Assembly: GCF_000373105.1 (NCBI RefSeq) | Contig: NZ_KB890415.1 | Span: forward strand, 46,222 to 110,221 | Reading direction: 5' to 3' | Source of the DNA: Neolewinella persica DSM 23188 | GTDB lineage: Bacteria > Bacteroidota > Bacteroidia > Chitinophagales > Saprospiraceae | DNA: 64,000 bases | Shown: positions 1 to 64,000 of the stretch, piece after piece | How the letters are laid out: each line of letters opens with the position of its first letter | How positions within the stretch are numbered: position 1 is the first letter of the stretch | Made by a program: the position numbers and the translations under genes | The notes under the pieces: generated by a model | Seen by the model: the letters and a program-made list of their open reading frames with translations, nothing else | Databases searched by the model: none | What the model was told of the DNA's origin: nothing

Positions 1-461
1 AGGGTATAGTTGTAGGTGCCGTAGGGGACGTCGGTGAAAGCAGTAAAGCCGCCGGTGACCAGGGTCTGGTCGTAGGACAGGTCGTCGTTGTAGAGGCGCA
101 CGGTTACGCCGGTCGGTGGGAAGCCAATGCCGCCCGGAGGTGTCAGGTTGATGAACAGGTCGTTGGTGGTGCTTAAGGGCAATACCGCAGTTTCTGAAGC
201 ATTAGCCCCGGCAATATCCACGGATCCAGAACCGGCCTCATAGCAATCAGCGGTAACGGTGAAAGGATAAGTCCCATCGGCTAATCCGGAAAATACGGCA
301 TCTCCATTACCATCGGTGAGAACTGTTGTTGAGTTGAGGGTTACGGAAGCACCTGTAATTGCAGTAGCAGTTCCATCTTGGACTTGTATCGTTGCAGTTT
401 GTCCGAGCATCGTCGTAAACGATGCTAAGAGAAGAAAAGACAAAAAGGTGATGTTTTTCAT
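1..461 (-). CDS. Secreted protein with carboxypeptidase-regulatory-like repeat (3' part missing)
   Basis: This is the N-terminal 153 codons of a minus-strand gene that runs off the left edge. The start is the ATG at 459-461, followed by a signal peptide (MKNITFLSFLLLASF..., cleavage near LGQ, residues 18-20). Residues 23-95 form a carboxypeptidase-regulatory-like beta-sandwich (DGTATAITGASVTL, then LTDGNGDAVFSGL), a module common at the start of Bacteroidota surface proteins. The last visible part (TPPGGIGFPPTGVTV) suggests a further repeat. The protein is probably exported, perhaps by type IX secretion like its upstream neighbours, but the C-terminus that would show this is not in the window. 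The function is not recognisable. Confidence 0.75.
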   Translation of the reverse strand, partial: MKNITFLSFLLLASFTTMLGQTATIQVQDGTATAITGASVTLNSTTVLTDGNGDAVFSGLADGTYPFTVTADCYEAGSGSVDIAGANASETAVLPLSTTNDLFINLTPPGGIGFPPTGVTVRLYNDDLSYDQTLVTGGFTAFTDVPYGTYNYT

Positions 462-570
462 AAAATGATATTTAGCAAGCATTTTTACATACTTGATTTT
501 TAAGTGAGTGTTGAATAGATTTAGTGGCTCTTTTGGTTAAGCGCAGCGATTACGGATCAAGAATTATTTA

Positions 571-2517
571 TTATCTAAAAATTGTTAGGTCTCCGGTTCT
601 TTTTTCGTTTATAATCAAGTCGCTATCTAATCCTTGATGAACAAATTTGATCAGGTAGGCATAAACTCCCGTAGCGCTTATCTCACCTCCAGGCAGGTTA
701 CCGTTCCAGGAGCCGTCTATGTTGTCACTTTCATATACAACTCCTCCCCATCGGTCAAAAATGATAATTTCATACTCCAGGATTTGACCGATTGCATCAA
801 CCTCAAACTTGTCATTGATACCATCTCCATTTGGAGAAAATGCATTCGGTATATACATATTGACCAGGTTGTTTACTGAGACTTGATACGTCGTTGAGTC
901 AATACAGTTGTTTGAAGAAGTGACCAAAAGTTGGACGTCATATATCCCTGGTAAATCAAAGGTTGTCACGGAATTAAATGAACTACTTATCTCCCCATTT
1001 CCAAAATTCCATATCACCTCTTCAACGTCTCCCACTGTAGTATTTTCAAAATGGACCGTTGGCATAATATTAGAAGGTACAAAAGGGCTGTAAGTGAAAT
1101 TAGCTTCAGGAGGATCAAAAACGCTGATTAGGTTTTGAGCATAGAAAGTGTTTTTGCAGTTTTCAGAAAAAACAACTTCTAAACTCACATCATACTCTCC
1201 TGCTTCATCATAAGATGTTGTAGCGTTTAAGAAGCCATCGCTGACCGTACCATTTCCAAAATTCCATTGATAGGCAATGCCAGGCGTAGGACTCAGATCA
1301 TTAAATTGAACTTCTAATGGAGCACAACCTTCGAGAAAATCAGCTTCAAGGTCAATGACCGGCGCAGGGCTGACTTCAACCTTGATAGTGAAATTTTCGC
1401 TACAATCTGCATCTGATTTATAAGTGATAAAAAATTCTCCAGCCCCCGCTAAGTCAGGATCGAAAAGTCCTTCTGAAGCATCAATAATCCCTTGTCCACT
1501 CCATGTTCCACTTGCTATATTGGGCTCCAGTATCAAAGGATCTGCTCCCACACAAATACTTTGCCCTACAAAGTCAAAAATCTCTTCGTCAATAATAGTT
1601 ACAATAATAGAATCCCTGATGGAGCAAAGTGTGCTGTCTAGTGTGCGGACATAGTAAATTGTTGTAGTGTCCGGGCTAAGGATCCTACTATTTCCTGCAC
1701 TATTATCATCTTCCCAGTATATGGGGAAATTTGAAATGGCTTCAAGCGTCACAGTTTCTCCCCTGCAAATCGAAATGTCTTCATTCAGGGTAAGTTGCGG
1801 GTCAATACGGGTAATGATGACTTCATCAATCCACACATAGAAACCAAGAAGAGGATCGTCGCCTGCGATGGAATAATTTGCGGTAGCATAATCTCCCATA
1901 TAACCTATATGGGCATATTCAAAATCTTCACTTGCCTGGTATTCAAGTTCTACTTTTGTCCACTCACTTCCAGCGATTACTTCTTCACAGGCTACCCAGT
2001 GGTCTGACATCGCGGCGTAGTTAGCAATATCCGGGCTGAAAAACGGGATGCGATCGTGATCGAAAAACAGGCCCCATTGATTGGTTTTAAATTCATTGTC
2101 AGGATCGTCCTTTTTGTTTTGGACCCAAAATGATATTTTGTAACATCCTCCGGCAACCATCGGCTCGGAGAGTTTTATTCCCGCCCATTCTCTGGAGCCA
2201 TCAGCTCCATTGCCTTTCCAGCATCCCAATACTCCTTGCCCTTCGTAGGGAGTGCCACACTCTGAATTTCCTTCTCCCGTAGGACAATCTTCAAGGCTTG
2301 TTAAGTTGCTGCCAGGAGGGTGCTGTTGATGATGGTAATCTGATGTACCATTAGAGTTATACCAATAATTTAAGGAGCTAAGGGTATTCGGTGTGGCAGG
2401 ATAAACAACGTTCCATAACTCAAAACCAGGGTCGGGAATAAGGTTTTGCGTATTTGCAGTATTGACTACTGCGAATGTTGCTGCCACAAGTAGAATTGTT
2501 TTATGAAGGAAATTCAT
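571..2517 (-). CDS. Secreted PKD-domain protein with gliding-motility-type (CHU_C) C-terminal sorting domain
   Basis: Predicted secreted adhesin or surface protein of 648 aa. Residues 1-23 are a signal peptide. Residues 25-235 look like a carbohydrate-binding or jelly-roll module (LIPDPGFELWN at its start). Two PKD domains follow at about 395-470 and 480-555, each with a WNFGNG motif. The C-terminal 90 residues carry the type B T9SS sorting signature (IPNAFSPNGDGINDKF, then FDRWGGVVYES). The ATG at 2517 is chosen because the longer frame begins with TTG and the signal peptide fits the ATG exactly. It starts 6 bases after the stop of the upstream delta-60 gene, so the two are probably one operon. 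The ligand is unknown. Confidence 0.88.
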   Translation of the reverse strand: MNFLHKTILLVAATFAVVNTANTQNLIPDPGFELWNVVYPATPNTLSSLNYWYNSNGTSDYHHQQHPPGSNLTSLEDCPTGEGNSECGTPYEGQGVLGCWKGNGADGSREWAGIKLSEPMVAGGCYKISFWVQNKKDDPDNEFKTNQWGLFFDHDRIPFFSPDIANYAAMSDHWVACEEVIAGSEWTKVELEYQASEDFEYAHIGYMGDYATANYSIAGDDPLLGFYVWIDEVIITRIDPQLTLNEDISICRGETVTLEAISNFPIYWEDDNSAGNSRILSPDTTTIYYVRTLDSTLCSIRDSIIVTIIDEEIFDFVGQSICVGADPLILEPNIASGTWSGQGIIDASEGLFDPDLAGAGEFFITYKSDADCSENFTIKVEVSPAPVIDLEADFLEGCAPLEVQFNDLSPTPGIAYQWNFGNGTVSDGFLNATTSYDEAGEYDVSLEVVFSENCKNTFYAQNLISVFDPPEANFTYSPFVPSNIMPTVHFENTTVGDVEEVIWNFGNGEISSSFNSVTTFDLPGIYDVQLLVTSSNNCIDSTTYQVSVNNLVNMYIPNAFSPNGDGINDKFEVDAIGQILEYEIIIFDRWGGVVYESDNIDGSWNGNLPGGEISATGVYAYLIKFVHQGLDSDLIINEKRTGDLTIFR

Positions 2518-2523
2518 AATCAA

Positions 2524-4212
2524 TTAAATTTTAATCATTCTTTTAGCAGCTACTCCTTCATTTGTGAAAAAGGTAATCAGGAAAATTCCTGCAGGTAAGT
2601 CATGGATATTAATGCTCAGGTTTTGGTTGCTGAACACCGAATCTATTTTTAAGTGTTTAATGACCTTTCCAGCATAATCACGTATTTCAATACGAAAAGG
2701 AACGATACCTTCAGTTCCGAAGTCAATATGAATAAACTCAGATGATGGATTAGGGAATACCTTAATCTGGCTGGCTAAAACTGATTCATCAAGACTTGTT
2801 ACCGAGTCTCCTTCTCTACAATCCTCATCTATTCCATTATCCGGAATTTCGATCGCATCAGGATTAATGTTCGCATTAGTATCGTCACAATCAGCGACAA
2901 AGTCAAAGCCGTCCATGTCTTCGTCTATTAGGTTTCCATACCGCATAACCAACATGTCATTACCTGAAATACCAGCCCACGCACCGGCAAGTACAACCTT
3001 TCCATCACTTTGAATCTTCACATCATTAGCCAAAGACCCTAAGCCCGTTGGAATTGGAGTAACCACATAACCTTGTTCACCCCAAGCGGTGTCCAAAACA
3101 CCCATTGAATCTATTCTGACCGATAGAAATCCGCCAGGATCGCCCATTTGGAATGCACCTCCTGAAGAACCTACGGCGATTATTCTCCCACCGGGTTGCT
3201 CAATCAAAGAGCGGCCTCTGTCGTTCACATTTACGTCAAGAACAAAAGCTCCGTCTCGACCAAAGCTGAAATCAGGGGTTCCATCCTGGTGGTAAGCTAA
3301 TACAATGAGGTCCGTACCGTTGACTTGGGCATTAGTTCCCGTCACCAGTATCTTACCACTTGAGTGAATGATCATTCCTTCTGCTCTATCTCCAAAAGGA
3401 GCTAATACTTCTCCATTAGTAGCAAATGAAGAATCTAGTGAACTTCCATCTTCCAGGATTTTGTAAATAGAAAGGCGGTCAGCTGCTGATGGGTGACTAA
3501 ATCCACTTACCAGGATGTTTCCATCATCCGCAATCGCGATATTTTCCATTCCATTTGCGGTCCCATTGTCATTCCAAATGAAAATGCCATTATCTGAAAA
3601 GGTGGAATCTATAACTCCATTTTCATTGAACCTGCAAACTACATTCCTTCTGAAAAAATCAGACTCTTCACTTTGGCTTTGGCCAGCAACTACAATTTTC
3701 CCTTCGTCTGTTATAGCAATGCCACGAGCATAATCTTCTTCTGGGCCAATTGGTTGAATGGCTACTCCATTTGTGCCAAATGTGGTGTCTGGTGTCCCAT
3801 CCGAATTTAGCTTTATAAGTAAAAAATCTGGATTAACGCGAGAGGAACCGTGTCCTCCCGCCGCTAATATTTTGCCATCATCTAAGACCAGAATATCATA
3901 GGCAAGATCACTGTAAAGGGGATTGACATGGTGGTGAATCCCATTTACAGCGAAAGTAGAATCAATAGTGCCGTCTACATTGAGGCGGACAATGGCAACA
4001 TCGAAATTACTAACCGTTGAGAGGTCAGTGGACAAAACAAAAACCATTTTCCCATCATCTTGAAAATCCATGGCTGAGACCAGATCATGCCCACCATCGA
4101 TGTCCCAACTGAAAATTCCATCATCGGCAAAGGATGAGTCCAACACCCCTACTTGGGCAATTATATTGGCTGAAAATAAAAGCAGAAAAAGAGTAGTGAC
4201 TATTCCTTTCAT
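2524..4212 (-). CDS. Delta-60 repeat protein with T9SS sorting domain
   Basis: Secreted 562-aa beta-propeller-like protein. A signal peptide (residues 1-19) is followed by about eight delta-60 repeats over residues 25-415, each with the pattern DGKI..AG and LN.DGT.D.TFG. Residues 428-465 hold an acidic stretch (DCDDTNANINPDA, then IDEDC) like the MopE-type motif that ends many Bacteroidota secreted proteins. The last 80 residues are a type A T9SS sorting domain (VFPNPSSEFIHI, then LPAGIFLITF). The stop codon lies 6 bases before the next start, so it is probably co-transcribed with the PKD protein. The repeat family has no assigned biochemical role; surface display is the inference. Confidence 0.88.
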   Translation of the reverse strand: MKGIVTTLFLLLFSANIIAQVGVLDSSFADDGIFSWDIDGGHDLVSAMDFQDDGKMVFVLSTDLSTVSNFDVAIVRLNVDGTIDSTFAVNGIHHHVNPLYSDLAYDILVLDDGKILAAGGHGSSRVNPDFLLIKLNSDGTPDTTFGTNGVAIQPIGPEEDYARGIAITDEGKIVVAGQSQSEESDFFRRNVVCRFNENGVIDSTFSDNGIFIWNDNGTANGMENIAIADDGNILVSGFSHPSAADRLSIYKILEDGSSLDSSFATNGEVLAPFGDRAEGMIIHSSGKILVTGTNAQVNGTDLIVLAYHQDGTPDFSFGRDGAFVLDVNVNDRGRSLIEQPGGRIIAVGSSGGAFQMGDPGGFLSVRIDSMGVLDTAWGEQGYVVTPIPTGLGSLANDVKIQSDGKVVLAGAWAGISGNDMLVMRYGNLIDEDMDGFDFVADCDDTNANINPDAIEIPDNGIDEDCREGDSVTSLDESVLASQIKVFPNPSSEFIHIDFGTEGIVPFRIEIRDYAGKVIKHLKIDSVFSNQNLSINIHDLPAGIFLITFFTNEGVAAKRMIKI

Positions 4213-4873
4213 AGTACAGGGTTAATTTTGAGGTTGCTGTTTAAGCAAATAAGACAAGAGTTGATTAGGGAAGGACTTCTGAAGTCCTAGTCTGGATGTA
4301 CCGAATCGCACGATTGCAAGGCGTTATTGATGTTAGCTCCAGCCCTAACAGGATCCTGCCAACATCCAGGGTTGAAAGCATTTTAGATTGGAAAGATGCT
4401 TAAGTTTAGTTCTGGTTGTTTTGAGTATAATGTAAACTTAGGAAAACACAGGGCAAGAACTTGAGTATGCTCAGTCTTAAGGGTTGCGGAATATTCCGTT
4501 TTTGCACAACGTGTTGATATATAGGTGTTTATGGTAAATACCTCCTTCGGGTGGTACAGCGTCAGAAACATTGATTTAAGGGAGCTAGGCATACTTGTCC
4601 TTCACTAATTCTGCCTGCAGGGAAGGAAGGTGGTGGTTCGAAAAAGTCAGGTTCCGAGGTAATTTGCACCATCTTTTGGCGACACACTTCGCCAGCAAAT
4701 AGCTTTCGAAGCGACCATTTTCACTGGATTGTTTTGACCACCTAAGCGAACTGGTCCGAACCATCTTAGCCATGAATCATTGCTTAGCGGCGTCTTGGCT
4801 ATCTCTAGATGCACCACACCGAGAGACAGAAGAGAGCACTTAATTCCGCTTTGCTTCCGCGTCCCAAACCATG

Positions 4874-4890
4874 GCACCCGCGTCCGCGCC
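4874..4890 (+). repeat. Dispersed GC-rich word, left half of an inverted pair
   Basis: GCACCCGCGTCCGCGCC, facing the copy at 4915-4932 across 24 bases. Confidence 0.7.
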
Positions 4891-4914
4891 TGAACATTAT
4901 CCTGGTAATAAGGA

Positions 4915-4932
4915 GGGCGGGGACGCAGGTGC
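4915..4932 (-). repeat. Dispersed GC-rich word, right half of an inverted pair
   Basis: Minus strand GCACCTGCGTCCCCGCC, facing the copy at 4874-4890. Confidence 0.7.
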
Positions 4933-5034
4933 GGGGGAGGTTGAAAAGCATAGACACACCTACGCAAGGATGAAATAATTGGTCAGTACTGATCCTCAGC
5001 GGTAGGGCCGATGTTTAAATAGTGATCGTCGAAG

Positions 5035-6801
5035 CTAAGTTAATATATTATTTAGTCTTATGTATCTTTGGTATTCACGTTCAAAATTCTTAGTGATTCC
5101 TGATCGTTTTCTGGTTTTAATCACCTCTTCGTCCCTGTACTCGTCTTGGTCATTGGGTAAATAAGTAGTAAAATAATACCGGTCTTCGGCATCGTCATTG
5201 TATTCTACCTCGACATTTTTGAAGTGAACGATGTAGTTTTGGTTGATCTGGGAAAAATGGAAGTGTGACTTGTAACTCAGTTCAGCCATCAGTTGAGAGA
5301 GTTGGCCCCGTTGTTCGATAATCGTTTGGTCCTTTAAGAAAATATAGGAAATCCTGTTTTGATACCGAATATAAATAATCTGTTCCAGGAGGATGTTATG
5401 GTTTCCGAGCGTGATGGATTTTTCCCTTTGTGATTCGTAAGCATTTACTAATAATTCCAGGTCTTCATTTTGATCCTGGATAATAGTGTTTTTAAGCAAT
5501 AATTGCCGATTCTTTTCTTTTCGAAACCTGGCTCTTTGATAAAACACCCAGGCACTTAAAAGAACAATCAGAAAAAACACCCCTAGCGTAATTGCGATGT
5601 TTCGCAGTCGTAAAGTTTGAAGCTCCGTTTCTAAAAGGGCTTTATCTTTTTGAGCAATTACCCGCTTTGACTTTTCTTCATTAAACTGTTTTTCCAAGCG
5701 ATTGACAGTTTCAAATTTCTGTTGATTATATAAACTATCTTGAAGTACCTGGGCCTGCTTCCTTAGTGCTAAACTACGGCTGTACTCACCTTTACTTTCA
5801 AAAATTTCCGATAAATTTTCCGTGCTGAATTGCTCTGTCTCTAAAAAGGAATGTTCCTTTGAGATTTTAAGTGCCTGGCTGGCCAAATCCTCAGCCCTTT
5901 CGAATTGCCCCATCGTAAAGTAAACCATACTTATGTTTGCTAACGTATTGGCTTCCCCCCAATTATCTTTTTCCTCCTGATACATTTCCAGGGCCCTCAG
6001 GTAATAGTTTAAACCTATCTCAAAGCTTCCTAATCTTTCGTGAGAGGCTCCAATGTTATTAATAGCAGTGATGATAGTTCTATAATCTCCGGCTTCCTTC
6101 GCTTTGTCTTGCGCAGTCTCATAAAACTCTAAGGCAAGCGTATACTGTTCCTGATCAAAAAAGAGGTTGCCGCGGTTAAGCAAAATACCCGGAATACCTT
6201 CAGATCTGCCTGCCTTTACCATAAGATCCTCCGCTTTCTCACTGTATAAAAGCGCTTGTTCAAAATTTTTGATAAATCTGAAACTTTCCGAAATATTGGC
6301 ATACGAAGTAGCAATGTTTATCGAATCTTTTATCCTTTCGAAATGGACCAAGGCCTTCAGTTCCAGCGTTAAAGTATTTGCGTAATCTCCCTTCCGCCGT
6401 TCCAGAATACCTTGCAAAATATAGGTACTGCCAGTAAGTTTATGATAAAACGAAGAATCAACTGGGGAAAGAATTTTCAATTTCTCTAATACAATTTGAC
6501 AGTTGTCCTCCGCCAGACCGTCTTTACTCAAGAGAAAGTATGCCGCTGCTTTGTTGAAGAATCCTTTGATTTCACCTTCTGGGTAGTCGATTTCTTTGGA
6601 CGACTGGATAATACGGTCGCATAAGGTAACGGTAGAATCCGGAGAAGAGGCCCGCAGGTCAATGGCATATTTAATTAGGCTATCTACTTCTTCCTTTTGT
6701 GTAAGGACAGGTGCTGTCAGGTCAGTTTTATTTTGACAACTCCATGTCCACGTGCAAGCTATAATTAATGAGATGAAAAGGTAAATAGTCGTTATTCTCA
6801 T
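5035..6801 (-). CDS. TPR-repeat, membrane-anchored LytTR-type regulator
   Basis: A 588-aa signalling protein. The N-terminus is a signal peptide with a possible lipobox (WTWSC, Cys22). Tandem TPRs cover residues 60-370 (for example ANISESFRFIKNFEQALLY). A single membrane helix lies near 400-421 (LGVFFLIVLLSAWVFY), followed by a coiled coil. The last 120 residues resemble a LytTR DNA-binding domain: IIYIRYQNRISYIFL, then the hallmark HFHFSQINQNYIVHFKNV. The architecture puts the TPR sensor outside the cytoplasm and the DNA-binding domain inside, so it would be a one-component regulator working from the membrane. The LytTR call rests on motif shape. A promoter box is seen at 7073-7099. Targets are unknown. 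Confidence 0.8.
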   Translation of the reverse strand: MRITTIYLFISLIIACTWTWSCQNKTDLTAPVLTQKEEVDSLIKYAIDLRASSPDSTVTLCDRIIQSSKEIDYPEGEIKGFFNKAAAYFLLSKDGLAEDNCQIVLEKLKILSPVDSSFYHKLTGSTYILQGILERRKGDYANTLTLELKALVHFERIKDSINIATSYANISESFRFIKNFEQALLYSEKAEDLMVKAGRSEGIPGILLNRGNLFFDQEQYTLALEFYETAQDKAKEAGDYRTIITAINNIGASHERLGSFEIGLNYYLRALEMYQEEKDNWGEANTLANISMVYFTMGQFERAEDLASQALKISKEHSFLETEQFSTENLSEIFESKGEYSRSLALRKQAQVLQDSLYNQQKFETVNRLEKQFNEEKSKRVIAQKDKALLETELQTLRLRNIAITLGVFFLIVLLSAWVFYQRARFRKEKNRQLLLKNTIIQDQNEDLELLVNAYESQREKSITLGNHNILLEQIIYIRYQNRISYIFLKDQTIIEQRGQLSQLMAELSYKSHFHFSQINQNYIVHFKNVEVEYNDDAEDRYYFTTYLPNDQDEYRDEEVIKTRKRSGITKNFEREYQRYIRLNNILT

Positions 6802-7237
6802 ACCGTCGGGTAGTTGGAATTAGTGGTCGACTTCATATGTATTCGACCATCCAATTTGCCATCGCGGCGCTGAAGTGAGCTTCGCTGCTGCCTGGCGGTG
6901 ATCCTGCCTGAAAGCCTACCGTTGCTGCGGTTATGCTGAACTATTATCCATTCGTTCAGCAGTACACTAGGGGTGCTAAATGTTTGAATAATCATGAATT
7001 CAACCACCAGATAGCAAAATATGTAAGTGAGCTGAGCGTAATTTTTTTGTCCATCAGTCTTTTGTTCACAGACAAATATACAATCTGCCACGGAAGCAAC
7101 AGGTTGCGCGCTGAAAACGACATGCCCGGCAATGGCTGGTAAACCTTCCTGGACTATTTCATCGCCCTGTCCAGGAAATAGACGGTCAGGCAATGGAGTG
7201 GTCGCAGCTTTTGGGAAGATTAGAAGACCTCTACCAA
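6802..7237. other. Leader and spacer between regulator and tRNA genes
   Basis: No gene is supported here. The segment holds a GC-rich patch near 6860-6930 (GAAGTGAGCTTCGCTGCTGCC) that resembles the core of the palindromic repeats. It also contains the likely leader of the TPR/LytTR gene, about 265 bases long. Confidence 0.5.
7073..7099 (-). promoter_or_regulatory. Promoter, probably for the TPR/LytTR gene
   Basis: On the minus strand TTG (7097-7099) is followed after 16 bases by TATATTTG (7073-7080), a full match to the Bacteroidota -7 box TAnnTTTG. The next gene downstream is the regulator at 5035-6801, with a leader of about 265 bases. Confidence 0.5.
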
Positions 7238-7275
7238 AGAAAAAAGGAGCTACGGCAAAACGCCGTAACTCCTTT
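7238..7275 (-). terminator. Rho-independent terminator of the tRNA operon
   Basis: Stem AAAGGAG-TACGGC / GCCGTA-CTCCTTT (7243-7256 with 7262-7275), loop of five bases, and a T-run on the minus strand just beyond. It lies directly after tRNA-Pro. Confidence 0.85.
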
Positions 7276-7284
7276 ATAACGTGG

Positions 7285-7358
7285 TCGGGATGACAAGATT
7301 CGAACTTGCGGCCCCACGCCCCCCAGGCGTGTGCGCTACCGGGCTGCGCCACATCCCG
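7285..7358 (-). tRNA. tRNA-Pro (anticodon GGG)
   Basis: A 74-base cloverleaf can be drawn completely. Acceptor CGGGATG pairs with CATCCCG, the D-arm stem is GCGC/GCGC, the anticodon stem CACGC/GCGTG carries the loop CTGGGGG (anticodon GGG), and the T-arm is GCAAG-TTCGAAT-CTTGT. The discriminator base is A. CCA is not encoded. It is transcribed after tRNA-Val and before the terminator at 7238-7275. Confidence 0.96.
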
Positions 7359-7411
7359 AATGGATGTTTAAATAACGGCCTCCGAAGAAGTCGTCAGGGG
7401 GAATTTTGGGG

Positions 7412-7486
7412 TGGTCGATACAGGGCTCGAACCTGTGACCTCTGCAATGTCAATGCAACGCTCTAAACCAACTGAGCTAATCGACC
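7412..7486 (-). tRNA. tRNA-Val (anticodon GAC)
   Basis: A 75-base cloverleaf. Acceptor GGTCGAT pairs perfectly with ATCGACC, the D stem is GCTC/GAGC, the anticodon stem TTGCA/TGCAG carries the loop TTGACAT (anticodon GAC), and the T-arm is ACAGG-TTCGAGC-CCTGT. The discriminator is A and CCA is not encoded. It is the first gene of a two-tRNA operon. Confidence 0.95.
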
Positions 7487-7580
7487 CTTTGTGCTTTTGC
7501 TGCTCCAGCAACGGCCGTTCGTACACGGAAAGTTGCGGGAGGAAGACGACTGATAACCGAAGTAGCGTCTTAAGCGGCTG

Positions 7581-7588
7581 CAAATATA
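7581..7588 (-). promoter_or_regulatory. -7 box of the tRNA operon promoter
   Basis: The minus strand reads TATATTTG, a full match to TAnnTTTG, about 95 bases upstream of tRNA-Val. No clear TTG -33 element is visible at the usual distance. Confidence 0.5.
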
Positions 7589-7644
7589 CAACGGTTACGG
7601 AATTAGGGAAATGCTGGGGCAATTCTTTTCCACAAAAGTTGAAT

Positions 7645-7785
7645 TGGTGAGTTGGCGGATCACTGAGTTTCTCCCGCAAGTACCATGCGATGCGCTTCGC
7701 TTACTCCCCTTAGGCGAAGAAGCGTAGCGCAGTGAGTAGTAACAGCGGTAGCAACTCAGTGACTCGCCAACTCAAAGACTCTCTA
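7645..7785. repeat. Variable-arm palindromic element (copy 1, GAGTTGGCG arms)
   Basis: The left arm at 7649-7669 and the right arm at 7753-7773 are near-perfect inverted copies (GAGTTGGCG..TCACTGAGTT). The centre has the GC-rich core shared with other copies (CGCAAGTACC, then GAAGCGTAGCGCAGTGAGTAG, then GCGGTAGC). It lies between the tRNA operon and the 3' end of the DUF3467 gene. Confidence 0.8.
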
Positions 7786-8118
7786 GGCTTGAGCCGTAGG
7801 CGTAAAGCTCATTGGCGGAAAATTCGGCCCGTTATTGCCACCGCCGGCAGGCTCACCTATTGGCCCAAACTGCTTCTCATACTTCTTGATGTTGTCTGCC
7901 AAAGCACTGAGCAGGCGCTTAGCGTGCTGCGGGGTAAGAATGACCCGGCTTTTGACCTTCGCCTTAGGAGCATTCGGCACGATGCGGACAAAATCCACCA
8001 CAAACTCGCTGTTGCTGTGGGCAATGATTGCCAGGTTGCTGTAAATTCCTTCAGCAATGTCTTCGGGTAGCTCGATGTTGAGCTGGTTGCCCTGAGGTTT
8101 TTTCTTTTCGTCAGCCAT
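7783..8118 (-). CDS. DUF3467 family protein
   Basis: A small cytosolic protein of 111 aa. It shows the DUF3467 pattern: LNIELPEDIAEGIYSNLA near residue 13, a central HSNSEFVVDFVRI, then RVILTPQHAKRLLSAL and KYEKQFGPI. The C-terminal 25 residues are a Gly/Pro-rich tail. Members occur widely in Bacteroidota and have no known biochemical function. It is upstream of topA on the same strand, with the AGACCAATA-type palindrome between them, so co-transcription is possible. There is no signal peptide. Confidence 0.88.
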   Translation of the reverse strand: MADEKKKPQGNQLNIELPEDIAEGIYSNLAIIAHSNSEFVVDFVRIVPNAPKAKVKSRVILTPQHAKRLLSALADNIKKYEKQFGPIGEPAGGGNNGPNFPPMSFTPTAQA

Positions 8119-8230
8119 TTTGGTAATATTGGTCTGTTAGTCTATTGGTCTGTTAGTCTGTTGGCTTTAGTTGGTCTGCTAGAGTACCGGTCCAACAGAC
8201 CAATAAAACGAACAGACCAATAGCACCAAT
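8119..8230. repeat. Variable-arm palindromic element (copy 2, AGACCAATA word)
   Basis: The left arm repeats TTGGTCTGTTAGTC and the right arm repeats CAACAGACCAATA, its inverse, separated by a short loop near 8180-8190. It fills almost the whole gap between the DUF3467 gene and topA and lacks the GC-rich core. A single arm with the same word recurs at 34092-34134. Confidence 0.75.
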
Positions 8231-10807
8231 CTATTTCTTCTTTGCTGGTACCTTTTTCTTCTTTTTGGGCGCAGCTTTCTTCTTTGCCTTAAAGGCCCCG
8301 GGCATTTCGAGCTCGATGAGTTTCTTGACCTCTTCAATGCTCAATTCCGCCGCTTCTTCCCGGGTCATCCGTTCCCCCTTCGAGTTTTTGGGGATCTTGA
8401 TGGACTTTTTCTTGAAGCGAATGAATGGCCCCCAACGGCCTTGTTCAACGTCGATTTTCTCGGTGGTAAAACGTTGAATGTAGCGGTTGGCTTCCTTCTC
8501 TTCCTTTGCCTGGATCAGCTCGATCATATCATCTTTGCTGAGGTTGTCCGGGTCATAGCGTTTTGGGATGTTGATGAACATGCCGTTCCACTTGAGGAAA
8601 GGGCCAAAGCGACCAGCTCCTTGCGTAACGTCGAGTTCTTTGTAGGTCATCACCGGAGCATCGGCTTTCTTCTTCGCCGCAATCAGTTCCTTGGCCCGGG
8701 AAATTTCCACGCTGTGCGGATCTTCTCCTTTGTCAAGGCTGATGAAGGTTTCGCCCCAACGGACGTAAGGGCCAAAGCGACCGATACCAACAGCAGTTTC
8801 CCGTCCTTCGATATCGCCCAAAACTTTGGGGAGTGCGAATAATGGCAGGGCAACCTCGACTTCGACCTCCTCCATGCTCATGCCGGGAGGGAGGTTGGCG
8901 TATTTCGGTTTTTCGTCTTCCGCCAGTTCATCCGGAGCACCAAGCTGGAGTACTGGCCCGTTCCGACTTAGGCGGACGAGAATCGTCCGGCCAGTCTCAG
9001 GGTCCGTACCAAGAATACGTTCTGCGGAAACCCGCTCCGCGTTTTCGGTCGTATCCTCTACTTTTTCGTGGAAAGGGTTGTAGAAATCCTTCAGCATCTG
9101 CGTCCAGGAAATCTGTCCTTCGGCTACTTCGTCAAACTTCTCCTCCACGTCGGCCGTGAAGTTGTAATTCATTACGTCGACGAAATTCTCGTCGAGAAAA
9201 TCCGAAACGGCCAGGCCGATGTCGCTGGCAAACAGACGGTTCTTCACCGCACCGGTCACCTCGGTTTTCTTCTTGCTGGTAACGTTGTTGTTCTTCAGCG
9301 TGAGTACGTCATACTCCCGGTCTTTACCTTCACGGGTTTCGCTGGTTACATAGCCGCGCGCTGGGTCCATGATTTTGGAAACGGTTGGGGCATAGGTAGA
9401 AGGACGGCCAATACCGAGTTCCTCCAATTTTTTGATCAGGCTCGCCTGGGTATAGCGGCTGGGCGCACGAGTAAACCGTTCTGTAGCGGTCATTTCCTTT
9501 AGTGGAAGCACCTGACCCTTACTGAGGGGCGGGAGAATGCCTTCTTCCTGGGCATCGTCGTCGTCATCGTCGTCTTTGCTCTCCAGGTAGACCTTCAGGA
9601 AACCATCGAACTTCAACACTTCACCCTGGGCGCGGAGATTTGCGTCTGGGACGGTGGAGATGCCAATGTTAACGGTCGTTTTCTCCAGCTTAGCGTCGGC
9701 CATTTGGCTGGCGATGGTCCGCTTCCAGATCAGTTCATACAGTCGCTGCTCGTAGCGATCGCCGATGTTGACCGTGTGGCGGTCAATGTAGGTGGGGCGA
9801 ATGGCTTCGTGCGCCTCCTGAGCGTCCTTTTTCTTGCTTTTGAAGCGACGTACCTGGCTGTACTTATTGCCGAAGGCAGATTTTACCTCTTTCTCGATGG
9901 CGCTCAGCGCCGTCTCGGAGAGGCTGATGCTATCGGTACGCATGTAGGTGATCAGTCCCGCTTCGTACAGGCGCTGTGCGGCCCGCATCGTGTTTTCGGG
10001 ATTCATGTACAGTTTGCGACTGGCTTCTTGTTGCAGGGTGGAGGTGGTGAAAGGCGCGGCAGGCTTACGCTTGGTTGGCTTCACCTCGATGTCGTTGATC
10101 TTGAATTCTGCGCCTACACACTTTTTTAAGAAACCTTCTGCTCCGGCTTTATCGTCAAAACGTACGGGGCTTTCGGCTTTTAGTAATACGTTCTTGCCCT
10201 GCTCGTTACGAACGGTGAAGATGGCATTAACCCGGAAGAAGGGACTCGGCTCGAAGGCCATGATCTCACGTTCGCGTTCCACCACGAGTTTAACCGTTAC
10301 ACTCTGAACCCGACCGGCACTCAGGCCGAATTTTACCTTTTTCCACAACACACCAGAGAGCTCATAGCCCACAAGCCGGTCGAGTATACGACGAGCTTGT
10401 TGAGCGTTGACCAGGTTGACATCAACTAATCTTGGATTATTGATCGCAGCGGTGATGGCGGGGGCGGTGATTTCCCGAAACACTATACGCTTGGTGGTTG
10501 CTACCGGTAGTTTGAGGACTTCACAAAGGTGCCAGCTGATGGCTTCTCCTTCGCGGTCTTCATCCGTTGCCAGCCAAACTTCGTCAGCTTTAGCCATGGC
10601 GGCTTTGAGGTCCTTAACCACCTTCCGCTTTTCGGGGGAAACAACGTATTTGGGGGAGAAGTCATTTTCAACGTTGACCGCTCCGTCGCCTTTATCCAGG
10701 TCACGTACGTGACCGAAGGAAGACTTTACGGTATAATCTTTTCCGAGAATTTTCTCGATGGTTTTCGCTTTAGCCGGCGACTCGACAATCAGAAGATTTT
10801 TAGCCAT
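8231..10807 (-). CDS. topA: DNA topoisomerase I (type IA)
   Basis: Relaxes negative supercoils by single-strand passage. The 858-aa protein begins at the ATG at 10807 (MAKNLLIVESPAKAK), the canonical Toprim start; the longer frame upstream has no family character and overlaps the next gene. Motifs: acidic Toprim residues in ATDEDREGEAISWHL near residue 80, and the catalytic tyrosine in GLITYMRTDS near residue 290. Instead of cysteine zinc fingers the C-terminus has three Toprim-C repeats (RFGPYVRW, RFGPFLKW, RWGPFIRF), then a lysine-rich tail. A run of seven aspartates sits mid-protein near residue 435. Both the repeats and the basic tail are normal for Bacteroidota TopA. Confidence 0.96.
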   Translation of the reverse strand: MAKNLLIVESPAKAKTIEKILGKDYTVKSSFGHVRDLDKGDGAVNVENDFSPKYVVSPEKRKVVKDLKAAMAKADEVWLATDEDREGEAISWHLCEVLKLPVATTKRIVFREITAPAITAAINNPRLVDVNLVNAQQARRILDRLVGYELSGVLWKKVKFGLSAGRVQSVTVKLVVEREREIMAFEPSPFFRVNAIFTVRNEQGKNVLLKAESPVRFDDKAGAEGFLKKCVGAEFKINDIEVKPTKRKPAAPFTTSTLQQEASRKLYMNPENTMRAAQRLYEAGLITYMRTDSISLSETALSAIEKEVKSAFGNKYSQVRRFKSKKKDAQEAHEAIRPTYIDRHTVNIGDRYEQRLYELIWKRTIASQMADAKLEKTTVNIGISTVPDANLRAQGEVLKFDGFLKVYLESKDDDDDDDAQEEGILPPLSKGQVLPLKEMTATERFTRAPSRYTQASLIKKLEELGIGRPSTYAPTVSKIMDPARGYVTSETREGKDREYDVLTLKNNNVTSKKKTEVTGAVKNRLFASDIGLAVSDFLDENFVDVMNYNFTADVEEKFDEVAEGQISWTQMLKDFYNPFHEKVEDTTENAERVSAERILGTDPETGRTILVRLSRNGPVLQLGAPDELAEDEKPKYANLPPGMSMEEVEVEVALPLFALPKVLGDIEGRETAVGIGRFGPYVRWGETFISLDKGEDPHSVEISRAKELIAAKKKADAPVMTYKELDVTQGAGRFGPFLKWNGMFINIPKRYDPDNLSKDDMIELIQAKEEKEANRYIQRFTTEKIDVEQGRWGPFIRFKKKSIKIPKNSKGERMTREEAAELSIEEVKKLIELEMPGAFKAKKKAAPKKKKKVPAKKK

Positions 10808-10850
10808 GGGATGTAATAGTGTGAAACGGGTAGTATATAAGGTTACGGTT

Positions 10851-11396
10851 TTAGGCGGCAATAAGTTGTGATGCCAGTTTTTTAAGTGCTTCATCCGTTG
10901 GGCCATGCACCATTTCGCCAGCATCGTTCAGGAAGGTATCTACATTACTAAGCGGCAGCTTATTGGGGCAAATCCAGCCGCCCATGTGATTCACCACGGT
11001 AGCAAGATGGTCAAGACCCCGTAAATTACCCGCTCTGCCGGAGGAAACACCGATCAGGGCAATGTGTTTGCCCCCCAGGTTTTTCGGATATTCATTTACG
11101 GAAATTCCGTCGATGAACAGCTTGACCACTCCTGGGAAACTGCCGTTGTATTCCGGAACGATGAACACAATTTTCTTCACGTCAAGGATAAAACGCTTCT
11201 GTAGTACAACGAGTGCCGGCGACATTTTTTTAGCGTCATACATCTCCTCGACATAATGCGCCATATCGATTTTCGCCAGGTCTAGTAACTGTGCCTCCAC
11301 ACCAGAATCTTTGATCAATGCCGTAAAGTGACGGGCAATCTGCAGTGTTCGGCTGTTGGAACGATTGGTACCAGAAATAACGGTGATCATAAGCAT
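10851..11396 (-). CDS. NADPH-dependent FMN reductase family protein
   Basis: Flavodoxin-fold reductase of 181 aa, likely an NAD(P)H:FMN or quinone/azo reductase. The FMN phosphate loop is at the N-terminus (VISGTNRSNSRT) and the family motif PEYNGSFPGVVKLFIDG lies mid-protein, followed by GVSSGRAGNLRG. The start is placed at the ATG at 11396 (MLMITVISG); the ATG at 11390 is equally possible. Earlier codons are excluded because a TAGGTTTG promoter box lies at 11418-11425. It is 43 bases upstream of topA on the same strand. The physiological substrate is not known. Confidence 0.88.
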   Translation of the reverse strand: MLMITVISGTNRSNSRTLQIARHFTALIKDSGVEAQLLDLAKIDMAHYVEEMYDAKKMSPALVVLQKRFILDVKKIVFIVPEYNGSFPGVVKLFIDGISVNEYPKNLGGKHIALIGVSSGRAGNLRGLDHLATVVNHMGGWICPNKLPLSNVDTFLNDAGEMVHGPTDEALKKLASQLIAA

Positions 11397-11417
11397 ATCG
11401 GTTTTAGCACCGGGGCG

Positions 11418-11425
11418 CAAACCTA
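11418..11425 (-). promoter_or_regulatory. -7 box of the FMN reductase promoter
   Basis: The minus strand reads TAGGTTTG, a full TAnnTTTG match, 22 bases before the chosen start codon at 11396. Confidence 0.5.
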
Positions 11426-11934
11426 CGATACAATTTCGGGATGGGAATGGTTTGGCAGTAAGAATGAAAGAATGGAGGAAGTAGGAAATAGCTGCTGCAG
11501 GTGTCGTTCAGAGTGCTTCTCTTGCCTGCTTTAGCCGGGACAGCCTAACGAATAATTGATGAATCAGAGGAGGTCTGAATGGTCGAATTGCTGCCGTAAA
11601 TACCGTTTGCAGCCCTACGCTTGCTTAGGTGTAAGGCAATTGAGCGCAGCGAAAGGAGTGGTCTATTCGGTCACCCTTCCGTTATGCTCGCCTTCATTCC
11701 TTTGGGCGGGGCCGCGGGTGCAGGGGAAGTTTTTGGAGAAGGTGGGACGGAAAGCCAGTCGCAAAAGATGCCGGCAAGGTTGACCTGAAAACGCTGCAGG
11801 ATCATCGGGCAGTACCACTGAAGAAGCTAAAGTTTCCGTCATTAACCCGACCATTAGCGGCCATCCTGCAAAGTAGCGCCCCTTCCCATTGTACCTTAGC
11901 CAATCCGCGCCAGGTCAGCGAGAAAACTTTTGCC
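11426..11934. other. Gene-free stretch with a core-like repeat and a GC-rich word
   Basis: No gene is supported. Near 11588-11665 there is a degenerate copy of the palindrome core (TGCTGCCGTAAATACCGTTT, CCCTACGCTTGC, GAGCGCAGCG). At 11704-11725 there is a minus-strand copy of the dispersed GC-rich word. A weak -7 box for the subtilase (TACCTTAG) lies at 11892-11899. Confidence 0.5.
11704..11725 (-). repeat. Dispersed GC-rich word, copy
   Basis: Minus strand CTGCACCCGCGGCCCCGCC, preceded on that strand by AAACTTCCC as in other copies. Confidence 0.6.
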
Positions 11935-13527
11935 ATGAAGTCGTTCGGTAAGTTACTCCTTCAGCTTTTTCTTTTTATTGCTTTTGCAGGTATTGCTGAA
12001 GCCCAATCTCCCGATCAACAACTCATCGTCCGGTGGGAGCGTGGTGACGCGGCGGTAAAGACCAGCCTCCACCCGGCGGTGCAGCGCCGATGGTTGGCTA
12101 AGCCACTGCACATCGAACTGCTCACTTATCCGGACCCTGCATCCTGCGCCCTCGCCCAAAAAAAACTGGCCAGCCACCGGGGCGTCCGGGCCCTTGAATT
12201 CAACCAGGTAGTGTCCTTTCGGGCCGATCCCAATGATGCTTCTTTTAATGAGCAGCGGGACAATTTTGATCGCGCTGGCTACCGGGATGCCTGGGACCTA
12301 ACCGCCGGCGGCAGTACTATTGAAAATCAAGACATCGTCATCGCCATCCTTGACGCAGGCTTCGACATCACCCACGAAGACATTCAACCAAACCTGTGGA
12401 TCAATCCGCACGATGTACCAAACGATGGGGTTGATAACGACAATAATGGCTATGTGGACGATCGTCATGGCTGGGACATGACCGGAGATGACCCTAACCT
12501 TCCATCAGACAACCACGGCACCCAGGTTATCGGTCTGCTGGGCGCCAAGGGCAACAATGGAATTGGGGTGACCGGGACCAACTGGGACACAAAAATGATG
12601 CTGTTCACCATCCGGACCACGGCCCACATCATCGAAGCCTACGAATATATCCGAGAGCAGCGTCGCCGTTACAACGAAAGCAATGGCGCTGAAGGCGCGC
12701 TGGTAGTGGCGACCAACGCCAGCTTCGGCATCGAAGGAGGTACTTGTATCAACTACGCAGTGTGGGGCGGCCTGTACGACGAATTGGGGCAAGTAGGAAT
12801 TCTTACGGCGGCAAGTACTGCCAACCGGTCTTGGGACGTCGATGATTTTGGCGATATGCCCACCGATTGTCCTTCAGATTACCTCATTGGGGTCGCTAAC
12901 CTGGGGGAGAACGACGCGCTGTGGCGTTCCTCTGGTTTTGGCCGGGAGAGTGTGGACCTGGGCGCACCCGGAGAAATGAGTTTTTCTACCATACCGGCGG
13001 ACCGGTACGGTTCCTTCGGCAGTACAAGTGCGGCGGCCCCCTACGTTACCGGCGCCATTGCCTTAATGTACGCAACTCCCTGCCCGGCGTTGCTGGACAA
13101 AATGAAAACCGATCCCGCAGGAGCGGCGTTGTTGGTTCGGGACGTTATTTTGGGCAGCACCCGCGAAAGCTCTTCGCTGCAATTCCGGACCTCCACCGGC
13201 GGTGTGATTGACGTAGCCGAGGCCCAGCGAGCCCTCTCGCTTATTTGTGATGGGACGGACCTACAGGACTTTACCATCAGCAGTGTCTCACCTAATCCTG
13301 CTGCAGATTTTGCCGTCCTGGAAACCAATGCCATTGTCTTCAGCTCCGGCGCAAGAGTGGACCTCTTTGATGTCATGGGGCGCCACGTAAGTAGCCGGAT
13401 AGCGGAAAGGATTGGTTTTAATCCGATTAAGGTTCGGGTTGATCTCGTCGGGATTCCTGCGGGGGTGTATGTTGTTCGTTTGTCGGAACGGGACCGGGTA
13501 GCGGAGGCTAAGTTGGTGGTGCGATAG
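11935..13527 (+). CDS. Secreted subtilisin-like serine protease (S8) with T9SS sorting domain
   Basis: Exported endopeptidase of 530 aa. Residues 1-24 are a signal peptide ending AEAQ. About 100 residues of propeptide-like sequence precede the catalytic domain. The triad is visible: Asp140 in AILDAGFD, His194 in DNHGTQ, Ser365 in GSTSAAAP. An acidic insert (GVDNDNNGYVDD) after the Asp motif is typical of Bacteroidota subtilases and probably binds calcium. The C-terminal 80 residues are a type A T9SS sorting domain (SVSPNPAADFAV, then IPAGVYVVRLS). The Asn oxyanion residue is probably in the stretch around ATNASFG. Likely role: extracellular protein degradation. Confidence 0.93.
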   Translation: MKSFGKLLLQLFLFIAFAGIAEAQSPDQQLIVRWERGDAAVKTSLHPAVQRRWLAKPLHIELLTYPDPASCALAQKKLASHRGVRALEFNQVVSFRADPNDASFNEQRDNFDRAGYRDAWDLTAGGSTIENQDIVIAILDAGFDITHEDIQPNLWINPHDVPNDGVDNDNNGYVDDRHGWDMTGDDPNLPSDNHGTQVIGLLGAKGNNGIGVTGTNWDTKMMLFTIRTTAHIIEAYEYIREQRRRYNESNGAEGALVVATNASFGIEGGTCINYAVWGGLYDELGQVGILTAASTANRSWDVDDFGDMPTDCPSDYLIGVANLGENDALWRSSGFGRESVDLGAPGEMSFSTIPADRYGSFGSTSAAAPYVTGAIALMYATPCPALLDKMKTDPAGAALLVRDVILGSTRESSSLQFRTSTGGVIDVAEAQRALSLICDGTDLQDFTISSVSPNPAADFAVLETNAIVFSSGARVDLFDVMGRHVSSRIAERIGFNPIKVRVDLVGIPAGVYVVRLSERDRVAEAKLVVR

Positions 13528-13537
13528 CCTTGGGAGA

Positions 13538-13684
13538 GGGTTTGTAACCCGACTTTCGCCAACGGCGAAAAACAACTCCCGGCACGTCGAAGTCAACCAA
13601 TTGGGCTATGAGTACATTACCAATTTAATTAAAGCATCGGGCAAAGCCGCTACACTCTCCTGCTTAAGTCGGGCTGCAAGCCCC
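13538..13684. repeat. Inverted repeat, GGCTTGTAGCCCGAC word
   Basis: GGGTTTGTAACCCGACTT (13538-13555) faces AAGTCGGGCTGCAAGCCCC (13666-13684), filling the gap between the subtilase and the nitrilase genes. Related words occur at 48829-48850 and 51888-51935. The arm itself contains a smaller palindrome. Confidence 0.6.
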
Positions 13685-13698
13685 CCACCATTTAGACC

Positions 13699-14637
13699 AT
13701 GAAAATTGCCCTCGCCCAAATTGCTCCCATCTGGCTAGATCGTGCTGCCACGCTAAAAAAGATCATCTCCTGGGTAGAAGACGCCGCCGCAGGCGGCGCC
13801 GAACTCGTCGTCTTCGGAGAGACCATCCTGCCCGGGTATCCCTTTTGGCTGGATGGCACCGGAGGCGCGAAGTTTGATGATGAAGTTCAGAAGGACTTGT
13901 TCGCGCACTACGCTACTGAAGCAGTTTGTATTGAAGAAGGGATGCTGGACCCGCTTTGCAGCAGTTGCCGGGAGCTTGGAATTGCTGCTGTAGTTGGGGT
14001 ATTGGAGAGACCGCTGGATCGGGGAGGGACTTCGGTTTATTGTTCCCTGGTGTACATTGACGCTGATGGCATAATTCAGAACGTACACCGAAAACTGCAG
14101 CCAACCTACGAGGAGCGGTTGGTCTGGAGCCCGGGAGACGGGCATGGCCTGAAGACTTTTCCGATTGGGGGCTTCCAACTAGGCGGCCTCAACTGTTGGG
14201 AAAACTGGATGCCCTTACCACGTGCAGCGCTCTATGGCCAGGGAGAGACGCTCCACCTCGCCATCTGGCCAGGGAACGCCCGGAATACCGAAATTCTGAC
14301 CAGGTTCTTAGCCCGGGAAGGCAGGAGCTACTGTGTATCCGTCAGTGGAATTATGCGGCCAAAGGATGTGCCCAAAAGCGTGCCTCATCGTAAACTGATT
14401 CTGAAGACACTGGGGGATATGCCAGCCAACGGCGGCTCCTGCGCAGCTGCACCCGACGGCAGCTGGATCATCGAACCGATTGTCGGTGAGGAAGCTCTGG
14501 TCTTTGCTGAGCTCGACCCCCGCCAGGTACTACGGGAACGGCAAAACTTCGACCCGTCCGGACACTACAGCAGGCCCGACGTTACCCAGCTGACGGTGAA
14601 CAGGGAAAGACAACGGGTTGTACGGTACCGGGACTGA
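13699..14637 (+). CDS. Carbon-nitrogen hydrolase (nitrilase family)
   Basis: Cytosolic hydrolase of C-N bonds, 312 aa, full length for the nitrilase branch. The catalytic Glu-Lys-Cys triad is clear: Glu41 in VFGETILPG, Lys132 in HRKLQP, Cys166 in LNCWENWMP. The CWEN motif and the 300-aa length match aliphatic nitrilases or cyanide-type nitrilases rather than biotinidase-like amidases. The sequence around 190-220 (HLAIWPGNARN) also fits. The substrate cannot be told from sequence; nitriles or amides are possible. It is downstream of the subtilase but separated by an inverted repeat, so it is probably its own unit. Confidence 0.9.
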   Translation: MKIALAQIAPIWLDRAATLKKIISWVEDAAAGGAELVVFGETILPGYPFWLDGTGGAKFDDEVQKDLFAHYATEAVCIEEGMLDPLCSSCRELGIAAVVGVLERPLDRGGTSVYCSLVYIDADGIIQNVHRKLQPTYEERLVWSPGDGHGLKTFPIGGFQLGGLNCWENWMPLPRAALYGQGETLHLAIWPGNARNTEILTRFLAREGRSYCVSVSGIMRPKDVPKSVPHRKLILKTLGDMPANGGSCAAAPDGSWIIEPIVGEEALVFAELDPRQVLRERQNFDPSGHYSRPDVTQLTVNRERQRVVRYRD

Positions 14638-14660
14638 TCCGTCTGTGTCTGTAACCGTAT

Positions 14661-14680
14661 TTTGCACCAGCGTCCGCGCC
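14661..14680 (+). repeat. Dispersed GC-rich word, copy
   Basis: TTTGCACC-A-GCGTCCGCGCC in the gap between the nitrilase and OmpA genes, 24 bases past the nitrilase stop. Confidence 0.7.
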
Positions 14681-14873
14681 TGAAAATTTTTCACCATTCG
14701 ATTTACTTTGTCCCGGTTGAATAAATTAGAAGAATTTTAACGTTTAATGCCTGTTGCTACAATTCATGGATTGAACATCCCGGTTGATCCTCTGTTTTTA
14801 AAGCATTCGGCCTGATTAAAACGTGCCGATAATTAACCAACAACTTTACAGAGAACCAACAACCACCCAAACT

Positions 14874-15782
14874 ATGCGTATCCTATTTTTAGTCAGTCTA
14901 GCCCTGATGGTTAGCTTTTCTTCTTGTGTGAGCAAGAAACAATACGATGAGTTGCAGGCCTCCACTGCCGCTAAACTCGATGCTCAACAGCAAGCTATTT
15001 CCAAGCACAACCAGGAAATTAACCGTTATGCCGAACGCCTCGCTGAGTGTGAGCGCCGAGAAGCAGTGGTGATCACTCGCGTGGAAAATGCGGAATCTCA
15101 GATCCGTAACCGCGACGAGCAAATTACCGACTTACGCAAGCAGCGTGATCAGCAGGTTACCCAAGTAGGTGATTTGACGGTATTGAGCCAAGGTGCCAAC
15201 CAAAACATCAACAATACGCTCAAGCAGCTGGAGGGCAAAGACAAATACATTCGCCTGCTGCAAAACGCTAAATCTAAGGCCGACTCTATCAACCTTGCTT
15301 TGGCCGTTAACCTGAAAAGCGTACTTCGTGATGGCATCAATGACCAGGACGTAGACATCAAAGTTGACAAGACCGTTGTTTACATCAACCTCTCTGATAA
15401 AATGCTGTACAAAAGTGGCAGCTACGAGATCACCAGCCGTGCCGGTGAAGTGCTGGAAAAGATCGCTGCTATTGCTAAGAGCCGACCTAACCTCGACCTG
15501 ATGGTGGAGGGGTACACGGACAATGTGAGCATCAATACCAACTGTATCAAAGACAACTGGGACCTCAGCGTACTTCGCTCCACCTCCGTAGTTAAAGCGC
15601 TGCAAAACACCTACGGCATTGATCCTAACCGGTTGATCGCTTCGGGCCGTGGTGAGTACAATGCACTTGTTGGCAACGATACGGCTGAAGGTCGTAGCAC
15701 TAACCGCCGTACGCGGATCATCCTGCTGCCTAAGCTCAACCAGTTCTACGACTTGCTTGACCCAAAGCAGGTACCTGAATAG
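14874..15782 (+). CDS. OmpA-family lipoprotein
   Basis: Outer-membrane lipoprotein of 302 aa that should bind peptidoglycan. The start is the ATG at 14874 (MRILFLVSLALMVSFSSC), giving a clean lipoprotein signal with lipobox FSSC; the longer frame has no signal character. Residues 30-135 are a heptad-rich coiled coil. The C-terminal 120 residues are an OmpA_C domain: LMVEGYTDN near residue 205, then ASGRGEYNALVGND and STNRRTRIIL, with the diaminopimelate-contacting Asp and Arg positions present. Likely role: tethering the outer membrane to the wall. It precedes the tocopherol genes but has no obvious link to them. Confidence 0.92.
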   Translation: MRILFLVSLALMVSFSSCVSKKQYDELQASTAAKLDAQQQAISKHNQEINRYAERLAECERREAVVITRVENAESQIRNRDEQITDLRKQRDQQVTQVGDLTVLSQGANQNINNTLKQLEGKDKYIRLLQNAKSKADSINLALAVNLKSVLRDGINDQDVDIKVDKTVVYINLSDKMLYKSGSYEITSRAGEVLEKIAAIAKSRPNLDLMVEGYTDNVSINTNCIKDNWDLSVLRSTSVVKALQNTYGIDPNRLIASGRGEYNALVGNDTAEGRSTNRRTRIILLPKLNQFYDLLDPKQVPE

Positions 15783-15855
15783 TCAGGAGAATCGGTCGTA
15801 GTCCACGATCAAATTACGGCGGGCTCTATCGGCAACGGTGGGGCCCGCTGTATTT

Positions 15856-16060
15856 AGGGGACAGAATTCAGGGCTTTCATCCTAGGCGGGCCAACGGCCC
15901 TACTGTAAGGGTACTGGCAAGGTGTCAAAAAGTCCCATCGGAAAAGGCCGCTGCGCAGCGCGCAAAGGAGTAAAACAAGTTAGTACATCCTGAGACTTGA
16001 AACCTTTATCCTAATTGCTGATCCCTGAATTCTGAATCCTAAAATACTGATCGCTGAACA
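15856..16060. repeat. Variable-arm palindromic element (CTGAATCC word) upstream of the VTE3-like gene
   Basis: Left arm GACAGAATTCAGGG near 15860, right arm built of degenerate CTGAATCC/CTGATCC units near 16018-16060. The middle holds GGCCGCTGCGCAGCGCGC. It ends about 45 bases before the start codon at 16107. Confidence 0.65.
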
Positions 16061-16106
16061 CTTTCTTCGTAGCTTACCCCTCCCTTAAACCAAATATTTT
16101 CATTCC

Positions 16107-17033
16107 ATGCGTCTAATGCAACATAAGCGCGAAGCCTATTGGTTCTATCGCTATCTTTCTATTTTCTATGATAAGCTGGTAAATCCTTTATTCTGGACAG
16201 AGCGGATGCGCGAAAAATCGCTCGACGTAGGTTACTGGGATGAAGGAGATGACCTGACCGTAATTGACGTTGGCTCAGGCACAGGATTCACCACGGAGGG
16301 CATAGTACGTCGGGTACCGGCACGCAACGTAACCTGTGTGGATCAAAGTCCCCATCAAATGGAGCACGCCAAAGTAAAGCCAGCGTTGGCGGGCTGTAGC
16401 TTCCAACTTGGTGATGCAGAGAACATTCCTTTTGCCGATGATACTTTTGATCGCTACGTGTCTGCCGGATCCATCGAGTACTGGCCAGATCCTCAGCGTG
16501 GTCTCAACGAAGCTTACCGCGTCATCAAACCTGGTGGCTGGGCGCTGATGATTGGCCCGCTGGAGCCAGTTAATCCGATCAGTAAGTTTGCCGCCAATAC
16601 CTGGATGCTATTTCCGCCAGAAGAAGATTACTTCCGCTTCATGGAAACGGCGGGGTTTGACCGCATTGACTATACCTACGTAGCGCCACAGTGGCAACGC
16701 AACGAACGCTACGGTATCGCCATCGTCGGCCGTAAACCAAAAGCAGGTAAAAGCCCGAACCACTATGAGGCAGTGGCGGAAGAGCAATCTCTGGTCGCCG
16801 TTTCTAATGAAGGTATGAGCCTCGGCCGTGGCATGTTGCTGGCCGGCCGCGTGCTGGCGGGTTCTGCTGCTGGTTTCATCTTTATTCCGATGGCTCTGGT
16901 CGCCTCCATAACCGCGCCACTGCGCGGTATCGATGCCAAGCCCGAACCATTGAACAAGCACCAGAAGGTGGCTTTAGCGGCGGTTGGAGTTGTGGCGGCC
17001 ATATTCATCGTCAACCGGATTACCCGGAAATAA
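16107..17033 (+). CDS. MPBQ/MSBQ-type methyltransferase (plant VTE3-like)
   Basis: Predicted SAM-dependent methyltransferase of the tocopherol/plastoquinone pathway, methylating 2-methyl-6-phytyl-benzoquinol. 308 aa. The N-terminus QHKREAYWFYRYLS, the SAM loop DVGSGTGFTTEGIV (near residue 53), the stretch VDQSPHQMEHAK and the motif SAGSIEYWPDPQRG (near 120-133) match plant VTE3 closely, far beyond general UbiE similarity. MLFPPEEDYF also fits. The C-terminal 100 residues add two hydrophobic segments (near 240-270 and 285-303), like the membrane anchor of the plant enzyme. It is followed by VTE4-like and VTE2-like genes on the same strand. Other methyltransferase roles in quinone synthesis are possible. 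Confidence 0.88.
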   Translation: MRLMQHKREAYWFYRYLSIFYDKLVNPLFWTERMREKSLDVGYWDEGDDLTVIDVGSGTGFTTEGIVRRVPARNVTCVDQSPHQMEHAKVKPALAGCSFQLGDAENIPFADDTFDRYVSAGSIEYWPDPQRGLNEAYRVIKPGGWALMIGPLEPVNPISKFAANTWMLFPPEEDYFRFMETAGFDRIDYTYVAPQWQRNERYGIAIVGRKPKAGKSPNHYEAVAEEQSLVAVSNEGMSLGRGMLLAGRVLAGSAAGFIFIPMALVASITAPLRGIDAKPEPLNKHQKVALAAVGVVAAIFIVNRITRK

Positions 17034-17035
17034 TC

Positions 17036-17144
17036 AAGTTTTCACGTCATCGGGTTTTCAAGTTGTCGAGTTTTCTGGTTGTCAAGTTTTACCCATCCGA
17101 CAACCCGACAACCCGATAACCCGACAATTCGACAACCCAACAAC
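17036..17144. repeat. Variable-arm palindromic element (CGGGTTGTC word) upstream of the VTE4-like gene
   Basis: The left arm repeats CGGGTTTTCAAGTTGTCGAG and the right arm repeats GACAACCCGACAACCCGATA, its inverse, with a very short centre near 17090. The right arm ends directly at the ATG at 17145, so it would form the leader of that gene. Confidence 0.8.
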
Positions 17145-17993
17145 ATGAACCTCAACACGCGAATTAAAGACTTCTATGACGCTTCCACACCCCTGTGGTT
17201 GAATACGTGGGGAGAGCAGATGCACCATGGCTTTTACGGCCAGGATGGCAAGCGGAAGGTTGGCCATCAGCAGGCTCAGCTTGATATGATTGAGGCCATG
17301 CTGGAATGGGGGCAGGCACCGGCCAGGGTTCGAAGGTTTCTGGATGCGGGTTGCGGTGTTGGTGGTAGTAGCCGATACCTGGCGCTGAAGTATCCTGCTG
17401 CTCTGGGATTAGGGGTTACACTGAGCCCGGTGCAGGCACAGAATGGAAGAAAGTATAATGAGGAGGCCGGGGTAGGGGACCGGCTGGCCATACGTGCTCA
17501 GGACGTCTATTCATTAGATGAGGAAGAGGACGGCCCTTTCGATCTCATCTGGAGTATGGAAAGCGCCGAACACATGGAGGACAAAGTTGCCTTGATGGAC
17601 CTTTTCAACCGGCTGCTAAATCCGGGCGGGCAATTGATCATGGCAACTTGGTGTCACCGTCCGGAGCCTCCAATGTTGACCAAAAATGATCATCGGGTAC
17701 TAGGTAAAATTTGTGACCTTTATCACTTACCTCCGCTGGTGAGCGTCCCGGTGTTGGGCGAAGCCGCAACCCAGGTGGGATTTACCGATGTGGTGACCGA
17801 TGATTGGTCCGCAGCAGTAGAGCCATTTTGGGGCGCTGTAATAAATTCCGGGCTCGATCCGCGCAACTGGCCGGGTTTGATCCGTGCCGGATCAAGTACC
17901 ATCAAAGGTGCCTGGGCCATGAAATATATGAAAGAGGGCTTCCGTACGGGGGCGATTCGCTACGGCGTACTGCGTGCCACTAAAAGTAAGTAG
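17145..17993 (+). CDS. Gamma-tocopherol-methyltransferase-like enzyme (plant VTE4-like)
   Basis: Predicted SAM-dependent methyltransferase of 282 aa that would add the last ring methyl of tocopherols. It matches plant gamma-TMT along its length: WGEQMHHGFYG, the SAM loop DAGCGVGGSSRYLALKYPA (near residue 67), GVTLSPVQAQ, WSMESAEHMEDK (near 135), ATWCHR, and a C-terminal AVEPFWGAVI ... IKGAWAMKYMKEG. The ATG at 17145 is used; the longer frame reads through the palindrome arm and gives a repetitive, unrelated N-terminus. Substrate preference (tocopherol or a related chromanol) cannot be decided from sequence. Confidence 0.88.
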   Translation: MNLNTRIKDFYDASTPLWLNTWGEQMHHGFYGQDGKRKVGHQQAQLDMIEAMLEWGQAPARVRRFLDAGCGVGGSSRYLALKYPAALGLGVTLSPVQAQNGRKYNEEAGVGDRLAIRAQDVYSLDEEEDGPFDLIWSMESAEHMEDKVALMDLFNRLLNPGGQLIMATWCHRPEPPMLTKNDHRVLGKICDLYHLPPLVSVPVLGEAATQVGFTDVVTDDWSAAVEPFWGAVINSGLDPRNWPGLIRAGSSTIKGAWAMKYMKEGFRTGAIRYGVLRATKSK

Positions 17994-18182
17994 AGTCAGT
18001 AGTTAGTGGGTAGTACGTAGTGCCTGCATGCATGCTACCGCAAGTACAGGCAGCCACACGGCGCTTACCTTATTTATTCAATTTTTTAAAGCGACTGGGA
18101 TATTAGCTTTTCGGTCACGCAGGATACACGGCACTACATACTACCTGCTACCCGCTACTGACTACCCACTACTTACTACAAT
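17994..18182. repeat. Variable-arm palindromic element (GTAGTAGTGGG word) upstream of the prenyltransferase gene
   Basis: The left arm (GTCAGTAGTTAGTGGGTAGT onward, near 17996-18025) faces a longer right arm (CTGCTACCCGCTACTGACTA onward, 18137-18180). The centre includes the core piece GCTACCGCAAGTAC. The right arm ends 4 bases before the ATG at 18183. Confidence 0.8.
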
Positions 18183-19043
18183 ATGATCACTTTTCTCCGT
18201 TTCGGCCGGGCACATACGCTGATTGGTACTTCGCTTTCGTTGTTGGCACTGTACCTAATGGCGTCCCGGCACGTGGGCGCGCATGACTGGCTGATGTTTG
18301 GCCTTAGTTTGTTCAGCTGCCTGGCGGCCAACGTCTACATCACCGGCCTGAACCAAGTGACGGATGTGGAGATAGACCGGATCAATAAGCCTTACCTGCC
18401 ACTTGCGAGTGGAGCTTACACTATGCAAACTGGTAAGCTGATCGTAGGGGTTTGTGGTGTTTTAGCGGTAGTGTCGTGCCTGATCTACCGACCGTGGTTA
18501 ATGGCTACGGTCCTGTCTAGTCTCGCCATCGGCACGGCTTACAGCTTAGAACCCATTCGCCTTAAGCGGTACCATTTCTGGGCAGCGTTCTGCATAATTG
18601 TCGTTCGCGGATTGATCGTTAATTTGCTGCTGTATTTGCACTTTCGAACGGCATTAGGGGCGGGGCCGCAGGTGCAAAGTTCGGTTTGGCTGCTGACCGC
18701 GATCATCTTCGTTTTCGGCGTCATCATTGCCTGGTTTAAGGACCTTCCCGATACCGAAGGAGACGAAGCTTACGGTATCAAGACCCTGACTTTGCTGCAA
18801 TCTCGGGAGTGGGTCTATTCCCGGGGAGGGTTGTTACTCACCCTTACCCTGTTTTTGGCCGCCGCTTACAGTTTCTGGGTAGAATGGATATGGCTCGGCC
18901 TCGGACTGACAGTGCTACTGGCGGGCTACCGGTTTATTTCTTCCCGCCTCGACTTGTCCGACCAAGCCTCCATCGCCCGCTTTTATCAGGGGACGTGGGT
19001 GGTGTTTTTCGGCGTGTACATCGTGTTTGGGGTTTTGGGGTAG
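18183..19043 (+). CDS. UbiA prenyltransferase, homogentisate phytyltransferase-like (plant VTE2-like)
   Basis: Integral membrane prenyltransferase of 286 aa with about eight helices. It should condense homogentisate with phytyl or geranylgeranyl diphosphate, the committed step to tocopherols. The first Asp-rich motif is N57..D61..D65 (NQVTDVEIDRINKP), followed by YLPLASGAY, which is the plant VTE2 signature. The second is KDLPDTEGD near residue 184. A single His in LLYLHF also matches. MenA and UbiA proper have different motifs at these sites. The start ATG abuts the palindrome arm. A GC-rich word copy sits inside the gene at 18657-18679 and codes for a loop (GAGPQV). No cyclase or HPPD gene is in the window. 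Confidence 0.88.
   Translation: MITFLRFGRAHTLIGTSLSLLALYLMASRHVGAHDWLMFGLSLFSCLAANVYITGLNQVTDVEIDRINKPYLPLASGAYTMQTGKLIVGVCGVLAVVSCLIYRPWLMATVLSSLAIGTAYSLEPIRLKRYHFWAAFCIIVVRGLIVNLLLYLHFRTALGAGPQVQSSVWLLTAIIFVFGVIIAWFKDLPDTEGDEAYGIKTLTLLQSREWVYSRGGLLLTLTLFLAAAYSFWVEWIWLGLGLTVLLAGYRFISSRLDLSDQASIARFYQGTWVVFFGVYIVFGVLG
18657..18679 (-). repeat. Dispersed GC-rich word inside the prenyltransferase gene
   Basis: On the minus strand TTTGCACCTGCGGCCCCGCC. It encodes the loop GAGPQV between two membrane helices. Confidence 0.65.
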
Positions 19044-19049
19044 CCGCTA

Positions 19050-19203
19050 GGTTGCCCGGACGTCCAAAGCTGTATTTTGCCAGGAAGAAGTCCCAACCCC
19101 ACTCCGTAGAAATGAGGTTGAAAGTGTCCAGGTTCGGGTCGAAATCAGCGGTATCTCCATACCACCCCGTCAACAATAAGTTGCCGTCCTTATCTAGAGG
19201 CAA
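19050..19203 (-). pseudogene. Remnant of a propeller-repeat (SBBP-like) protein
   Basis: The minus strand reads DKDGNLLLTGWYGDTADFDP, then a short gap and WDFFLAKYS. This is the unit pattern of SBBP-type surface proteins (D..GN..VTG....FDP...D.F.AKY). It has no start region, no second repeat and no sorting domain, and overlaps the 3' end of the beta-helix gene by about 10 bases, so it is probably debris of a deleted gene. Confidence 0.45.
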
Positions 19204-20342
19204 CTCGCTTCATTCGCTGGTAAGGCGATCCCTCCAATCACCCAATTGCCCCGGCCGCAATCCTGGTAGACGTCTTCCTCGTTTACGAGTACGATATTCT
19301 CGAAGGTTTCCAATAGTGGAAAACCCAGGTTGAACCGATTTGTCTCGGCAGCAAGTTCATAATCGAATAAGCCGGAAGCGCCGGCGCGGTTAAGGACCAA
19401 TAAATTATTGTTGGCCTCGCCAAGCAATTGGAAGTTGAATTCGAGATTGTTGTACGAGTTATTGCGGAAGACAACGCTCTGGGTAGCCGCGACATCAGAC
19501 CCCGATAATTCGCCGCTGGGCAAAAGCCATAGCCCCTGTGGTGCGTCGCTAAGGACAAAGCCCGTAAGGTTAGCGAAGCATTCATTATTGGCTACGAGGG
19601 TGTGGCGACTGCTGGCCCAGATTCCTGCTTGGTAACCAGTGACCGTGTTGTTGCGAACCCGGGCGTGGTCGCCTTTCATGGTCACAATGCCTGTAGCAAA
19701 AGGGGTGTCCGGGCGCGCGTAGAGCGCCTGAGCTATGAAGCGGTTGCCTGCGATAGATACGTAGTCACTACCCTCGAGAAGAACCCCGAATTGGTGGTTG
19801 GTAATGGTGTTATTCGCAATGATCGACCGTTTGCTGTCCTCCACCAGGACCGCTACGCCGCCCACGCTGCCCGATGGGCGGATGTCGATTCCGGCGATGA
19901 GCGACTTGGGCGCATTACGCAGGTGCAGGGCGGGGTCAAGAAAGCCGGCAATGATTTGGTAAGTTGTCGTGGTTACCTCGAGTACGGCTCCCTCCTGCCC
20001 GAGCAGATTGAGGGTATAGGGGATGACCACAGAGGACGATTCCCGGTGGAGGCCACTGGCCAGCCGCACCGTTCCTCGGGGGCCAGCTGCTGCGATGGCT
20101 GCCGCAAGTGCATCGACGGAACCCGCCGGTACGGTCACTACCGCTGCTTTTTGGTTAGACCCAAGCCGGGTCTCCAACTGCTTTCGGTCGGCGGCTAATT
20201 CGGCTTCCGCCTTATCGACTTTGGCCCTTACGGACGATAGGTCTACCACCGCAGCATCGACGGGAACGAGGCGGTCGGTTTCACAGGAGGATACCCCGCA
20301 AGCAAGGCAGCACAAAAAGAAAAGATAGGATAGCGTACGCAT
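19194..20342 (-). CDS. Right-handed beta-helix lipoprotein (paralogue A)
   Basis: A 382-aa predicted lipoprotein: signal peptide with lipobox VSSC, then a short helical linker (residues 30-65), then a parallel beta-helix. The helix starts with GSVDALAAAIAAAG and a pectate-lyase-like GTVRLASGLHRES. Coils follow, with repeated N-rich turns such as IIANNTITNHQFGVLLEGSD. No catalytic residues of a known lyase family could be identified. About half of its residues are identical to the next gene upstream (20460-21599), so the two arose by tandem duplication. Both lie beside the hybrid two-component gene. Carbohydrate binding or cleavage is possible but not shown. Confidence 0.8.
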   Translation of the reverse strand: MRTLSYLFFLCCLACGVSSCETDRLVPVDAAVVDLSSVRAKVDKAEAELAADRKQLETRLGSNQKAAVVTVPAGSVDALAAAIAAAGPRGTVRLASGLHRESSSVVIPYTLNLLGQEGAVLEVTTTTYQIIAGFLDPALHLRNAPKSLIAGIDIRPSGSVGGVAVLVEDSKRSIIANNTITNHQFGVLLEGSDYVSIAGNRFIAQALYARPDTPFATGIVTMKGDHARVRNNTVTGYQAGIWASSRHTLVANNECFANLTGFVLSDAPQGLWLLPSGELSGSDVAATQSVVFRNNSYNNLEFNFQLLGEANNNLLVLNRAGASGLFDYELAAETNRFNLGFPLLETFENIVLVNEEDVYQDCGRGNWVIGGIALPANEASCL

Positions 20343-20459
20343 GATCTATATTGGTTAAGGTTGAGAGGTAAATGAGGAGGATGTAGCATATCCGGTAGTG
20401 GCCCCACGGTATTGATGGGACCACTATCAGATAAGCAGGGAATATGAAGCAGAGAATCC

Positions 20460-21599
20460 TTAGAAACAATTTACCTCATCGGCTGGCACCTCCTCGCCTC
20501 CCCAGATGGTGTTATCCGTGCCGCAATCGACGTAGGTATCTCCGGCGGGCAGCAGCGCGCGGTTCCTGAAAGTCTCCGGCAGGAGAAAACCCAGTGAGTA
20601 CCGGTCGGTCTCCATGGTGAATTCGTAGTCAACCCGGCCGGCATTGTCGGTACTGTTGAAGACGAGCAGGTTATTATTTGCTCCATCGATCGCTTGGATG
20701 TTGACGTCAAGGTTGTCATGCGCACTGTTCCCAAATACCAGGGTACGGAAGGCTGAAAAGTCCGAGCCGGAGAGCTCCCCACTGGGGAGTTTCCAGGTGC
20801 CCGGCGTCGCCCGGCAAAGCACTAAGCCGAGGAAGTTAGTTTGCATTTCATTGCCGATCACCCGGCCGAAGCGGCTACAGGCCCAGATGCCGATGAAAAA
20901 TCCAGAGACGTCGTTGCCGGAGACGCCGGCCCGGTCCCCCTTCATCGTCAGGATCCCGGTGGCGAAGGGAGCCTCGTTGGTCTGCCAGAGTGGAGTGCCG
21001 ATCACCTCATTGCCGATAATAAATACCCGGTCGCTCGCTTCCAGCAATACCCCGAACTGGAACTGGTCGATCCGGTTTTCCCGGAGGTAGGTCCGCGGAC
21101 TATCCTCCACCAGGATGCCCACGCCTCCGGCCACGCCGGTAGGACGGATCTCGATGCCGGTGATGTAGGTACGTGGAGCGTTTAGGACATGTATGGCGGG
21201 ATCGAGCGAAGTCGTTGCGAAATTATGCAGGCCGGTGGTGACCTCCAGTACCGCCCCGGCTTGCCCGATTAACTTGAGCTGGTGAGGAATGAGTACGGTA
21301 GCCGATTCAGTATGGACACCACTTTCGAGTACTACGGTGCCGCCTCTGCCGGCTTGCGCAATGGCTGCAGCCAGGGCATCCACGGAGCCGCCGGGGACGC
21401 TTACGGCTTGGCGTTTAGGGAAGGAAGTAACCTCCTTTTTCCGCTCGGTCAGCTCGGCTTGGAATTCCGCCTCGAGCTTATTGGCTTCCGCTTCTAAGGC
21501 GGCAGCGGTGTCGTCTGGTGTTGTTATCTGAACAGGTGCTACTTCGCAGGCGAAGCAGAATAAGAAAACAAAGGAAAGGCAGTGGGTAAGGTAACGCAT
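20460..21599 (-). CDS. Right-handed beta-helix lipoprotein (paralogue B)
   Basis: A 379-aa paralogue of the preceding gene product. It has a lipoprotein signal with lipobox FACE, a linker rich in Ala and Glu (AAALEAEANKLEAEF), and then the same beta-helix beginning GSVDALAAAIAQAG. Shared landmarks are GILVEDSPR, QFGVLLEASD, PFATGILTMKGD and LPSGELSGSDFSA, and both end ADEVNCF or similar. The gap between the pair is 117 bases, so they may be co-transcribed. Conserved PFATGI and TMKGD stretches may mark the functional face. The role is unknown. Confidence 0.8.
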   Translation of the reverse strand: MRYLTHCLSFVFLFCFACEVAPVQITTPDDTAAALEAEANKLEAEFQAELTERKKEVTSFPKRQAVSVPGGSVDALAAAIAQAGRGGTVVLESGVHTESATVLIPHQLKLIGQAGAVLEVTTGLHNFATTSLDPAIHVLNAPRTYITGIEIRPTGVAGGVGILVEDSPRTYLRENRIDQFQFGVLLEASDRVFIIGNEVIGTPLWQTNEAPFATGILTMKGDRAGVSGNDVSGFFIGIWACSRFGRVIGNEMQTNFLGLVLCRATPGTWKLPSGELSGSDFSAFRTLVFGNSAHDNLDVNIQAIDGANNNLLVFNSTDNAGRVDYEFTMETDRYSLGFLLPETFRNRALLPAGDTYVDCGTDNTIWGGEEVPADEVNCF

Positions 21600-21770
21600 G
21601 GTATGGGTGGTGTTGTAATGGGTGAATCAGTTGGTGTTTGTCTCTCCGGACAAGCTGGGATAAAATTATTTACTCCCTTCCCCTGACCGCCCGGAGGTAT
21701 GTTGCAAATACCCGGATTATTGGTGCATTTGGCTCTTTTACGGAAGATTTAGCTTTGTTCTGGCTTGCCT

Positions 21771-24700
21771 TTATTTCCCGTTCCGGTAGGCCGAAGGCGT
21801 GCGCCCGATTTCTTCCCGGAATACCCGGGAAAAGTAATCGGGGTCCCGGAAACCACAGTCGTAGGCAATTTCGGCGATCGTCAGGGAGCTCTCCCGTAGT
21901 AGGGTTCGGGCTTGCTGTATACGGACTGAACGAATAAATCGAGTGGTATGCATGTCCACTAGTTGGTGCAGTTTCCGGTGTAGCTGGGACCGACTGAGGT
22001 GGACCTCGCGGGCCAGGTCCTCTACACTGAAATCGGGGTCCGACAGGTGAGCCTCTACAACGGTCCGGGCGCGGATGATGAAGGCGTGCTCTTCGGGTTG
22101 TTCCGGAGGAGGAGCCGTTAAATCCGGAGGCGCAGTACCGAGCAGACCACGATAGTAGGTCCGTAAACGATCCCGTTGGCGCAGTAACTGTTCACAGCGA
22201 GTACGTAGTTCCCGGGGGTCGAAGGGTTTGGGAAGGTAAGCATCGGCGCCCCGGGAGAAGCCTTCGAGCCGGGAGGCCAGATCAACCCGGGCCGTAAGCA
22301 GAATGACGGGAATATGGCTGGTGGAAGGTGCCGCTTTCAGTCTTTGGCAGACCGTAAAGCCGTCCATCCGGGGCATCATCACGTCGCTGACGATCAGGTC
22401 GAATTCCTGGTCGTCGGCCAGCTCCAACCCTTCAACTCCGTCCCGGGCCATGGTAAGTTGGTAGTTATCCGCCAAACAGGCGCGGAGGAAGCGGCGTAAA
22501 TCATCGTTATCTTCGATGACTAGGACGGAGTGGTTGGTGGGCGCGGCCGCAGGTGCCGGGCCGGTTACCCCATCCGCCGGCAAAGGGATGGCCTCCAAAG
22601 TAGGGGACTCCTCCAGAGGAGCGGACTGGCTGATGGGCAAAAGCAGGGTGAAGACAGCTCCGGCCCCGGGGGCGTTCTCCGCCCGGATGCTGCCCCCCAT
22701 CAGCTGCACAATTTCCCGCACCAGGGCCAGGCCGATACCCGCCCCACCTTTATTATGGGTAGCCCGGTGGAAACGGTCGAAAATTAACGGTAGCTCCTCC
22801 GGCGGGATGCCGGGGCCGTTATCCCGTACAGTGATCTGAAGGTACTCGTCTTCAGCAGTGACCAAGAGGTCAGCGCTTAGTTCGACCCAGCCTCCGTCCG
22901 GGGCATGCCGTACGGCGTTAACCAGCAGATTGCTGAGGACCCGCTGGAGCCGCTCTGCGTCAAAGTCCATCCACTGCACCTGCATCCGTGCCCGAAAACG
23001 CAGCTCAATGTCGCGCGGCTGGGCGAGTGATTCGAAGGCCTCCAGGTTGTACCGAAGGAAAGGAAGAATGTCGGCCAGGCGGGGCTTCAGCTTCAGGAAA
23101 CCGCTGTCCGCCTGGGCCAGCTCCAGGAGTTGATTGACGAGCCACAACAGCCGCTGCCCACCGTTACGGATCCGTTGGGCACGCTCCCGCGCCCGGCCGG
23201 AAAGCTGGTCGTAGAGGGCCTGTCCGTCACCCAGAATAAGCGTCAGCGGTGTTCGGAACTCGTGGGAAATATTAGTGAATAAGTGGGTTTTAGCAACGTC
23301 CAGCTCCTCCATGAACTGCCGCTCGGCTTGCTCTCGCCGGCGGGCTAACTGCTGCCGGAAAAAGTAATAAACCAGGCCCAGAAACAAGGCCAGGTAAGCG
23401 ACGTAGGCGTAGGCATTCGCGTACCACGGCTCCCGGATGCGCAGGGAGACCACCTCGCGCGGGGGCGTGGTCGCGCCATCGGAATTACCGGCGATCACGG
23501 AGAGTTGGTAATTGCCGGACGGAAGATTGGGGTATTCGAGGGGCTGCCCTGGCAGCGCTACGCGCCATCCGGCGTCGAAGTTGCCGAGGCGGTACCGCAG
23601 TTGGTTCCGCTCGGGAGATTTATAGTGGAGGGCGGCGACTGAAAACGTCAGGTCGTTTTGGTAATGGGGTAGGGCAAGGACTTCGGAGGCTGTTTCTGGC
23701 AAGGGTTGCCCGCGACCATTTACGGTTACCGCCTGTAGTACGATCGCCGGTGGCACAGTGTCGTACCGGATTTTTGCGGGTTGAACGGCGAAAAGCCCTC
23801 GCTCGTTAGCGAAGAACAGTTCGCCGGTTCCATCGTGCCGGTAAGCAAACATTTCGTGGGCGTACCAATCTTCCCCCGTGTCGAGCCAGGTCGAAGCAAA
23901 GAGGCGGTGTTTAGTGTGGGAACTAAGCGGATCTACGGCGGTAAGGCCTTTTTCGGCGGCAATCCAGAGGAGACCTCGCTTGTCCTCCACGAGCGCTCGG
24001 GGGAAGCGCAGTCCGTCCTCGTCCAGGCTGGGTTCGGATAAAATTTCCCCGCTTTGTGGGTCATAGTGTAGGAATCCGGCGTCGGTAGCCAGCCACAGCT
24101 TGCCATCTTCCGCTACGGAGAAACGCCGGATCGTCCGGCTCATCGGGTGGGCCGTAAATTTCCTGGTGTTATCGTCCCACTCCACCAGTCCCGCAAAGAC
24201 ACTGGAAAGCCAGAGTTGCCCCGGACGGGTGCCTTCCTGAAGATCGGTAATGCTACCGAAGGCAAGATTCGGTTGCCCATCCGGTGCCTCCACGGGGTCA
24301 CTGAAGAACCGCTTGATGTCTCCGTTTCCGTTCAGCGGGATGGTACAGATTCCCTTGCCGAAGCAACTCAGCCACAGGTGCTCCCCAAAGCGACGGACAG
24401 TCAGGTACACGGAGTAATCCGGTAGATCCATAAAGGGGTGTATAATTGTTACCGCTCCGCCGTCCAGGGGAACCCGGTACAGGGACTGCCCGGCGACAGC
24501 GTAGATTACTCGCTCGTCGGGCGTGGTTGCTAAACCGAAAATGCGCGGCGCAGGATTCCTGCCGGCGAGGAAGGGAAGCGATACGGGCGTGAGTTTCTCC
24601 GCGGCCCGATCCCATTGCCAGAGCCCTTGGGCCGCCGTGCCCAGGAAGATGAGATCGGATTTGGAACCTACCAACGCGGTGATGCCGCCGGAGTTGAAAT

Positions 24701-25811
24701 CCGTACCTGGGGGGAGCATCCCCTGCAGGTCCACCCGCCTTACATTTGGCGGGGAGGGATCGATGATCTGTAAGCCCCGTCGGAAGCCCCCGGACCAGAT
24801 TCTCCCGCGCCAATCACAGTAGAGGTCATTGGCACCGGGCAGTTGGTCAGTGCCATTAGCGGTGGTTGCTACCGCGCGCCGGTAGCGCTCCGTTTCCGGG
24901 TCGAATACCCAAAGTCGCGATGCGGGATAGCTACCAACGTTGAGCCATAGTCGTCCTTCCGGATCAATTGTCGGGCTCCCCATAAAGTTAAATGACGGCC
25001 CAGGCGGAGGATAAAATTTGGTCTGACCGGTGGCTGGATCAAAACGGATCAGGCCATAAAAAGTGGTTACCCACAAACAGTTGCGGGCTTCGTCTTTGAC
25101 CATGCCAAGAGCATTATTCCCCTCCGGGAGCTTACTCCAGCGATGAGTGACGAAAGATTGGCTGTCGGGCTGGTAGCGAACCAGCCCCTGCTCCGTGGCC
25201 AGCCATAGCCGACCGGCATTGTCATGGCAGATGCCTTTCCTCAGGGCGTTTGTGGGCAGGGAAGTGGTGTCTCCGGGAAGGCTTAGAAAATGTCGGTAGG
25301 GGACCGTGTCCATGCCGGTTGTCTGCAGGTCATACCGGAATAAACCCGCAGCGCTGGTCGCTACCCACAGGTATTCACCAGCCTCCTCGTGCAGCGCCAC
25401 TACGCCCACGCTGTCCGGAATAGCTCCTCCAGGTCGATCATCTCTGGGCGCAAAGGCCCTGAAGATGTCCTGACGTGCGTCGTACCGGAACAGTTTGCCA
25501 GCCGCAAGTTGGTATCCCAACCATAAGCTGCCGCTCCCTCCGGCATAGAGGATAGGCGATTCCCGCGTCGAGGATTCCGGATCGTGGGCGCGCGAGGGGT
25601 AGTAGCTCTTCATCCCGATACCGTCGTAGCGGTTAATTCCATCGTTGGTCCCCAACCAGACGTAGCCCCGCTGGTCTTGGGTGATGTTGATGACGGTAGG
25701 GTTGGATAAGCCATCCGTCACCGTAAGGTTGCGGAACCGGCAGGGTAGGTCCTGAGCAAAGGTGGACCAGCTCAGTAATAAGACCAGGTAGGGGCAAAGC
25801 AGAGTGCGCAC
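21771..25811 (-). CDS. Hybrid two-component system protein (propeller sensor, kinase, receiver, AraC)
   Basis: One-protein signalling system, about 1346 aa. Order: signal peptide (RTLLCPYLVLLLSWSTFAQ), two-component-regulator propeller repeats (DGLSNPTVINITQDQRGYVW onward) to about 690, Y_Y_Y domain to about 765, one membrane helix (YVAYLALFLGLVYYFF), HisKA (NISHEFRTPLTL), HATPase (NAVRHAPDG, DNGPGIPPEE, GIGLALV), receiver (SDVMMPRMDG, LLTARVD) and C-terminal AraC-type HTH (IAYDCGFRDPDYFSRVF). Start is the GTG at 25811: a TATATTTG box lies just upstream and the signal peptide starts there; ATGs at 25901/25907 lie upstream of that box. HTCS proteins sense glycans in the periplasm; the adjacent beta-helix lipoproteins are likely targets (inference). 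Confidence 0.93.
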   Translation of the reverse strand: MRTLLCPYLVLLLSWSTFAQDLPCRFRNLTVTDGLSNPTVINITQDQRGYVWLGTNDGINRYDGIGMKSYYPSRAHDPESSTRESPILYAGGSGSLWLGYQLAAGKLFRYDARQDIFRAFAPRDDRPGGAIPDSVGVVALHEEAGEYLWVATSAAGLFRYDLQTTGMDTVPYRHFLSLPGDTTSLPTNALRKGICHDNAGRLWLATEQGLVRYQPDSQSFVTHRWSKLPEGNNALGMVKDEARNCLWVTTFYGLIRFDPATGQTKFYPPPGPSFNFMGSPTIDPEGRLWLNVGSYPASRLWVFDPETERYRRAVATTANGTDQLPGANDLYCDWRGRIWSGGFRRGLQIIDPSPPNVRRVDLQGMLPPGTDFNSGGITALVGSKSDLIFLGTAAQGLWQWDRAAEKLTPVSLPFLAGRNPAPRIFGLATTPDERVIYAVAGQSLYRVPLDGGAVTIIHPFMDLPDYSVYLTVRRFGEHLWLSCFGKGICTIPLNGNGDIKRFFSDPVEAPDGQPNLAFGSITDLQEGTRPGQLWLSSVFAGLVEWDDNTRKFTAHPMSRTIRRFSVAEDGKLWLATDAGFLHYDPQSGEILSEPSLDEDGLRFPRALVEDKRGLLWIAAEKGLTAVDPLSSHTKHRLFASTWLDTGEDWYAHEMFAYRHDGTGELFFANERGLFAVQPAKIRYDTVPPAIVLQAVTVNGRGQPLPETASEVLALPHYQNDLTFSVAALHYKSPERNQLRYRLGNFDAGWRVALPGQPLEYPNLPSGNYQLSVIAGNSDGATTPPREVVSLRIREPWYANAYAYVAYLALFLGLVYYFFRQQLARRREQAERQFMEELDVAKTHLFTNISHEFRTPLTLILGDGQALYDQLSGRARERAQRIRNGGQRLLWLVNQLLELAQADSGFLKLKPRLADILPFLRYNLEAFESLAQPRDIELRFRARMQVQWMDFDAERLQRVLSNLLVNAVRHAPDGGWVELSADLLVTAEDEYLQITVRDNGPGIPPEELPLIFDRFHRATHNKGGAGIGLALVREIVQLMGGSIRAENAPGAGAVFTLLLPISQSAPLEESPTLEAIPLPADGVTGPAPAAAPTNHSVLVIEDNDDLRRFLRACLADNYQLTMARDGVEGLELADDQEFDLIVSDVMMPRMDGFTVCQRLKAAPSTSHIPVILLTARVDLASRLEGFSRGADAYLPKPFDPRELRTRCEQLLRQRDRLRTYYRGLLGTAPPDLTAPPPEQPEEHAFIIRARTVVEAHLSDPDFSVEDLAREVHLSRSQLHRKLHQLVDMHTTRFIRSVRIQQARTLLRESSLTIAEIAYDCGFRDPDYFSRVFREEIGRTPSAYRNGK
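22539..22560 (-). repeat. Dispersed GC-rich word inside the hybrid two-component gene
   Basis: Minus strand GGCACCTGCGGCCGCGCC. It encodes the Ala/Pro linker APAAAPT between the kinase and receiver domains. Confidence 0.6.
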
Positions 25812-25835
25812 AATGAGGTAACTATAGGGCTTTAA

Positions 25836-25843
25836 CAAATATA
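25836..25843 (-). promoter_or_regulatory. -7 box of the hybrid two-component gene
   Basis: TATATTTG on the minus strand, 25 bases before the GTG start at 25811. It decides the start codon, since the upstream ATGs would lie before the promoter. Confidence 0.5.
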
Positions 25844-26067
25844 TGGGAATTTTCCAACGTGCTATCAGTCGATTGGGAGGGGCGCGCTTGCAATTTGTCA
25901 TGCACACGATTGCGAGGACCCAGCGCCAAGAATGATCAGGTTACTCATCTTAGCCAGTAAATCATCAGTCCATGCTCCGCTACCTGCCCATCCGCCATTA
26001 GGCAGAAGTCGATTTCCTTGAACTTCGCCGCGTCATTGTTGATCACCCGTTGATCGGACGATACTTT

Positions 26068-26322
26068 TAGGATTCAGTGTACAGTGTTCAGGGGAAAGAG
26101 GTCAGAATTAAGGGGGGCAGGATTTAGTGTTTAGCAATCAGACTTTAGGATTCAGTGAGTAGTAATTAGCTTCCTACCGTATAGGAATGAACAGTTTCCT
26201 GTTTCCGGTATTTAGAAGTACTCAAGTTGGTGCATCCTAAACGCTGAGCCCTAATCTCTGAATCCTGAAGACTGGCCCCTGATCCCTAAATCCTGATTAC
26301 TGACCCCTGAATCCTAAACACT
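26068..26322. repeat. Variable-arm palindromic element (GGATTCAG/CTGAATCC word)
   Basis: The left arm is built of GGATTCAGTGT-like units (26070-26160) and the right arm of CTGAATCCTGAAGACTG-like units (26235-26320). The right arm ends at the ATG at 26323. The centre has TTCCTACCGTATAGGAATGAA but not the GC-rich core. Confidence 0.75.
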
Positions 26323-26598
26323 ATGCTTACTCCCGAAGAAACCGACCGCATCATCGCCATGGCCTGGGAAGACCGTACCCCCTTTAGTGCCATTGAATAC
26401 CAATTTGGTTTAACGGAAGCTGACGTTATCAAGCTGATGAAGCGTGAACTTAAGCTGAACAGTTGGAAACGCTGGCGAGCCCGGGTTCAGGGCCGCAAAA
26501 CAAAGCACGTCAAACTTAGGGAAGACGGCGTGGAACGTTTCAAGTCGAAAGCTCAGAAGCAGATCACTTACAACAAAATCTCTAAGAAAAAGTACTGA
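26323..26598 (+). CDS. DUF2805 / TIGR03643 family protein
   Basis: A small basic cytosolic protein of 91 aa. The pattern LTPEETDRIIAMAWEDRTPF, then FGLTEADVIKLMKRELK and SWKRWRARVQGRKTKH, is that of the TIGR03643/DUF2805 family. The first half looks like a helix-turn-helix (EYQFGLTEADVIKLM) and the tail is strongly basic, so nucleic acid binding is plausible but unproven. The gene starts directly after the CTGAATCC-type palindrome arm. It is followed after 149 bases by ppk2. Confidence 0.88.
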   Translation: MLTPEETDRIIAMAWEDRTPFSAIEYQFGLTEADVIKLMKRELKLNSWKRWRARVQGRKTKHVKLREDGVERFKSKAQKQITYNKISKKKY

Positions 26599-26747
26599 CC
26601 CTATAGCGCGCCGCCCTGAGTAATCCAGCATTTCGGTGGCTGGCGAACCAGCCATTGGAATCATTGAAGTAAGATGAAGGCCTCCCACCTTCCCTACTAC
26701 CATATCCGCAACGTAATCCCTACCTTCCCGGCCTAAACTAATTACCT

Positions 26748-27503
26748 ATGGCCAAAATTGACCTCGACAACATCCCAACTACTGCACCTGAAGGCCTGAC
26801 CAAAGACGACGCCAGAGACATTTCCCGGGACCGCGCAAAACGAATTGCCGAACTCCAGGCCAAGATGTTGGCAGAAGGGAAGCACTCTTTGCTAATTGTG
26901 TTTCAAGGAACGGACGGGAGTGGTAAGGACGGTGCAATGCGCCGTGTTTTCGGACAGTGTTCTCCCTTTGGCGTCCACGCTGTAGGCTGGAAGAAGCCTA
27001 CAGATAAAGAATTTGCCCATGATTTTCTTTGGCGTATTCACAAGGAAGTTCCGGCAAAAGGAGAAATCGTGATTTTTAACCGCAGCCACTACGAAGACGT
27101 TTTGATTCAACGGGTTCACGGGTGGATTGACGAAGAAAAGGTAAATCGGCGGATTGAAAGCATCAACGCTTTCGAAAAGCTGCTGATGTACGATAATAAT
27201 ACCACCATCCTTAAATTCTACCTGCACATCAGTCGTGAGCAACAGGAAATTGAATTGATGGAGCGGGTTAATGAGCCAGAAAAGCACCACAAGCATAATG
27301 ATGGCGACTGGGTGGAACGCCGGCACTGGGACAAATACCGCGCAGCCTACGAAGACGTCATCAATCGTAGTGAAATACCCTGGCACGTTGTTCCGGTAGA
27401 CCAGCGCTGGTACCGGGATTATGTCATGACGGAGATCGTCCTTAATACCATGGAAAGCTGGAACATGGAATGGCCGGAACTCAAGACGGAAAGGGAATGG
27501 TAA
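26748..27503 (+). CDS. ppk2: Polyphosphate kinase 2 family (polyP:nucleotide phosphotransferase)
   Basis: Transfers phosphate between inorganic polyphosphate and nucleotides. 251 aa, a single PPK2 domain. Walker A lies at residues 54-62 (GTDGSGKDG), the lid region is WKKPTDKEFAHDFLWR, and Walker B is EIVIFNRSHYEDVL. KFYLHISREQQ and the RRHWDKYRAAYEDV stretch complete the family fingerprint. The length and N-terminus fit the short, single-domain classes that favour AMP or ADP phosphorylation; the exact class is not decided here. It converges with the TonB receptor gene, with a shared terminator at 27703-27745. Confidence 0.93.
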   Translation: MAKIDLDNIPTTAPEGLTKDDARDISRDRAKRIAELQAKMLAEGKHSLLIVFQGTDGSGKDGAMRRVFGQCSPFGVHAVGWKKPTDKEFAHDFLWRIHKEVPAKGEIVIFNRSHYEDVLIQRVHGWIDEEKVNRRIESINAFEKLLMYDNNTTILKFYLHISREQQEIELMERVNEPEKHHKHNDGDWVERRHWDKYRAAYEDVINRSEIPWHVVPVDQRWYRDYVMTEIVLNTMESWNMEWPELKTEREW

Positions 27504-27507
27504 TTAG

Positions 27508-27690
27508 CGAGTTAGAGAATGGGAGAATTAGAGAAGGAGAGAATAATGGAAGTAGTTAATAAGCGAATAGCTGTCGCCGTGGCCACTCACTACGCTGCGC
27601 TTGTTTGCCTGTAGGATGAGATCGCGCAGCGATACGAACGGTGCTTACGGTAACCATTCTCTTATTCTTCCATTTAATAATTCACTACGC
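27508..27690. repeat. Variable-arm palindromic element (GAGAATTAGAGAA word) with core
   Basis: The left arm repeats GAGTTAGAGAATGGGAGAAT and the right arm (27650-27690) runs CCATTCTCTTATTCTTCCAT, its inverse. The centre (27573-27650) has CACTCACTACGCTGCGCTTG and CGCGCAGCGATACGAACGG, related to the core at 33918-33996. It lies in the convergent gap after ppk2. Confidence 0.7.
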
Positions 27691-27702
27691 CGGCCAAAAA
27701 GA

Positions 27703-27745
27703 AAGCCCCCGATTCCACAAAATGCGGAATCGGGGGCTTCTTTAT
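27703..27745. terminator. Bidirectional terminator between ppk2 and the TonB receptor gene
   Basis: AAGCCCCCGATTCC (27703-27716) pairs perfectly with GGAATCGGGGGCTT (27726-27739), with T-rich sequence on both sides. It serves both converging genes. Confidence 0.88.
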
Positions 27746-27776
27746 TCAGGTAACTGCCGAAGCAGCGTCGGAATCT

Positions 27777-30700
27777 TTAGAAGATGTACTTAACACCAAC
27801 CTGCATCCGCCAGGCACTACCGAGTACGTCGGAAGTGTAACGGTATGTAGTAGTTGGGAAGTCACTGGTACCAGGAATGGTATTCAGGCGGTACAGTGGC
27901 TCGCCGTTGTCAGTAACCCCACGGTAGCTCAATGGGTTGCTCTGGAAAGGAACCTGAGCTACGCCCCAGTTGCTATTGAAGAGGTTACCGATGTTCAGGA
28001 TATCAACAGTAAGGCGGAGCTTGTTGGATTCCGTCTTGGTGAATTTGATGTCCTGAGAGATGCGGAAATCGAAACGGTGCACCCAGGGGGCAATAGCGCC
28101 ATTACGTTCGGTAACGCTTCCACGCTGCTCACTGAGGTAGTCGTCCTGATCGATGTAAGCATCAAAAAGGGTGCGCTGGTCCTGCTCAGAGAAATCTACT
28201 CCGTTAATGGTAACTGGCTCGAAGTTGAGTTCGCTTGCATTGTTAGGTACGTAAATCAGACGGTCGGAATTGTCACCAAAGTCACCTGCGTAGGTGTAAG
28301 AGTAACGGAAGGCGTTACCACCATCGTAGAACAGTCCAAGGGCAGTACCACCAATTTGGTAAGAGAGGTTACCCACTACGCGGTTAGGCGCGTCGAAACC
28401 TGCAAAGCCCAATTCCGGATCGTTGCGGTTTTCCTGTACTACTGAAGGCCAGAGAGAAGCAGCCTGTGAACCACCGGCAGCATCAAGGTCACGTGCCCGT
28501 GAGCGCGTGTAAGCAGCCATAGCGTAGAAACCATTGTCAAATTGCTTCGAAAGGGAAGCAGTAATGGCGTAGTAATCAGCTTTGCGGGTTGCATTGGTCA
28601 GCAGGAATACGTTCCGGAAGTCATCGTCGTTGCTGTAAGCACTTGTCCAGTAGCCGCGTTGGTCAGGACCGCTGAAAGTTTCGTCCGGAGCACGAAGTAC
28701 TGGGTTGAAAGCAATCGGCGTTTGTACGTCTTTGTTGTAGATGAATTCCAGGGTACCCTTAACACCAAATGGCAGCTGCTGGTCAACACCAACGTTGGTA
28801 CGCCAAACCTGTGGAAGCTTGAAGTTCGGATCGGTAACGTTCAACTCGTTAGATAATGCAATCTCTGGGTTCTCCGGAGCATAAGCAGTTACGTCGGGGT
28901 TGAAAGTGATGTTTTGATCAATAACCTCCTGGCCTTCGAAACCAAGACCGCCGCGAATAACGCCGGAACCGTTAATCTGGTTAGACAACCAAACGAAAGG
29001 AATACGACCAGAGAAGATACCCGTTCCACCACGAATTACCGTGCTGCGGTCACCGTTAAGGTCGTAGTTGAAACCTACGCGGGGAGAGAACAGTGGGTTT
29101 ACCGTAGGAAACTGTGCCACATCAGGGGTGAAGTTGTCGCCCTCTGCGTTCTGGAATTCTTTGTTGAGTGCGTCCAGCAGCGGGTTGTTAGGAATGTCGA
29201 TCGGGTAGAACGGCATATCCACACGAAGACCGGCGGTCAGCTTAAGGCGATCGTTGAACTGGTACTCATCCTGAATGTAAAGACCCAGCTGACCGAAGTT
29301 CGTTTCGTCCTCAGGCAGGTTGTTGGTGCCGTCGAGTGCGAAGCTACGAGCGTAAGCGATGGGGTAAACATTGGGGTTCTGGTTGATGACACCCTCAACG
29401 AAATCGTTGTAAGTAGCGTAACGGTAGAAACCGTTGAATACCGGGTTGAAGGCATTCACGAAGGTCATGTACTCGAAGTTTACGCCAGCAGTGATGGTGT
29501 GTGCGTCTTTGTACAGGGTAACGTTGTTGGTAATGTTCAGAACGTTGTTTTCCAATTTGTTACCAACCGTGAACAGCTCGTTACCAAGCGTCATGTAGTA
29601 AAGTGGCGTACCGGAAGCATCTGGCTCAAGTACTTCGATCATTGGGAAAGCCTGGTCTCCGGGAATACCACGCTTTGGATCGGCAACTCTGGTGTAGCCA
29701 ATGTTGAACTGGTTGGAGATGTTGTCGGAGAAGATAGAGTTCAGTTCCGCAACGTAGCTGGTTACACGACGATCGTTGGTGTAGTTGTTGTTCCGGAAGT
29801 TGATGTTCTCAATACCCTGGCGTGAAGTGTTCCGGAAACGGGTGTTGATGAAACGTACAGAGTTTCCGTTTGTAGGCACATCGGAGAACGAAGTGTAGTC
29901 GTTGAAACGGGCGGTAAGCTTATGCTTCTGGCTGATGTTGAAATCGAGACGGAAGTTGATCCGCTCCTGCTCAGAGGCAAACTGGTAGCTATCGGGGGCA
30001 CCAGTGTCGTAGCCATAGATGTTCTGAATTTGCTCGCGAACGAAGTTGGCTTCAGAAAGCGGTACACGGGAAATGATCAGGCCATCAGGCGTCTCACCTT
30101 CACGTGCAGCACGCTTGAGGAAAGAAGGAACAGCCTCTGTTTCTTTTTCGTAAGAACCGAAGAAGAAGAGTTTGTTCTTGATAAGTGGACCACCAATGGT
30201 GAAACCAAGAATTTCGTTCTTGGAGTCGCCAGCGTCTACTGAAAGCTCACCAGCTCTGGTTCCCTGCATCTGATCATTGCGAAGCAGGTAGTAAGCAGAC
30301 CCTTTGAATTCGTTAGTACCTGACTTGGTCACGGCGTTTACGGCAGCACCAGTAAAACCAGAGTAGCGTACATCGTAAGGGGCAAGGTTTACACTCACCG
30401 CTTCGATGGCGTCGATGGAAATGGGGTTGCCACCGGCAAATTGACCACTACCCAGACCGAAGTTGTTGTTGTAGATGTTTCCATCAACGGTGTAGTTGTT
30501 GAAACGTGAGCTGGTACCAGCGAAAGATGTACCATTTGACTGAGGCGTCAGACGCGTGTAGTCATTAATGCTCCGGTTGATGGTCGGAAGACCTTCAATT
30601 TGCTCGGAGGTTACGTTGACGGATGCACCGGTCTTTTCGTCGGCGAACTCGGCGTTTTTAGAAGCGGTAACGACCAGCTCTTCAAGAACAACGGATCCGT

Positions 30701-31034
30701 CGGACAGTATGAAGTTGATCTTAGCCTGACCACCAAGGTTGAGGTTTACACCTTCCCGAATGTTTTCATCAAAACCAATGAAAGTGGCTGTGATGGTGTA
30801 AGGTCCGCCAACCCGCATACCCTGTATGGTGTAATAGCCGTTTTCGTTGGCTACGGTTCCATAGGTAGAGCCGGAGGGAGTGTGAACAGCAAGAACTGTT
30901 GCACCTGGCAATTCACCACCGTTAGAGTCGGTAATTCGACCGGTGATGCTACTGTTGGTGATTTGCGCATCCAGACCAAGGGAGACGCTTAAGATCACAA
31001 GCACTGTGAAAATAATCTGAGTAAAGATCCTCAT
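27777..31034 (-). CDS. TonB-dependent receptor with carboxypeptidase-like N-domain (Oar-like)
   Basis: Outer-membrane receptor of 1085 aa. Residues 1-24 are a signal peptide ending LDAQ. Residues 28-115 are a carboxypeptidase-regulatory-like domain (SITGRITDSNGGELPGATV). The plug follows (EELVVTASKNAEF, then the YTVDGNIYNNNFG and SIDAIEAVSVNLAPYDVRYSG stretches) and then a large beta-barrel ending in aromatic WRMQVGVKYIF. The plug pattern IEAVSV...DVRYSGFTGAAVNAVTKSGTN is that of the Oar-type group. It is not paired with a SusD-like gene, so it is probably not a standard glycan PUL receptor. The ligand is unknown. A promoter is seen at 31101-31128. Confidence 0.92.
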   Translation of the reverse strand: MRIFTQIIFTVLVILSVSLGLDAQITNSSITGRITDSNGGELPGATVLAVHTPSGSTYGTVANENGYYTIQGMRVGGPYTITATFIGFDENIREGVNLNLGGQAKINFILSDGSVVLEELVVTASKNAEFADEKTGASVNVTSEQIEGLPTINRSINDYTRLTPQSNGTSFAGTSSRFNNYTVDGNIYNNNFGLGSGQFAGGNPISIDAIEAVSVNLAPYDVRYSGFTGAAVNAVTKSGTNEFKGSAYYLLRNDQMQGTRAGELSVDAGDSKNEILGFTIGGPLIKNKLFFFGSYEKETEAVPSFLKRAAREGETPDGLIISRVPLSEANFVREQIQNIYGYDTGAPDSYQFASEQERINFRLDFNISQKHKLTARFNDYTSFSDVPTNGNSVRFINTRFRNTSRQGIENINFRNNNYTNDRRVTSYVAELNSIFSDNISNQFNIGYTRVADPKRGIPGDQAFPMIEVLEPDASGTPLYYMTLGNELFTVGNKLENNVLNITNNVTLYKDAHTITAGVNFEYMTFVNAFNPVFNGFYRYATYNDFVEGVINQNPNVYPIAYARSFALDGTNNLPEDETNFGQLGLYIQDEYQFNDRLKLTAGLRVDMPFYPIDIPNNPLLDALNKEFQNAEGDNFTPDVAQFPTVNPLFSPRVGFNYDLNGDRSTVIRGGTGIFSGRIPFVWLSNQINGSGVIRGGLGFEGQEVIDQNITFNPDVTAYAPENPEIALSNELNVTDPNFKLPQVWRTNVGVDQQLPFGVKGTLEFIYNKDVQTPIAFNPVLRAPDETFSGPDQRGYWTSAYSNDDDFRNVFLLTNATRKADYYAITASLSKQFDNGFYAMAAYTRSRARDLDAAGGSQAASLWPSVVQENRNDPELGFAGFDAPNRVVGNLSYQIGGTALGLFYDGGNAFRYSYTYAGDFGDNSDRLIYVPNNASELNFEPVTINGVDFSEQDQRTLFDAYIDQDDYLSEQRGSVTERNGAIAPWVHRFDFRISQDIKFTKTESNKLRLTVDILNIGNLFNSNWGVAQVPFQSNPLSYRGVTDNGEPLYRLNTIPGTSDFPTTTYRYTSDVLGSAWRMQVGVKYIF

Positions 31035-31100
31035 GTAGGAGAAATTTGGATTAGTTGATTAAACCTTGGTGCACGAAGCACGAGCACCCTTAATTCGGCG

Positions 31101-31128
31101 CAAAGGTCCATCTCTTTCCATTAGCCAA
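31101..31128 (-). promoter_or_regulatory. Promoter of the TonB receptor gene
   Basis: Minus strand TTG (31126-31128), 17 bases, then GACCTTTG (31101-31108). This is one mismatch from TAnnTTTG with a normal spacing. The start codon is 67 bases downstream. Confidence 0.4.
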
Positions 31129-31178
31129 TGTTAACTTAATGTTAAGTCTTGGCTACTAATCTGTTCTCCTATGATTTA

Positions 31179-31934
31179 TTAACGTTTGTCCCCTTTGTCC
31201 TGCCGGGCAAACACACGCTTTAACAGATCAGTATTTCGTAAAGCGGGGTTTTGGCGCAATTCGCTTTCTTTTACTTCCACTAAACCAAATAATCCTTCTA
31301 ATGCCCGGTCAGTTACAAAAGCATCTAATTCAGGGTTAGTTTTTTTGACGAAGGGTATCTTATTGTAAGCGGTGACCACTTTATTCCAGTACTCGTTAGC
31401 GTTTACTTCATCAAGACTGGCCCGGATGATGGGTTGAAACTCCGCGGCAAGTGGCGTTGAAGTACTGCTTTGGAGGTAGCGCGTGGCCGCATCCTGTTCC
31501 CCAAGCAGAAGATTCATCGCATCCTTGATGGTGAGACCCTTTATGGCATCGACAAAGATGGGGCCAGCTTTTGTGGCGGCCAGCTCAGCTGCTTTATTGA
31601 TCCGTTCCGTCAGGTCTTGCTCAACGTTACCAAATCCCGGTAGCGCACTAACCTTCTGAATAATGGTTTGTGCCTCCTCCGGCAGGAAAATCTTGTAGGG
31701 GCTGGCGTAGTAGCCATCTACGGCCGACAATGACGTGACGGCTTTGTCAACACCCTGGTTGAGGGCTTCCTTCAAACCATTGCCAATTTCTTCTTCTGAC
31801 AGTGGATTCTTTCCACTAAGCACCGCATCGGCTTTATCGGAGGCTTGCTTGAGCAACTTGCCGAACTGGGCCTGGGCGGGAGCGGCAAAAAGCAGGGCCG
31901 CAAAAAGAAAGAGTACGGAGTAGCGAATACGCAT
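31179..31934 (-). CDS. DUF4197 family secreted protein
   Basis: A 251-aa exported protein with a signal peptide (cleavage near PAQAQ). The family pattern is clear: GLKEALNQGVDKAVTSLS, GYYASPYKIFLPEEAQ, GLTIKDAMNLLLGEQDAATRYLQ and VVTAYNKIPFVKKTNP. The family is all-helical and found in many Bacteroidota and Proteobacteria with no assigned function. It is probably periplasmic. It sits between the TonB receptor and a DUF2490 protein on the same strand, with a gap of about 145 bases on the TonB side. Confidence 0.9.
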   Translation of the reverse strand: MRIRYSVLFLFAALLFAAPAQAQFGKLLKQASDKADAVLSGKNPLSEEEIGNGLKEALNQGVDKAVTSLSAVDGYYASPYKIFLPEEAQTIIQKVSALPGFGNVEQDLTERINKAAELAATKAGPIFVDAIKGLTIKDAMNLLLGEQDAATRYLQSSTSTPLAAEFQPIIRASLDEVNANEYWNKVVTAYNKIPFVKKTNPELDAFVTDRALEGLFGLVEVKESELRQNPALRNTDLLKRVFARQDKGDKR

Positions 31935-32023
31935 GGTTGATCTTATTTGTTACGTTCAAAGGAACGATGGCTTCCAGCTTTAGGATGCATCCGGGCTGTT
32001 AAGGTTTACTTATTGTATTTAGG

Positions 32024-32731
32024 TTACCAGGTCACCGATCGCCCGAACGGACGACGATACTTCCACTTTCGGGTTCGGCTGTCGGGTAAAGTATAGTCGC
32101 CATACAGGCCGAAAATTGTAGTGGACCGAGGAGTTGCCTGATTGATCCGGTCCTCCTGCCGCCAGAATATTTCGAGCTTAAGGTGGTCCGTTGCTTTGTA
32201 TTCCAGTCCTACCGTGTACCGTACCCGGCTCCATTCATCCCGCTGGTCAAAACGAAAGCGACCTTCGTATTCGCCAACGACGCCAACCCGATCACTTATT
32301 TCAGCCGCCAGGCCAATACGCGGACGTAGTGAAACCCTTCGGAGGCTACCGTCTTCTCCCGGAGGCCGGTCTTGCTGGTACCGTAGCCGACTTTCCAGGG
32401 TGAACGGACTATCGCCAAGCGGAAGCTTGTAGTTAAGGTCAGAAAAAACCCTCAGGGTTCCGGCATCACCATTTGCGGCCGGTTCAAATCTCGTGCCTGC
32501 AGTAATACTCAGGTTATTGGCCAGCGGCCGGTTACCGGCCAGTAGAAACAAAAAAGTACCGTCCGGGGAATCCGTGAGCGATCTGCGGTGCTCCGTTTCA
32601 ATTACGTAGGCCCACTTTTTACTCACTTCATGCTCGAAGGAGACGCCGGTCCAGCTTTCCGTTTGCGCGGTTAGGATACAGGGGAGAAAGAAGGCTGATA
32701 AGAATAACCGTTGAGGTATAAGCATAGACAT
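32024..32731 (-). CDS. DUF2490 family outer-membrane protein
   Basis: A 235-aa predicted outer-membrane beta-barrel. The start is the ATG at 32731 (MSMLIPQRLFLSAFF), giving a signal peptide ending LTAQ; the longer frame adds 60 residues without signal character. The rest alternates short amphipathic strands with charged turns (FEHEVSKKWAYVIETEHRRS, GLEYKATDHLKLEIFWRQED), as in DUF2490. It ends without the classic terminal Phe. The family is annotated only as uncharacterised and no partner is evident here. Confidence 0.85.
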   Translation of the reverse strand: MSMLIPQRLFLSAFFLPCILTAQTESWTGVSFEHEVSKKWAYVIETEHRRSLTDSPDGTFLFLLAGNRPLANNLSITAGTRFEPAANGDAGTLRVFSDLNYKLPLGDSPFTLESRLRYQQDRPPGEDGSLRRVSLRPRIGLAAEISDRVGVVGEYEGRFRFDQRDEWSRVRYTVGLEYKATDHLKLEIFWRQEDRINQATPRSTTIFGLYGDYTLPDSRTRKWKYRRPFGRSVTW

Positions 32732-32946
32732 TGTTGCAGACAACACGGTGGTTGTGTCTTTGTTGGCTCCAGGGTGAATTTTGCTTATTGGGGTGGTGAA
32801 GGACTTCTTTAACTGATCCACTAATACATTGTAACATAAGGTTCGCTGCCAAAAATTAAAGCACCTTTTTACGTTTAGGGCGAGTGGGTCATAATTTAAG
32901 GCTAAAATCAACCAACACTTATTTTGAGGTATTTATCTAATATCCA

Positions 32947-33720
32947 CTAGCCTGCCTGGTCAATTACCCCCTCTTTGATCAGGCGACTGATCTCCCGATA
33001 AATCAATGCTTTATCCGGGTGGGCCGTCAGCATCTCCAGGTGCCGGGCCACGGTGGCCACGTCGCCTCTGGCTGCAGGGCCCGACTGACTTTCCTTCGGG
33101 GCCATACCACTTTGTTTTAGCGCTGTATCACGGATGATGGGGAGCAAGGTTTCGAAAGGAATACCTACTTCCGTCACCAGCTCGTAGCTTATTTGGTGCA
33201 GCCAGTTTACGAAGTTGTTACTGAATACTGCCGCGAGATGGACCCGGGCGCGCTGTTTGTCGTTCATGGTAAAACTAAGGTCACTAAGCTTGCTACTCAA
33301 CTCCCCCAGCACCTGCGTCAGCGCCTCATCTGAACCGTAATAGGCAAGCGGAATTTCCCGCCAGTCGCCTACGGTTTCGCCCTGGCGCAGCGAACGAATG
33401 GGCCAAAGCACCCCTCGCTGGCGGAAGTAAGGGTCAATCTGCGTCACTGGCGTGGTACCACTAGTGTGAACAATGGGAATACGGTCAGGAAAGGTATAAG
33501 ACAGATTGGTGGAGACCATTTCAATGGCATCGTCAGGAACGGCAAGAAAGATGAGGTCCGGAGCCTCGGTCAGCTCATTCAGAGACATTACCCGTACCGG
33601 CCAGTCTGCCACAGTTTCCGGCTTCCGGCTCACCATGGTAACGGCGTAGCCGGCTTGTTGAAGCACCACGACCAGGTGCCAGGCCAGGTTTCCAGCTCCG
33701 ATGACAACAATATTTTGCAT
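32947..33720 (-). CDS. Rossmann-fold DUF2520 protein (F420/NADP-reductase-like)
   Basis: A 257-aa two-domain protein. The N-terminal Rossmann fold begins MQNIVVIGAGNLAWHL (GxGxxA type) and contains DLIFLAVPDDAI, a nucleotide-binding pattern like that of ketopantoate or F420:NADP reductases. The C-terminal DUF2520 domain includes HLAAVFSNNFVNWLH and ALKQSGMAPKESQSGPAARGD, near-invariant in this family. The ATG at 33720 is used because the Rossmann strand starts there; the longer frame runs through a GC-rich repeat word. The substrate is unknown. The gene is divergent from selD. Confidence 0.88.
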   Translation of the reverse strand: MQNIVVIGAGNLAWHLVVVLQQAGYAVTMVSRKPETVADWPVRVMSLNELTEAPDLIFLAVPDDAIEMVSTNLSYTFPDRIPIVHTSGTTPVTQIDPYFRQRGVLWPIRSLRQGETVGDWREIPLAYYGSDEALTQVLGELSSKLSDLSFTMNDKQRARVHLAAVFSNNFVNWLHQISYELVTEVGIPFETLLPIIRDTALKQSGMAPKESQSGPAARGDVATVARHLEMLTAHPDKALIYREISRLIKEGVIDQAG

Positions 33721-33737
33721 AGCGGCGAAGGTAATGT

Positions 33738-33758
33738 GGCGCGAACGCAGGTGCAAGG
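33738..33758 (-). repeat. Dispersed GC-rich word upstream of the DUF2520 gene
   Basis: Minus strand CTTGCACCTGCGTTCGCGCC, 18 bases upstream of the chosen start codon. Confidence 0.65.
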
Positions 33759-33801
33759 AAGGGGTGTCAAATAGCCGTCACCGCACGATAATGGTAAAAC
33801 G

Positions 33802-33809
33802 TACCTTTG
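33802..33809 (+). promoter_or_regulatory. -7 box TACCTTTG on the selD side
   Basis: A full TAnnTTTG match on the plus strand. The next annotated gene downstream is selD, 325 bases away, with a palindromic element between. A 15-codon frame (MSTGLLKQSRRQANN) starts at 33847 just after it and is unsupported. Confidence 0.35.
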
Positions 33810-33885
33810 CCAGCCAATAAACTAATAACGCGAATCAATAGCTAAAATGAGTACTGGTCTATTGAAACAGTCGCGACGACAAGCA

Positions 33886-34033
33886 AATAATTGAATGAGA
33901 GAAGGAGTGAATAGCTACCGCAAGTACCGTTCACTGCGCTACGCTTGCTCATCATGGCGAACGAACCGTAGCGAAGTGAGTGGTTATTGCGGTAGCCTAT
34001 TCTCTCCTTCAATTATTCTATCACTCAATTATT
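33886..34033. repeat. Variable-arm palindromic element with complete core (best copy)
   Basis: The left arm AATAATTGAATGAGAGAAGG (33886 onward) faces the right arm ending CTTCAATTATT...AATTATT (34033). The core is bounded by GCTACCGCAA (33914-33923) and TTGCGGTAGC (33987-33996). Inside it CACTGCGCTACGCTT faces CGTAGCGAAGTGAG, so the core is itself palindromic. Confidence 0.85.
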
Positions 34034-34091
34034 AGCTGAATCCTAAGCTAGTTGTAAAGTAGAGAGACTCACATTAGCTCTTGATTCGCGT

Positions 34092-34134
34092 TAGTAGACC
34101 AATAGAACCAACAGACCAATAGTCCAATAGTCCA
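34092..34134 (+). repeat. Single-arm AGACCAATA word array before selD
   Basis: Degenerate units AGACCAATAGAACCAACAG, AGACCAATAGTCCAATAG and GTCCA run straight into the selD start codon. The word is the same as at 8119-8230 and there is no facing arm nearby. Confidence 0.6.
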
Positions 34135-35175
34135 ATGAAAGATATCAAATTAACCGAATACTCCCACGGCGCCGGATGTGGCTGTAAAATTGCTCCCGCT
34201 GTGCTTGACACCATCCTGGCCCAAACGGCTAAAGGCCCACATTTTCCCAATTTGCTGGTGGGCAACGACGAGCGCGATGATGCGGCCGTTTACGATCTGG
34301 GAGACGGGACGGCGGTCATTTCCACTACCGACTTTTTCATGCCCATCGTTGATGACCCGCTGACCTTCGGGCGAATTGCGGCGACCAACGCCATCAGCGA
34401 TGTTTACGCCATGGGCGGAACGCCCATGATGGCGATTGCCATCCTCGGCTGGCCGATCGGCCAGCTGCCGCCCGAAGTCGCCGGTTTAGTGGTTGAGGGA
34501 GGACGACAGGCCTGCGCAGATGCCGGAATTCCACTGGCTGGCGGTCATAGCATCGATAGCCCCGAACCAATTTTCGGGCTGGCGGTCAACGGCCGGGTAG
34601 CTATCAAAAATTTAAAAAAGAACGGTGGTGCCAGGGTAGGAGACCAGCTATTTCTAACCAAACCAATTGGCGTAGGTATTCTCAGCACGGCTCAGAAAAA
34701 GAAAAAACTGTTGCCAGCGCACAGCCACCTGGCCGCAGACCAAATGGTGCGATTAAACAAAATTGGTGCAACGTTGGGTACGCTAAGCTACGTCCACGCA
34801 ATGACCGACGTTACCGGCTTTGGCCTCCTTGGTCACCTTACTGAAATGTGCCGGGCAAGCGATACCACCGCTACCGTTCGTCTGACTGATGTACCGTTAA
34901 TCGATGTCGATATTCTGGACCATTACCTGGCCGAAGGCTGTATACCAGGCGGAACCAAACGAAACTGGGCCAGTTACGGGCACCATGTATCACTGTCTTC
35001 CGACCGCCAGAAATGGCTGCTGGCGGATCCCCAAACCAGTGGAGGGCTGCTGTGCGCGGTGGCTCCGGAACATGCCAGCGAGTTCGCGGCGGTTTGTGCC
35101 GAGAACGGACATCCGGTTACTGCACTGGGGGAAATGGGCCCGTTGGAGGGAGCGACCCTAGTTAAGGTACAATAG
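34135..35175 (+). CDS. selD: Selenide, water dikinase
   Basis: Makes selenophosphate from selenide and ATP. 346 aa, full length. The N-terminus [11 protein letters not shown] carries the catalytic pair: Cys15 (Cys, not selenocysteine) and Lys18. Further signatures are [29 protein letters not shown] (Mg-ATP aspartates) and [13 protein letters not shown]. The C-terminal glycine-rich [11 protein letters not shown] and DPQTSGGLL complete it. No selA, selB, tRNA-Sec or selU is in the window, so whether selenophosphate feeds selenoproteins or tRNA selenouridine is open. The start abuts the repeat array. Confidence 0.95.
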
Positions 35176-35240
35176 CCTTCGGCTGCCTCAGTTTCAAGGA
35201 AAAGCAATTCTCCTATTACTACTGGATTGGGCGTAAGCCA

Positions 35241-35296
35241 AATTGTCGGACTGGTCGGGCGTAAGCACTCCAGTGCTACCGGTTAGTGCGACAATT
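35241..35296. repeat. Inverted repeat after selD
   Basis: AATTGTCGGACTGG faces CCGGTTAGTGCGACAATT. It could act as a terminator for selD, but no T-run follows on the plus strand. Confidence 0.5.
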
Positions 35297-35405
35297 GGTC
35301 TTATGCTCACTGAATTGGCGTTGCAGACGCCAGTTTTGGGCAACCTATTTTAATAAAAATACGTTAACTTATAGTAAATTCAATGTTAACTCAATGTAAA
35401 GTTTC

Positions 35406-35413
35406 TATATTTG
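35406..35413 (+). promoter_or_regulatory. -7 box of the 35466 gene
   Basis: TATATTTG, a full TAnnTTTG match, 53 bases before the start codon. A TTA triplet lies 17 bases upstream in place of TTG. Confidence 0.5.
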
Positions 35414-35465
35414 TGTTCTTCTTTTAAATGACTTGGCAATTCGTTGCTAAAAAACTTATCGCCCT

Positions 35466-35954
35466 ATGGCAACTAAATTACATAAAGAAAGCCAGCGTTT
35501 TACCGATAAGGTCGTCTTGGGTATGCTTGGCCTGGGGGTAGCCGCTTCATTATTTGGCACCCTGAACGCTTTGTTTGTTTCTGGTGAGCCTTACCTCAAT
35601 GCTTTAGTTTATTTCTCCCTGGCCTTGGCAATGGGCGGCTGGATGTATTGGCTGATCAGCTTGCGGTTAAAGGTAAGTGTCAGCAATAAGAGCATTAAGT
35701 ACACGATGTCTACTCCGTTCAACGAAGTATCCGAAAAGATTAAGTGGAAGGAGGTGAAAAAATGCACAATTGTGAAGACACCGAAAATCGCGCAGTGGCA
35801 CGGAGCCAACCTCACGTATGGCGCAGAGTCACGTTTTAGCCTGTCGGGCCGCAGTGGTCTTTCACTTACGACCAAGAACGGTCGCAAGTACTTCATTGGG
35901 TGTGACGATGTGGATGAGTTGCAAAACGCGATGGGAAAACTAGCGGTTGGTTAA
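35466..35954 (+). CDS. Two-helix membrane protein with PH-like cytosolic domain
   Basis: A 162-aa protein that I cannot assign to a named family. Two hydrophobic segments (LGMLGLGVAASLFGTLNALF and YFSLALAMGGWMYWLISL, residues 19-60) are followed by a beta-rich domain: LKVSVSNKSIKYTMSTPF, then IKWKEVKKCTIVKTPKI and LSLTTKNGRKYFIGCDDV. This layout is typical of bacterial PH-like (bPH/DUF) membrane proteins. The gene has its own promoter box at 35406. The function is unknown. Confidence 0.75.
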   Translation: MATKLHKESQRFTDKVVLGMLGLGVAASLFGTLNALFVSGEPYLNALVYFSLALAMGGWMYWLISLRLKVSVSNKSIKYTMSTPFNEVSEKIKWKEVKKCTIVKTPKIAQWHGANLTYGAESRFSLSGRSGLSLTTKNGRKYFIGCDDVDELQNAMGKLAVG

Positions 35955-36048
35955 AATAGAACCGTCCTCAGGGCAGAAGGATGCACTACCGCTGAACAAT
36001 TTCAGTACGCTACGACTTTCAGGGTCATAACCCAAAAGAAAGCCGAGT

Positions 36049-37605
36049 ATGCAACCTGTTCTTAAATTGTCTTTACTTCCTAGCGGCCACAGCCACCAGG
36101 TCGACCACGGAAGTTATAAGGTCTTGCTAACCAACGTTGACGGCGTGGTCTACGCAGTTGAATCCAAATGTAGTCACTTCGGCCTTCCACTCAAGGACGC
36201 GGCCTTGTCCGGGCATCGCTTGAGGTGTCCTTTCCACCATGCTTGTTTTGATGTGCGGGACGGACGCCAGCTCGAAGCCCCCGGGCTCGACGGTCTGTTG
36301 ACGTTCACCACTGAGGTTAAGAATGGGGAGATATGGGTATCCGATGATCCTTCCCCTGCTTCTAAACTTTCCTTTGCACCTGCGTCCGCGCCCAAAGAAA
36401 ATACGCACTATGATTACGCTATTGTGGGCGGCGGTATTGCTGCGGCTAATGCCGTTGAAGGAATTCGTGAAACGGACGAAACCGGCAGCATTGTTCTGCT
36501 AACCCGGGAGTCGCTGCCACCTTACGACCGGACTCACGTAAGTAAGGCCTTGCTGGACGGAAATAAGGAGGTGGACGACCTCCCGTTGCGGCCCGCTGAT
36601 TTTTATACTGAGCACGGAGTGGATTTGCGTACCAATTCTATAGTTTCAGAAGTAAACGTTGAGCAAAACACCATCAGCATTCTGGGAGGGCAATTCCTGA
36701 CCTATGGTAAAGTACTCCTGGCTAGTGGTGGCACGCCACGCCATTTGGATGTGCCTGGAAATAGCCTGGGCGGAGTCTTCCTGATGCGCCGGGCCCAGGA
36801 TGCGGAAGCGGTACGTGAAAAAGTGACTAAAGGATCCAATGTGGTCATCATTGGTGCTGGTTTCATTGGCCTGGAAGCAGCCATGAGTTTGGGTAAGCAG
36901 GGAGGGAGTATTACCGTTGTATCACCAGAAACTACCCTGTTTGTGAAGGTGTTTGGGGAGGAAGTAGGGCGTTATATTCAACAATTACACGAAAACGAGG
37001 GCGTAAAATTTGAACTGGGGCGGAGGATAAAAGAGTTACACGGTGAGCAAAACATCACTGCCGTGGAACTAGACGATGGCCGTACACTTGACGCTGAAGT
37101 GGTACTGGTGGGAATTGGCGTCGAGCCGGAAACAAGCTATTTAGTAGGGTTGGCTGCGGATAAGGATGGCGGAATCAGCGTAAATAATCACCTGGAGGCT
37201 GGCATGGCAAAAGTTTATGCTGCGGGAGACATCGCCCGCTACCCGGATCGTGAGGGTGCGGCCCGGATCGAGCATTGGAAAGTAGCCGCACAGCAGGGGC
37301 GGGTAGCTGGAAGAAATATGGCAGGGAACCGGGAAGCCTACACCATGATTCCCTTTTTCTGGACCAATCAACAGGGCGTTAACCTTCGCTACATTGGCCA
37401 TGGAACCGACTATGATAAAATAGTTTACGACGGCACGCCCGGGGAAGGCCCTTTTTTGGCGTTTTACACTAAAGGTGAGCACGTTCAGGCAGTACTTGGC
37501 GTGAAGCGTGATAAAGATGTAGCGGCCATTGGAGAGTTGATTTTTGCTGGAAAAATGGTCGACTTTGATGACCTGGTGGGTGCTGATTGGAACAGCCTGT
37601 TGTAA
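36049..37605 (+). CDS. Rieske-FAD reductase (AIFM3-like)
   Basis: A 518-aa flavoprotein with a fused N-terminal Rieske [2Fe-2S] domain. The cluster ligands are Cys41/His43 (CSHFG) and Cys60/His63 (CPFHH). After a linker (SPASKLSFAPASAPK) comes an FAD/NAD(P) reductase of the ferredoxin-reductase type: FAD motif DYAIVGGGIAAANAVEGI, NAD motif VVIIGAGFIGLEAAMSLG, and the second FAD motif KVYAAGDIARYPD. The order is that of AIFM3-type proteins. Likely role: electron transfer from NAD(P)H; the partner is unknown. The linker is encoded by a copy of the dispersed GC-rich word. Confidence 0.92.
   Translation: MQPVLKLSLLPSGHSHQVDHGSYKVLLTNVDGVVYAVESKCSHFGLPLKDAALSGHRLRCPFHHACFDVRDGRQLEAPGLDGLLTFTTEVKNGEIWVSDDPSPASKLSFAPASAPKENTHYDYAIVGGGIAAANAVEGIRETDETGSIVLLTRESLPPYDRTHVSKALLDGNKEVDDLPLRPADFYTEHGVDLRTNSIVSEVNVEQNTISILGGQFLTYGKVLLASGGTPRHLDVPGNSLGGVFLMRRAQDAEAVREKVTKGSNVVIIGAGFIGLEAAMSLGKQGGSITVVSPETTLFVKVFGEEVGRYIQQLHENEGVKFELGRRIKELHGEQNITAVELDDGRTLDAEVVLVGIGVEPETSYLVGLAADKDGGISVNNHLEAGMAKVYAAGDIARYPDREGAARIEHWKVAAQQGRVAGRNMAGNREAYTMIPFFWTNQQGVNLRYIGHGTDYDKIVYDGTPGEGPFLAFYTKGEHVQAVLGVKRDKDVAAIGELIFAGKMVDFDDLVGADWNSLL
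36373..36393 (+). repeat. Dispersed GC-rich word in the Rieske-FAD linker (closest to consensus)
   Basis: TTTGCACCTGCGTCCGCGCC, preceded by AAACTTTC. It encodes FAPASAP between the Rieske and FAD domains. Confidence 0.7.
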
Positions 37606-37644
37606 CAACTTGCAACTTTTTCAGCGCATTGCCCTGCGGAAACA

Positions 37645-37652
37645 TATCTTTG
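37645..37652 (+). promoter_or_regulatory. -7 box of the 37677 gene
   Basis: TATCTTTG, a full TAnnTTTG match, 25 bases before the ATG at 37677. Confidence 0.45.
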
Positions 37653-37676
37653 CCGCCAGCCAACAACACCCCATTT

Positions 37677-38564
37677 ATGCGTCATATCTTCAGCTTTGTC
37701 CTTTGCCTGTTTTACCTGGCGGGCATGCATGCTCAGTTGCCCAGTACTCAGGTTTATGTTTTTGACATCGCTACGGCCGATAGTGTCGTCACCTTCACCG
37801 AGCCTAAATACGTCACTGCTTTCAATCAGGGCGGATACAATAACCAGCCCTATTGGCTTGATCGCAACGTCCTTTTACTCTCCGTGCAACGCCCGGAAAT
37901 GCAACAGCCCGATGTGTTTAGCTTCGACCTCAATACCCGCACCCAAACGCGGATGACGCGCACCCTGGCAGGAGAGTACAGCCCTAAGGGAATGGGGGAT
38001 GGACGAAAATTTAGTGCCATTCGTCAGGAGTACCTTGGCCGGGACACTGTCCTGCGCCTTTGGGAATTTCCCACGAACCTGCAGGATAACGGACGCCCGG
38101 TATTCAAATACATCAACGGCATCGGTTATTACGAATGGCTCAATAGTGCCCAATTGGCGTTATTCCTGGTGGGTAACCCCAATACACTTGCAATCGCTTC
38201 AGCAGACGCAGATCGCCCGAGAACCCTTGCTAACAACGTAGGACGATGCTTTAAGCGGTTGCCCAACGGTAACCTGGCCTACGTCAGCAAGGATACGCCA
38301 AGTTGGACCCTGGTTGAACAAAACCTCTACCGCCTGACCGAAGCGCCTCGTGTGATCACTTCTTGCATCAGCGGCAGCGAAGATTTTGCTGTCTTACGTG
38401 ATGGATCCTATTTAATGGCCGGTGGTTCAAAAATATACCGGTACGACCCCATCCGCAACCCACAGTGGCGGGAGGTCGTAGACTTACGCTTCTATGGCAT
38501 TCGCAACATTTCCCGGATCGAATCCAATGGCTTCGGTAAATTGGCCATCGTAGCCGGAAATTAG
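37677..38564 (+). CDS. Secreted TolB-like propeller protein
   Basis: An exported protein of 295 aa. The start is the ATG at 37677 (MRHIFSFVLCLFYLAGMHAQ), giving a clean signal peptide, and a promoter box lies just before it. The body shows repeated strands of the kind found in TolB/WD40-like propellers: FSFDLNTRTQTRMTRTL, SPKGMGDGRKFSAIRQE, and ending KIYRYDPIRNPQWREV and NISRIESNGFGKLAIV. No transmembrane segment follows the signal. It looks like a periplasmic protein-interaction or lid-like propeller. The precise role is unknown. Confidence 0.8.
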   Translation: MRHIFSFVLCLFYLAGMHAQLPSTQVYVFDIATADSVVTFTEPKYVTAFNQGGYNNQPYWLDRNVLLLSVQRPEMQQPDVFSFDLNTRTQTRMTRTLAGEYSPKGMGDGRKFSAIRQEYLGRDTVLRLWEFPTNLQDNGRPVFKYINGIGYYEWLNSAQLALFLVGNPNTLAIASADADRPRTLANNVGRCFKRLPNGNLAYVSKDTPSWTLVEQNLYRLTEAPRVITSCISGSEDFAVLRDGSYLMAGGSKIYRYDPIRNPQWREVVDLRFYGIRNISRIESNGFGKLAIVAGN

Positions 38565-38565
38565 G

Positions 38566-38740
38566 GGCAGAGATTCAGGGTTTAGTTTTCAGCATTCAGC
38601 TACAAATAATTTAGTACGTAGTATCCTAAATCGTAATGCTAAGAGTAAAACTTCATTTACTTAGGAACCAATTCCGGAACCTTGAGTCCTGAACCCCGAA
38701 TACCGAATACTGACTCCTGAATACTGACTCCTGAATACTT
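38566..38740. repeat. Variable-arm palindromic element (TTCAGGG/CCTGAATA word)
   Basis: The left arm AGATTCAGGGTTTAG (38572 onward) faces the right arm ACTGACTCCTGAATACTGAC (near 38710-38740). It lies upstream of the alanine dehydrogenase gene, ending about 70 bases before its start. Confidence 0.65.
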
Positions 38741-38813
38741 TCTTCTAACCACTGAAATACGGTCACCACAAACTCAAATATGATAAACCGTATTTCGCAA
38801 CCAACACCATGCC

Positions 38814-39899
38814 ATGATCATTGGATGTCCTAAAGAAATTAAAAACAACGAAAACCGTGTAGCGCTGACCCCTGGTGGAGTCATGGAGCTTACCCGTCGC
38901 GGACACACCGTTTATATTCAGCATACTGCCGGTTTGGGTAGTGGTTACAGCGATGAAGATTACGTAGAAGCTGGTGCTGAGATTCTACCGACCATCGAAG
39001 ACGTATACGCTAAATCGGAAACCATCGTGAAGGTGAAGGAACCGATCGCGAGTGAATACGGCTTGGTGCGTGAAGGACAGCTTCTCTTCACATATTTCCA
39101 TTTTGCCAGCTCCAGGCCACTCACTGAAGCCATGATCAAAAGTAAGTCCATTTGCCTTGCTTACGAAACGGTGGAGGGACCAAACCACAGCCTTCCACTC
39201 CTTATCCCGATGAGCGAGGTAGCAGGGCGGATGGCGGTCCAACAGGGGGCCAATTATTTGGAAAAACCAAAAGGCGGTATCGGTATTCTACTGGGAGGTG
39301 TTCCCGGAGTGAAGCCTGCTAAAGTGGTTATCCTCGGTGGCGGTGTTGTCGGTATTCAGGCGGCTAAGATGGCGGCAGGCCTGGGCGCTCAGGTTATCCT
39401 AATGGACATTAACCTTGATCGCCTCCGCTATCTGGCGGATGTGCTTCCGGCCAACGTCCGGACCGTTTACAGCTCCGAGTACAACATTCGGAAGGAACTT
39501 TCCACAGTAGATCTGGTTGTTGGTGCCGTCTTGATCCCAGGTGCTAAGGCTCCCCACCTAATTACAAGGGATATGCTTTCTGAAATGCGGGATGGTTCAG
39601 TTGTTGTCGACGTTGCCGTCGACCAGGGTGGTTGCATCGAAACCTGCAAGCCCACGACGCACGCTGACCCTACTTACGTGGTTGACGGTGTGCTCCATTA
39701 CTGTGTAGCCAATATGCCAGGTGCGGTCCCTTATACCTCAACATTGGCACTTACAAATGCGACCTTTCCCTACCTCCTTAAAATCGCTGAGCTGGGGTGG
39801 GAAGCAGCAACTGACGCCAACCCCGGTTTGGCAAGAGGCCTCAACATCGTTAAAGGTACCATCGTTTACCCACCGGTTGCCGACGCATTCGACTTATAG
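38814..39899 (+). CDS. ald: Alanine dehydrogenase
   Basis: Reversible NAD-dependent deamination of L-alanine to pyruvate and ammonia. 361 aa, full length. It starts [20 protein letters not shown], the family's strongest signature, and has [18 protein letters not shown], the NAD-binding [17 protein letters not shown] with MDINLDRL, and [18 protein letters not shown]. The C-terminal [18 protein letters not shown] is also invariant. This separates it from the transhydrogenase alpha subunit. Nothing in the neighbourhood suggests a special role beyond central nitrogen metabolism. Confidence 0.96.
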
Positions 39900-39924
39900 T
39901 CAGGTTTGTAACTAACCTGAGACC

Positions 39925-40125
39925 CGGGTCTTAGGGTGTTCAGGGTTTGGAATTAAAGAAGACTACAGGAATCGCTCGGAGGACGAGCGATTCCTCACGC
40001 TTGACAACCACTCAGCCGTCGTGACGGCCGGTAGACATTAGCATGGATATTCAAGAAAATTTTACCTTGAATATGACTGCTTAACGCTGACTGCTTAATA
40101 CTTACGCCTGATTCCTGACTTATTT
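39925..40125. repeat. Variable-arm element (CTGACTGCTTAA word) between ald and OsmC
   Basis: Left part TCTTAGGGTGTTCAGGG, right part TGACTGCTTAACGCTGACTG onward (40072-40120). Between them lies a perfect hairpin at 39967-39995. Confidence 0.5.
39967..39995. terminator. Perfect 12-bp hairpin after ald
   Basis: AGGAATCGCTCG pairs with CGAGCGATTCCT around the 5-base loop GAGGA. No T-run follows, so it may be a processing or pausing hairpin rather than a full rho-independent terminator. Confidence 0.5.
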
Positions 40126-40149
40126 TTTTGACCCCCAGAACATTGAATT

Positions 40150-40569
40150 ATGACCATCAATCTGCACCGCCTGGACGACGCTTTCCACATCCAGGCCACC
40201 AATGAGGACGGACTCACCATTGAAACAGACGGCAGCACCGCAATTGGTGGAAAGAACGCCGGAATGCGGCCCATGCAATTGGTGCTGTCAGCCGTAGGAA
40301 GTTGTTCGAGCATTGACGTGATCATGCTGCTGCAGAAGCAGCGCCAGGACCTGCAAGATATTCGTATTTCCGTCACTGGAACCCGACGGGAGGAAGAGCC
40401 ACGCCTTTTTACGGGCATCCATGTTGCCTATACCCTGGTGGGAAATATTGATGATAAAAAGGCGGAACGCGCCTGTCGGTTGAGCATGGAGAAGATGTGC
40501 TCCGTTAGCTTGATGCTGAAAGCTGGAGGGATAGTGATTACCTGGGAGTACGAGGTGATTACTGCTTAA
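40150..40569 (+). CDS. OsmC-family peroxiredoxin-like protein
   Basis: Thiol-dependent hydroperoxide defence protein, 139 aa. The two conserved cysteines are present: Cys52 in LSAVGSCSSIDV and Cys117 in MEKMCSVSLML. The N-terminus with GGKNAGMRPMQLVLSAVG is standard for the OsmC/YhfA branch. It is most likely a cytosolic organic hydroperoxidase, though YhfA-type members are not all characterised. It is downstream of a repeat-rich gap after ald and probably its own transcription unit. Confidence 0.9.
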   Translation: MTINLHRLDDAFHIQATNEDGLTIETDGSTAIGGKNAGMRPMQLVLSAVGSCSSIDVIMLLQKQRQDLQDIRISVTGTRREEEPRLFTGIHVAYTLVGNIDDKKAERACRLSMEKMCSVSLMLKAGGIVITWEYEVITA

Positions 40570-40745
40570 GAAAAAGCAGAAGTAGCGGAGACTCAACCGT
40601 TGGTAGGACAGGCCCTACCACTCGTGTAATGAGACTTTGATCTTTACCGAAAATTTTAGACTTTGTTGATGTGGTTTGATTTGGGGTCGCTATAATTGCC
40701 ACCCTTTAATCAAAGTCAGATCTAAAGTTTTGAAGTAGGTATTTT

Positions 40746-40788
40746 GATGACTATCCCTGTCTCGGGGGTAGTCATCTATTTATTTTTG
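40746..40788 (+). terminator. Rho-independent terminator
   Basis: GATGACTATCCC pairs with GGGGGTAGTCATC around a six-base loop, then TATTTATTTTT. It is 177 bases after the OsmC stop, and the stretch between contains an inverted ACTTTGAT/ATCAAAGT pair. Confidence 0.85.
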
Positions 40789-40819
40789 TGGACCAGCTGA
40801 AGCGAAACTTTATTATTCT

Positions 40820-41332
40820 GTGCATCACCCTTTACTCTTTACTCCAAGGCTAATCATTCGTCCCTTTCTTTTAGAAGACGATGTCCAGATTTATCGGCTG
40901 AATGCCGACTCAGAAGTGATGCAGCACCTGCCCAAGGACGAGGTATACACAAACGTTAATCAGGCCGGAATTTTCCTGAAGCGTTACCAGGCACAAAGGA
41001 AGGAATCTCTTTTCGCGCGCCAGGCCGTAATTAGAAAATCAGATGGTGCCTGGTTGGGCTGGTGTGGTTTAAAAAAACTTGAAGACGGTACGGTGGATCT
41101 TGGATTTAGATTTCATCGTAAATATTGGGGGAATGGCTATGCCTCGGAATCCGGAAAAGCTTGGTTGGAATATGGCTTCGGAGAAGCCAGCCTTAAACGA
41201 ATCATTGGCAATGCAGCAAAAAGCAATATCGGTAGTCAACGTGCGCTGGAAAAACTTGGTTTTCAACGTTGCCCCGAGGAAGATTTCTACGAAGACGGAT
41301 TTGATTGGTTGAGGTATGAAATAACGGGGTAG
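40820..41332 (+). CDS. GNAT-family N-acetyltransferase
   Basis: A 170-aa acetyl-CoA-dependent acetyltransferase of the RimJ/RimL-like (Acetyltransf_3) type. The order of motifs fits: TPRLIIRPFLLEDD at the N-terminus, then WLGWCGLKKLEDGTVDLGF, FHRKYWGNGYASESGKAWLEY and RIIGNAAKSNIGSQRALEKLGF, where the acetyl-CoA pyrophosphate loop is the WGNGYA segment. Substrates range from ribosomal proteins to amino groups on metabolites and cannot be told here. The gene stands alone after a terminator. Confidence 0.88.
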   Translation: MHHPLLFTPRLIIRPFLLEDDVQIYRLNADSEVMQHLPKDEVYTNVNQAGIFLKRYQAQRKESLFARQAVIRKSDGAWLGWCGLKKLEDGTVDLGFRFHRKYWGNGYASESGKAWLEYGFGEASLKRIIGNAAKSNIGSQRALEKLGFQRCPEEDFYEDGFDWLRYEITG

Positions 41333-41356
41333 GGGAGTTGGCTTCTTTTCCCTTCA

Positions 41357-41375
41357 TTGCACCTGCGGCCGCGCC
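41357..41375 (+). repeat. Dispersed GC-rich word between the GNAT and S24 genes
   Basis: TTGCACCTGCGGCCGCGCC, just past the GNAT stop in the convergent gap. Confidence 0.65.
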
Positions 41376-41399
41376 TTATTAGAAACTAGGAACTAGCTC

Positions 41400-42230
41400 C
41401 TATTTACTTCCCAGCCGATCAATGGCCGCTGACAACCGATTGATCATCTTGCCCTGGTTGGCAATGGTGTCTTTGAGACCTAACATCTCATCATGTACAT
41501 ACCGCTGAATGTTCTGCGGCGATGGCAGGAACGGTGTAATACGCGCCCGGACGTACCAAATCTCCCGAAGATCAGCCAGAGAGACCCGATAGGACTCATA
41601 AAAATTGTTATCAGCGATGAGTTCTAATTCTTTGCTTTCCTCAATGAGGTTCTTCACTCTTCGTACCACTACGTCACTACGGGTTACGATGATGTAAGCG
41701 TAGTTATCCTTAATACCCGAAGCCCACAGCGTTGGTTCCAGAAAGGAACAGACAACTTTATCCCCTTCAAAAAGCGTTGGCTCCATGCTGTCTCCAGGGA
41801 CGTCGAAACTCCGGTGGGTACCGACTTTATACTTGTAGTCTGGCAGGCTGTAGGTGGGTAGGTCCTGCACAAAGGAAGGATCACCTAATTCAGCTGAATA
41901 AACGGCCTGTGCAGGTAGTGGAACGTGAACGATCAACTCGTCTTCGTTCGGCGTTTGTATGGTGGTGAGGACCCTGAAACTCTGGTTGGTCTCTTCGGTC
42001 ATGAACATCGGTCCATCGCCGGTCATAATGTAAACCGGATTCATTTTATACTTGTCGATAGCCTTACGCAATAACTCTATAGTTACATCACGTCGTCCTT
42101 TCAGAATTTCGGACAAAGACTGAGGCAAATAACTAAGGGAAAGGGCGAATTGACGACTTGAACGAACACGTTTTTCCTCGCGTAGCTTGTTGTGGCATTT
42201 GATGAAGCGCTGGGAAACTACGTTATTCAT
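41400..42230 (-). CDS. HTH/S24-type repressor (LexA/CI-like fold, catalytic Lys replaced)
   Basis: A 276-aa transcriptional repressor. The N-terminal 65 residues form an HTH (REEKRVRSSRQFALSLSYLP ... LSEILKGRRDVT). The C-terminal S24 fold contains the nucleophile motif VPGDSMEPTLFEGD (Ser148). The position of the catalytic lysine, in VVVRRVKN, is Arg190 instead of Lys, and no Ala-Gly cleavage pair is visible near residues 110-125, so self-cleavage looks disabled. The ATG at 42230 is chosen because the HTH starts there. A promoter box and inverted repeat lie directly upstream (42267-42288), suggesting autoregulation. It is not near phage genes. Confidence 0.85.
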   Translation of the reverse strand: MNNVVSQRFIKCHNKLREEKRVRSSRQFALSLSYLPQSLSEILKGRRDVTIELLRKAIDKYKMNPVYIMTGDGPMFMTEETNQSFRVLTTIQTPNEDELIVHVPLPAQAVYSAELGDPSFVQDLPTYSLPDYKYKVGTHRSFDVPGDSMEPTLFEGDKVVCSFLEPTLWASGIKDNYAYIIVTRSDVVVRRVKNLIEESKELELIADNNFYESYRVSLADLREIWYVRARITPFLPSPQNIQRYVHDEMLGLKDTIANQGKMINRLSAAIDRLGSK

Positions 42231-42266
42231 TATCCGGTTTTTAGTCCTATTGTGGTGATAGTTTGT

Positions 42267-42288
42267 CAAAGGTACGCGTAATGCGCGT
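42267..42288 (-). promoter_or_regulatory. Promoter with candidate operator of the S24-type repressor
   Basis: The minus strand reads TACCTTTG (42267-42274), a full -7 box. Abutting it and reaching towards the -33 region is ACGCG-CATTA-CGCGT (42274-42288), a perfect 5-bp inverted repeat. The start codon at 42230 is 36 bases downstream. Confidence 0.55.
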
Positions 42289-42332
42289 TCCTTTACTAGT
42301 TACGAACGGATTTTTTTACATCAATTTGCGAA

Positions 42333-43430
42333 TTATTCCTCTTGCTCAATTAAAACGTCTTTTTTGCCTGTCTTGCCGTTCTTTATCACTTCCTTGGCTT
42401 CTTCTACGTCGCCCTCTTTGCGCTCTTTTTCCTGACCAGGTGAGGCATTATGTTCATAGTTGAAAGTGATGACTACCGGGAAGTGGTCTGAGCCTATATG
42501 CCGGAGCCGTTTGAGTTCTACCAGGGCGAGGTCCGAGGAATGGAAAATATGATCCAGCGGCCAGCGGGCCAGTCTGTAGTCTGCATGGTAGGTAGCGTAC
42601 AAGCCTCGTCCGCGGCGCGGATCCATTAAGCCGCTAAGTCGTTGAAACAACCTGGAAGAATGGGACCAGGCCACATCGTTCATGTCTCCGGCAACAATGG
42701 CATTACGCCCCTTTTCCTTCACTTCCATACCAACCAATGCCAGCTCGGCATCCCTTCCTGTACTGGCGTAATCTTCCGTAGGGCTTGGGGGCATTGGATG
42801 TAGAAAATAAAGATCAATCTCTTCTCCGTTCCCAAGAGTGATGGTGGCATCGATGCTCGGAATGTCATCTTTGATCCGGTATTTGATGCTTGGGTTTTGT
42901 AACGGTATCCTGCTGAATAGGTGCATGCCGTACAGGTTTTCAAGGGGAACATTTACACGGTGTGGGTATTCCTCCTTCAGCGCCGCATGGAGTGCTTTTT
43001 CCCAAACTTTATTAGTTTCTACCGTCAGGAGCAGGTCTGGAGAAACCTCAAGGGCCAGGTCAATAACCCGGTCATGTTCCTGATTAGTCTGCAGGACATT
43101 ACAAACCATTAAGCTGAGTTTAGAATTGTCAGTTATGGGTTGCCGCGCTTGTGCGGATTGCTTTTTCCACAATGGTGTATATGGTGCAATTCGATACGTT
43201 TGGTAGCAGGTGGCCAGGAGGAGGGTAGCAGCAATAAGGTAATCGTATCTGTCCCATTCAGTATTCGTGAATAACCATAGGGCAGCAGCTAGTCCCAATA
43301 CGAAAATCAGTTGTTGGCGGGGGTAATCGAAGCCTCTGATCCAGAAATCATCATATGGGAGAAAGGGCATCAGGGTACCGATGATGCCAAAACCTCCTAA
43401 AATGTAAGCGACGATTCGTAGTAGGAGCAA
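42333..43430 (-). CDS. Membrane-anchored endonuclease/exonuclease/phosphatase family protein
   Basis: A 365-aa EEP-fold phosphohydrolase. The N-terminus has three membrane helices (RIVAYILGGFGIIGTLMPFL, QLIFVLGLAAALWLF, DYLIAATLLLATCYQTY), then the catalytic domain: LMVCNVLQTNQEHDRV, DLLLTVETNK, VAGDMNDVAWS, PLDHIFHSSD and GSDHFPVVI, which supply the Glu, Asp, Asn, Asp and His of the family. A basic, Lys/Glu-rich tail ends the protein. The start is the TTG at 43430; an ATT slightly upstream is possible and gives a longer first helix. The substrate is unknown. Confidence 0.85.
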   Translation of the reverse strand: MLLLRIVAYILGGFGIIGTLMPFLPYDDFWIRGFDYPRQQLIFVLGLAAALWLFTNTEWDRYDYLIAATLLLATCYQTYRIAPYTPLWKKQSAQARQPITDNSKLSLMVCNVLQTNQEHDRVIDLALEVSPDLLLTVETNKVWEKALHAALKEEYPHRVNVPLENLYGMHLFSRIPLQNPSIKYRIKDDIPSIDATITLGNGEEIDLYFLHPMPPSPTEDYASTGRDAELALVGMEVKEKGRNAIVAGDMNDVAWSHSSRLFQRLSGLMDPRRGRGLYATYHADYRLARWPLDHIFHSSDLALVELKRLRHIGSDHFPVVITFNYEHNASPGQEKERKEGDVEEAKEVIKNGKTGKKDVLIEQEE

Positions 43431-43465
43431 AATGGCTGTAATTATGGGGTTCTCATTTCAAACAT

Positions 43466-43492
43466 GAAATATACGGAGTATTGTTCGTTCAA
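43466..43492 (-). promoter_or_regulatory. Promoter of the EEP gene
   Basis: Minus strand TTG (43490-43492), 16 bases, then TATATTTC (43466-43473). It has the same spacing as the promoter at 7073-7099 and one mismatch in the -7 box. It gives a leader of about 30 bases. Confidence 0.5.
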
Positions 43493-43583
43493 CCTTAACC
43501 AAATGAAACGAACGACGTTTGCTCAATTGAACAGGCGGTCCCGCAACGTTGTATTGCCTGTACAACTTAACTAAAATTCAACT

Positions 43584-44477
43584 ATGCCGACTATCCATAC
43601 CATCGATTTGAAGTTCCTGGGAGAACCCGCCGCCATTGCCGCTTTTGCCGTTGAAGATGAGGCGGGGGTTACGCTGGTAGAATGTGGGCCTTTCGCTACC
43701 AACGATAACCTGATCAGAGGACTGAAGGAAGTGGGTATTAACCCGGGCGACGTACACACTTTGCTGCTCAGCCATATTCACTTCGACCACGCCGGGGCCG
43801 CCTGGTGGTGGGCACAACACGGCACGCAGGTATACGTACATCCTAAGGGCTTGAAGCACATGATTGATCCTACCCGGCTTTATGCTTCTGCTGCCCGGAT
43901 CTATGGTGATGATAATATGGAACGGCTGTGGGGCAAAATGGAGAAGATCGATGAGTATGATATTGCGGCGGTAACCGATCGTAGCCGTCTTACCTTCGGT
44001 GGTAACACCTGGGTCGCGCACCATACCCCGGGACATGCAAGCCATCACGTAGCCTGGCAGTTGGGCAACATCGTATTTACTGGTGATGTTGGTGGCGTGA
44101 AGATCAAAGGAGGACCCGTAGTTCCGCCCCTGCCACCGCCAGACATCAATTTGACTCAATGGAAAGATTCCATCCAGCGACTACGTAGCCTGCGCGCAGA
44201 AAAGTTTTACCTGACCCACTATGGCCCCGTAGATGCGCAGAGTGATCACCTGAGTCAGTTGTCTGATCGGCTAGACAGCTATGTCAGTTGGGTTGGACAA
44301 GCACGTAAATCCGGGCAGTCAGAAGAGGAAATGACCGCCGGGTTTACAGAATTTGTTGAAGCTGATTTGAGGTCGAACGGCGTGACGGATGAGGTCATCG
44401 GTGCATACCGCGCGGCAAACCCTCCGGGGATGAGTGTGGCGGGTATCTTGCGGTGGTTTACTTATTTGGAGGCTTAA
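43584..44477 (+). CDS. Metallo-beta-lactamase-fold hydrolase
   Basis: A 297-aa MBL hydrolase. The metal-binding motif HIHFDHAGAAWWW gives H64, H66, D68 and H69. Further metal residues come from HHTPGHASHHVAW, FTGDVGG and LTHYGP. The C-terminal 100 residues add a helical region common to the general hydrolase branch (glyoxalase II-like or lactonase-like). There is no signal peptide, so it is cytosolic. The substrate is not decided. It is followed by a gene-free palindrome of about 0.9 kb. Confidence 0.9.
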   Translation: MPTIHTIDLKFLGEPAAIAAFAVEDEAGVTLVECGPFATNDNLIRGLKEVGINPGDVHTLLLSHIHFDHAGAAWWWAQHGTQVYVHPKGLKHMIDPTRLYASAARIYGDDNMERLWGKMEKIDEYDIAAVTDRSRLTFGGNTWVAHHTPGHASHHVAWQLGNIVFTGDVGGVKIKGGPVVPPLPPPDINLTQWKDSIQRLRSLRAEKFYLTHYGPVDAQSDHLSQLSDRLDSYVSWVGQARKSGQSEEEMTAGFTEFVEADLRSNGVTDEVIGAYRAANPPGMSVAGILRWFTYLEA

Positions 44478-45533
44478 GGGACGGGAATCCGCCTCCCAAT
44501 CCCTCTCTACGGGGGCTGCTCCCTACACAAATATCGCTCGTATTTAAACCCCTTCCCCGGCAGCTGCGAAGCACACGGCCGGGGAGGGGGGGCAACGGGC
44601 TCCAGATATGTAGAGCGCCTAGCCCGTGGGGGTAGGGTGTTCAGAATGTAGGAGATCTTGTTCACCCCTTTTTGGCGTTTGAAAGACCTTCTACATCTTA
44701 CATGTCCTCCCGTCATACCAGCCTGCCGGCGGCCTACTTTTGAAGAGCAAAAGTAGCAAAACTCTTTGGCTGCGCCGGTGGCTGATCGGTTAACGAAGCC
44801 CCAAAAGCCTAAAAGAAAAAAACTCGCGCCGGAACCTGATGCCATGCTTCTAAACTTCTCGGTTACCAAAATCTGAAGCCAAAGCTCCAACTCTTGGCGC
44901 TCAAACAGTTTTTCTTTTTTAACGGCTTTTGCGCCTCCGTTAACCGGCCACCGCCAAGGCCGTCCTTCGTAAGTTAACACTTGGGATTCCACTTAACATT
45001 ACTGGGCTTTTCGGCAAGATTAGCACCTTGTGAGGAAATCGAAGCTAGGTTTTTTATGCTTGAAAATCAGGGCTTTGACGCTTTTACTAAATTTTATTTT
45101 GCCCTCCAGCTTGGTAATTTTACCTGAAATGTGAGACGTTCCCTGCAACCGCCAGCTTCGGCCTTGGCCCCGGCCGTGAAGCGCCATCCGAAAAGGCGTT
45201 AAAAAATGCAAACTGTATGAGCCGCCACTAAGTGTTGACTTTTCCGAAAGGCCGCTATAACCGAAAATTTGAAGCGCGGAGCAAGAGGCTAAGGGGCGAG
45301 TTTTTGCATTTTAGTCTATTCGGATGACCCTTCGCGATTAGCCGGGGACACAGCCAAAGGCTTTTGTTTCTTTTGGCCCTCAAAAGAAAGCCCCCGGCAG
45401 GGAGGTGAGACGGGAGGTCACGTAGAAATAGCTCCAACCATTAGCCTGGAGCATTTTAAAGGCTAGAAAGGGGTGAGCTAAAAAGGCAACATTCTGAACA
45501 CCTTAGCCCACGAAAAGGGCCACTAGGGCAGTG
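44478..45533. other. Gene-free stretch holding a 0.9-kb palindrome
   Basis: No gene is supported; the frames here have no domain character. The first 140 bases contain a GC-rich imperfect hairpin (CCCCTTCCCCGG with CCGGGGAGGGGG, 44550-44592). The rest is the long imperfect palindrome described separately. Confidence 0.6.
44620..45515. repeat. Long imperfect palindrome (about 0.9 kb)
   Basis: The outer arms match as inverted copies: CGTGGGGGTAGGGTGTTCAG (44625 onward) with CTGAACACCTTAGCCCACG (45494-45512). Inner arms also match: CCTACTTTTGAAGAGCAAAA (44732 onward) against the reverse of GGCCCTCAAAAGAAAG near 45374-45389, continuing through CTTTGGCTG and AAAAACTCG on both sides. It separates two genes that converge (MBL hydrolase and PL6 lyase). 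Confidence 0.75.
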
Positions 45534-47231
45534 TCACCTTTTCACAAACTGTATCGTCTGAATCCAGCGAGCGGCTGCCTTCTGCCCAGTGGCTCGAACA
45601 GTATAGAGGCCAGCTGGCAGGCTGTCAACTGAATGTTGGAGGACTACTTCGCTCAAGGTGCTTTGAGACTGATGTAAGGTGTTGAGCTTTCTACCAGTGA
45701 AATCGAGTAGGTCAACGGTGATGTCATCACCGGCACCTTCGTCAATGGTCAGGGTAAGTACTTTGTCGACAGGATTGGGAAATAGTCGAATTGCGTCCTT
45801 AATGACCACCGGCTGATTACTTACCCGCGTTGCGGTAGTGGTGTTGTAATCTGGTCCGGTATTTTCTTCAGTAGCTATGGGGCGGATTTCGATGTTGTGA
45901 GGAAACTCGTTGGCTCCCAGGTCTTTCTCCGTTACCATGGCGGGGCGGGCCTGGCCCATCAGGTCAAACAGGATGTCGGTATCGATAGTGTCCATGCCGG
46001 GGAACTGGGGCAATTCTGCATAGCCGGGTAAGGCCGCATTTATGGCCGGGCTTCCAATAGCAAGACCGAAATAGCCGGCTGCATTTTCTTCCAGTTGAGG
46101 GTCGAGGAGCGTGAGGCCGCTGGCCGGAAGGTTGATGCCCAGCGTGCCGAAGCCGATGTTGCCGATCCAGGTTTCGTTGCCGGTGGCACTTTCGAAGAGC
46201 TCCTCGTTGGGCGCGGTGATGATATTGTTGGCCAAAGTTACGTTGGTGGGGGGAAAACTGCCACTACCTCCCCCGAGGAGCACCTCGTCGCAATCAACAA
46301 TGGTATTAAACGCAATATTGATGTTGTCCAGCGGGTCGGATCTCTCGTTTTGCAGGAAAATAGCTCGGTCCTCAAGTCGGTTAAAGTAGTTGTTGTAGAT
46401 GTAGTGGTTCTGCCCTTCCCGGACGCGGACACCGCCTTTGCCGTTGAGGAAAAAGTTACCGTACACAATGGCCTGGGAGCCGTGGCGAAGTACCAACTCG
46501 GCCTTCGTATTGTTTTCGAAAGTATTGAAACGGTAAACGTTCTGGGTGGCTTTGCTGGAGATTATCTCGCCGTCGCCGTCGCACTTTGTGAAGTAACAGT
46601 ATTCGACTAAGGTGCGACTGATGAAATCAGCCTGGGAACTGACGCCGATGCGAATCGGTTCCACCCCTTCATCGTTGCCGCCACCGGGGAAATTTTTGAA
46701 CGAACAGTGGCGAATTTTGTGGTAGCCCGGCTGATTGTTGTCAACGAGAATGGAGAGGATGTTTTGGTCTGCGACATTCAGACGATTCTCGAAATTGCAG
46801 TAGGAAATGTCAACGTACTGGCTCTCTTCTCTTACCCGTAGGTATTTGTAGCAGGTATAGGCACGGATATTGACCTGATTGAACTTGATATTGCTCCCTC
46901 TGATGCTCACCACGTCGGCGGTGCCGAGGTTACCACCTACGTACTGAAAGCCAATAAAGTCGATGTTATCACCATCGATCTCCGCCCGTGAGAAACCATT
47001 GAAAACGGTGCCACCGAGGTTTTCTGCCCGAACGGTCAGGTCACTTTTGGTAATCCTCATAACTACGTCGGGGTAGACGCCATCCGGCCAGACGATTTCG
47101 TCTCCCGCAGCGGCCTGACTATGCGCCGTGTTGAATTCCTGCGCGGACGTAACGATGAAGGTTTCCGCGCAAAGGGTGGAGGTGAGTAGGCAGGTAAGCA
47201 GCCATAGGGTTAAGTGGGTACGAATTTTCAT
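45534..47231 (-). CDS. PL6 polysaccharide lyase (alginate/chondroitinase-B-like) with T9SS domain
   Basis: Secreted parallel beta-helix lyase of 565 aa, likely cleaving alginate or a related uronan by beta-elimination. The signal peptide ends TLCAE. The helix core runs from about residue 25 to 440. The catalytic stretch resembles chondroitinase B: GEIISSKATQNVYRFNTF, then AELVLRHGSQAIVYGNFF and NHYIYNNYFN, supplying the Lys and Arg of PL6. The C-terminus is a type A T9SS sorting domain (IRLFPNPVDKVLTLTI). The start is the ATG at 47231. No other glycan genes flank it, so it is not in a classic PUL. Confidence 0.88.
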   Translation of the reverse strand: MKIRTHLTLWLLTCLLTSTLCAETFIVTSAQEFNTAHSQAAAGDEIVWPDGVYPDVVMRITKSDLTVRAENLGGTVFNGFSRAEIDGDNIDFIGFQYVGGNLGTADVVSIRGSNIKFNQVNIRAYTCYKYLRVREESQYVDISYCNFENRLNVADQNILSILVDNNQPGYHKIRHCSFKNFPGGGNDEGVEPIRIGVSSQADFISRTLVEYCYFTKCDGDGEIISSKATQNVYRFNTFENNTKAELVLRHGSQAIVYGNFFLNGKGGVRVREGQNHYIYNNYFNRLEDRAIFLQNERSDPLDNINIAFNTIVDCDEVLLGGGSGSFPPTNVTLANNIITAPNEELFESATGNETWIGNIGFGTLGINLPASGLTLLDPQLEENAAGYFGLAIGSPAINAALPGYAELPQFPGMDTIDTDILFDLMGQARPAMVTEKDLGANEFPHNIEIRPIATEENTGPDYNTTTATRVSNQPVVIKDAIRLFPNPVDKVLTLTIDEGAGDDITVDLLDFTGRKLNTLHQSQSTLSEVVLQHSVDSLPAGLYTVRATGQKAAARWIQTIQFVKR

Positions 47232-47327
47232 GGTAGTTTTCAGCACTTGAATTATGTAAGGGGCCACACTACTGGACATTTTGGTAAACCCGATGATTTA
47301 GTTGCAGTGGTTCCAGGCGGTACATCC

Positions 47328-47354
47328 CTGCAACAACTGCAACAACTGCAACAA
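47328..47354. repeat. Triple tandem 9-mer CTGCAACAA
   Basis: Three perfect direct copies of CTGCAACAA between the PL6 and tilS genes. There is no spacer structure, so this is not a CRISPR. Its role is unknown. Confidence 0.7.
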
Positions 47355-47494
47355 TTCAGGAAAGAAGACCAATTGGATTTGGACCGCAAACCAAAATGTT
47401 CAGTAGTGTATTAAGGGGCACTAAGTTAAGATAGAATAGGAAGTAAATGTTTTGAAGGCTTACTTTTTATCCTGTATCCAATGGGTAAATGGCT

Positions 47495-48814
47495 TTAATT
47501 CCATCCAATTCGCAGCACCGTATCGTGTTCCGGTAATACCTTGAATTTCTCGGAGATGCAGTAGCCGGGGATGGCCATGATTTCGTCCTGGTCGTTTACG
47601 AGCAGGTAAATCCGGTCGCGCAGCCACACGGGAATCTTTTCGTCGATCATGTAGTCCTTGATCTTTTTGGTCTTACCGCCGAGACCTAGTGGTTGAAAGC
47701 GGTCTCCTTTTTGGCGGGGTCGCAGGTGCAGGGGGAGGGTGGGGGGAGCTAGGAAGAGTTGACCGGGCTCCTCGAGCGTATCAGGACGAGGTACAAGCTT
47801 GAGGTTCAGGCCACTAAATGAGATACGTTCAGGATAGGGTAGGGTCACGACAGCAACTGCTTTAAGGGGCGGCAATTTTGCGTCTTGCAGTGGGATCATC
47901 CTGAACTTATCAGGCGTAATGTAAGCCATGTATGAGGTGCCTGACAAGCAACGAGGCCCGGTTATGGTAAGCATTTGTCGGATCTGCTCGGGGGTGAAGT
48001 TGTAAACCGCTCTTATGTGAGAATACATAAAGGACTCCAGTTCCTGTGGCCTCCAGCCATGACGATGGATCGTCCGGAATCCACCTGAGAAGTCGCAATG
48101 CTGCTTCAACATGCTGGTTATTCCCTTCCCATAAATTCGATGGTCATCTCTTAAATTACCGGATGTTTTTATCCAACCCTGGGTTGTCAGACCTAATTCT
48201 TTCAGAAGAGGGGTTAGCTGATGACGGATGCGATTGCGCAAATAATCGTCTGTTTGATTACTGGCATCTTCCCGCCATTCCAGGTTGTGCTCGTGGGCAT
48301 ACCCTTGAATGGCGGCACGGCTACAATCCAGTAGTGGTCGGCGCATATCTACTCCCGCTATTGGGATGCCCGTCAAACCGGCAAGCCCCGTACCGCGAAT
48401 GAGGTTGATCAGCATGGTTTCCAGGCTGTCGTCAGCATGATGAGCGGTTGACAGGAAAGAGCAGTCTTCTTGTTTGATGAGTTTTTGAAACCAGTCGTAC
48501 CGTAGTCGCCGCGCCGTCATTTGCGTGCTTTCGCCGGGCTTAGCCTGGCCCCTGACGTCCACTGCCTTGCAATAAAACTTTGCACCCAGCGTCCGCGCCA
48601 ACTCCTCCACAAAAGCCGCATCACCGTCGGAGGCTTCGCCCCGCAACTGGAAGTTCATGTGCGCGATGGCAAAATCGTAACCTTCGGCGTGCAGGACATG
48701 GGCCAACACGGTGCTGTCAAGACCTCCACTGCAGGCCAGCAACAGCTTGTCCTCCTTAGTGAACAGCTGTTCCCGATCAACGAAATCCCGAAATGTCTCA
48801 ATGAGTGTTTTCAT
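47495..48814 (-). CDS. tilS: tRNA(Ile)-lysidine synthase
   Basis: Converts the wobble C of the AUA-reading tRNA-Ile to lysidine with ATP and lysine. 439 aa, full length. The PP-loop S29GGLDS34 sits in KLLLACSGGLDSTVLAHVL. Supporting motifs are AIAHMNFQLRG, STAHHADDSLETMLINLIRG and RRPLLDCSR. The C-terminal substrate-recognition part follows (RPRQKGDRFQPLGLGGKTK, then IPVWLRDRIYLLVN). It contains two copies of the dispersed GC-rich word in opposite orientations (47711-47730 and 48579-48599). An essential gene in nearly all bacteria. Confidence 0.96.
   Translation of the reverse strand: MKTLIETFRDFVDREQLFTKEDKLLLACSGGLDSTVLAHVLHAEGYDFAIAHMNFQLRGEASDGDAAFVEELARTLGAKFYCKAVDVRGQAKPGESTQMTARRLRYDWFQKLIKQEDCSFLSTAHHADDSLETMLINLIRGTGLAGLTGIPIAGVDMRRPLLDCSRAAIQGYAHEHNLEWREDASNQTDDYLRNRIRHQLTPLLKELGLTTQGWIKTSGNLRDDHRIYGKGITSMLKQHCDFSGGFRTIHRHGWRPQELESFMYSHIRAVYNFTPEQIRQMLTITGPRCLSGTSYMAYITPDKFRMIPLQDAKLPPLKAVAVVTLPYPERISFSGLNLKLVPRPDTLEEPGQLFLAPPTLPLHLRPRQKGDRFQPLGLGGKTKKIKDYMIDEKIPVWLRDRIYLLVNDQDEIMAIPGYCISEKFKVLPEHDTVLRIGWN
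47711..47730 (-). repeat. Dispersed GC-rich word in tilS (first)
   Basis: Minus strand TGCACCTGCGACCCCGCC. It encodes part of HLRPRQKG before the substrate-recognition domain. Confidence 0.6.
48579..48599 (+). repeat. Dispersed GC-rich word in tilS (second)
   Basis: AACTTTGCACCC-AGCGTCCGCGCC with one extra base in the middle. It encodes ARTLGAKF antisense, close to the PP-loop domain end. Confidence 0.55.
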
Positions 48815-48828
48815 GTGATTTGGGTAGA

Positions 48829-48872
48829 GGGCTTGTAGCCCGAACGCGAACGGGGCTGGAGGCTCCCGGAGC
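48829..48872. repeat. GGCTTGTAGCCCGA word between tilS and miaE
   Basis: GAGGGCTTGTAGCCCGAACG followed by GGGGCTGGAGGCTCCCGG, two short palindromes of the type seen at 13538-13684. Confidence 0.5.
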
Positions 48873-48916
48873 GTGTAGCTGCGGCAGCTAAATCAAGAAT
48901 GAAGAATTAAGAATCA

Positions 48917-49522
48917 TCAATGCATTCTGTCGCCTCTGACTTCCATATTCTCCAACAGCTCCTTCTCAAAAGCCAGAAACTCCGCCCAGCGCTTGTCCAC
49001 CACCTCCCGGTCGAAGTACTTGCGGGCCAGTTCGATGAAGAGTACGTAGTGTCCCGCCTCGGCAACCATGAATTTATGGTAAAAGTTCCGCAGGTCTTCG
49101 TCGGCGCAGTACAAACTCAGCAAGCGAAAACGCTCGCAGCTGCGCGCCTCGATCAGGGCACAGAGCAGTAGCTTTTCCATCAGCGACTGTTCGCGACCGC
49201 CACCTTTTCTCAGGCACTTCATCAGCCCGTTGACGTACTCGTCCTTTCTCTGGCGGCCGAGTTTCAGCCCCCTTTTGTCCAGTTCATGCAGGACCATCCG
49301 GAAGTGTCCCCATTCCTCGGTCACCACCGGCGCGACCTCCGCAACGATCTCCGGATAATCCGGATAACCCTGGATCAGTGATATACAACTGGTGGTGGCT
49401 TTTTGCTCGCAGTAGGCGTGGTCCGTCAGGATTTCCTCCAGGTCCATTTCCGCCAGGTTGACCCACCGGGGATCGGTAGGAAGTTTCAGGTTGAGCATTT
49501 GGACGGTGGCAGCGGTTTCCAT
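48917..49522 (-). CDS. miaE: tRNA-(ms2io6A)-hydroxylase-type di-iron enzyme
   Basis: Hydroxylates the isopentenyl side chain of ms2i6A at tRNA position 37, using a di-iron centre. 201 aa, all-helical ferritin-like fold. The iron ligands come from DHAYCEQKATTSCI, EEWGHFRMVLHEL, ALIEARSCERFRLL and VAEAGHYVLFIEL, which is the full MiaE pattern of Glu and ExxH pairs. The ATG at 49522 is used; the upstream extension is antisense to the divergent hydrolase region. It is next to tilS, also a tRNA-modifying enzyme, on the same strand. Confidence 0.92.
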   Translation of the reverse strand: METAATVQMLNLKLPTDPRWVNLAEMDLEEILTDHAYCEQKATTSCISLIQGYPDYPEIVAEVAPVVTEEWGHFRMVLHELDKRGLKLGRQRKDEYVNGLMKCLRKGGGREQSLMEKLLLCALIEARSCERFRLLSLYCADEDLRNFYHKFMVAEAGHYVLFIELARKYFDREVVDKRWAEFLAFEKELLENMEVRGDRMH

Positions 49523-49637
49523 ATTGTGGTGCTTTAGTCTATTGGTCTGTTTGGGGCAGCAAGATACGGACTTTGGTTTGGCCGCAACCTTCGGGTATCT
49601 TGACCACATTATCGTAGTAACCAATCCAAACCATATT

Positions 49638-50567
49638 ATGGCCCAGCCGGAAATACAGCGTTTTCTTGACATTCATATTCATCGGGAGCAGGTTCCCTTC
49701 GAAGTCGTTGAGGTCCACGAAGAGAAGCGGTACACCAGAAAATTGATCCGTTACGCAGGAAGCGAGGGGGATGAAGTCCGCGCTTTTTTATTTCTTCCCA
49801 AAAAGGAGGTGGTGGGTGCGGTGCTCGTACATCATCAGCACGACGGGGATAGGGTGATCGGGAAAAGCGAAGTTGCCGGCCTCGCCGGAGATCCGCATCA
49901 ATTCTTCTGCCCGGCATTGGCCGAGCGGGGCATCATGACCCTGGCACCGGATTCGATCTGTTTCGAAGACCGGCGGACCAATATGAAAGGGCAGGGGCTT
50001 GAACCCGCCCCGGACCCTGATGATGACATCATGCAACACTTCAACGAAATGTGCTACCGACTGCTGAATGGAACCACTTTGATGAAGAAGGTGATCGAAG
50101 ATTCTTCAATTGCCTTGAGCTTGCTATCTGAGCTGAATCCAGCGGGGCCAGACCGATTGGGCATCCTCGGACATTCCTATGGTGGTAATACGGTGATTTT
50201 TCATAGCCCTTTCGATGAGCGCATTAAGTTCAGCTGTTCCAGCGGTGCAGTATGTAGCTACCGGGAAAAATTCAGTACCCAGACCGGTATCGAAATGGCG
50301 GAGACTATTCCGGGATTCACTGCTCGATACGACATTGAAGACTTGCTTCGGCTGATTGCTCCCAGGCACCTGCTGGTTCTTTCTGCAGACGAGGATATCT
50401 ACGCGATGGATGCTCCGGCGGTGTGTGAAGCTGTTGAGCCAGCTTTTGCTGCTGCTAATGCTGCCGATCATCTAACCCAGGTGCGGTTTAAGGGTGCGCA
50501 TGCGCTGGATGGGGAGCGATTTGAGGTGATTTTGGGGTGGTTTGTGGAGAAGTTTGGGAAGGAGTAG
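49638..50567 (+). CDS. Alpha/beta hydrolase (dienelactone-hydrolase-like)
   Basis: A 309-aa cytosolic alpha/beta hydrolase. The nucleophile motif is GHSYGG (Ser, near residue 176), the acid is probably the Asp in LVLSADEDIYAMD, and the His is in FKGAHALDGERF. An N-terminal half with RAFLFLPKKEVVGAVLVHHQHDG and LAERGIMTLAPDSICFEDRR is typical of the large dienelactone-hydrolase-like group. The start at 49638 is used; the longer frame overlaps the miaE start antisense. It lies just upstream of the P450 genes and may act with them on an ester or lactone (inference). Confidence 0.86.
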   Translation: MAQPEIQRFLDIHIHREQVPFEVVEVHEEKRYTRKLIRYAGSEGDEVRAFLFLPKKEVVGAVLVHHQHDGDRVIGKSEVAGLAGDPHQFFCPALAERGIMTLAPDSICFEDRRTNMKGQGLEPAPDPDDDIMQHFNEMCYRLLNGTTLMKKVIEDSSIALSLLSELNPAGPDRLGILGHSYGGNTVIFHSPFDERIKFSCSSGAVCSYREKFSTQTGIEMAETIPGFTARYDIEDLLRLIAPRHLLVLSADEDIYAMDAPAVCEAVEPAFAAANAADHLTQVRFKGAHALDGERFEVILGWFVEKFGKE

Positions 50568-50705
50568 CCCTGGAGCGAGTCAAGGGACCTTAAGGTGGCG
50601 AGTGTCTCCTAATCTGCATCAATTTTCACTTGCGGGCTATCTTTTTTGATAAAATACTGTATAAATCGGCGAAAACAAGAAAACCACACCAGTCCCAGGA
50701 AGTCC

Positions 50706-50713
50706 CATCTTTG
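50706..50713 (+). promoter_or_regulatory. Possible -7 box of the P450 gene
   Basis: CATCTTTG, one mismatch from TAnnTTTG, 29 bases before the start at 50735. No -33 TTG is visible. Confidence 0.3.
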
Positions 50714-50734
50714 CTGCCCAATACCACACCTCAA

Positions 50735-51886
50735 ATGAAAGTAAGCAAACTCCCAGATCCCTTCAAATCCGCCCGCGAGGATAAAGGCTACGGCGAAATG
50801 GACGACCAGAACGACCCGGTAACCATGTTGCTGCGCCTGAAGGACGTTCGTAAATCCGCTCACAAGTACCAGACCTTTACCTCCGAAGCTAAGCCGGGGC
50901 GGATCGTGGTGCCATCCGAGGTCGCCATTCGTGATGTCCGGCAAATCCCTTTTGAGGTGGACCCACCGATGCACAGGGACTACCGCACATTGGTGGAAGA
51001 CTGGTTTCGCCGGCCCAACGCTCCTGATTACCAAGCCAAACTTTCTGTACTCGTCGAAGAAGTCGTTGCGCTGGCACTATCGGCCGACAAGATTGAAGTA
51101 ATCAATGAATTCTCCCTGCGGCTCCAGTCCCGGGCACTGACTTTACTGTTGAACGTCCCGTTGGAAATCTCTAAAACCTGGATTGACTGGGGCACCCACG
51201 TCTTCCGCAGCGAGGGCGAAGCCCTCGACGGCAACAAGGCGGCCATCCTTTACGATTACATCGACAAAGAGATCGACAAAGCCATCGCCAATCCCGGCGA
51301 AGACATGTATTCTGTACTGCTGGCCTCCGAGATCAACGGACGAAAGCTAACCAAGGAAGAAGTCAAAGGTGTAATGATTCTGACCTTTGCCGGTGGCCGG
51401 GATACTGTTATCAACGCCCTCACTAATACCATCGCTTACTTCTCCGATCATCCCGAATCACTGATCCGGCTGCGTAGGGAGCCCGAGATTATCGATAAGA
51501 CCGTAGAAGAACTTATCAGGTACTTCTCCCCACTTACCCACATGGGCCGGGTAGTGACGGAGGATACTGTTGTGTGCGAGCACGCGGTAAAGGCAGATAC
51601 CAGGGTGTCCTTATGTTGGGCTTCCGCCAACAGAGATGCTGCTGTTTTTGAGCGGCCTAATGAGGTGATACTGGACCGAAAGATGAATCCACACGTTGGC
51701 TTCGGTTTTAGCCACCACAACTGCCTGGGAGCTACCCACGCACGCCAGATCCTGAAAACCCTGATCAGGACCTTGACGGAGAAAGTTTCCAGCATTGAAA
51801 TCCTGGAAAGCGAAGACAATATCGAGGAGTTGGGACACTTTAAGCGAAAGGTGGGCTTCCATAAATTGGTGGCTGTCTTTTCTTAG
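50735..51886 (+). CDS. Cytochrome P450
   Basis: Haem-thiolate monooxygenase of 383 aa, on the short side for a bacterial P450. The haem-binding loop is GFGFSHHNCLGATHAR with the ligand at Cys330. The ExxR is in VEELIRYFSP, and the I-helix reads LTFAGGRDTVIN, an AGGxDT in the class I style. The start at 50735 (MKVSKLPDPF) is used; the longer frame has no P450 character. It is followed by a ferredoxin and a ferredoxin reductase, giving a complete class I electron chain. The substrate is unknown. Confidence 0.93.
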   Translation: MKVSKLPDPFKSAREDKGYGEMDDQNDPVTMLLRLKDVRKSAHKYQTFTSEAKPGRIVVPSEVAIRDVRQIPFEVDPPMHRDYRTLVEDWFRRPNAPDYQAKLSVLVEEVVALALSADKIEVINEFSLRLQSRALTLLLNVPLEISKTWIDWGTHVFRSEGEALDGNKAAILYDYIDKEIDKAIANPGEDMYSVLLASEINGRKLTKEEVKGVMILTFAGGRDTVINALTNTIAYFSDHPESLIRLRREPEIIDKTVEELIRYFSPLTHMGRVVTEDTVVCEHAVKADTRVSLCWASANRDAAVFERPNEVILDRKMNPHVGFGFSHHNCLGATHARQILKTLIRTLTEKVSSIEILESEDNIEELGHFKRKVGFHKLVAVFS

Positions 51887-51887
51887 C

Positions 51888-51935
51888 GGTGAGGGCCTCC
51901 AGCCGTTCGTCCGACGAATTCGGCTGTAGCCCAGC
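51888..51935. repeat. GGCTGTAGCCC-type word between P450 and ferredoxin
   Basis: GAGGGCCTCCAGCCGTTCG and GAATTCGGCTGTAGCCCAGCC, related to the inverted words at 13538-13684 and 48829. Confidence 0.4.
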
Positions 51936-52000
51936 CAAGAGGATCCACATCTACTCGCACCAAAAGATCTCCCAATAAATCATAAAATTACCATCCAACC

Positions 52001-52309
52001 ATGCCAAAAATTACCTTCATAACCGCCACCGGCGAATCCATCATCGCCGAAGGCACTTCCGGTTCCGTCATGGAATTGGCCAAACAGTATAACGTAAGCG
52101 GTATCGACGGAGACTGCGGCGGCGTGTGCTCCTGCGCCACTTGCCACGTACACGTTGCTCCCGCAGACTTTAACAAAACGGGCGCGGCCAGTGAAATTGA
52201 AGCCGATATGCTGGAACTGGACGACAACGTCATCAAGTTCAGCCGGTTATGCTGTCAGATCGAAGTTTCTGACGCTGTTGATGGAGTAACGCTCACGGTA
52301 CCGGGGTAG
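52001..52309 (+). CDS. [2Fe-2S] ferredoxin (adrenodoxin type)
   Basis: A 102-aa electron carrier. The cluster ligands are Cys39, Cys45 and Cys48 (CGGVCSCATC) and a fourth near residue 85 (RLCCQIEV), which is the adrenodoxin/putidaredoxin pattern; Cys43 is an extra cysteine inside the loop. It lies between a P450 and an FAD ferredoxin reductase, so it should pass electrons from the reductase to the P450. No signal peptide. Confidence 0.93.
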   Translation: MPKITFITATGESIIAEGTSGSVMELAKQYNVSGIDGDCGGVCSCATCHVHVAPADFNKTGAASEIEADMLELDDNVIKFSRLCCQIEVSDAVDGVTLTVPG

Positions 52310-52359
52310 TCCTCTGCAACTAGCTCCATTTTACCTAAAAACTTTAATGCTTGGGTCAT

Positions 52360-52378
52360 CCCTCTCCGGGGGAGAGGG
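52360..52378. repeat. Hairpin before the reductase
   Basis: CCCTCTCC pairs with GGAGAGGG around a three-base loop in the gap between ferredoxin and reductase genes. It could lower read-through within the operon. Confidence 0.4.
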
Positions 52379-52463
52379 ACCGAGGGAGAGGCGCATTGGG
52401 AGACACAGCGACTGAATTCTTATCACCCTACATCCATTAGCTAAAGCCCTCGAAAACTTACCT

Positions 52464-53714
52464 ATGTCAGAACAAGCCAACGACGCTCAAACCTGCGTAA
52501 TTATAGGCGCCAGCCACGCCGGCGTCAACCTGGCCTTCAACCTGCGTATCGCGGGTTGGGCGGGAGATATCCTCCTTTTTGACGCAGATCCCGAACTACC
52601 GTATCACCGACCACCGCTTTCCAAAGCTTATCTGGCCAGCGACGACGGTTTAGACAGCCACCGACTTAAGTCGGCGGACAGCTACGTTCAACAGCAAATT
52701 ACACTTCGCCTCGGGGTAAAGGTGAGTAAGATCGACCCGGACCAGAAAGTAATTACTTTAAATGACGACAGCGTTCAATCCTACGATAAGCTGGTACTTG
52801 CTACCGGAGCCCGGCCCTTAATTCCCCCTATTCCCGGACTGGATGCGGCGAACAATTGCTTCCCGCTGCGTACTGCTGCCGACGTGGAGAACATCCGTGA
52901 AGCAATTACGCCAGCAGGTGGAAAAAATGTCGTCATTATCGGTGGCGGCTATATCGGCCTGGAAACTGCGGCATCCATGAAAAAGCTGGGCGCTAATGTC
53001 ACCGTCCTGGAACGTGAAGATCGGGTACTGGCCCGGGTAACTGCGCCGGTGATGTCCGACTTCTTTACCTGCCTGCACAAGGACAACGGCGTGACCATCG
53101 CCATTAGAAAGAACGTTTCAGCTATTGAGTCTGAAGGCAGTACTAACCTGGTTCGTTGCGCTGATGGCTCCGAGTATCCGGCAGATCTCATCGTGGTAGG
53201 CGTAGGCATCCGGGTGAATACGGAGCTGGCGGAAGCCGCCGGACTGAAGGTCCATAACGGCATTCAAATAGATGCCACGATGAAAACAAGCACAGACGAT
53301 ATCTACGCCATCGGAGATTGTACGTTCCACCATAACCCGCATTACGATCGTTGGGTCCGGCTGGAATCAGTACAGAACGCTGTGGATCAGGCCAAGGTGG
53401 CTGCTAAAGCCATTTGTGGAGAGGTAGTTGTTTACGATGCCATCCCCTGGTTTTGGTCTGATCAGTACGACGTTAAGTTGCAGATGGTGGGTTTGTCTGA
53501 AGGCTACGATGAAGTTGTCGTTCGTCATGAGATAGGCGAAGGCCACAAATTTTCCGCCTGGTACTTTAAGGGGGACACCCTGCTGGCGGTAGACGCGGTG
53601 AATAATGCTAAGGCTTACGTGATCGGGACCCGCTTCATTAAGAGTGGTGATTTGATTAATAAGGGGAAATTGGCTGATTTGGGGGTGGGGCTTAAGCCAG
53701 CAACTTTGGGTTGA
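52464..53714 (+). CDS. FAD-dependent ferredoxin reductase (putidaredoxin-reductase-like)
   Basis: A 416-aa flavoprotein that should transfer electrons from NADH to the ferredoxin encoded upstream. The FAD motif is VIIGASHAGVNLAFNLR, the NAD motif VVIIGGGYIGLETAASMKK, and the second FAD motif DDIYAIGDCTFHHNP. The whole length fits the rubredoxin/putidaredoxin reductase group, including LRTAADVENIR and the C-terminal WFWSDQYDVKLQMVGL. Together with the P450 and ferredoxin it completes a class I system, apparently in one operon. Confidence 0.93.
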   Translation: MSEQANDAQTCVIIGASHAGVNLAFNLRIAGWAGDILLFDADPELPYHRPPLSKAYLASDDGLDSHRLKSADSYVQQQITLRLGVKVSKIDPDQKVITLNDDSVQSYDKLVLATGARPLIPPIPGLDAANNCFPLRTAADVENIREAITPAGGKNVVIIGGGYIGLETAASMKKLGANVTVLEREDRVLARVTAPVMSDFFTCLHKDNGVTIAIRKNVSAIESEGSTNLVRCADGSEYPADLIVVGVGIRVNTELAEAAGLKVHNGIQIDATMKTSTDDIYAIGDCTFHHNPHYDRWVRLESVQNAVDQAKVAAKAICGEVVVYDAIPWFWSDQYDVKLQMVGLSEGYDEVVVRHEIGEGHKFSAWYFKGDTLLAVDAVNNAKAYVIGTRFIKSGDLINKGKLADLGVGLKPATLG

Positions 53715-53757
53715 GGTGTGGTGCGCTGCCCTCTCTGAGCACCTTGAGCTAGATAAA

Positions 53758-53793
53758 AAAGCCCGCCGATACCTAGCGGTACCAGCGGGCTTT
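53758..53793. terminator. Bidirectional terminator between reductase and glgP
   Basis: AAAGCCCGC (53758-53766) pairs with GCGGGCTTT (53785-53793), with A/T runs on both sides. It serves both converging genes. Confidence 0.8.
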
Positions 53794-53800
53794 ATTCTGA

Positions 53801-53868
53801 GTCTCAAGAACTGAACCCTGGATCCTGAATTCTAAACCCTGAATCCTGAAAACTGAATCTTAAAAACT
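53801..53868. repeat. CTGAATCC word array after glgP
   Basis: Degenerate units CTGAACCCTGGATCCTGAAT and AAACCCTGAATCCTGAAAAC fill the gap. Only one arm is visible. It is the same word family as at 26068-26322. Confidence 0.55.
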
Positions 53869-53871
53869 ACC

Positions 53872-56427
53872 CTACACCCAGAACACCAGGTTCAGATCCT
53901 GCGCATGCGGCATCATCTTATGGTTTGGCCGCAGGCGGAAACCATATTCGTAGACACCAGCCAGGCGTGGATCCAGGCTGATTTCGAAGGTAGCTTTACC
54001 ATCACTTTGCTTTTTGAGGGCAAAGGCCTCGGTTCGGCGAAGGCGAATCTTCTCCTCGCTCAGGCGCTCGTAAAAGCATACTTCCAGCAGGAGGTTCTTG
54101 GCGTCAATGCTATTGGTGTCCAGGACAACTTTGGCCGTAAAGGCCTCGCCCAGTGGGAATGCTTTGTTCACGGTATCAAAGCTTTCGCTTTCGATAACCT
54201 CAATGCCCTGCCAATTGGCGATAACGCTCTGCTTCCAAGTGGCGAATTCCTTCGCTGCCTTCCAGTTGGATTTGCTGGCAACCTGCTGGCTCTTACCCAG
54301 TGGGAAGTAGAAGCGCTCGTAGTAATCGTCCATCATCCGCTTCATCGTAAAGGTAGGTGCTACTTCAGCAATGATTTGCTTCACGTAGCCCATCCAATCC
54401 TTGCTGATGCCGGATTTATCACGACGGTAGAACGTCGGGATGATCTCATCTTCAAGGATGCTGTAAATGATCTCGGCATCGAGCTCATTCTGGAGGTGCT
54501 GGTCTTCGTAGGTACGCTCCAGCGGCAGGGCCCAACCGGCATCGGGGCGGTAGCCTTCGGCCCACCACCCGTCGAGGACGGAGAAGTTAATGGAACCATT
54601 TAACGCAGCTTTCATGCCGGAGGTGCCGGAAGCTTCGAGCGGTCGGGTAGGGGTGTTGAGCCAAACGTCAACGCCCTGCGTGAGGAGCTTGGCCATCTCC
54701 ATATTGTAATCTTCCAGGAAAATCACCTTACCGGCAAATTCTGGCTTCTTACTAACGTGGATGATGTGACGGATGAGGTCCTGTCCGCCCTGATCGGCGG
54801 GGTGTGCCTTACCCGCAAATAGGAAGATGACCGGCTTGTCGGTCTGGTTCACCAGCTCGCGGAGGCGCTCTTCGTTTTTAAACAGCAGGGTTGCACGTTT
54901 GTAGGTAGCGAAGCGACGAGCAAACCCGAAGACCAGCGCGTCATTGTTGATGTTGGAGACAATGTCGATGATCGCCCGGGGGCTCTCGCCCCGGCGGCGC
55001 ATATCGATCTCCAGCTTCGTGCGGACGTAGTCCAATAAACGAACTTTCAGCTTATGCCGAACGTCAAATAGTTTCTTGTTGTCAATCTCGTGAATCTTCC
55101 GCCAGATGTCTTTATTGCTCTGGTCGCGTACCCAGTCCTTACCGAACTTGGTGCTGTACAGGTCGTGGATGTCCTTAGCTATCCAAGTGGGGTAGTGGAC
55201 AGAGTTGGTAACGTAACCAATGTGTATTTCCTCGGCGGTGTAGCCGGGGTACAGGGTGGTGAACATCTCCCGGCTTACTTCGCCGTGGAGTTTGGATACA
55301 CCGTTGACGCGTTGGCTCAGGGCGATGGAAAGTTTGGACATATTGAAGTCCTCTCCCGCGTCGTTCGGGTTCTGCCGGCCGAGCGCGACAAACGCTTCCC
55401 AGCTAATGCCGAGTTCAGCGGCGTAGTTGTACAGGTAGTTCCGGAGCATGTGCTCTGGGAAGTGGTCGTGGCCGGCAGGTACCGGCGTGTGCGTAGTATA
55501 CAGGCTGCTGGCGCGTACGGCTTCCACCGCTTCGGGGAAGCTCATCCCATCGGCAACGTGGTTCTTCAGGCGTTCGATGCTGAGGAAACCGGCGTGGCCT
55601 TCGTTGAGGTGATACACCTCAGGTTCGAGGCCCATGGCTTCGATGGCGCGGACACCGCCGATGCCGAGGAGGATTTCCTGCTTCAGGCGGTGCTCGTTGT
55701 CTCCACCGTAAAGCATGTGCGTCAGTGCACGGTCGTCCTGGCTATTGTCTTCATGGTCGGTGTCGAGCAGGAAGAGGCTGATGCGGCCGATGGGCAGACG
55801 CCAGATCTTTGCCTGGACGATGCGGCCGTGAATTGGGACGGAGACCTTCATCCAGGTTCCGTCAGCATTGCGGACGGGCTCAACCGGCAGCTGGGTAAAC
55901 TTCTGCGCAGGATACAGGTGGATCTGATCGCCGTTCATGCTCAGCCCCTGGTTGAAATAACCATAGCGGTAAAGCAGGCCTACACCAAAGAGGTCGACGT
56001 TACTGTCGGAGGCTTCTTTGAGGTAGTCCCCGGCGAGGACGCCGAGGCCACCACTGTAGAGTTTGAGGCTGATGTGCAGGCCATATTCCATACTGAAATA
56101 AGCCAGTTTGGGACCTTTTTTCTTTGGCTCAGCGAGGTAAGCATCAAAGGATTTTTCAACGGCTTTCAGCTGTTTAAGGAAGGCTTTGTCTTTTGCCAAT
56201 TCCTGTATACGGTCGGGGTCAAGCGTTTCCAGCAGGGCCACCGGATTGTAATTCAACTCGATAAAGCGCTTGGGATCAATGGAGGAGAACAGTTCTTGTG
56301 CATCAGCACTCCAGGACCACCAGATGTTATGGCTGAGCCGCTTCAAGGGTGCCAGTATTTCAGGTAACTGATTCTGAATAAATATGCGTTTGAGTTTCAT
56401 TTCCGTATTGGTTTGCGTCATGATCAT
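53872..56427 (-). CDS. glgP: Alpha-glucan phosphorylase
   Basis: GT35 phosphorylase releasing glucose-1-phosphate from glycogen or maltodextrin. 851 aa, the shorter branch that lacks the mammalian-type N-terminal regulation. Motifs: HNIWWSWSADAQELF near the start, YFSMEYGLHISLKLYSGGLG, VYHLNEGHAG, and the PLP site EASGTSGMKAALNG with the lysine near residue 600. FARRFATYKRATLLF and the DQGGQDLI stretch also fit. Starts at 56427 or 56421 are equally likely. No glycogen synthase is in the window. Confidence 0.95.
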   Translation of the reverse strand: MIMTQTNTEMKLKRIFIQNQLPEILAPLKRLSHNIWWSWSADAQELFSSIDPKRFIELNYNPVALLETLDPDRIQELAKDKAFLKQLKAVEKSFDAYLAEPKKKGPKLAYFSMEYGLHISLKLYSGGLGVLAGDYLKEASDSNVDLFGVGLLYRYGYFNQGLSMNGDQIHLYPAQKFTQLPVEPVRNADGTWMKVSVPIHGRIVQAKIWRLPIGRISLFLLDTDHEDNSQDDRALTHMLYGGDNEHRLKQEILLGIGGVRAIEAMGLEPEVYHLNEGHAGFLSIERLKNHVADGMSFPEAVEAVRASSLYTTHTPVPAGHDHFPEHMLRNYLYNYAAELGISWEAFVALGRQNPNDAGEDFNMSKLSIALSQRVNGVSKLHGEVSREMFTTLYPGYTAEEIHIGYVTNSVHYPTWIAKDIHDLYSTKFGKDWVRDQSNKDIWRKIHEIDNKKLFDVRHKLKVRLLDYVRTKLEIDMRRRGESPRAIIDIVSNINNDALVFGFARRFATYKRATLLFKNEERLRELVNQTDKPVIFLFAGKAHPADQGGQDLIRHIIHVSKKPEFAGKVIFLEDYNMEMAKLLTQGVDVWLNTPTRPLEASGTSGMKAALNGSINFSVLDGWWAEGYRPDAGWALPLERTYEDQHLQNELDAEIIYSILEDEIIPTFYRRDKSGISKDWMGYVKQIIAEVAPTFTMKRMMDDYYERFYFPLGKSQQVASKSNWKAAKEFATWKQSVIANWQGIEVIESESFDTVNKAFPLGEAFTAKVVLDTNSIDAKNLLLEVCFYERLSEEKIRLRRTEAFALKKQSDGKATFEISLDPRLAGVYEYGFRLRPNHKMMPHAQDLNLVFWV

Positions 56428-56653
56428 TAATCGACAAATTAAGAGGACGGGAAGTCTGGCGATATCGCCTTCGGTTTCCCGATAGCCGGTTGGGAGTGGG
56501 GTTAACAGCCTTGTTTTTTGTTAGCAATCTTCCATTCTGCAGGGCCGTCCTGGGACTCAAAATAGTGGCACCTTTCGGCTTTCTCTTTCGGACTTTCGGA
56601 ACCGCGCGATATTTTCCTGGCAGTGATACATTTTGAGGTGCAGCAAGGCAAGG

Positions 56654-56672
56654 TGGCGCGGACGCGGGTGCA
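56654..56672 (-). repeat. Dispersed GC-rich word, copy
   Basis: Minus strand CTGCACCCGCGTCCGCGCC, preceded on that strand by ACACTTCCA as in other copies. Confidence 0.65.
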
Positions 56673-56982
56673 GTGGAAGTGTTGGGCGCAAGGTTGTCTT
56701 CGCTTCCGGCCGTTGGCCGGGAGGTAAAGGTTTGCGTCAAACCCAGCCGTCTTAGTAAGACGGCGGAGCCCGGAGTTTCGTGGAGAATACAACCCCTGGA
56801 GGAGTGGAAGCATAATTCAGCAAGCTTCATACACACTACTGATTACCTAATGCAAACCATCCCGAAGGTCTCTGAGCGGTGCCAAAAGTCGTCAATTCAA
56901 TGGAAATGAGCAAGCTATTATCAAATTTATACTTGAATCTAAGCGCTTACCTTAGCCTACTTTGCTTTTTAATCAAACTTTC

Positions 56983-57004
56983 TTTGCACCTGCGGCCCCG
57001 CCCC
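56983..57004 (+). repeat. Dispersed GC-rich word, copy
   Basis: TTTGCACCTGCGGCCCCGCC preceded by AAACTTTC. It abuts the left arm of the next palindrome. Confidence 0.7.
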
Positions 57005-57006
57005 CT

Positions 57007-57154
57007 AGTGAGTTGGAGAATGACTGAGTTAGTGAGTTGCTACCGCTGTAACTATTCACTGCGCTGCGCTGGTTCGCCATGGTGAGCAGCCCGAAGGGCA
57101 GCTAACGGTACATGCGGCAGCATCTCACCAATTCTCCAACTCAAAAACTCACTA
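57007..57154. repeat. Variable-arm palindromic element with core (GAGTTGGAGAAT arms)
   Basis: The left arm AGTGAGTTGGAGAATGACTG (57007 onward) faces the right arm ending AACTCAAAAACTCACT (57154). The core has GCTACCGCTGTAACTATTCA and GCTAACGGTACATGCGGCAG. The inner landmarks match the copies at 7645 and 33886. Confidence 0.82.
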
Positions 57155-57194
57155 AAAAGGCCCGCCCCCAAACTAATGGAGACGAGCCAGGCCT
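57152..57194 (-). terminator. Possible terminator of the zinc protease gene
   Basis: On the minus strand AGGCC ... GGCCT (57190-57194 with 57158-57162) is followed by TTTTT. The stem is short with a large loop. Confidence 0.35.
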
Positions 57195-57227
57195 ATTCGT
57201 GAGATCAGACCATGTAGTTAACCCTGT

Positions 57228-58112
57228 TTAGTAGAGGAACTCAAGCGCAACGCGGTCGTAGAAACCGAATTCTCCGTCCTCACTGCTGCTAAAACAAGCG
57301 AGCATCAGGGAATTGGCATCGTAGCCGGTAGGTGTTCCGGGGATATGTACCGCACCGTCAGAACCGGCGCTTTCTCCGGACTGACCACAAGACTGGCGGC
57401 TGAACCAGTCGGTATGGCGGAGTCCGAGACAGTGGCCGATTTCATGACCAACTACGTGCTCATTCACATTGTTATCGTAGTTGTTCATCCCAGCGTAGAT
57501 CTGCACCCATTTATATGGGTTGCCACCACTTGGGAAGCCGGCAACGCCGCCTGCACCACTATTTTGGTACTGGCGGTAAACCACAATATCTGCATTAGTA
57601 CTGGCCTGAAAGCTGAGGGAGAAGGTGAGCCCAATGTTCAAGGCGTTGTAATTTGCGATGGCCCAGCTTAGGCCGGTACGCATTTTCGTGGTCAGTGCGA
57701 AGTTGCCGCCAGTATAACCAATTACGGTGATCGTTTGGTTGTTGGAGACAAGGTTATTGGTTCGGTATTGTTTTGCCAGGGTGCGATCCATTTCCCGCAA
57801 CTCGTCGAGTTGCTCGCGGGTCACGTCAACATCTCCTCCGATACGGTAGAGTGTTTCGACGCTGCCGTCTGGGCGGGTTTCGGTAACTTTTTCGACGTCG
57901 CTGAAGTTCATTGAATGCCCTTCAACATGGGCTTTAATGGGGGCTTCAAGACCAAGGTCAGGAACATTCGTGTGGCCATCTTCTCCCTCATCATGGATGA
58001 ACTTGGAGAACTCAGCAACGGGAGCAGTAGTTTCGGTAAGCGCGCTGTCCTCGGTACATGCGGACAGGATAAAGAAGCCACAAAGGGCAACGAGTAAATG
58101 AGTAAATTTCAT
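57228..58112 (-). CDS. Lipoprotein zinc metalloprotease (M57-like, HEIGH type)
   Basis: A 294-aa secreted lipoprotein with lipobox LSAC (Cys19). The catalytic motif is VVGHEIGHCLGLRHTDW near residue 218, giving the HExxHxxGxxH zinc site of the M57-like dual-action HEIGH family. The domain also shows a 90-residue N-terminal part with ETRPDGSVETLYRIGGDVDVT and QLDELREM that may act as a propeptide. There is no T9SS domain, so it is probably surface-anchored by the lipid. Likely role: extracellular protein cleavage. Confidence 0.9.
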   Translation of the reverse strand: MKFTHLLVALCGFFILSACTEDSALTETTAPVAEFSKFIHDEGEDGHTNVPDLGLEAPIKAHVEGHSMNFSDVEKVTETRPDGSVETLYRIGGDVDVTREQLDELREMDRTLAKQYRTNNLVSNNQTITVIGYTGGNFALTTKMRTGLSWAIANYNALNIGLTFSLSFQASTNADIVVYRQYQNSGAGGVAGFPSGGNPYKWVQIYAGMNNYDNNVNEHVVGHEIGHCLGLRHTDWFSRQSCGQSGESAGSDGAVHIPGTPTGYDANSLMLACFSSSEDGEFGFYDRVALEFLY

Positions 58113-58586
58113 GAATCAGTTTGATTTATGTGTGGTGATATGGATAATATCGGTCTGATCCGGATACGTGGCTGTGGGCATGAAAATTCCATTCCGAAAG
58201 CGGCGCCTCCTTCGGTGGTAAAATCAAGTACAGACCAGTACCGGGGTTACCGACGGTTGGTTACTTAATAACAGGAAAGTGTTGGAAAGATGGTTTCTGT
58301 TGTCTGACCCTCAGTAGGGCATTTACTAATCTCAATTAGGGAAAAATCTCAAAAAGCGATAAATGCTAAGACAATTATTACATCCGTAAGGTAATTACAT
58401 TTACCGGATAACAAAAGATTCTGTGAATTCTTTTTTAGTTAATCATTTTGAACTGGAATTAGTGGTTAAGGTAAATGTTCTTTTGCTAAAAATTGGTTTG
58501 GCAAAATATCTACGCAGCAAACGTTTAGATCGGTTTTGCGGTTAATAAAGAAAACTGAATTTTCCTAAACACTCAAATGTCTTCTG
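58113..58586. other. Gene-free AT-rich stretch
   Basis: About 470 bases without a gene. It is AT-rich, with several short stems, and presumably carries the divergent promoters of the zinc protease and the small membrane protein, but no clear TAnnTTTG box was found. Confidence 0.5.
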
Positions 58587-58859
58587 ATGCCACTCTTGCT
58601 GTTACTACTCGGATTTTTCTTCCCCCGTCTCATTATTGCAGTCCTTTACTTTTTTACCGGATGGTTCCGGGATGGATTCGACGGCGTCTTGCTGCCCATC
58701 CTTGGATTTCTATTCATGCCAATCACCTTACTGTGGTACGGACTGGTACAATACTACTACGGTGGAGACTGGTCAACGATTCCCACCATCGGCATAGTTA
58801 TTGCTGTATTGTTGGATCTTGGTCTCATTGGTCGGGGGGCAAAACGTAAGCGTGCCTGA
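58587..58859 (+). CDS. Small three-helix membrane protein
   Basis: A 90-aa hydrophobic protein. Helices span roughly residues 2-25 (LLLLLLGFFFPRLIIAVLYF), 33-55 (GVLLPILGFLFMPITLLWYG) and 63-80 (IPTIGIVIAVLLDLGLIG), ending in a basic GAKRKRA tail, so the C-terminus is probably cytosolic. I do not recognise the family by name, though similar small membrane proteins occur in Bacteroidota. It starts 20 bases before the AlgJ-like gene and may be translated with it. The start at 58587 is chosen; the overlapping 58577 frame has no comparable character. Confidence 0.75.
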   Translation: MPLLLLLLGFFFPRLIIAVLYFFTGWFRDGFDGVLLPILGFLFMPITLLWYGLVQYYYGGDWSTIPTIGIVIAVLLDLGLIGRGAKRKRA

Positions 58860-58879
58860 TTTTTTCCGAACTTTGCGCC

Positions 58880-60193
58880 ATGCGAATCCTCCTTGGCGTT
58901 CTTCTGCTGCTGTTGTTGCTTCCCTTGTTGTTCTTCAACCGGGTTGGCACTCCGTTAGCTAACCATAAGCCTGCGGGTGACCCTGAATGGTCCTTATCCC
59001 GATGGTTCAGTGGTGCCTTCCAGGAAGATGCTGCCAGGAGGCTAAACGAACAATTTGGCGGTAGAAACACATTGGTCCGGCTCAATAATCAGAAGGAGTA
59101 TTCCCTTTTCAATATTGCAACCGCACGTGATGTAGTAATTGGAAAAGAGGGCTATCTGTACGAGGACACTTACCTGAATACGGCTACTGGCAGAAACTAT
59201 CAGGGTAGCAGGCATTTCGAGGACATGGGGACGAAACTCGCGCTGGTGAGAGACTCTCTGGCTAAGTATGGTGTGGACCTTTTGGTCGTGATGGCCGCGG
59301 GGAAAGGAACTTACTTTCCTGAGTATTATCCAGCAGCCTGGGATGGGCCACCACCAGCTCGAACGAACGAGGACGAGTTACTTCGGATCCTGGAAAACCA
59401 TCAGGTTCCCTACCTTAATTTCAATGCCTGGTTCAAGGAAATGAAAGACACGGTACAGTATCCTTTATTTCCCAAGGCCGGTATTCACTGGACGAAATAC
59501 GGGCAATACCTTGTAATGGACTCCTTGTTGAATTACCTGGAGGAAAGGCACCAGATAGACCTGCCTGATCTGGTGCTCGATTCAATTGAGGTGAGCGTTG
59601 AACAAAGAGGTAGTGAGGCCGATATTTTCAGAGGGCTCAACATCTTGCAGCAACCAGCGGGTTTCCCGCTTGCTTACCCTACCTGGCACGTTGAGCATCC
59701 GGAAAAGGAACAGTTGAAGACATTGGTTATCGGTGATAGCTTTTATTGGTCCTTATACCTCCATCAGCAATTCAGCAAGAAATTCCTGGGGAACGGAGAG
59801 TTTTGGTACTACTTTAACCGGGTCATGTGGAATGGCCGGGATGACGGTTCCATTAGTGATGTTCACTTACCTGAAGACTTACTTGGGTATAAACAAATCA
59901 TCCTTTTTGAAACGGAGAGCCACTATCACCGGCTGTCTAATGGTTTTTTGGAAGCTGCTGTTGCAGCCTTTATCACTGGCTCTTCTCAAGAAAAAAGCAT
60001 TTCGGTAGCGGAGGAGGATATCCAGGAAACCATGGAGCAAATTCGGAATACACCGAAGTGGTTAGAGCAGGTTAGCCAAAAGGCAATAAGGACGAACCGG
60101 ACGCTAGAGGCTGCACTGCACAATGAAGCCCGGTTTTACCTGGAGGAACGCATCAGAAAAAAGCGTCTTCGGCGGGCTCAGAACCGGAAGTAG
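58880..60193 (+). CDS. AlgJ/AlgX-like SGNH O-acetyltransferase component
   Basis: A 437-aa exported protein with a single N-terminal membrane helix (RILLGVLLLLLLLPLLFF) and a periplasmic SGNH-like domain. It resembles AlgJ/AlgX: GKEGYLYEDTYLN, LLVVMAAGKGTYFPEYYP, FPKAGIHWTKYGQYLVMDSL (the His block) and VIGDSFYWSLYLHQQFS (Ser block). The Asp/His and Ser fit the SGNH catalytic pattern. It should hand acetyl groups to an exported polysaccharide, with MBOAT AlgI-like supply from the convergent gene. The polymer is unknown. Confidence 0.88.
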   Translation: MRILLGVLLLLLLLPLLFFNRVGTPLANHKPAGDPEWSLSRWFSGAFQEDAARRLNEQFGGRNTLVRLNNQKEYSLFNIATARDVVIGKEGYLYEDTYLNTATGRNYQGSRHFEDMGTKLALVRDSLAKYGVDLLVVMAAGKGTYFPEYYPAAWDGPPPARTNEDELLRILENHQVPYLNFNAWFKEMKDTVQYPLFPKAGIHWTKYGQYLVMDSLLNYLEERHQIDLPDLVLDSIEVSVEQRGSEADIFRGLNILQQPAGFPLAYPTWHVEHPEKEQLKTLVIGDSFYWSLYLHQQFSKKFLGNGEFWYYFNRVMWNGRDDGSISDVHLPEDLLGYKQIILFETESHYHRLSNGFLEAAVAAFITGSSQEKSISVAEEDIQETMEQIRNTPKWLEQVSQKAIRTNRTLEAALHNEARFYLEERIRKKRLRRAQNRK

Positions 60194-61599
60194 ATAAATG
60201 GATTGAATCCCTGGCTGGTGATAACTGCACAGGAAAGGGCAAAAACCAGGAGGCTTAGGACAAGACGAAAGGAGGCTTCCGTAAGGGAATTGAGCTTTGT
60301 GGGGTATAAATACACCTCTACACTTTTTCCCCAGGTGGTTAATACTCCCCAGGACGCCAACAAACTAAACCCAAGCGTTGCCCAAAACTTACCCGTGGCC
60401 CCGGGCCAACTTTGGATACTGCCGTTGAACATGACGCCTAAATAGCTGGCTGCTTCCGAGAAGGTTTCCAGGCGAAAGAACACCCAGCCAATGATCACGA
60501 TAAAGCAAGTGATGATCACTGCAGGCCATCGCCCAACGGCGGTTAGGAATCTGGTAAGGAATAAGCGGTCAAGGATAAGGAAGCAACCATGAAAAGCCCC
60601 CCAAATGACGAAGTTCCAGGAAGCGCCATGCCACAGACCTGAAAGTAGGAAGACTACCCACAGGTTGAAATACAAGCGCCATTTTGCACTTACCCGGCTT
60701 CCACCCAGAGGGATGTAAAGGTAGTCACGCATCCATCTTCCTAAGGTAATGTGCCACCTGCGCCAGAACTCAGTGATGGAGGTAGAGATGTATGGACTCT
60801 CGAAGTTCTCCGGAAACCGGAAACCCATCATGCGACCCAGCCCAATCGCCATATCGGAATATCCGGCGAAGTCGAAGTAAATCTGACCAGCATATGCAAT
60901 TGCACCAAGCCAGGCGGTAGGAAGATCGAGTAGAGTGGGGTCGGTACCGAATATGATGTCTGCCTGCTTGCCCAGGACGTTGGCTATGAACACCTTCTTA
61001 CCCAGACCAAGGGTGAAACGGTAAAAGCCCAAAAGTTTGTCTTCTGTTCGCGACGTCCTTTCACTAATCTGGTCAGCAACTTCCTGGTACCGAACAATGG
61101 GACCAGCAATCATTTGCGGGAACGACATAATGTAAAGCAAGTAATCGCTTACTTTTTCAAGTGGTGCGTGCGCCCGCCGGTAAACGTCTATGGAGTAGGT
61201 GAGCGTCTGAAAAGTATAAAAACTGATGCCTATGGGCAGGGCTACTTCGGTCCAGGAAAGTGAAGAGACGCCCCAAAGGCTCAGGGTAGCGTTGAGGTTG
61301 TCGATGAAAAAATTAGCGTACTTGAAGTAGGCTAATAAACCCAGGTTGAGGCCCAGGGAGGTGAGTAACAATGCTTTACGACGTCGTTCATCTTTTGCCC
61401 GGTGAAGTTGCCTGACGATGAAAAAGTCTGCAATGGTGGAAGCGACCAGAACAAAAATGAAACGTGGTGCCCCCCAGGCATAAAAGAGTAGGGAGAAAAT
61501 AAGGATGACCAAACTCTTCCAGGTCTTTGGAACCAGGGTTAATACCAGTAGAAATACAGGTAAAAAATACAGCAAAAAGGGGATGGAGCTGAATACCAC
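60178..61599 (-). CDS. MBOAT O-acyltransferase (AlgI-like)
   Basis: Membrane-bound O-acyltransferase of 473 aa with about a dozen helices. It should move acetyl groups across the membrane for polysaccharide modification. The signature is SGLWHGASWNFVIWGAFHG, containing the catalytic His, with FAGYSDMAIGLGRMMGFRFPENF and ITEFWRRWHITLGRWMRDY, all typical AlgI motifs. The GTG start at 61599 (VFSSIPFLLYFLPV) is chosen because AlgI proteins begin this way; a TTG 8 codons upstream is the alternative. The 3' ends of this gene and the AlgJ-like gene overlap by 16 bases. The pair is a polymer O-acetylation set. Confidence 0.9.
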   Translation of the reverse strand: MVFSSIPFLLYFLPVFLLVLTLVPKTWKSLVILIFSLLFYAWGAPRFIFVLVASTIADFFIVRQLHRAKDERRRKALLLTSLGLNLGLLAYFKYANFFIDNLNATLSLWGVSSLSWTEVALPIGISFYTFQTLTYSIDVYRRAHAPLEKVSDYLLYIMSFPQMIAGPIVRYQEVADQISERTSRTEDKLLGFYRFTLGLGKKVFIANVLGKQADIIFGTDPTLLDLPTAWLGAIAYAGQIYFDFAGYSDMAIGLGRMMGFRFPENFESPYISTSITEFWRRWHITLGRWMRDYLYIPLGGSRVSAKWRLYFNLWVVFLLSGLWHGASWNFVIWGAFHGCFLILDRLFLTRFLTAVGRWPAVIITCFIVIIGWVFFRLETFSEAASYLGVMFNGSIQSWPGATGKFWATLGFSLLASWGVLTTWGKSVEVYLYPTKLNSLTEASFRLVLSLLVFALSCAVITSQGFNPFIYFRF

Positions 61600-61705
61600 G
61601 GGGCGAAGGTAAATCGTCCGCAACTTGTAGCCACAACAATCGCCCGATTAAGTAATTTTAGTAGACTTGACTACAAGGAATACCAAAAGCAAGAAAGCTG
61701 GTGGG

Positions 61706-62302
61706 TCAGGGGACCAACCATTGGAAATCCCAGTTTTCTTGGACGTTACGTTCGACTAGTAACCGGCGGTTTCCCTCCCTGTTGAGTTGCAATATCTCTG
61801 CCCGGGTAATTTTTGTCTTAAGCACCAGGAAATTTACTTCGGCATAGTCTGTCTGATTCATCGGACGATCGGTCCAATCGTCAGGTAAGCCGTCACTTGG
61901 TTCAGTCAGTCGGGTGCCTGGTCGCGAAAGTGCGGCGTATGCTTTACGCGAGTGCTTTGGAAGATCCAGGAAAGTTTTCCGACACACTCTTTCGGGTAAT
62001 TCAGTGGTTGGTCCCGAACAACTGAATTGTAATTGCTGTGTTGGAGACCAAAAGGTCCAGGCCATAAATCCTCCCCCTTGCTTTAAGTGAGAAACTTTCA
62101 ACGATCGCCGATCGGTGTAGCAAAGAAGTTCTCCCTCTACCTTGCTGGCACCTCGCAACACCATCACTCTGGAATAAGGGATTCCCGTCGCAGAAACGGT
62201 TGATACTACTGGAGTGCCGTAAGGCAATTTCGGGCTGTTTTGCCCTTCGAGCAATAGCTTCCAGGCTGACTTCCAGAGGCTTTTCTGGGCTTTAGCGACC
62301 AT
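61706..62302 (-). CDS. Pyridoxamine 5'-phosphate oxidase family protein
   Basis: A 198-aa FMN-binding split-barrel protein. It fits the PNPOx-like group: WKLLLEGQNSPKLPYGTPVV, SRVMVLRGASKVEGELLCYT, SLKVSHLKQGGGFMAWTFWS and a C-terminal RRLLVERNVQENWDFQWLVP. The phosphate-binding and FMN residues are plausible but the protein lacks the full PdxH length and end, so it is probably a flavin-binding relative rather than the true vitamin B6 oxidase. No signal peptide. The substrate is unknown. Confidence 0.85.
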   Translation of the reverse strand: MVAKAQKSLWKSAWKLLLEGQNSPKLPYGTPVVSTVSATGIPYSRVMVLRGASKVEGELLCYTDRRSLKVSHLKQGGGFMAWTFWSPTQQLQFSCSGPTTELPERVCRKTFLDLPKHSRKAYAALSRPGTRLTEPSDGLPDDWTDRPMNQTDYAEVNFLVLKTKITRAEILQLNREGNRRLLVERNVQENWDFQWLVP

Positions 62303-62458
62303 TTTTCAGTGTAAAAGTGCGGTTATGGAAAATAGTTGAGAAAAATTATTATCAATTTTTGGACACTTTTAAGTGTGCAAAACTAGTAAAATGGGCTTAA
62401 TCGCAGAATTTTTATCTGTCCGAATAAGATTTAGCGAATTTTCGCAAATCTTAACTGA

Positions 62459-62489
62459 TTGATAACGTGGTGATAATGTTACTTTTTAG
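62459..62489 (+). promoter_or_regulatory. Promoter of the 62804 leader or small RNA
   Basis: TTG (62459-62461), 18 bases, then TACTTTTT (62480-62487), one mismatch from TAnnTTTG at the last base. Confidence 0.4.
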
Positions 62490-62640
62490 GGGGGCAGGCG
62501 TCAAATGAGTGTCCTAAGGATAGAAGACGCTGCACAGCGATTTTCTCAATGGATCAAAGATTTAGGTTTTTCATGATATGAATATGGGTTTTAGGTGTTT
62601 TTCTAGGAGGGTTCGGACATAGTCCGGACCCTCTCTTTTG
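62490..62640 (+). ncRNA. Candidate small RNA or structured leader
   Basis: It starts after a promoter and ends in a strong terminator. Near the start GCAGGCGTC pairs with GACGCTGC around a loop of about 23 bases (62493-62537 region). No coding frame fits. It lies upstream of the DUF4956 gene. The class is unknown; 6S RNA is unlikely because no long paired rod is visible. Confidence 0.35.
62608..62640 (+). terminator. Rho-independent terminator upstream of DUF4956
   Basis: AGGGTTCGGAC (62608-62618) pairs with GTCCGGACCCT (62622-62632) around the loop ATA, followed by CTCTTTTG. It sits about 165 bases before the DUF4956 start, so it ends an upstream RNA. Confidence 0.8.
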
Positions 62641-62803
62641 TCATGGAGTATTGCCATTCGTAGTAACGCGGTCCTGCCTTGTATTGTCCAGAAGGTTTAA
62701 GGTGTGACCAAAAGGCTTTTTTACATCGTTGTCCGAAGGGTTTTACCTGATTCTGTTGTCCTAAGCCTACCTTCACCAACTTTCTTGACCTTTAAGGGCC
62801 TCT

Positions 62804-63544
62804 ATGTTTGATATTGAGTGGTTAAACTATAACCCCGAAACACCTTCGTTCTATGTGGTTCTGCTTACCACACTCTTCGCGTTTTTCCTCTCGTCGCTGA
62901 TTGCTATTACTTATGATCTAACGACGCAAAGCATTTATCGAAGAGCACATTTCTTGCAGTCGCTTATCCTTATCGGGATTGTGGCGGCAACCGTTATGCA
63001 AGCAATTGGCGACAGCCTCGCTCGTGGTTTAGGGATTATCGGAGCCTTATCTATAATTCGTTTTCGAACGGTACTGGACGACCCAAGAAACATTACCTTC
63101 ATGTTCGCGTCGCTTGGCACTGGAATTGCCACGGGCGTACTCGGCTTTGGGGTTGCTCTTACCGGGGCCATCGTTTTCTGCCTTGGGGCAATAATCCTTA
63201 GGTTTTCGCCGATGAGTAATAACAATGAGTTAATCGGAGAGATTCGCCTGAAGGTGCCTAAACAGGATGAGCAACAAGACTCCATTGAACGTCAATTGAA
63301 AGGCCATTGCAGGGACTATGAACTAGAGCAAATCCGGTTTCTGACCGATAAACGTGTGCAAAATTATACCGAGGAAGGGATTCCCGTTATTGAAGAACAG
63401 TCACGTGACAATTTACAGGAATTCACGTATTTGATTCGTCTGAAAGACAGGGCATCTATTAATCAGCTTGCAGAAGACCTTAATAGTATTGCTGGCCTCG
63501 AAGAACTAAGGCTCAACTTCCGTAAACGCCCCACGAAACTATAG
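62804..63544 (+). CDS. DUF4956 membrane protein
   Basis: A 246-aa protein with four predicted helices in the first 145 residues (VVLLTTLFAFFLSSLIAITY; ILIGIVAATVMQAIGDSLAR; a loop GIIGALSIIRFRTVLDDPRNITFMF; GVLGFGVALTGAIVFCLGAI) and a cytosolic C-terminal half (EQIRFLTDKRVQ, YLIRLKDRAS). The IRFRT motif and layout match DUF4956. The family is often found near polyphosphate or CotH-type genes, with no established function. It is followed after 4 bases by an HlyD-like adaptor, so they are probably co-transcribed. Confidence 0.9.
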   Translation: MFDIEWLNYNPETPSFYVVLLTTLFAFFLSSLIAITYDLTTQSIYRRAHFLQSLILIGIVAATVMQAIGDSLARGLGIIGALSIIRFRTVLDDPRNITFMFASLGTGIATGVLGFGVALTGAIVFCLGAIILRFSPMSNNNELIGEIRLKVPKQDEQQDSIERQLKGHCRDYELEQIRFLTDKRVQNYTEEGIPVIEEQSRDNLQEFTYLIRLKDRASINQLAEDLNSIAGLEELRLNFRKRPTKL

Positions 63545-63548
63545 ACCA

Positions 63549-64000
63549 ATGCGCTTCAATTTATTTTACCCAATGGTCCTGCTGTTGGGGCTATCACTTG
63601 TGTTTCTATTCCGCCCGCCAACGGATGAGGACCTCAATTTTTTCGGCTTTGCCGAAAGCAACGAAACAACGGTCAATTACAACTACCCCGTAGTTATCGA
63701 TCAACTGCTGGTCCGCCCTGGCCAGTCCGTAAAGGAAGGTGAGGCACTCCTGAAGGTGAGCCGGAGAAAGGCTAAAGAAACACTAACGGATCAAACTTTC
63801 AGAATTGCGGAGCTTCGTGCCGAAGAAAATCTCTGGCGACAACGTAAGCAGAGTGAAATGCAGGAAACAGCGTGGAAATCGAGCGACGACCTGTCCCGAA
63901 TTAATGAGGACATTATCTCTCTCCGTAAAGAGCTCGCCTACAAAAAATCTTTAGCGGCAGGCTTGGAGTCCATCACCGTAACGGCTGCTGACTATCAACC
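63549..64000 (+). CDS. HlyD-like periplasmic adaptor protein (3' part missing)
   Basis: The first 150 codons of a gene cut by the window edge. A signal anchor (FYPMVLLLGLSLVFLF) is followed by a biotinyl/lipoyl-like beta motif (NYPVVIDQLLVRPGQSVKEG) and a coiled coil (KAKETLTDQTFRIAELRAEE onward), the layout of HlyD/MacA-type membrane-fusion adaptors. The start is the ATG at 63549, 4 bases after the DUF4956 stop. Without the rest the transporter partner cannot be named. Confidence 0.8.
   Translation, partial: MRFNLFYPMVLLLGLSLVFLFRPPTDEDLNFFGFAESNETTVNYNYPVVIDQLLVRPGQSVKEGEALLKVSRRKAKETLTDQTFRIAELRAEENLWRQRKQSEMQETAWKSSDDLSRINEDIISLRKELAYKKSLAAGLESITVTAADYQ

Follow-up and report, generated by a model that had tools for sequence, protein, structure and literature searches.

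Tocopherol synthesis is described in a review (PMC5745509) as restricted to photosynthetic organisms. Does a heterotrophic bacterium nevertheless encode the route? The question is raised by Neolewinella persica DSM 23188 (Bacteroidota), in whose genome we analysed a stretch of 64,000 nucleotides, hereafter the window. Three consecutive genes on the plus strand at 16107–19043 had been annotated in a first pass, from their motifs, as VTE3, VTE4, and VTE2, and all three were indeed seen there, with the motifs SAGSIEYWPDPQRG, WSMESAEHM, NQVTDVEIDRINKP, and KDLPDTEGD. The first (16107–17033, plus strand, 308 aa) encodes a predicted 2-methyl-6-phytyl-benzoquinol methyltransferase. A spacer (17034–17144) with CGACAACC-kind repeats and imperfect inverted repeats separates it from the second (17145–17993, plus strand, 282 aa), a predicted gamma-tocopherol methyltransferase; this length is counted from the ATG at 17145, the TTG at 17079 in the ORF list being a mechanical ORF start. 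After a further spacer (17994–18182) with inverted repeats of 23 nt (83% complementary) and 21 nt (86%) lies the gene for a homogentisate phytyltransferase (HPT) of the UbiA superfamily (VTE2; 18183–19043, plus strand, 286 aa). No match to the photosynthetic reaction-centre family Photo_RC was found in the Neolewinella genome, and the Synechococcus control was positive. The three genes probably encode the committed steps of tocochromanol (vitamin E) synthesis in a nonphotosynthetic bacterium, and the product would be alpha-tocopherol or a close relative.

Against the NCBIfam equivalog model NF009525, "homogentisate phytyltransferase," VTE2 scores 294 bits (cut-off 226), and the runner-up prenyltransferase model reaches 60.4 bits. 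Both aspartate-rich UbiA motifs, NQVTDVEID and KDLPDTEGD, are present. In a tree built from 60 of 78 HPT loci (near duplicates and at least one short locus were excluded) and three outgroup UbiA rows, the protein groups with cyanobacterial HPT, with an SH-aLRT value of 100 for the HPT side and very long branches to the outgroup. It is ∼41 to 48% identical to the VTE2 proteins of the cyanobacterial loci retrieved. These model scores and the tree led us to reject VTE2 as a menaquinone, chlorophyll, or archaeal-lipid prenyltransferase, and the enzyme is predicted to use homogentisate and phytyl diphosphate.

Neither methyltransferase reached an equivalog or curated model cut-off in the NCBIfam profile search. 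What supports their names is therefore their co-occurrence, their position in trees, and comparison with the VTE4 of cyanobacteria and with plant reference sequences. VTE4 forms a clade with the cyanobacterial VTE4 proteins encoded next to VTE2, to which it is 38 to 43% identical over its full length, and three outgroup methyltransferases are distant; it is predicted to methylate gamma- or delta-tocopherol. In cyanobacteria, too, VTE4 adjoins VTE2, in 5 of 20 loci. Plant VTE2 and VTE4 sequences, not drawn from a database, are as close or closer to the cyanobacterial copies than to those of the window. The grouping of VTE2 and VTE4 with cyanobacterial enzymes, at a large distance from the remaining UbiA and methyltransferase sequences in the trees, bears out the first-pass annotation in this respect.

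For VTE3, which that annotation had taken to be common to plants and cyanobacteria, a different picture emerged. No close counterpart was found in 10 cyanobacterial genomes that hold HPT and cyclase; the best of the matches listed scored 58 bits, and several of the matches were VTE4-like. Identity to an Arabidopsis VTE3 sequence not drawn from a database is 48.5% over 268 aa, which makes the value a lead, and most bacterial VTE3 rows are 45 to 55% identical to the same sequence. In a tree of the window protein, 27 selected bacterial and archaeal proteins, seven outgroup methyltransferases, and the one plant row, VTE3 falls in a single clade with the plant row, apart from generic methyltransferases. 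It shares with plant and algal MPBQ/MSBQ methyltransferases a hydrophobic C terminus (19-residue stretches from near residues 250 and 288); unlike them it is bacterial, and its gene is clustered with VTE4 and VTE2. Homologs of this kind occur in bacteria and in Asgard archaea whose genomes encode a homogentisate phytyltransferase as well. A scan of viral contigs, made in the hope of an algal copy, yielded no VTE3, and no chain named VTE1, VTE3, or VTE4 was among the matches listed in PDB sequence searches. By sequence, VTE3 belongs to the plant/archaeal kind, and VTE2 and VTE4 to the cyanobacterial one.

Of 100 relatives, the same 26 carry each of VTE2, VTE3, and VTE4; they belong to 6 of 73 genera (genus-level Fisher p 6e-9, a value that ignores the relatedness of the genomes). 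Only VTE4 occurs in one further genome, truncated near a contig end. The scores are bimodal: among the matches listed, VTE3 scores at least 356 bits in 26 relatives and no more than ∼50 in the remaining 74; for VTE4, 27 relatives reach 297 bits or more and the remaining 73 stay at 80 or below. This split is far beyond chance. In related genera, a geranylgeranyl reductase gene (GGR1) lies directly upstream, in the order GGR1-VTE3-VTE4-VTE2 (15 of the 78 HPT loci); two Saprospirales clusters (L172 and L178) lack VTE3.

The remaining enzymes, HPPD, a cyclase, and a geranylgeranyl reductase, had been noted as missing. A genome search located a candidate for each outside the window, so that all six pathway genes are found by sequence in Neolewinella. 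HPPD scores 436 bits with TIGR01263 (equivalog cut-off 277). It occurs in 89 of 100 relatives, and we therefore dropped it as specific evidence; a full match is absent from 2 of the 26 genomes that carry VTE2, VTE3, and VTE4. GGR1, on contig C9, scores 215.5 bits with a subfamily model of the geranylgeranyl reductase superfamily (cut-off 158.8) and falls far under the ChlP/BchP cut-off (TIGR02023, 114.5 versus 343.3 bits). Its orthologs are found in 21 of the 26 carriers and in none of the 74 other relatives. The third candidate, encoded on contig C68, matches the Pfam family Tocopherol_cycl with 66 bits (cut-off 26.6). This family is present in 26 of 26 carriers versus 17 of 74 other relatives. 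In 20 named noncyanobacterial genomes with HPT, it is found in all seven that have VTE4 beside HPT, in one of three that have a VTE3 of the window's kind elsewhere, and in none of the 10 with neither methyltransferase. No cyclase-family gene was seen within the HPT loci themselves.

Ring closure is the weak step of the proposed pathway, the C68 protein being distant from true VTE1. Its kind scores 43 to 81 bits with the family model, compared with 301 to 555 in 10 cyanobacteria. A profile of the C68 protein matches cyanobacterial VTE1 over its full length at 21% identity, and the predicted structures share a common two-domain fold; the fold matches of cyanobacterial VTE1 are weaker than those of the C68 protein because its model has a mean pLDDT of 63.5, versus 91.6. 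The C68 motif YIEKDWG differs by one change from the conserved YxEKNWG: Y.EKDWG occurs in 39 of 39 Saprospirales-type rows, and YxEKNWG in 9 of 10 cyanobacterial rows and in the Solirubrobacteraceae row. In a tree that drew on 30 of the 43 matching relatives, 19 loci from named genomes, and Neolewinella's own protein, the Saprospirales-type proteins and cyanobacterial VTE1 form separate clades on long branches. Carriers and noncarriers of the three genes are intermixed, with seven changes, so the cyclase-family protein predates the cluster and may have a different function. On account of this mixing we abandoned the idea that its gene was acquired with the others as one evolutionary package, despite its presence in all carriers.

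Neolewinella's own cyclase-family gene has a superoxide dismutase gene beside it, and a weaker match occurs in one cyanobacterial cyclase locus (L253). As a link to oxidative stress this neighbor was set aside, being present within the 1.5-kb flanks of only 3 of the relatives' 30 cyclase loci (L064, L067, and L070).

Taken in order, the predicted enzymes would act as follows. HPPD would convert 4-hydroxyphenylpyruvate to homogentisate, and the dedicated reductase GGR1 would convert geranylgeranyl diphosphate to phytyl diphosphate. VTE2 would join the two products into 2-methyl-6-phytyl-benzoquinol, to which VTE3 would add one ring methyl. The divergent cyclase-family protein of contig C68 would then close the chromanol ring, and VTE4 would add the final methyl to give alpha-tocopherol or a close relative, which might serve as a membrane antioxidant. 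We infer each catalytic step, the tail, ring closure by the C68 protein, and the antioxidant role.

The main rival to a chromanol is a redox lipid resembling plastoquinone, namely a methylated benzoquinone with a phytyl (or geranylgeranyl) tail; VTE4 would then use the quinol as its substrate, with another job for the cyclase-family protein. This reading would explain that the latter protein also occurs in 17 genomes lacking VTE2, mixed with the carriers in the tree, and it has precedents in two reports: plant VTE3 also serves plastoquinone synthesis (PMC11911349), and Nitrospira, a nonphototroph, makes methyl-plastoquinones (PMC12324825). We nonetheless consider it unlikely. VTE4 is described as methylating gamma- and delta-tocopherol (PMC5745509), and it is as strictly conserved here as VTE2; MK-7 is the major quinone in all 15 Saprospiria with reported quinones (three not available; PMC6767994). 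Nitrospira resembles the present case in having a methylated prenyl-benzoquinone lipid without phototrophy, but the window's VTE3 reaches just 33 bits with the NCBIfam MpqE model (cut-off 335). An alpha-tocopherol-like chromanol stands as the most likely product predicted from these genes.

The tail may also vary. Five carriers (G002, G003, G007, G009, and G015) keep VTE2, VTE3, and VTE4 without GGR1, with genome completeness rated at 100% for G002 and for G015, which would fit tocotrienol-type products with an unsaturated tail in these species and tocopherol-type products where GGR1 is present. We regard this as improbable, since another protein of the reductase family, 28 to 32% identical to GGR1 and present in 21 of 21 genus members, could substitute; it does not apply to the window's genome, because GGR1 is present there. 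A role of the cluster in menaquinone, chlorophyll, or archaeal-lipid-like metabolism, with no more than a resemblance to tocopherol genes, is conceivable for such large superfamilies as UbiA and the class I methyltransferases, with both methyltransferases under every curated cut-off. It is hardly credible given the gap between 294 bits and the 60.4 bits or less of other prenyltransferase models, the three trees, the exclusive co-occurrence of VTE2, VTE3, VTE4, and GGR1, and a separate second UbiA gene on contig C32 of the Neolewinella genome. The earlier proposal of a pathway to tocopherol or a related prenylquinone without photosynthesis is thus supported by the trees, HPPD, the cyclase-family protein, and the lack of a Photo_RC match.

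Compared with the cyanobacterial route (Hpt, VTE4, and VTE1), the likeness lies in VTE2, VTE4, and their occasional adjacency; the differences lie in VTE3, in the far-diverged cyclase, in the absence of a Photo_RC match, and in the reductase gene, which stands within the operon in related genera, whereas Synechocystis uses ChlP (PMC7133116). Nonphotosynthetic Saprospirales may make alpha-tocopherol themselves by a hybrid pathway that combines cyanobacterial-type VTE2 and VTE4 with a plant/archaeal-type VTE3, replaces ChlP with a reductase encoded in the operon, and relies on a divergent cyclase; for and against this proposal we find the balance about equal. Among the open-access journal papers listed in our searches, none described tocopherol, or the genes for making it, in Saprospirales; one paper holds both "Lewinella" and "tocopherol," in unrelated places.

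A conserved gene set in nonphotosynthetic Neolewinella is of interest because the usual view makes vitamin E synthesis exclusive to photosynthetic organisms. The operon's presence in culture-collection strains (Neolewinella, Flavilitoribacter nigricans, and Phaeodactylibacter luteus) makes that claim testable by lipid extraction, and the apparent losses of GGR1 within the genus offer a built-in comparison of tocopherol and tocotrienol. Heterotrophic bacteria have tocopherol-cyclase-like proteins that share family and motif region with the C68 type and were left without an assigned function in PMC4963081; the difference here is the presence of the family in all 26 genomes with VTE2, VTE3, and VTE4, and the present set could give those proteins a function. 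If the hybrid pathway is true, the bacterial and Asgard-archaeal VTE3 homologs in HPT-holding genomes make the source of plant VTE3 a question that trees can address. The finding could thus bear on the origin of plant VTE3 and could show what role vitamin E plays in a cell without photosynthesis.

Three consecutive plus-strand genes in the window, which the first-pass annotation had read as a tocopherol-like set without photosynthesis, were borne out at 16107-17033, 17145-17993 and 18183-19043, and all four of the protein motifs quoted as evidence were found in translations of the window. The third gene encodes VTE2, homogentisate phytyltransferase (HPT), which matched the NCBI curated equivalog model at 294 bits (cut-off 226), versus only 60.4 bits for the runner-up prenyltransferase model in the profile search. 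The first and second encode VTE3-like and VTE4-like class I methyltransferases, respectively, neither with a curated equivalog match. Inverted repeats occur in both cluster spacers (17034-17144 and 17994-18182); within the window, the CGACAACCCGACAACC pattern, with at most two mismatches, is confined to the first spacer. Just 3′ of the cluster, two adjacent minus-strand genes (19194-20342 and 20460-21599) encode paralog-like proteins, the former product with matches to Pfam Beta_helix and NosD.

Other pathway genes lie elsewhere in the genome (7.08 Mb, 84 contigs, completeness rating 100%). These encode 4-hydroxyphenylpyruvate dioxygenase (HPPD; contig C35, 436 bits, cut-off 277), the geranylgeranyl-reductase-family protein GGR1 (C9, 215.5 bits, cut-off 158.8), a second member of that family (C2, 188 bits), and a protein of the Pfam Tocopherol_cycl (cyclase) family (C68, 66 bits, cut-off 26.6). 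The genus is chemoheterotrophic, and the genome yielded no Photo_RC match, with a positive Synechococcus control.

We examined 100 genomes: this one, 20 more from its genus, 40 from the family and 39 from the order. VTE2 scored above cut-off in 26 (21/21 of the genus, 5/40 other family members and 0/39 others). Among the matches listed, VTE3 reached at least 356 bits in exactly these 26 carriers and at most about 50 bits in the remaining 74, and VTE4 reached at least 297 bits in the carriers and in one further genome, G046. On the 4,430-base contig of G046, 596 bases separate VTE4 from the end at which VTE2 would be expected, so the assembly may lack a neighbor. GGR1 had an ortholog scoring 616 bits or more in 21/26 carriers and 0/74 non-carriers; the search of the 100 genomes did not find it in carriers G002, G003, G007, G009 and G015. 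The cyclase family occurred in 26/26 carriers versus 17/74 non-carriers. HPPD exceeded its cut-off in 24/26 carriers and also in 65/74 non-carriers and is thus not specific to carriers; the carriers lacking a full match are G009 (55% complete) and G034 (fragment present). Counted at genus level with kinship ignored, the contrast was 6/6 versus 0/67 for VTE3 (Fisher p 6e-9) and 6/6 versus 17/67 for the cyclase family (p 6e-4); among other family members alone, again ignoring kinship, the cyclase family gave 5/5 versus 14/35 (p 0.018).

We compared gene order around HPT at 78 loci of named public genomes, retrieved with two conserved peptides and not a census. The orders GGR1-VTE3-VTE4-VTE2 and VTE3-VTE4-VTE2 were each seen at 15 loci, GGR1-VTE4-VTE2 at two, VTE4-VTE2-GGR1 at one, VTE4-VTE2 at five (four cyanobacterial) and VTE2-VTE4 with VTE4 reversed at one, cyanobacterial; at the other 39, none of these genes accompanied VTE2 in the flanking sequence, which spanned up to 4 kb and was in some cases shortened by contig ends. 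VTE2 and VTE4 are adjacent in 17/26 carriers and separated in nine, all Neolewinella. In these nine, VTE3 and VTE4 still adjoin, and GGR1 lies about 5.5 kb off (intervening genes inspected in G020). Retention of the full set despite the operon split is good evidence that VTE2, VTE3, VTE4 and GGR1 serve one common function. The VTE4-VTE2-GGR1 locus (L175, 1-3569) belongs to a MAG labelled Deltaproteobacteria (PRO9), which has a cyclase-family protein elsewhere and in which VTE3 of the plant/archaeal kind was not found; either transfer or mis-binning may account for its cluster.

In trees, VTE2 grouped with cyanobacterial HPT, apart from three other UbiA rows that have very long branches. VTE4 of Saprospirales and one MAG labelled Deltaproteobacteria formed a clade (98) inside a group with cyanobacterial VTE4. 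In a provisional comparison, Arabidopsis sequences were 35.8% identical to the window VTE2 (293 aa; 40-43% to cyanobacterial VTE2), 37.6% to VTE4 (290 aa; 42-50% to three cyanobacterial VTE4) and 48.5% to VTE3 (268 aa). The best VTE3 counterpart among the matches listed in ten cyanobacteria scored 58 bits, and matches of 372-382 bits, among those listed, came from a Solirubrobacteraceae MAG, a Heimdallarchaeota MAG and a second archaeal MAG. The provisional Arabidopsis VTE3 sequence formed a group (98/96) with the rows from Heimdallarchaeota and Solirubrobacteraceae; the tree did not settle the deep branching among Saprospirales rows. Thus, of the cluster's genes, only VTE3 differs in kind from cyanobacteria. 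Cheng et al. (2003), by their title, reportedly described highly divergent enzymes for the VTE3 step in cyanobacteria and photosynthetic eukaryotes, and are said to have noted an archaeal link of the enzyme.

Both archaeal MAGs hold an HPT relative and a plant-kind VTE3 (378-382 bits) on separate contigs (L217 2255-3184 with L227 1510-2349; L214 3959-4876 with L228); the L217 relative scored 294.6 bits against the equivalog model (cut-off 226), and both HPT genes adjoin a ThyD-like TIGR01777 oxidoreductase gene. An HPT-like clade comprises Chitinophagaceae, Ferruginibacter, Cryomorpha and other Bacteroidetes MAGs (L197, L203-L207, L209-L211). VTE3 and VTE4 were not found in its flanks, nor the cyclase family in the seven of nine genomes searched, and in several of the clade's proteins a regular expression for the standard first UbiA motif had no match.

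In a further sample of 20 named non-cyanobacterial genomes with HPT from outside the 100, several of them incomplete MAGs, the cyclase family was present in 7/7 with VTE4 adjoining HPT (G110-G114, G128, G129), in 1/3 with a VTE3 of the plant/archaeal kind on a separate contig (G123, not G124 or G126), and in 0/10 with neither. A review (PMC5745509) describes VTE4 as methylating gamma- and delta-tocopherol; this activity, with a co-inherited reductase suited to a phytyl tail, favors alpha-tocopherol. Judged from sequence, the product is probably an alpha-tocopherol-like chromanol. An uncyclized methylated quinone is possible but rather unlikely: MK-7 is reported as the major quinone of Saprospiria (15/15 with data; PMC6767994), which means that the major quinone known there is not a benzoquinone; minor lipids are commonly left out of reports.

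Tocopherol synthesis is restricted to photosynthetic organisms according to the same review (PMC5745509), cyclase-like proteins of heterotrophs carry no assigned function in PMC4963081, and PMC12324825 gives methyl-plastoquinones for the non-phototrophic Nitrospira. For Saprospirales, our literature search found no report of a VTE2/VTE3/VTE4 gene set. Each enzyme belongs to a known kind; what is new is their combination with the reductase in a non-phototroph. The Saprospirales clusters that read GGR1-VTE4-VTE2 (L172, L178) have no VTE3 at the locus; unless their genomes hold one at another site, their predicted product would be of the beta type instead of the alpha type.
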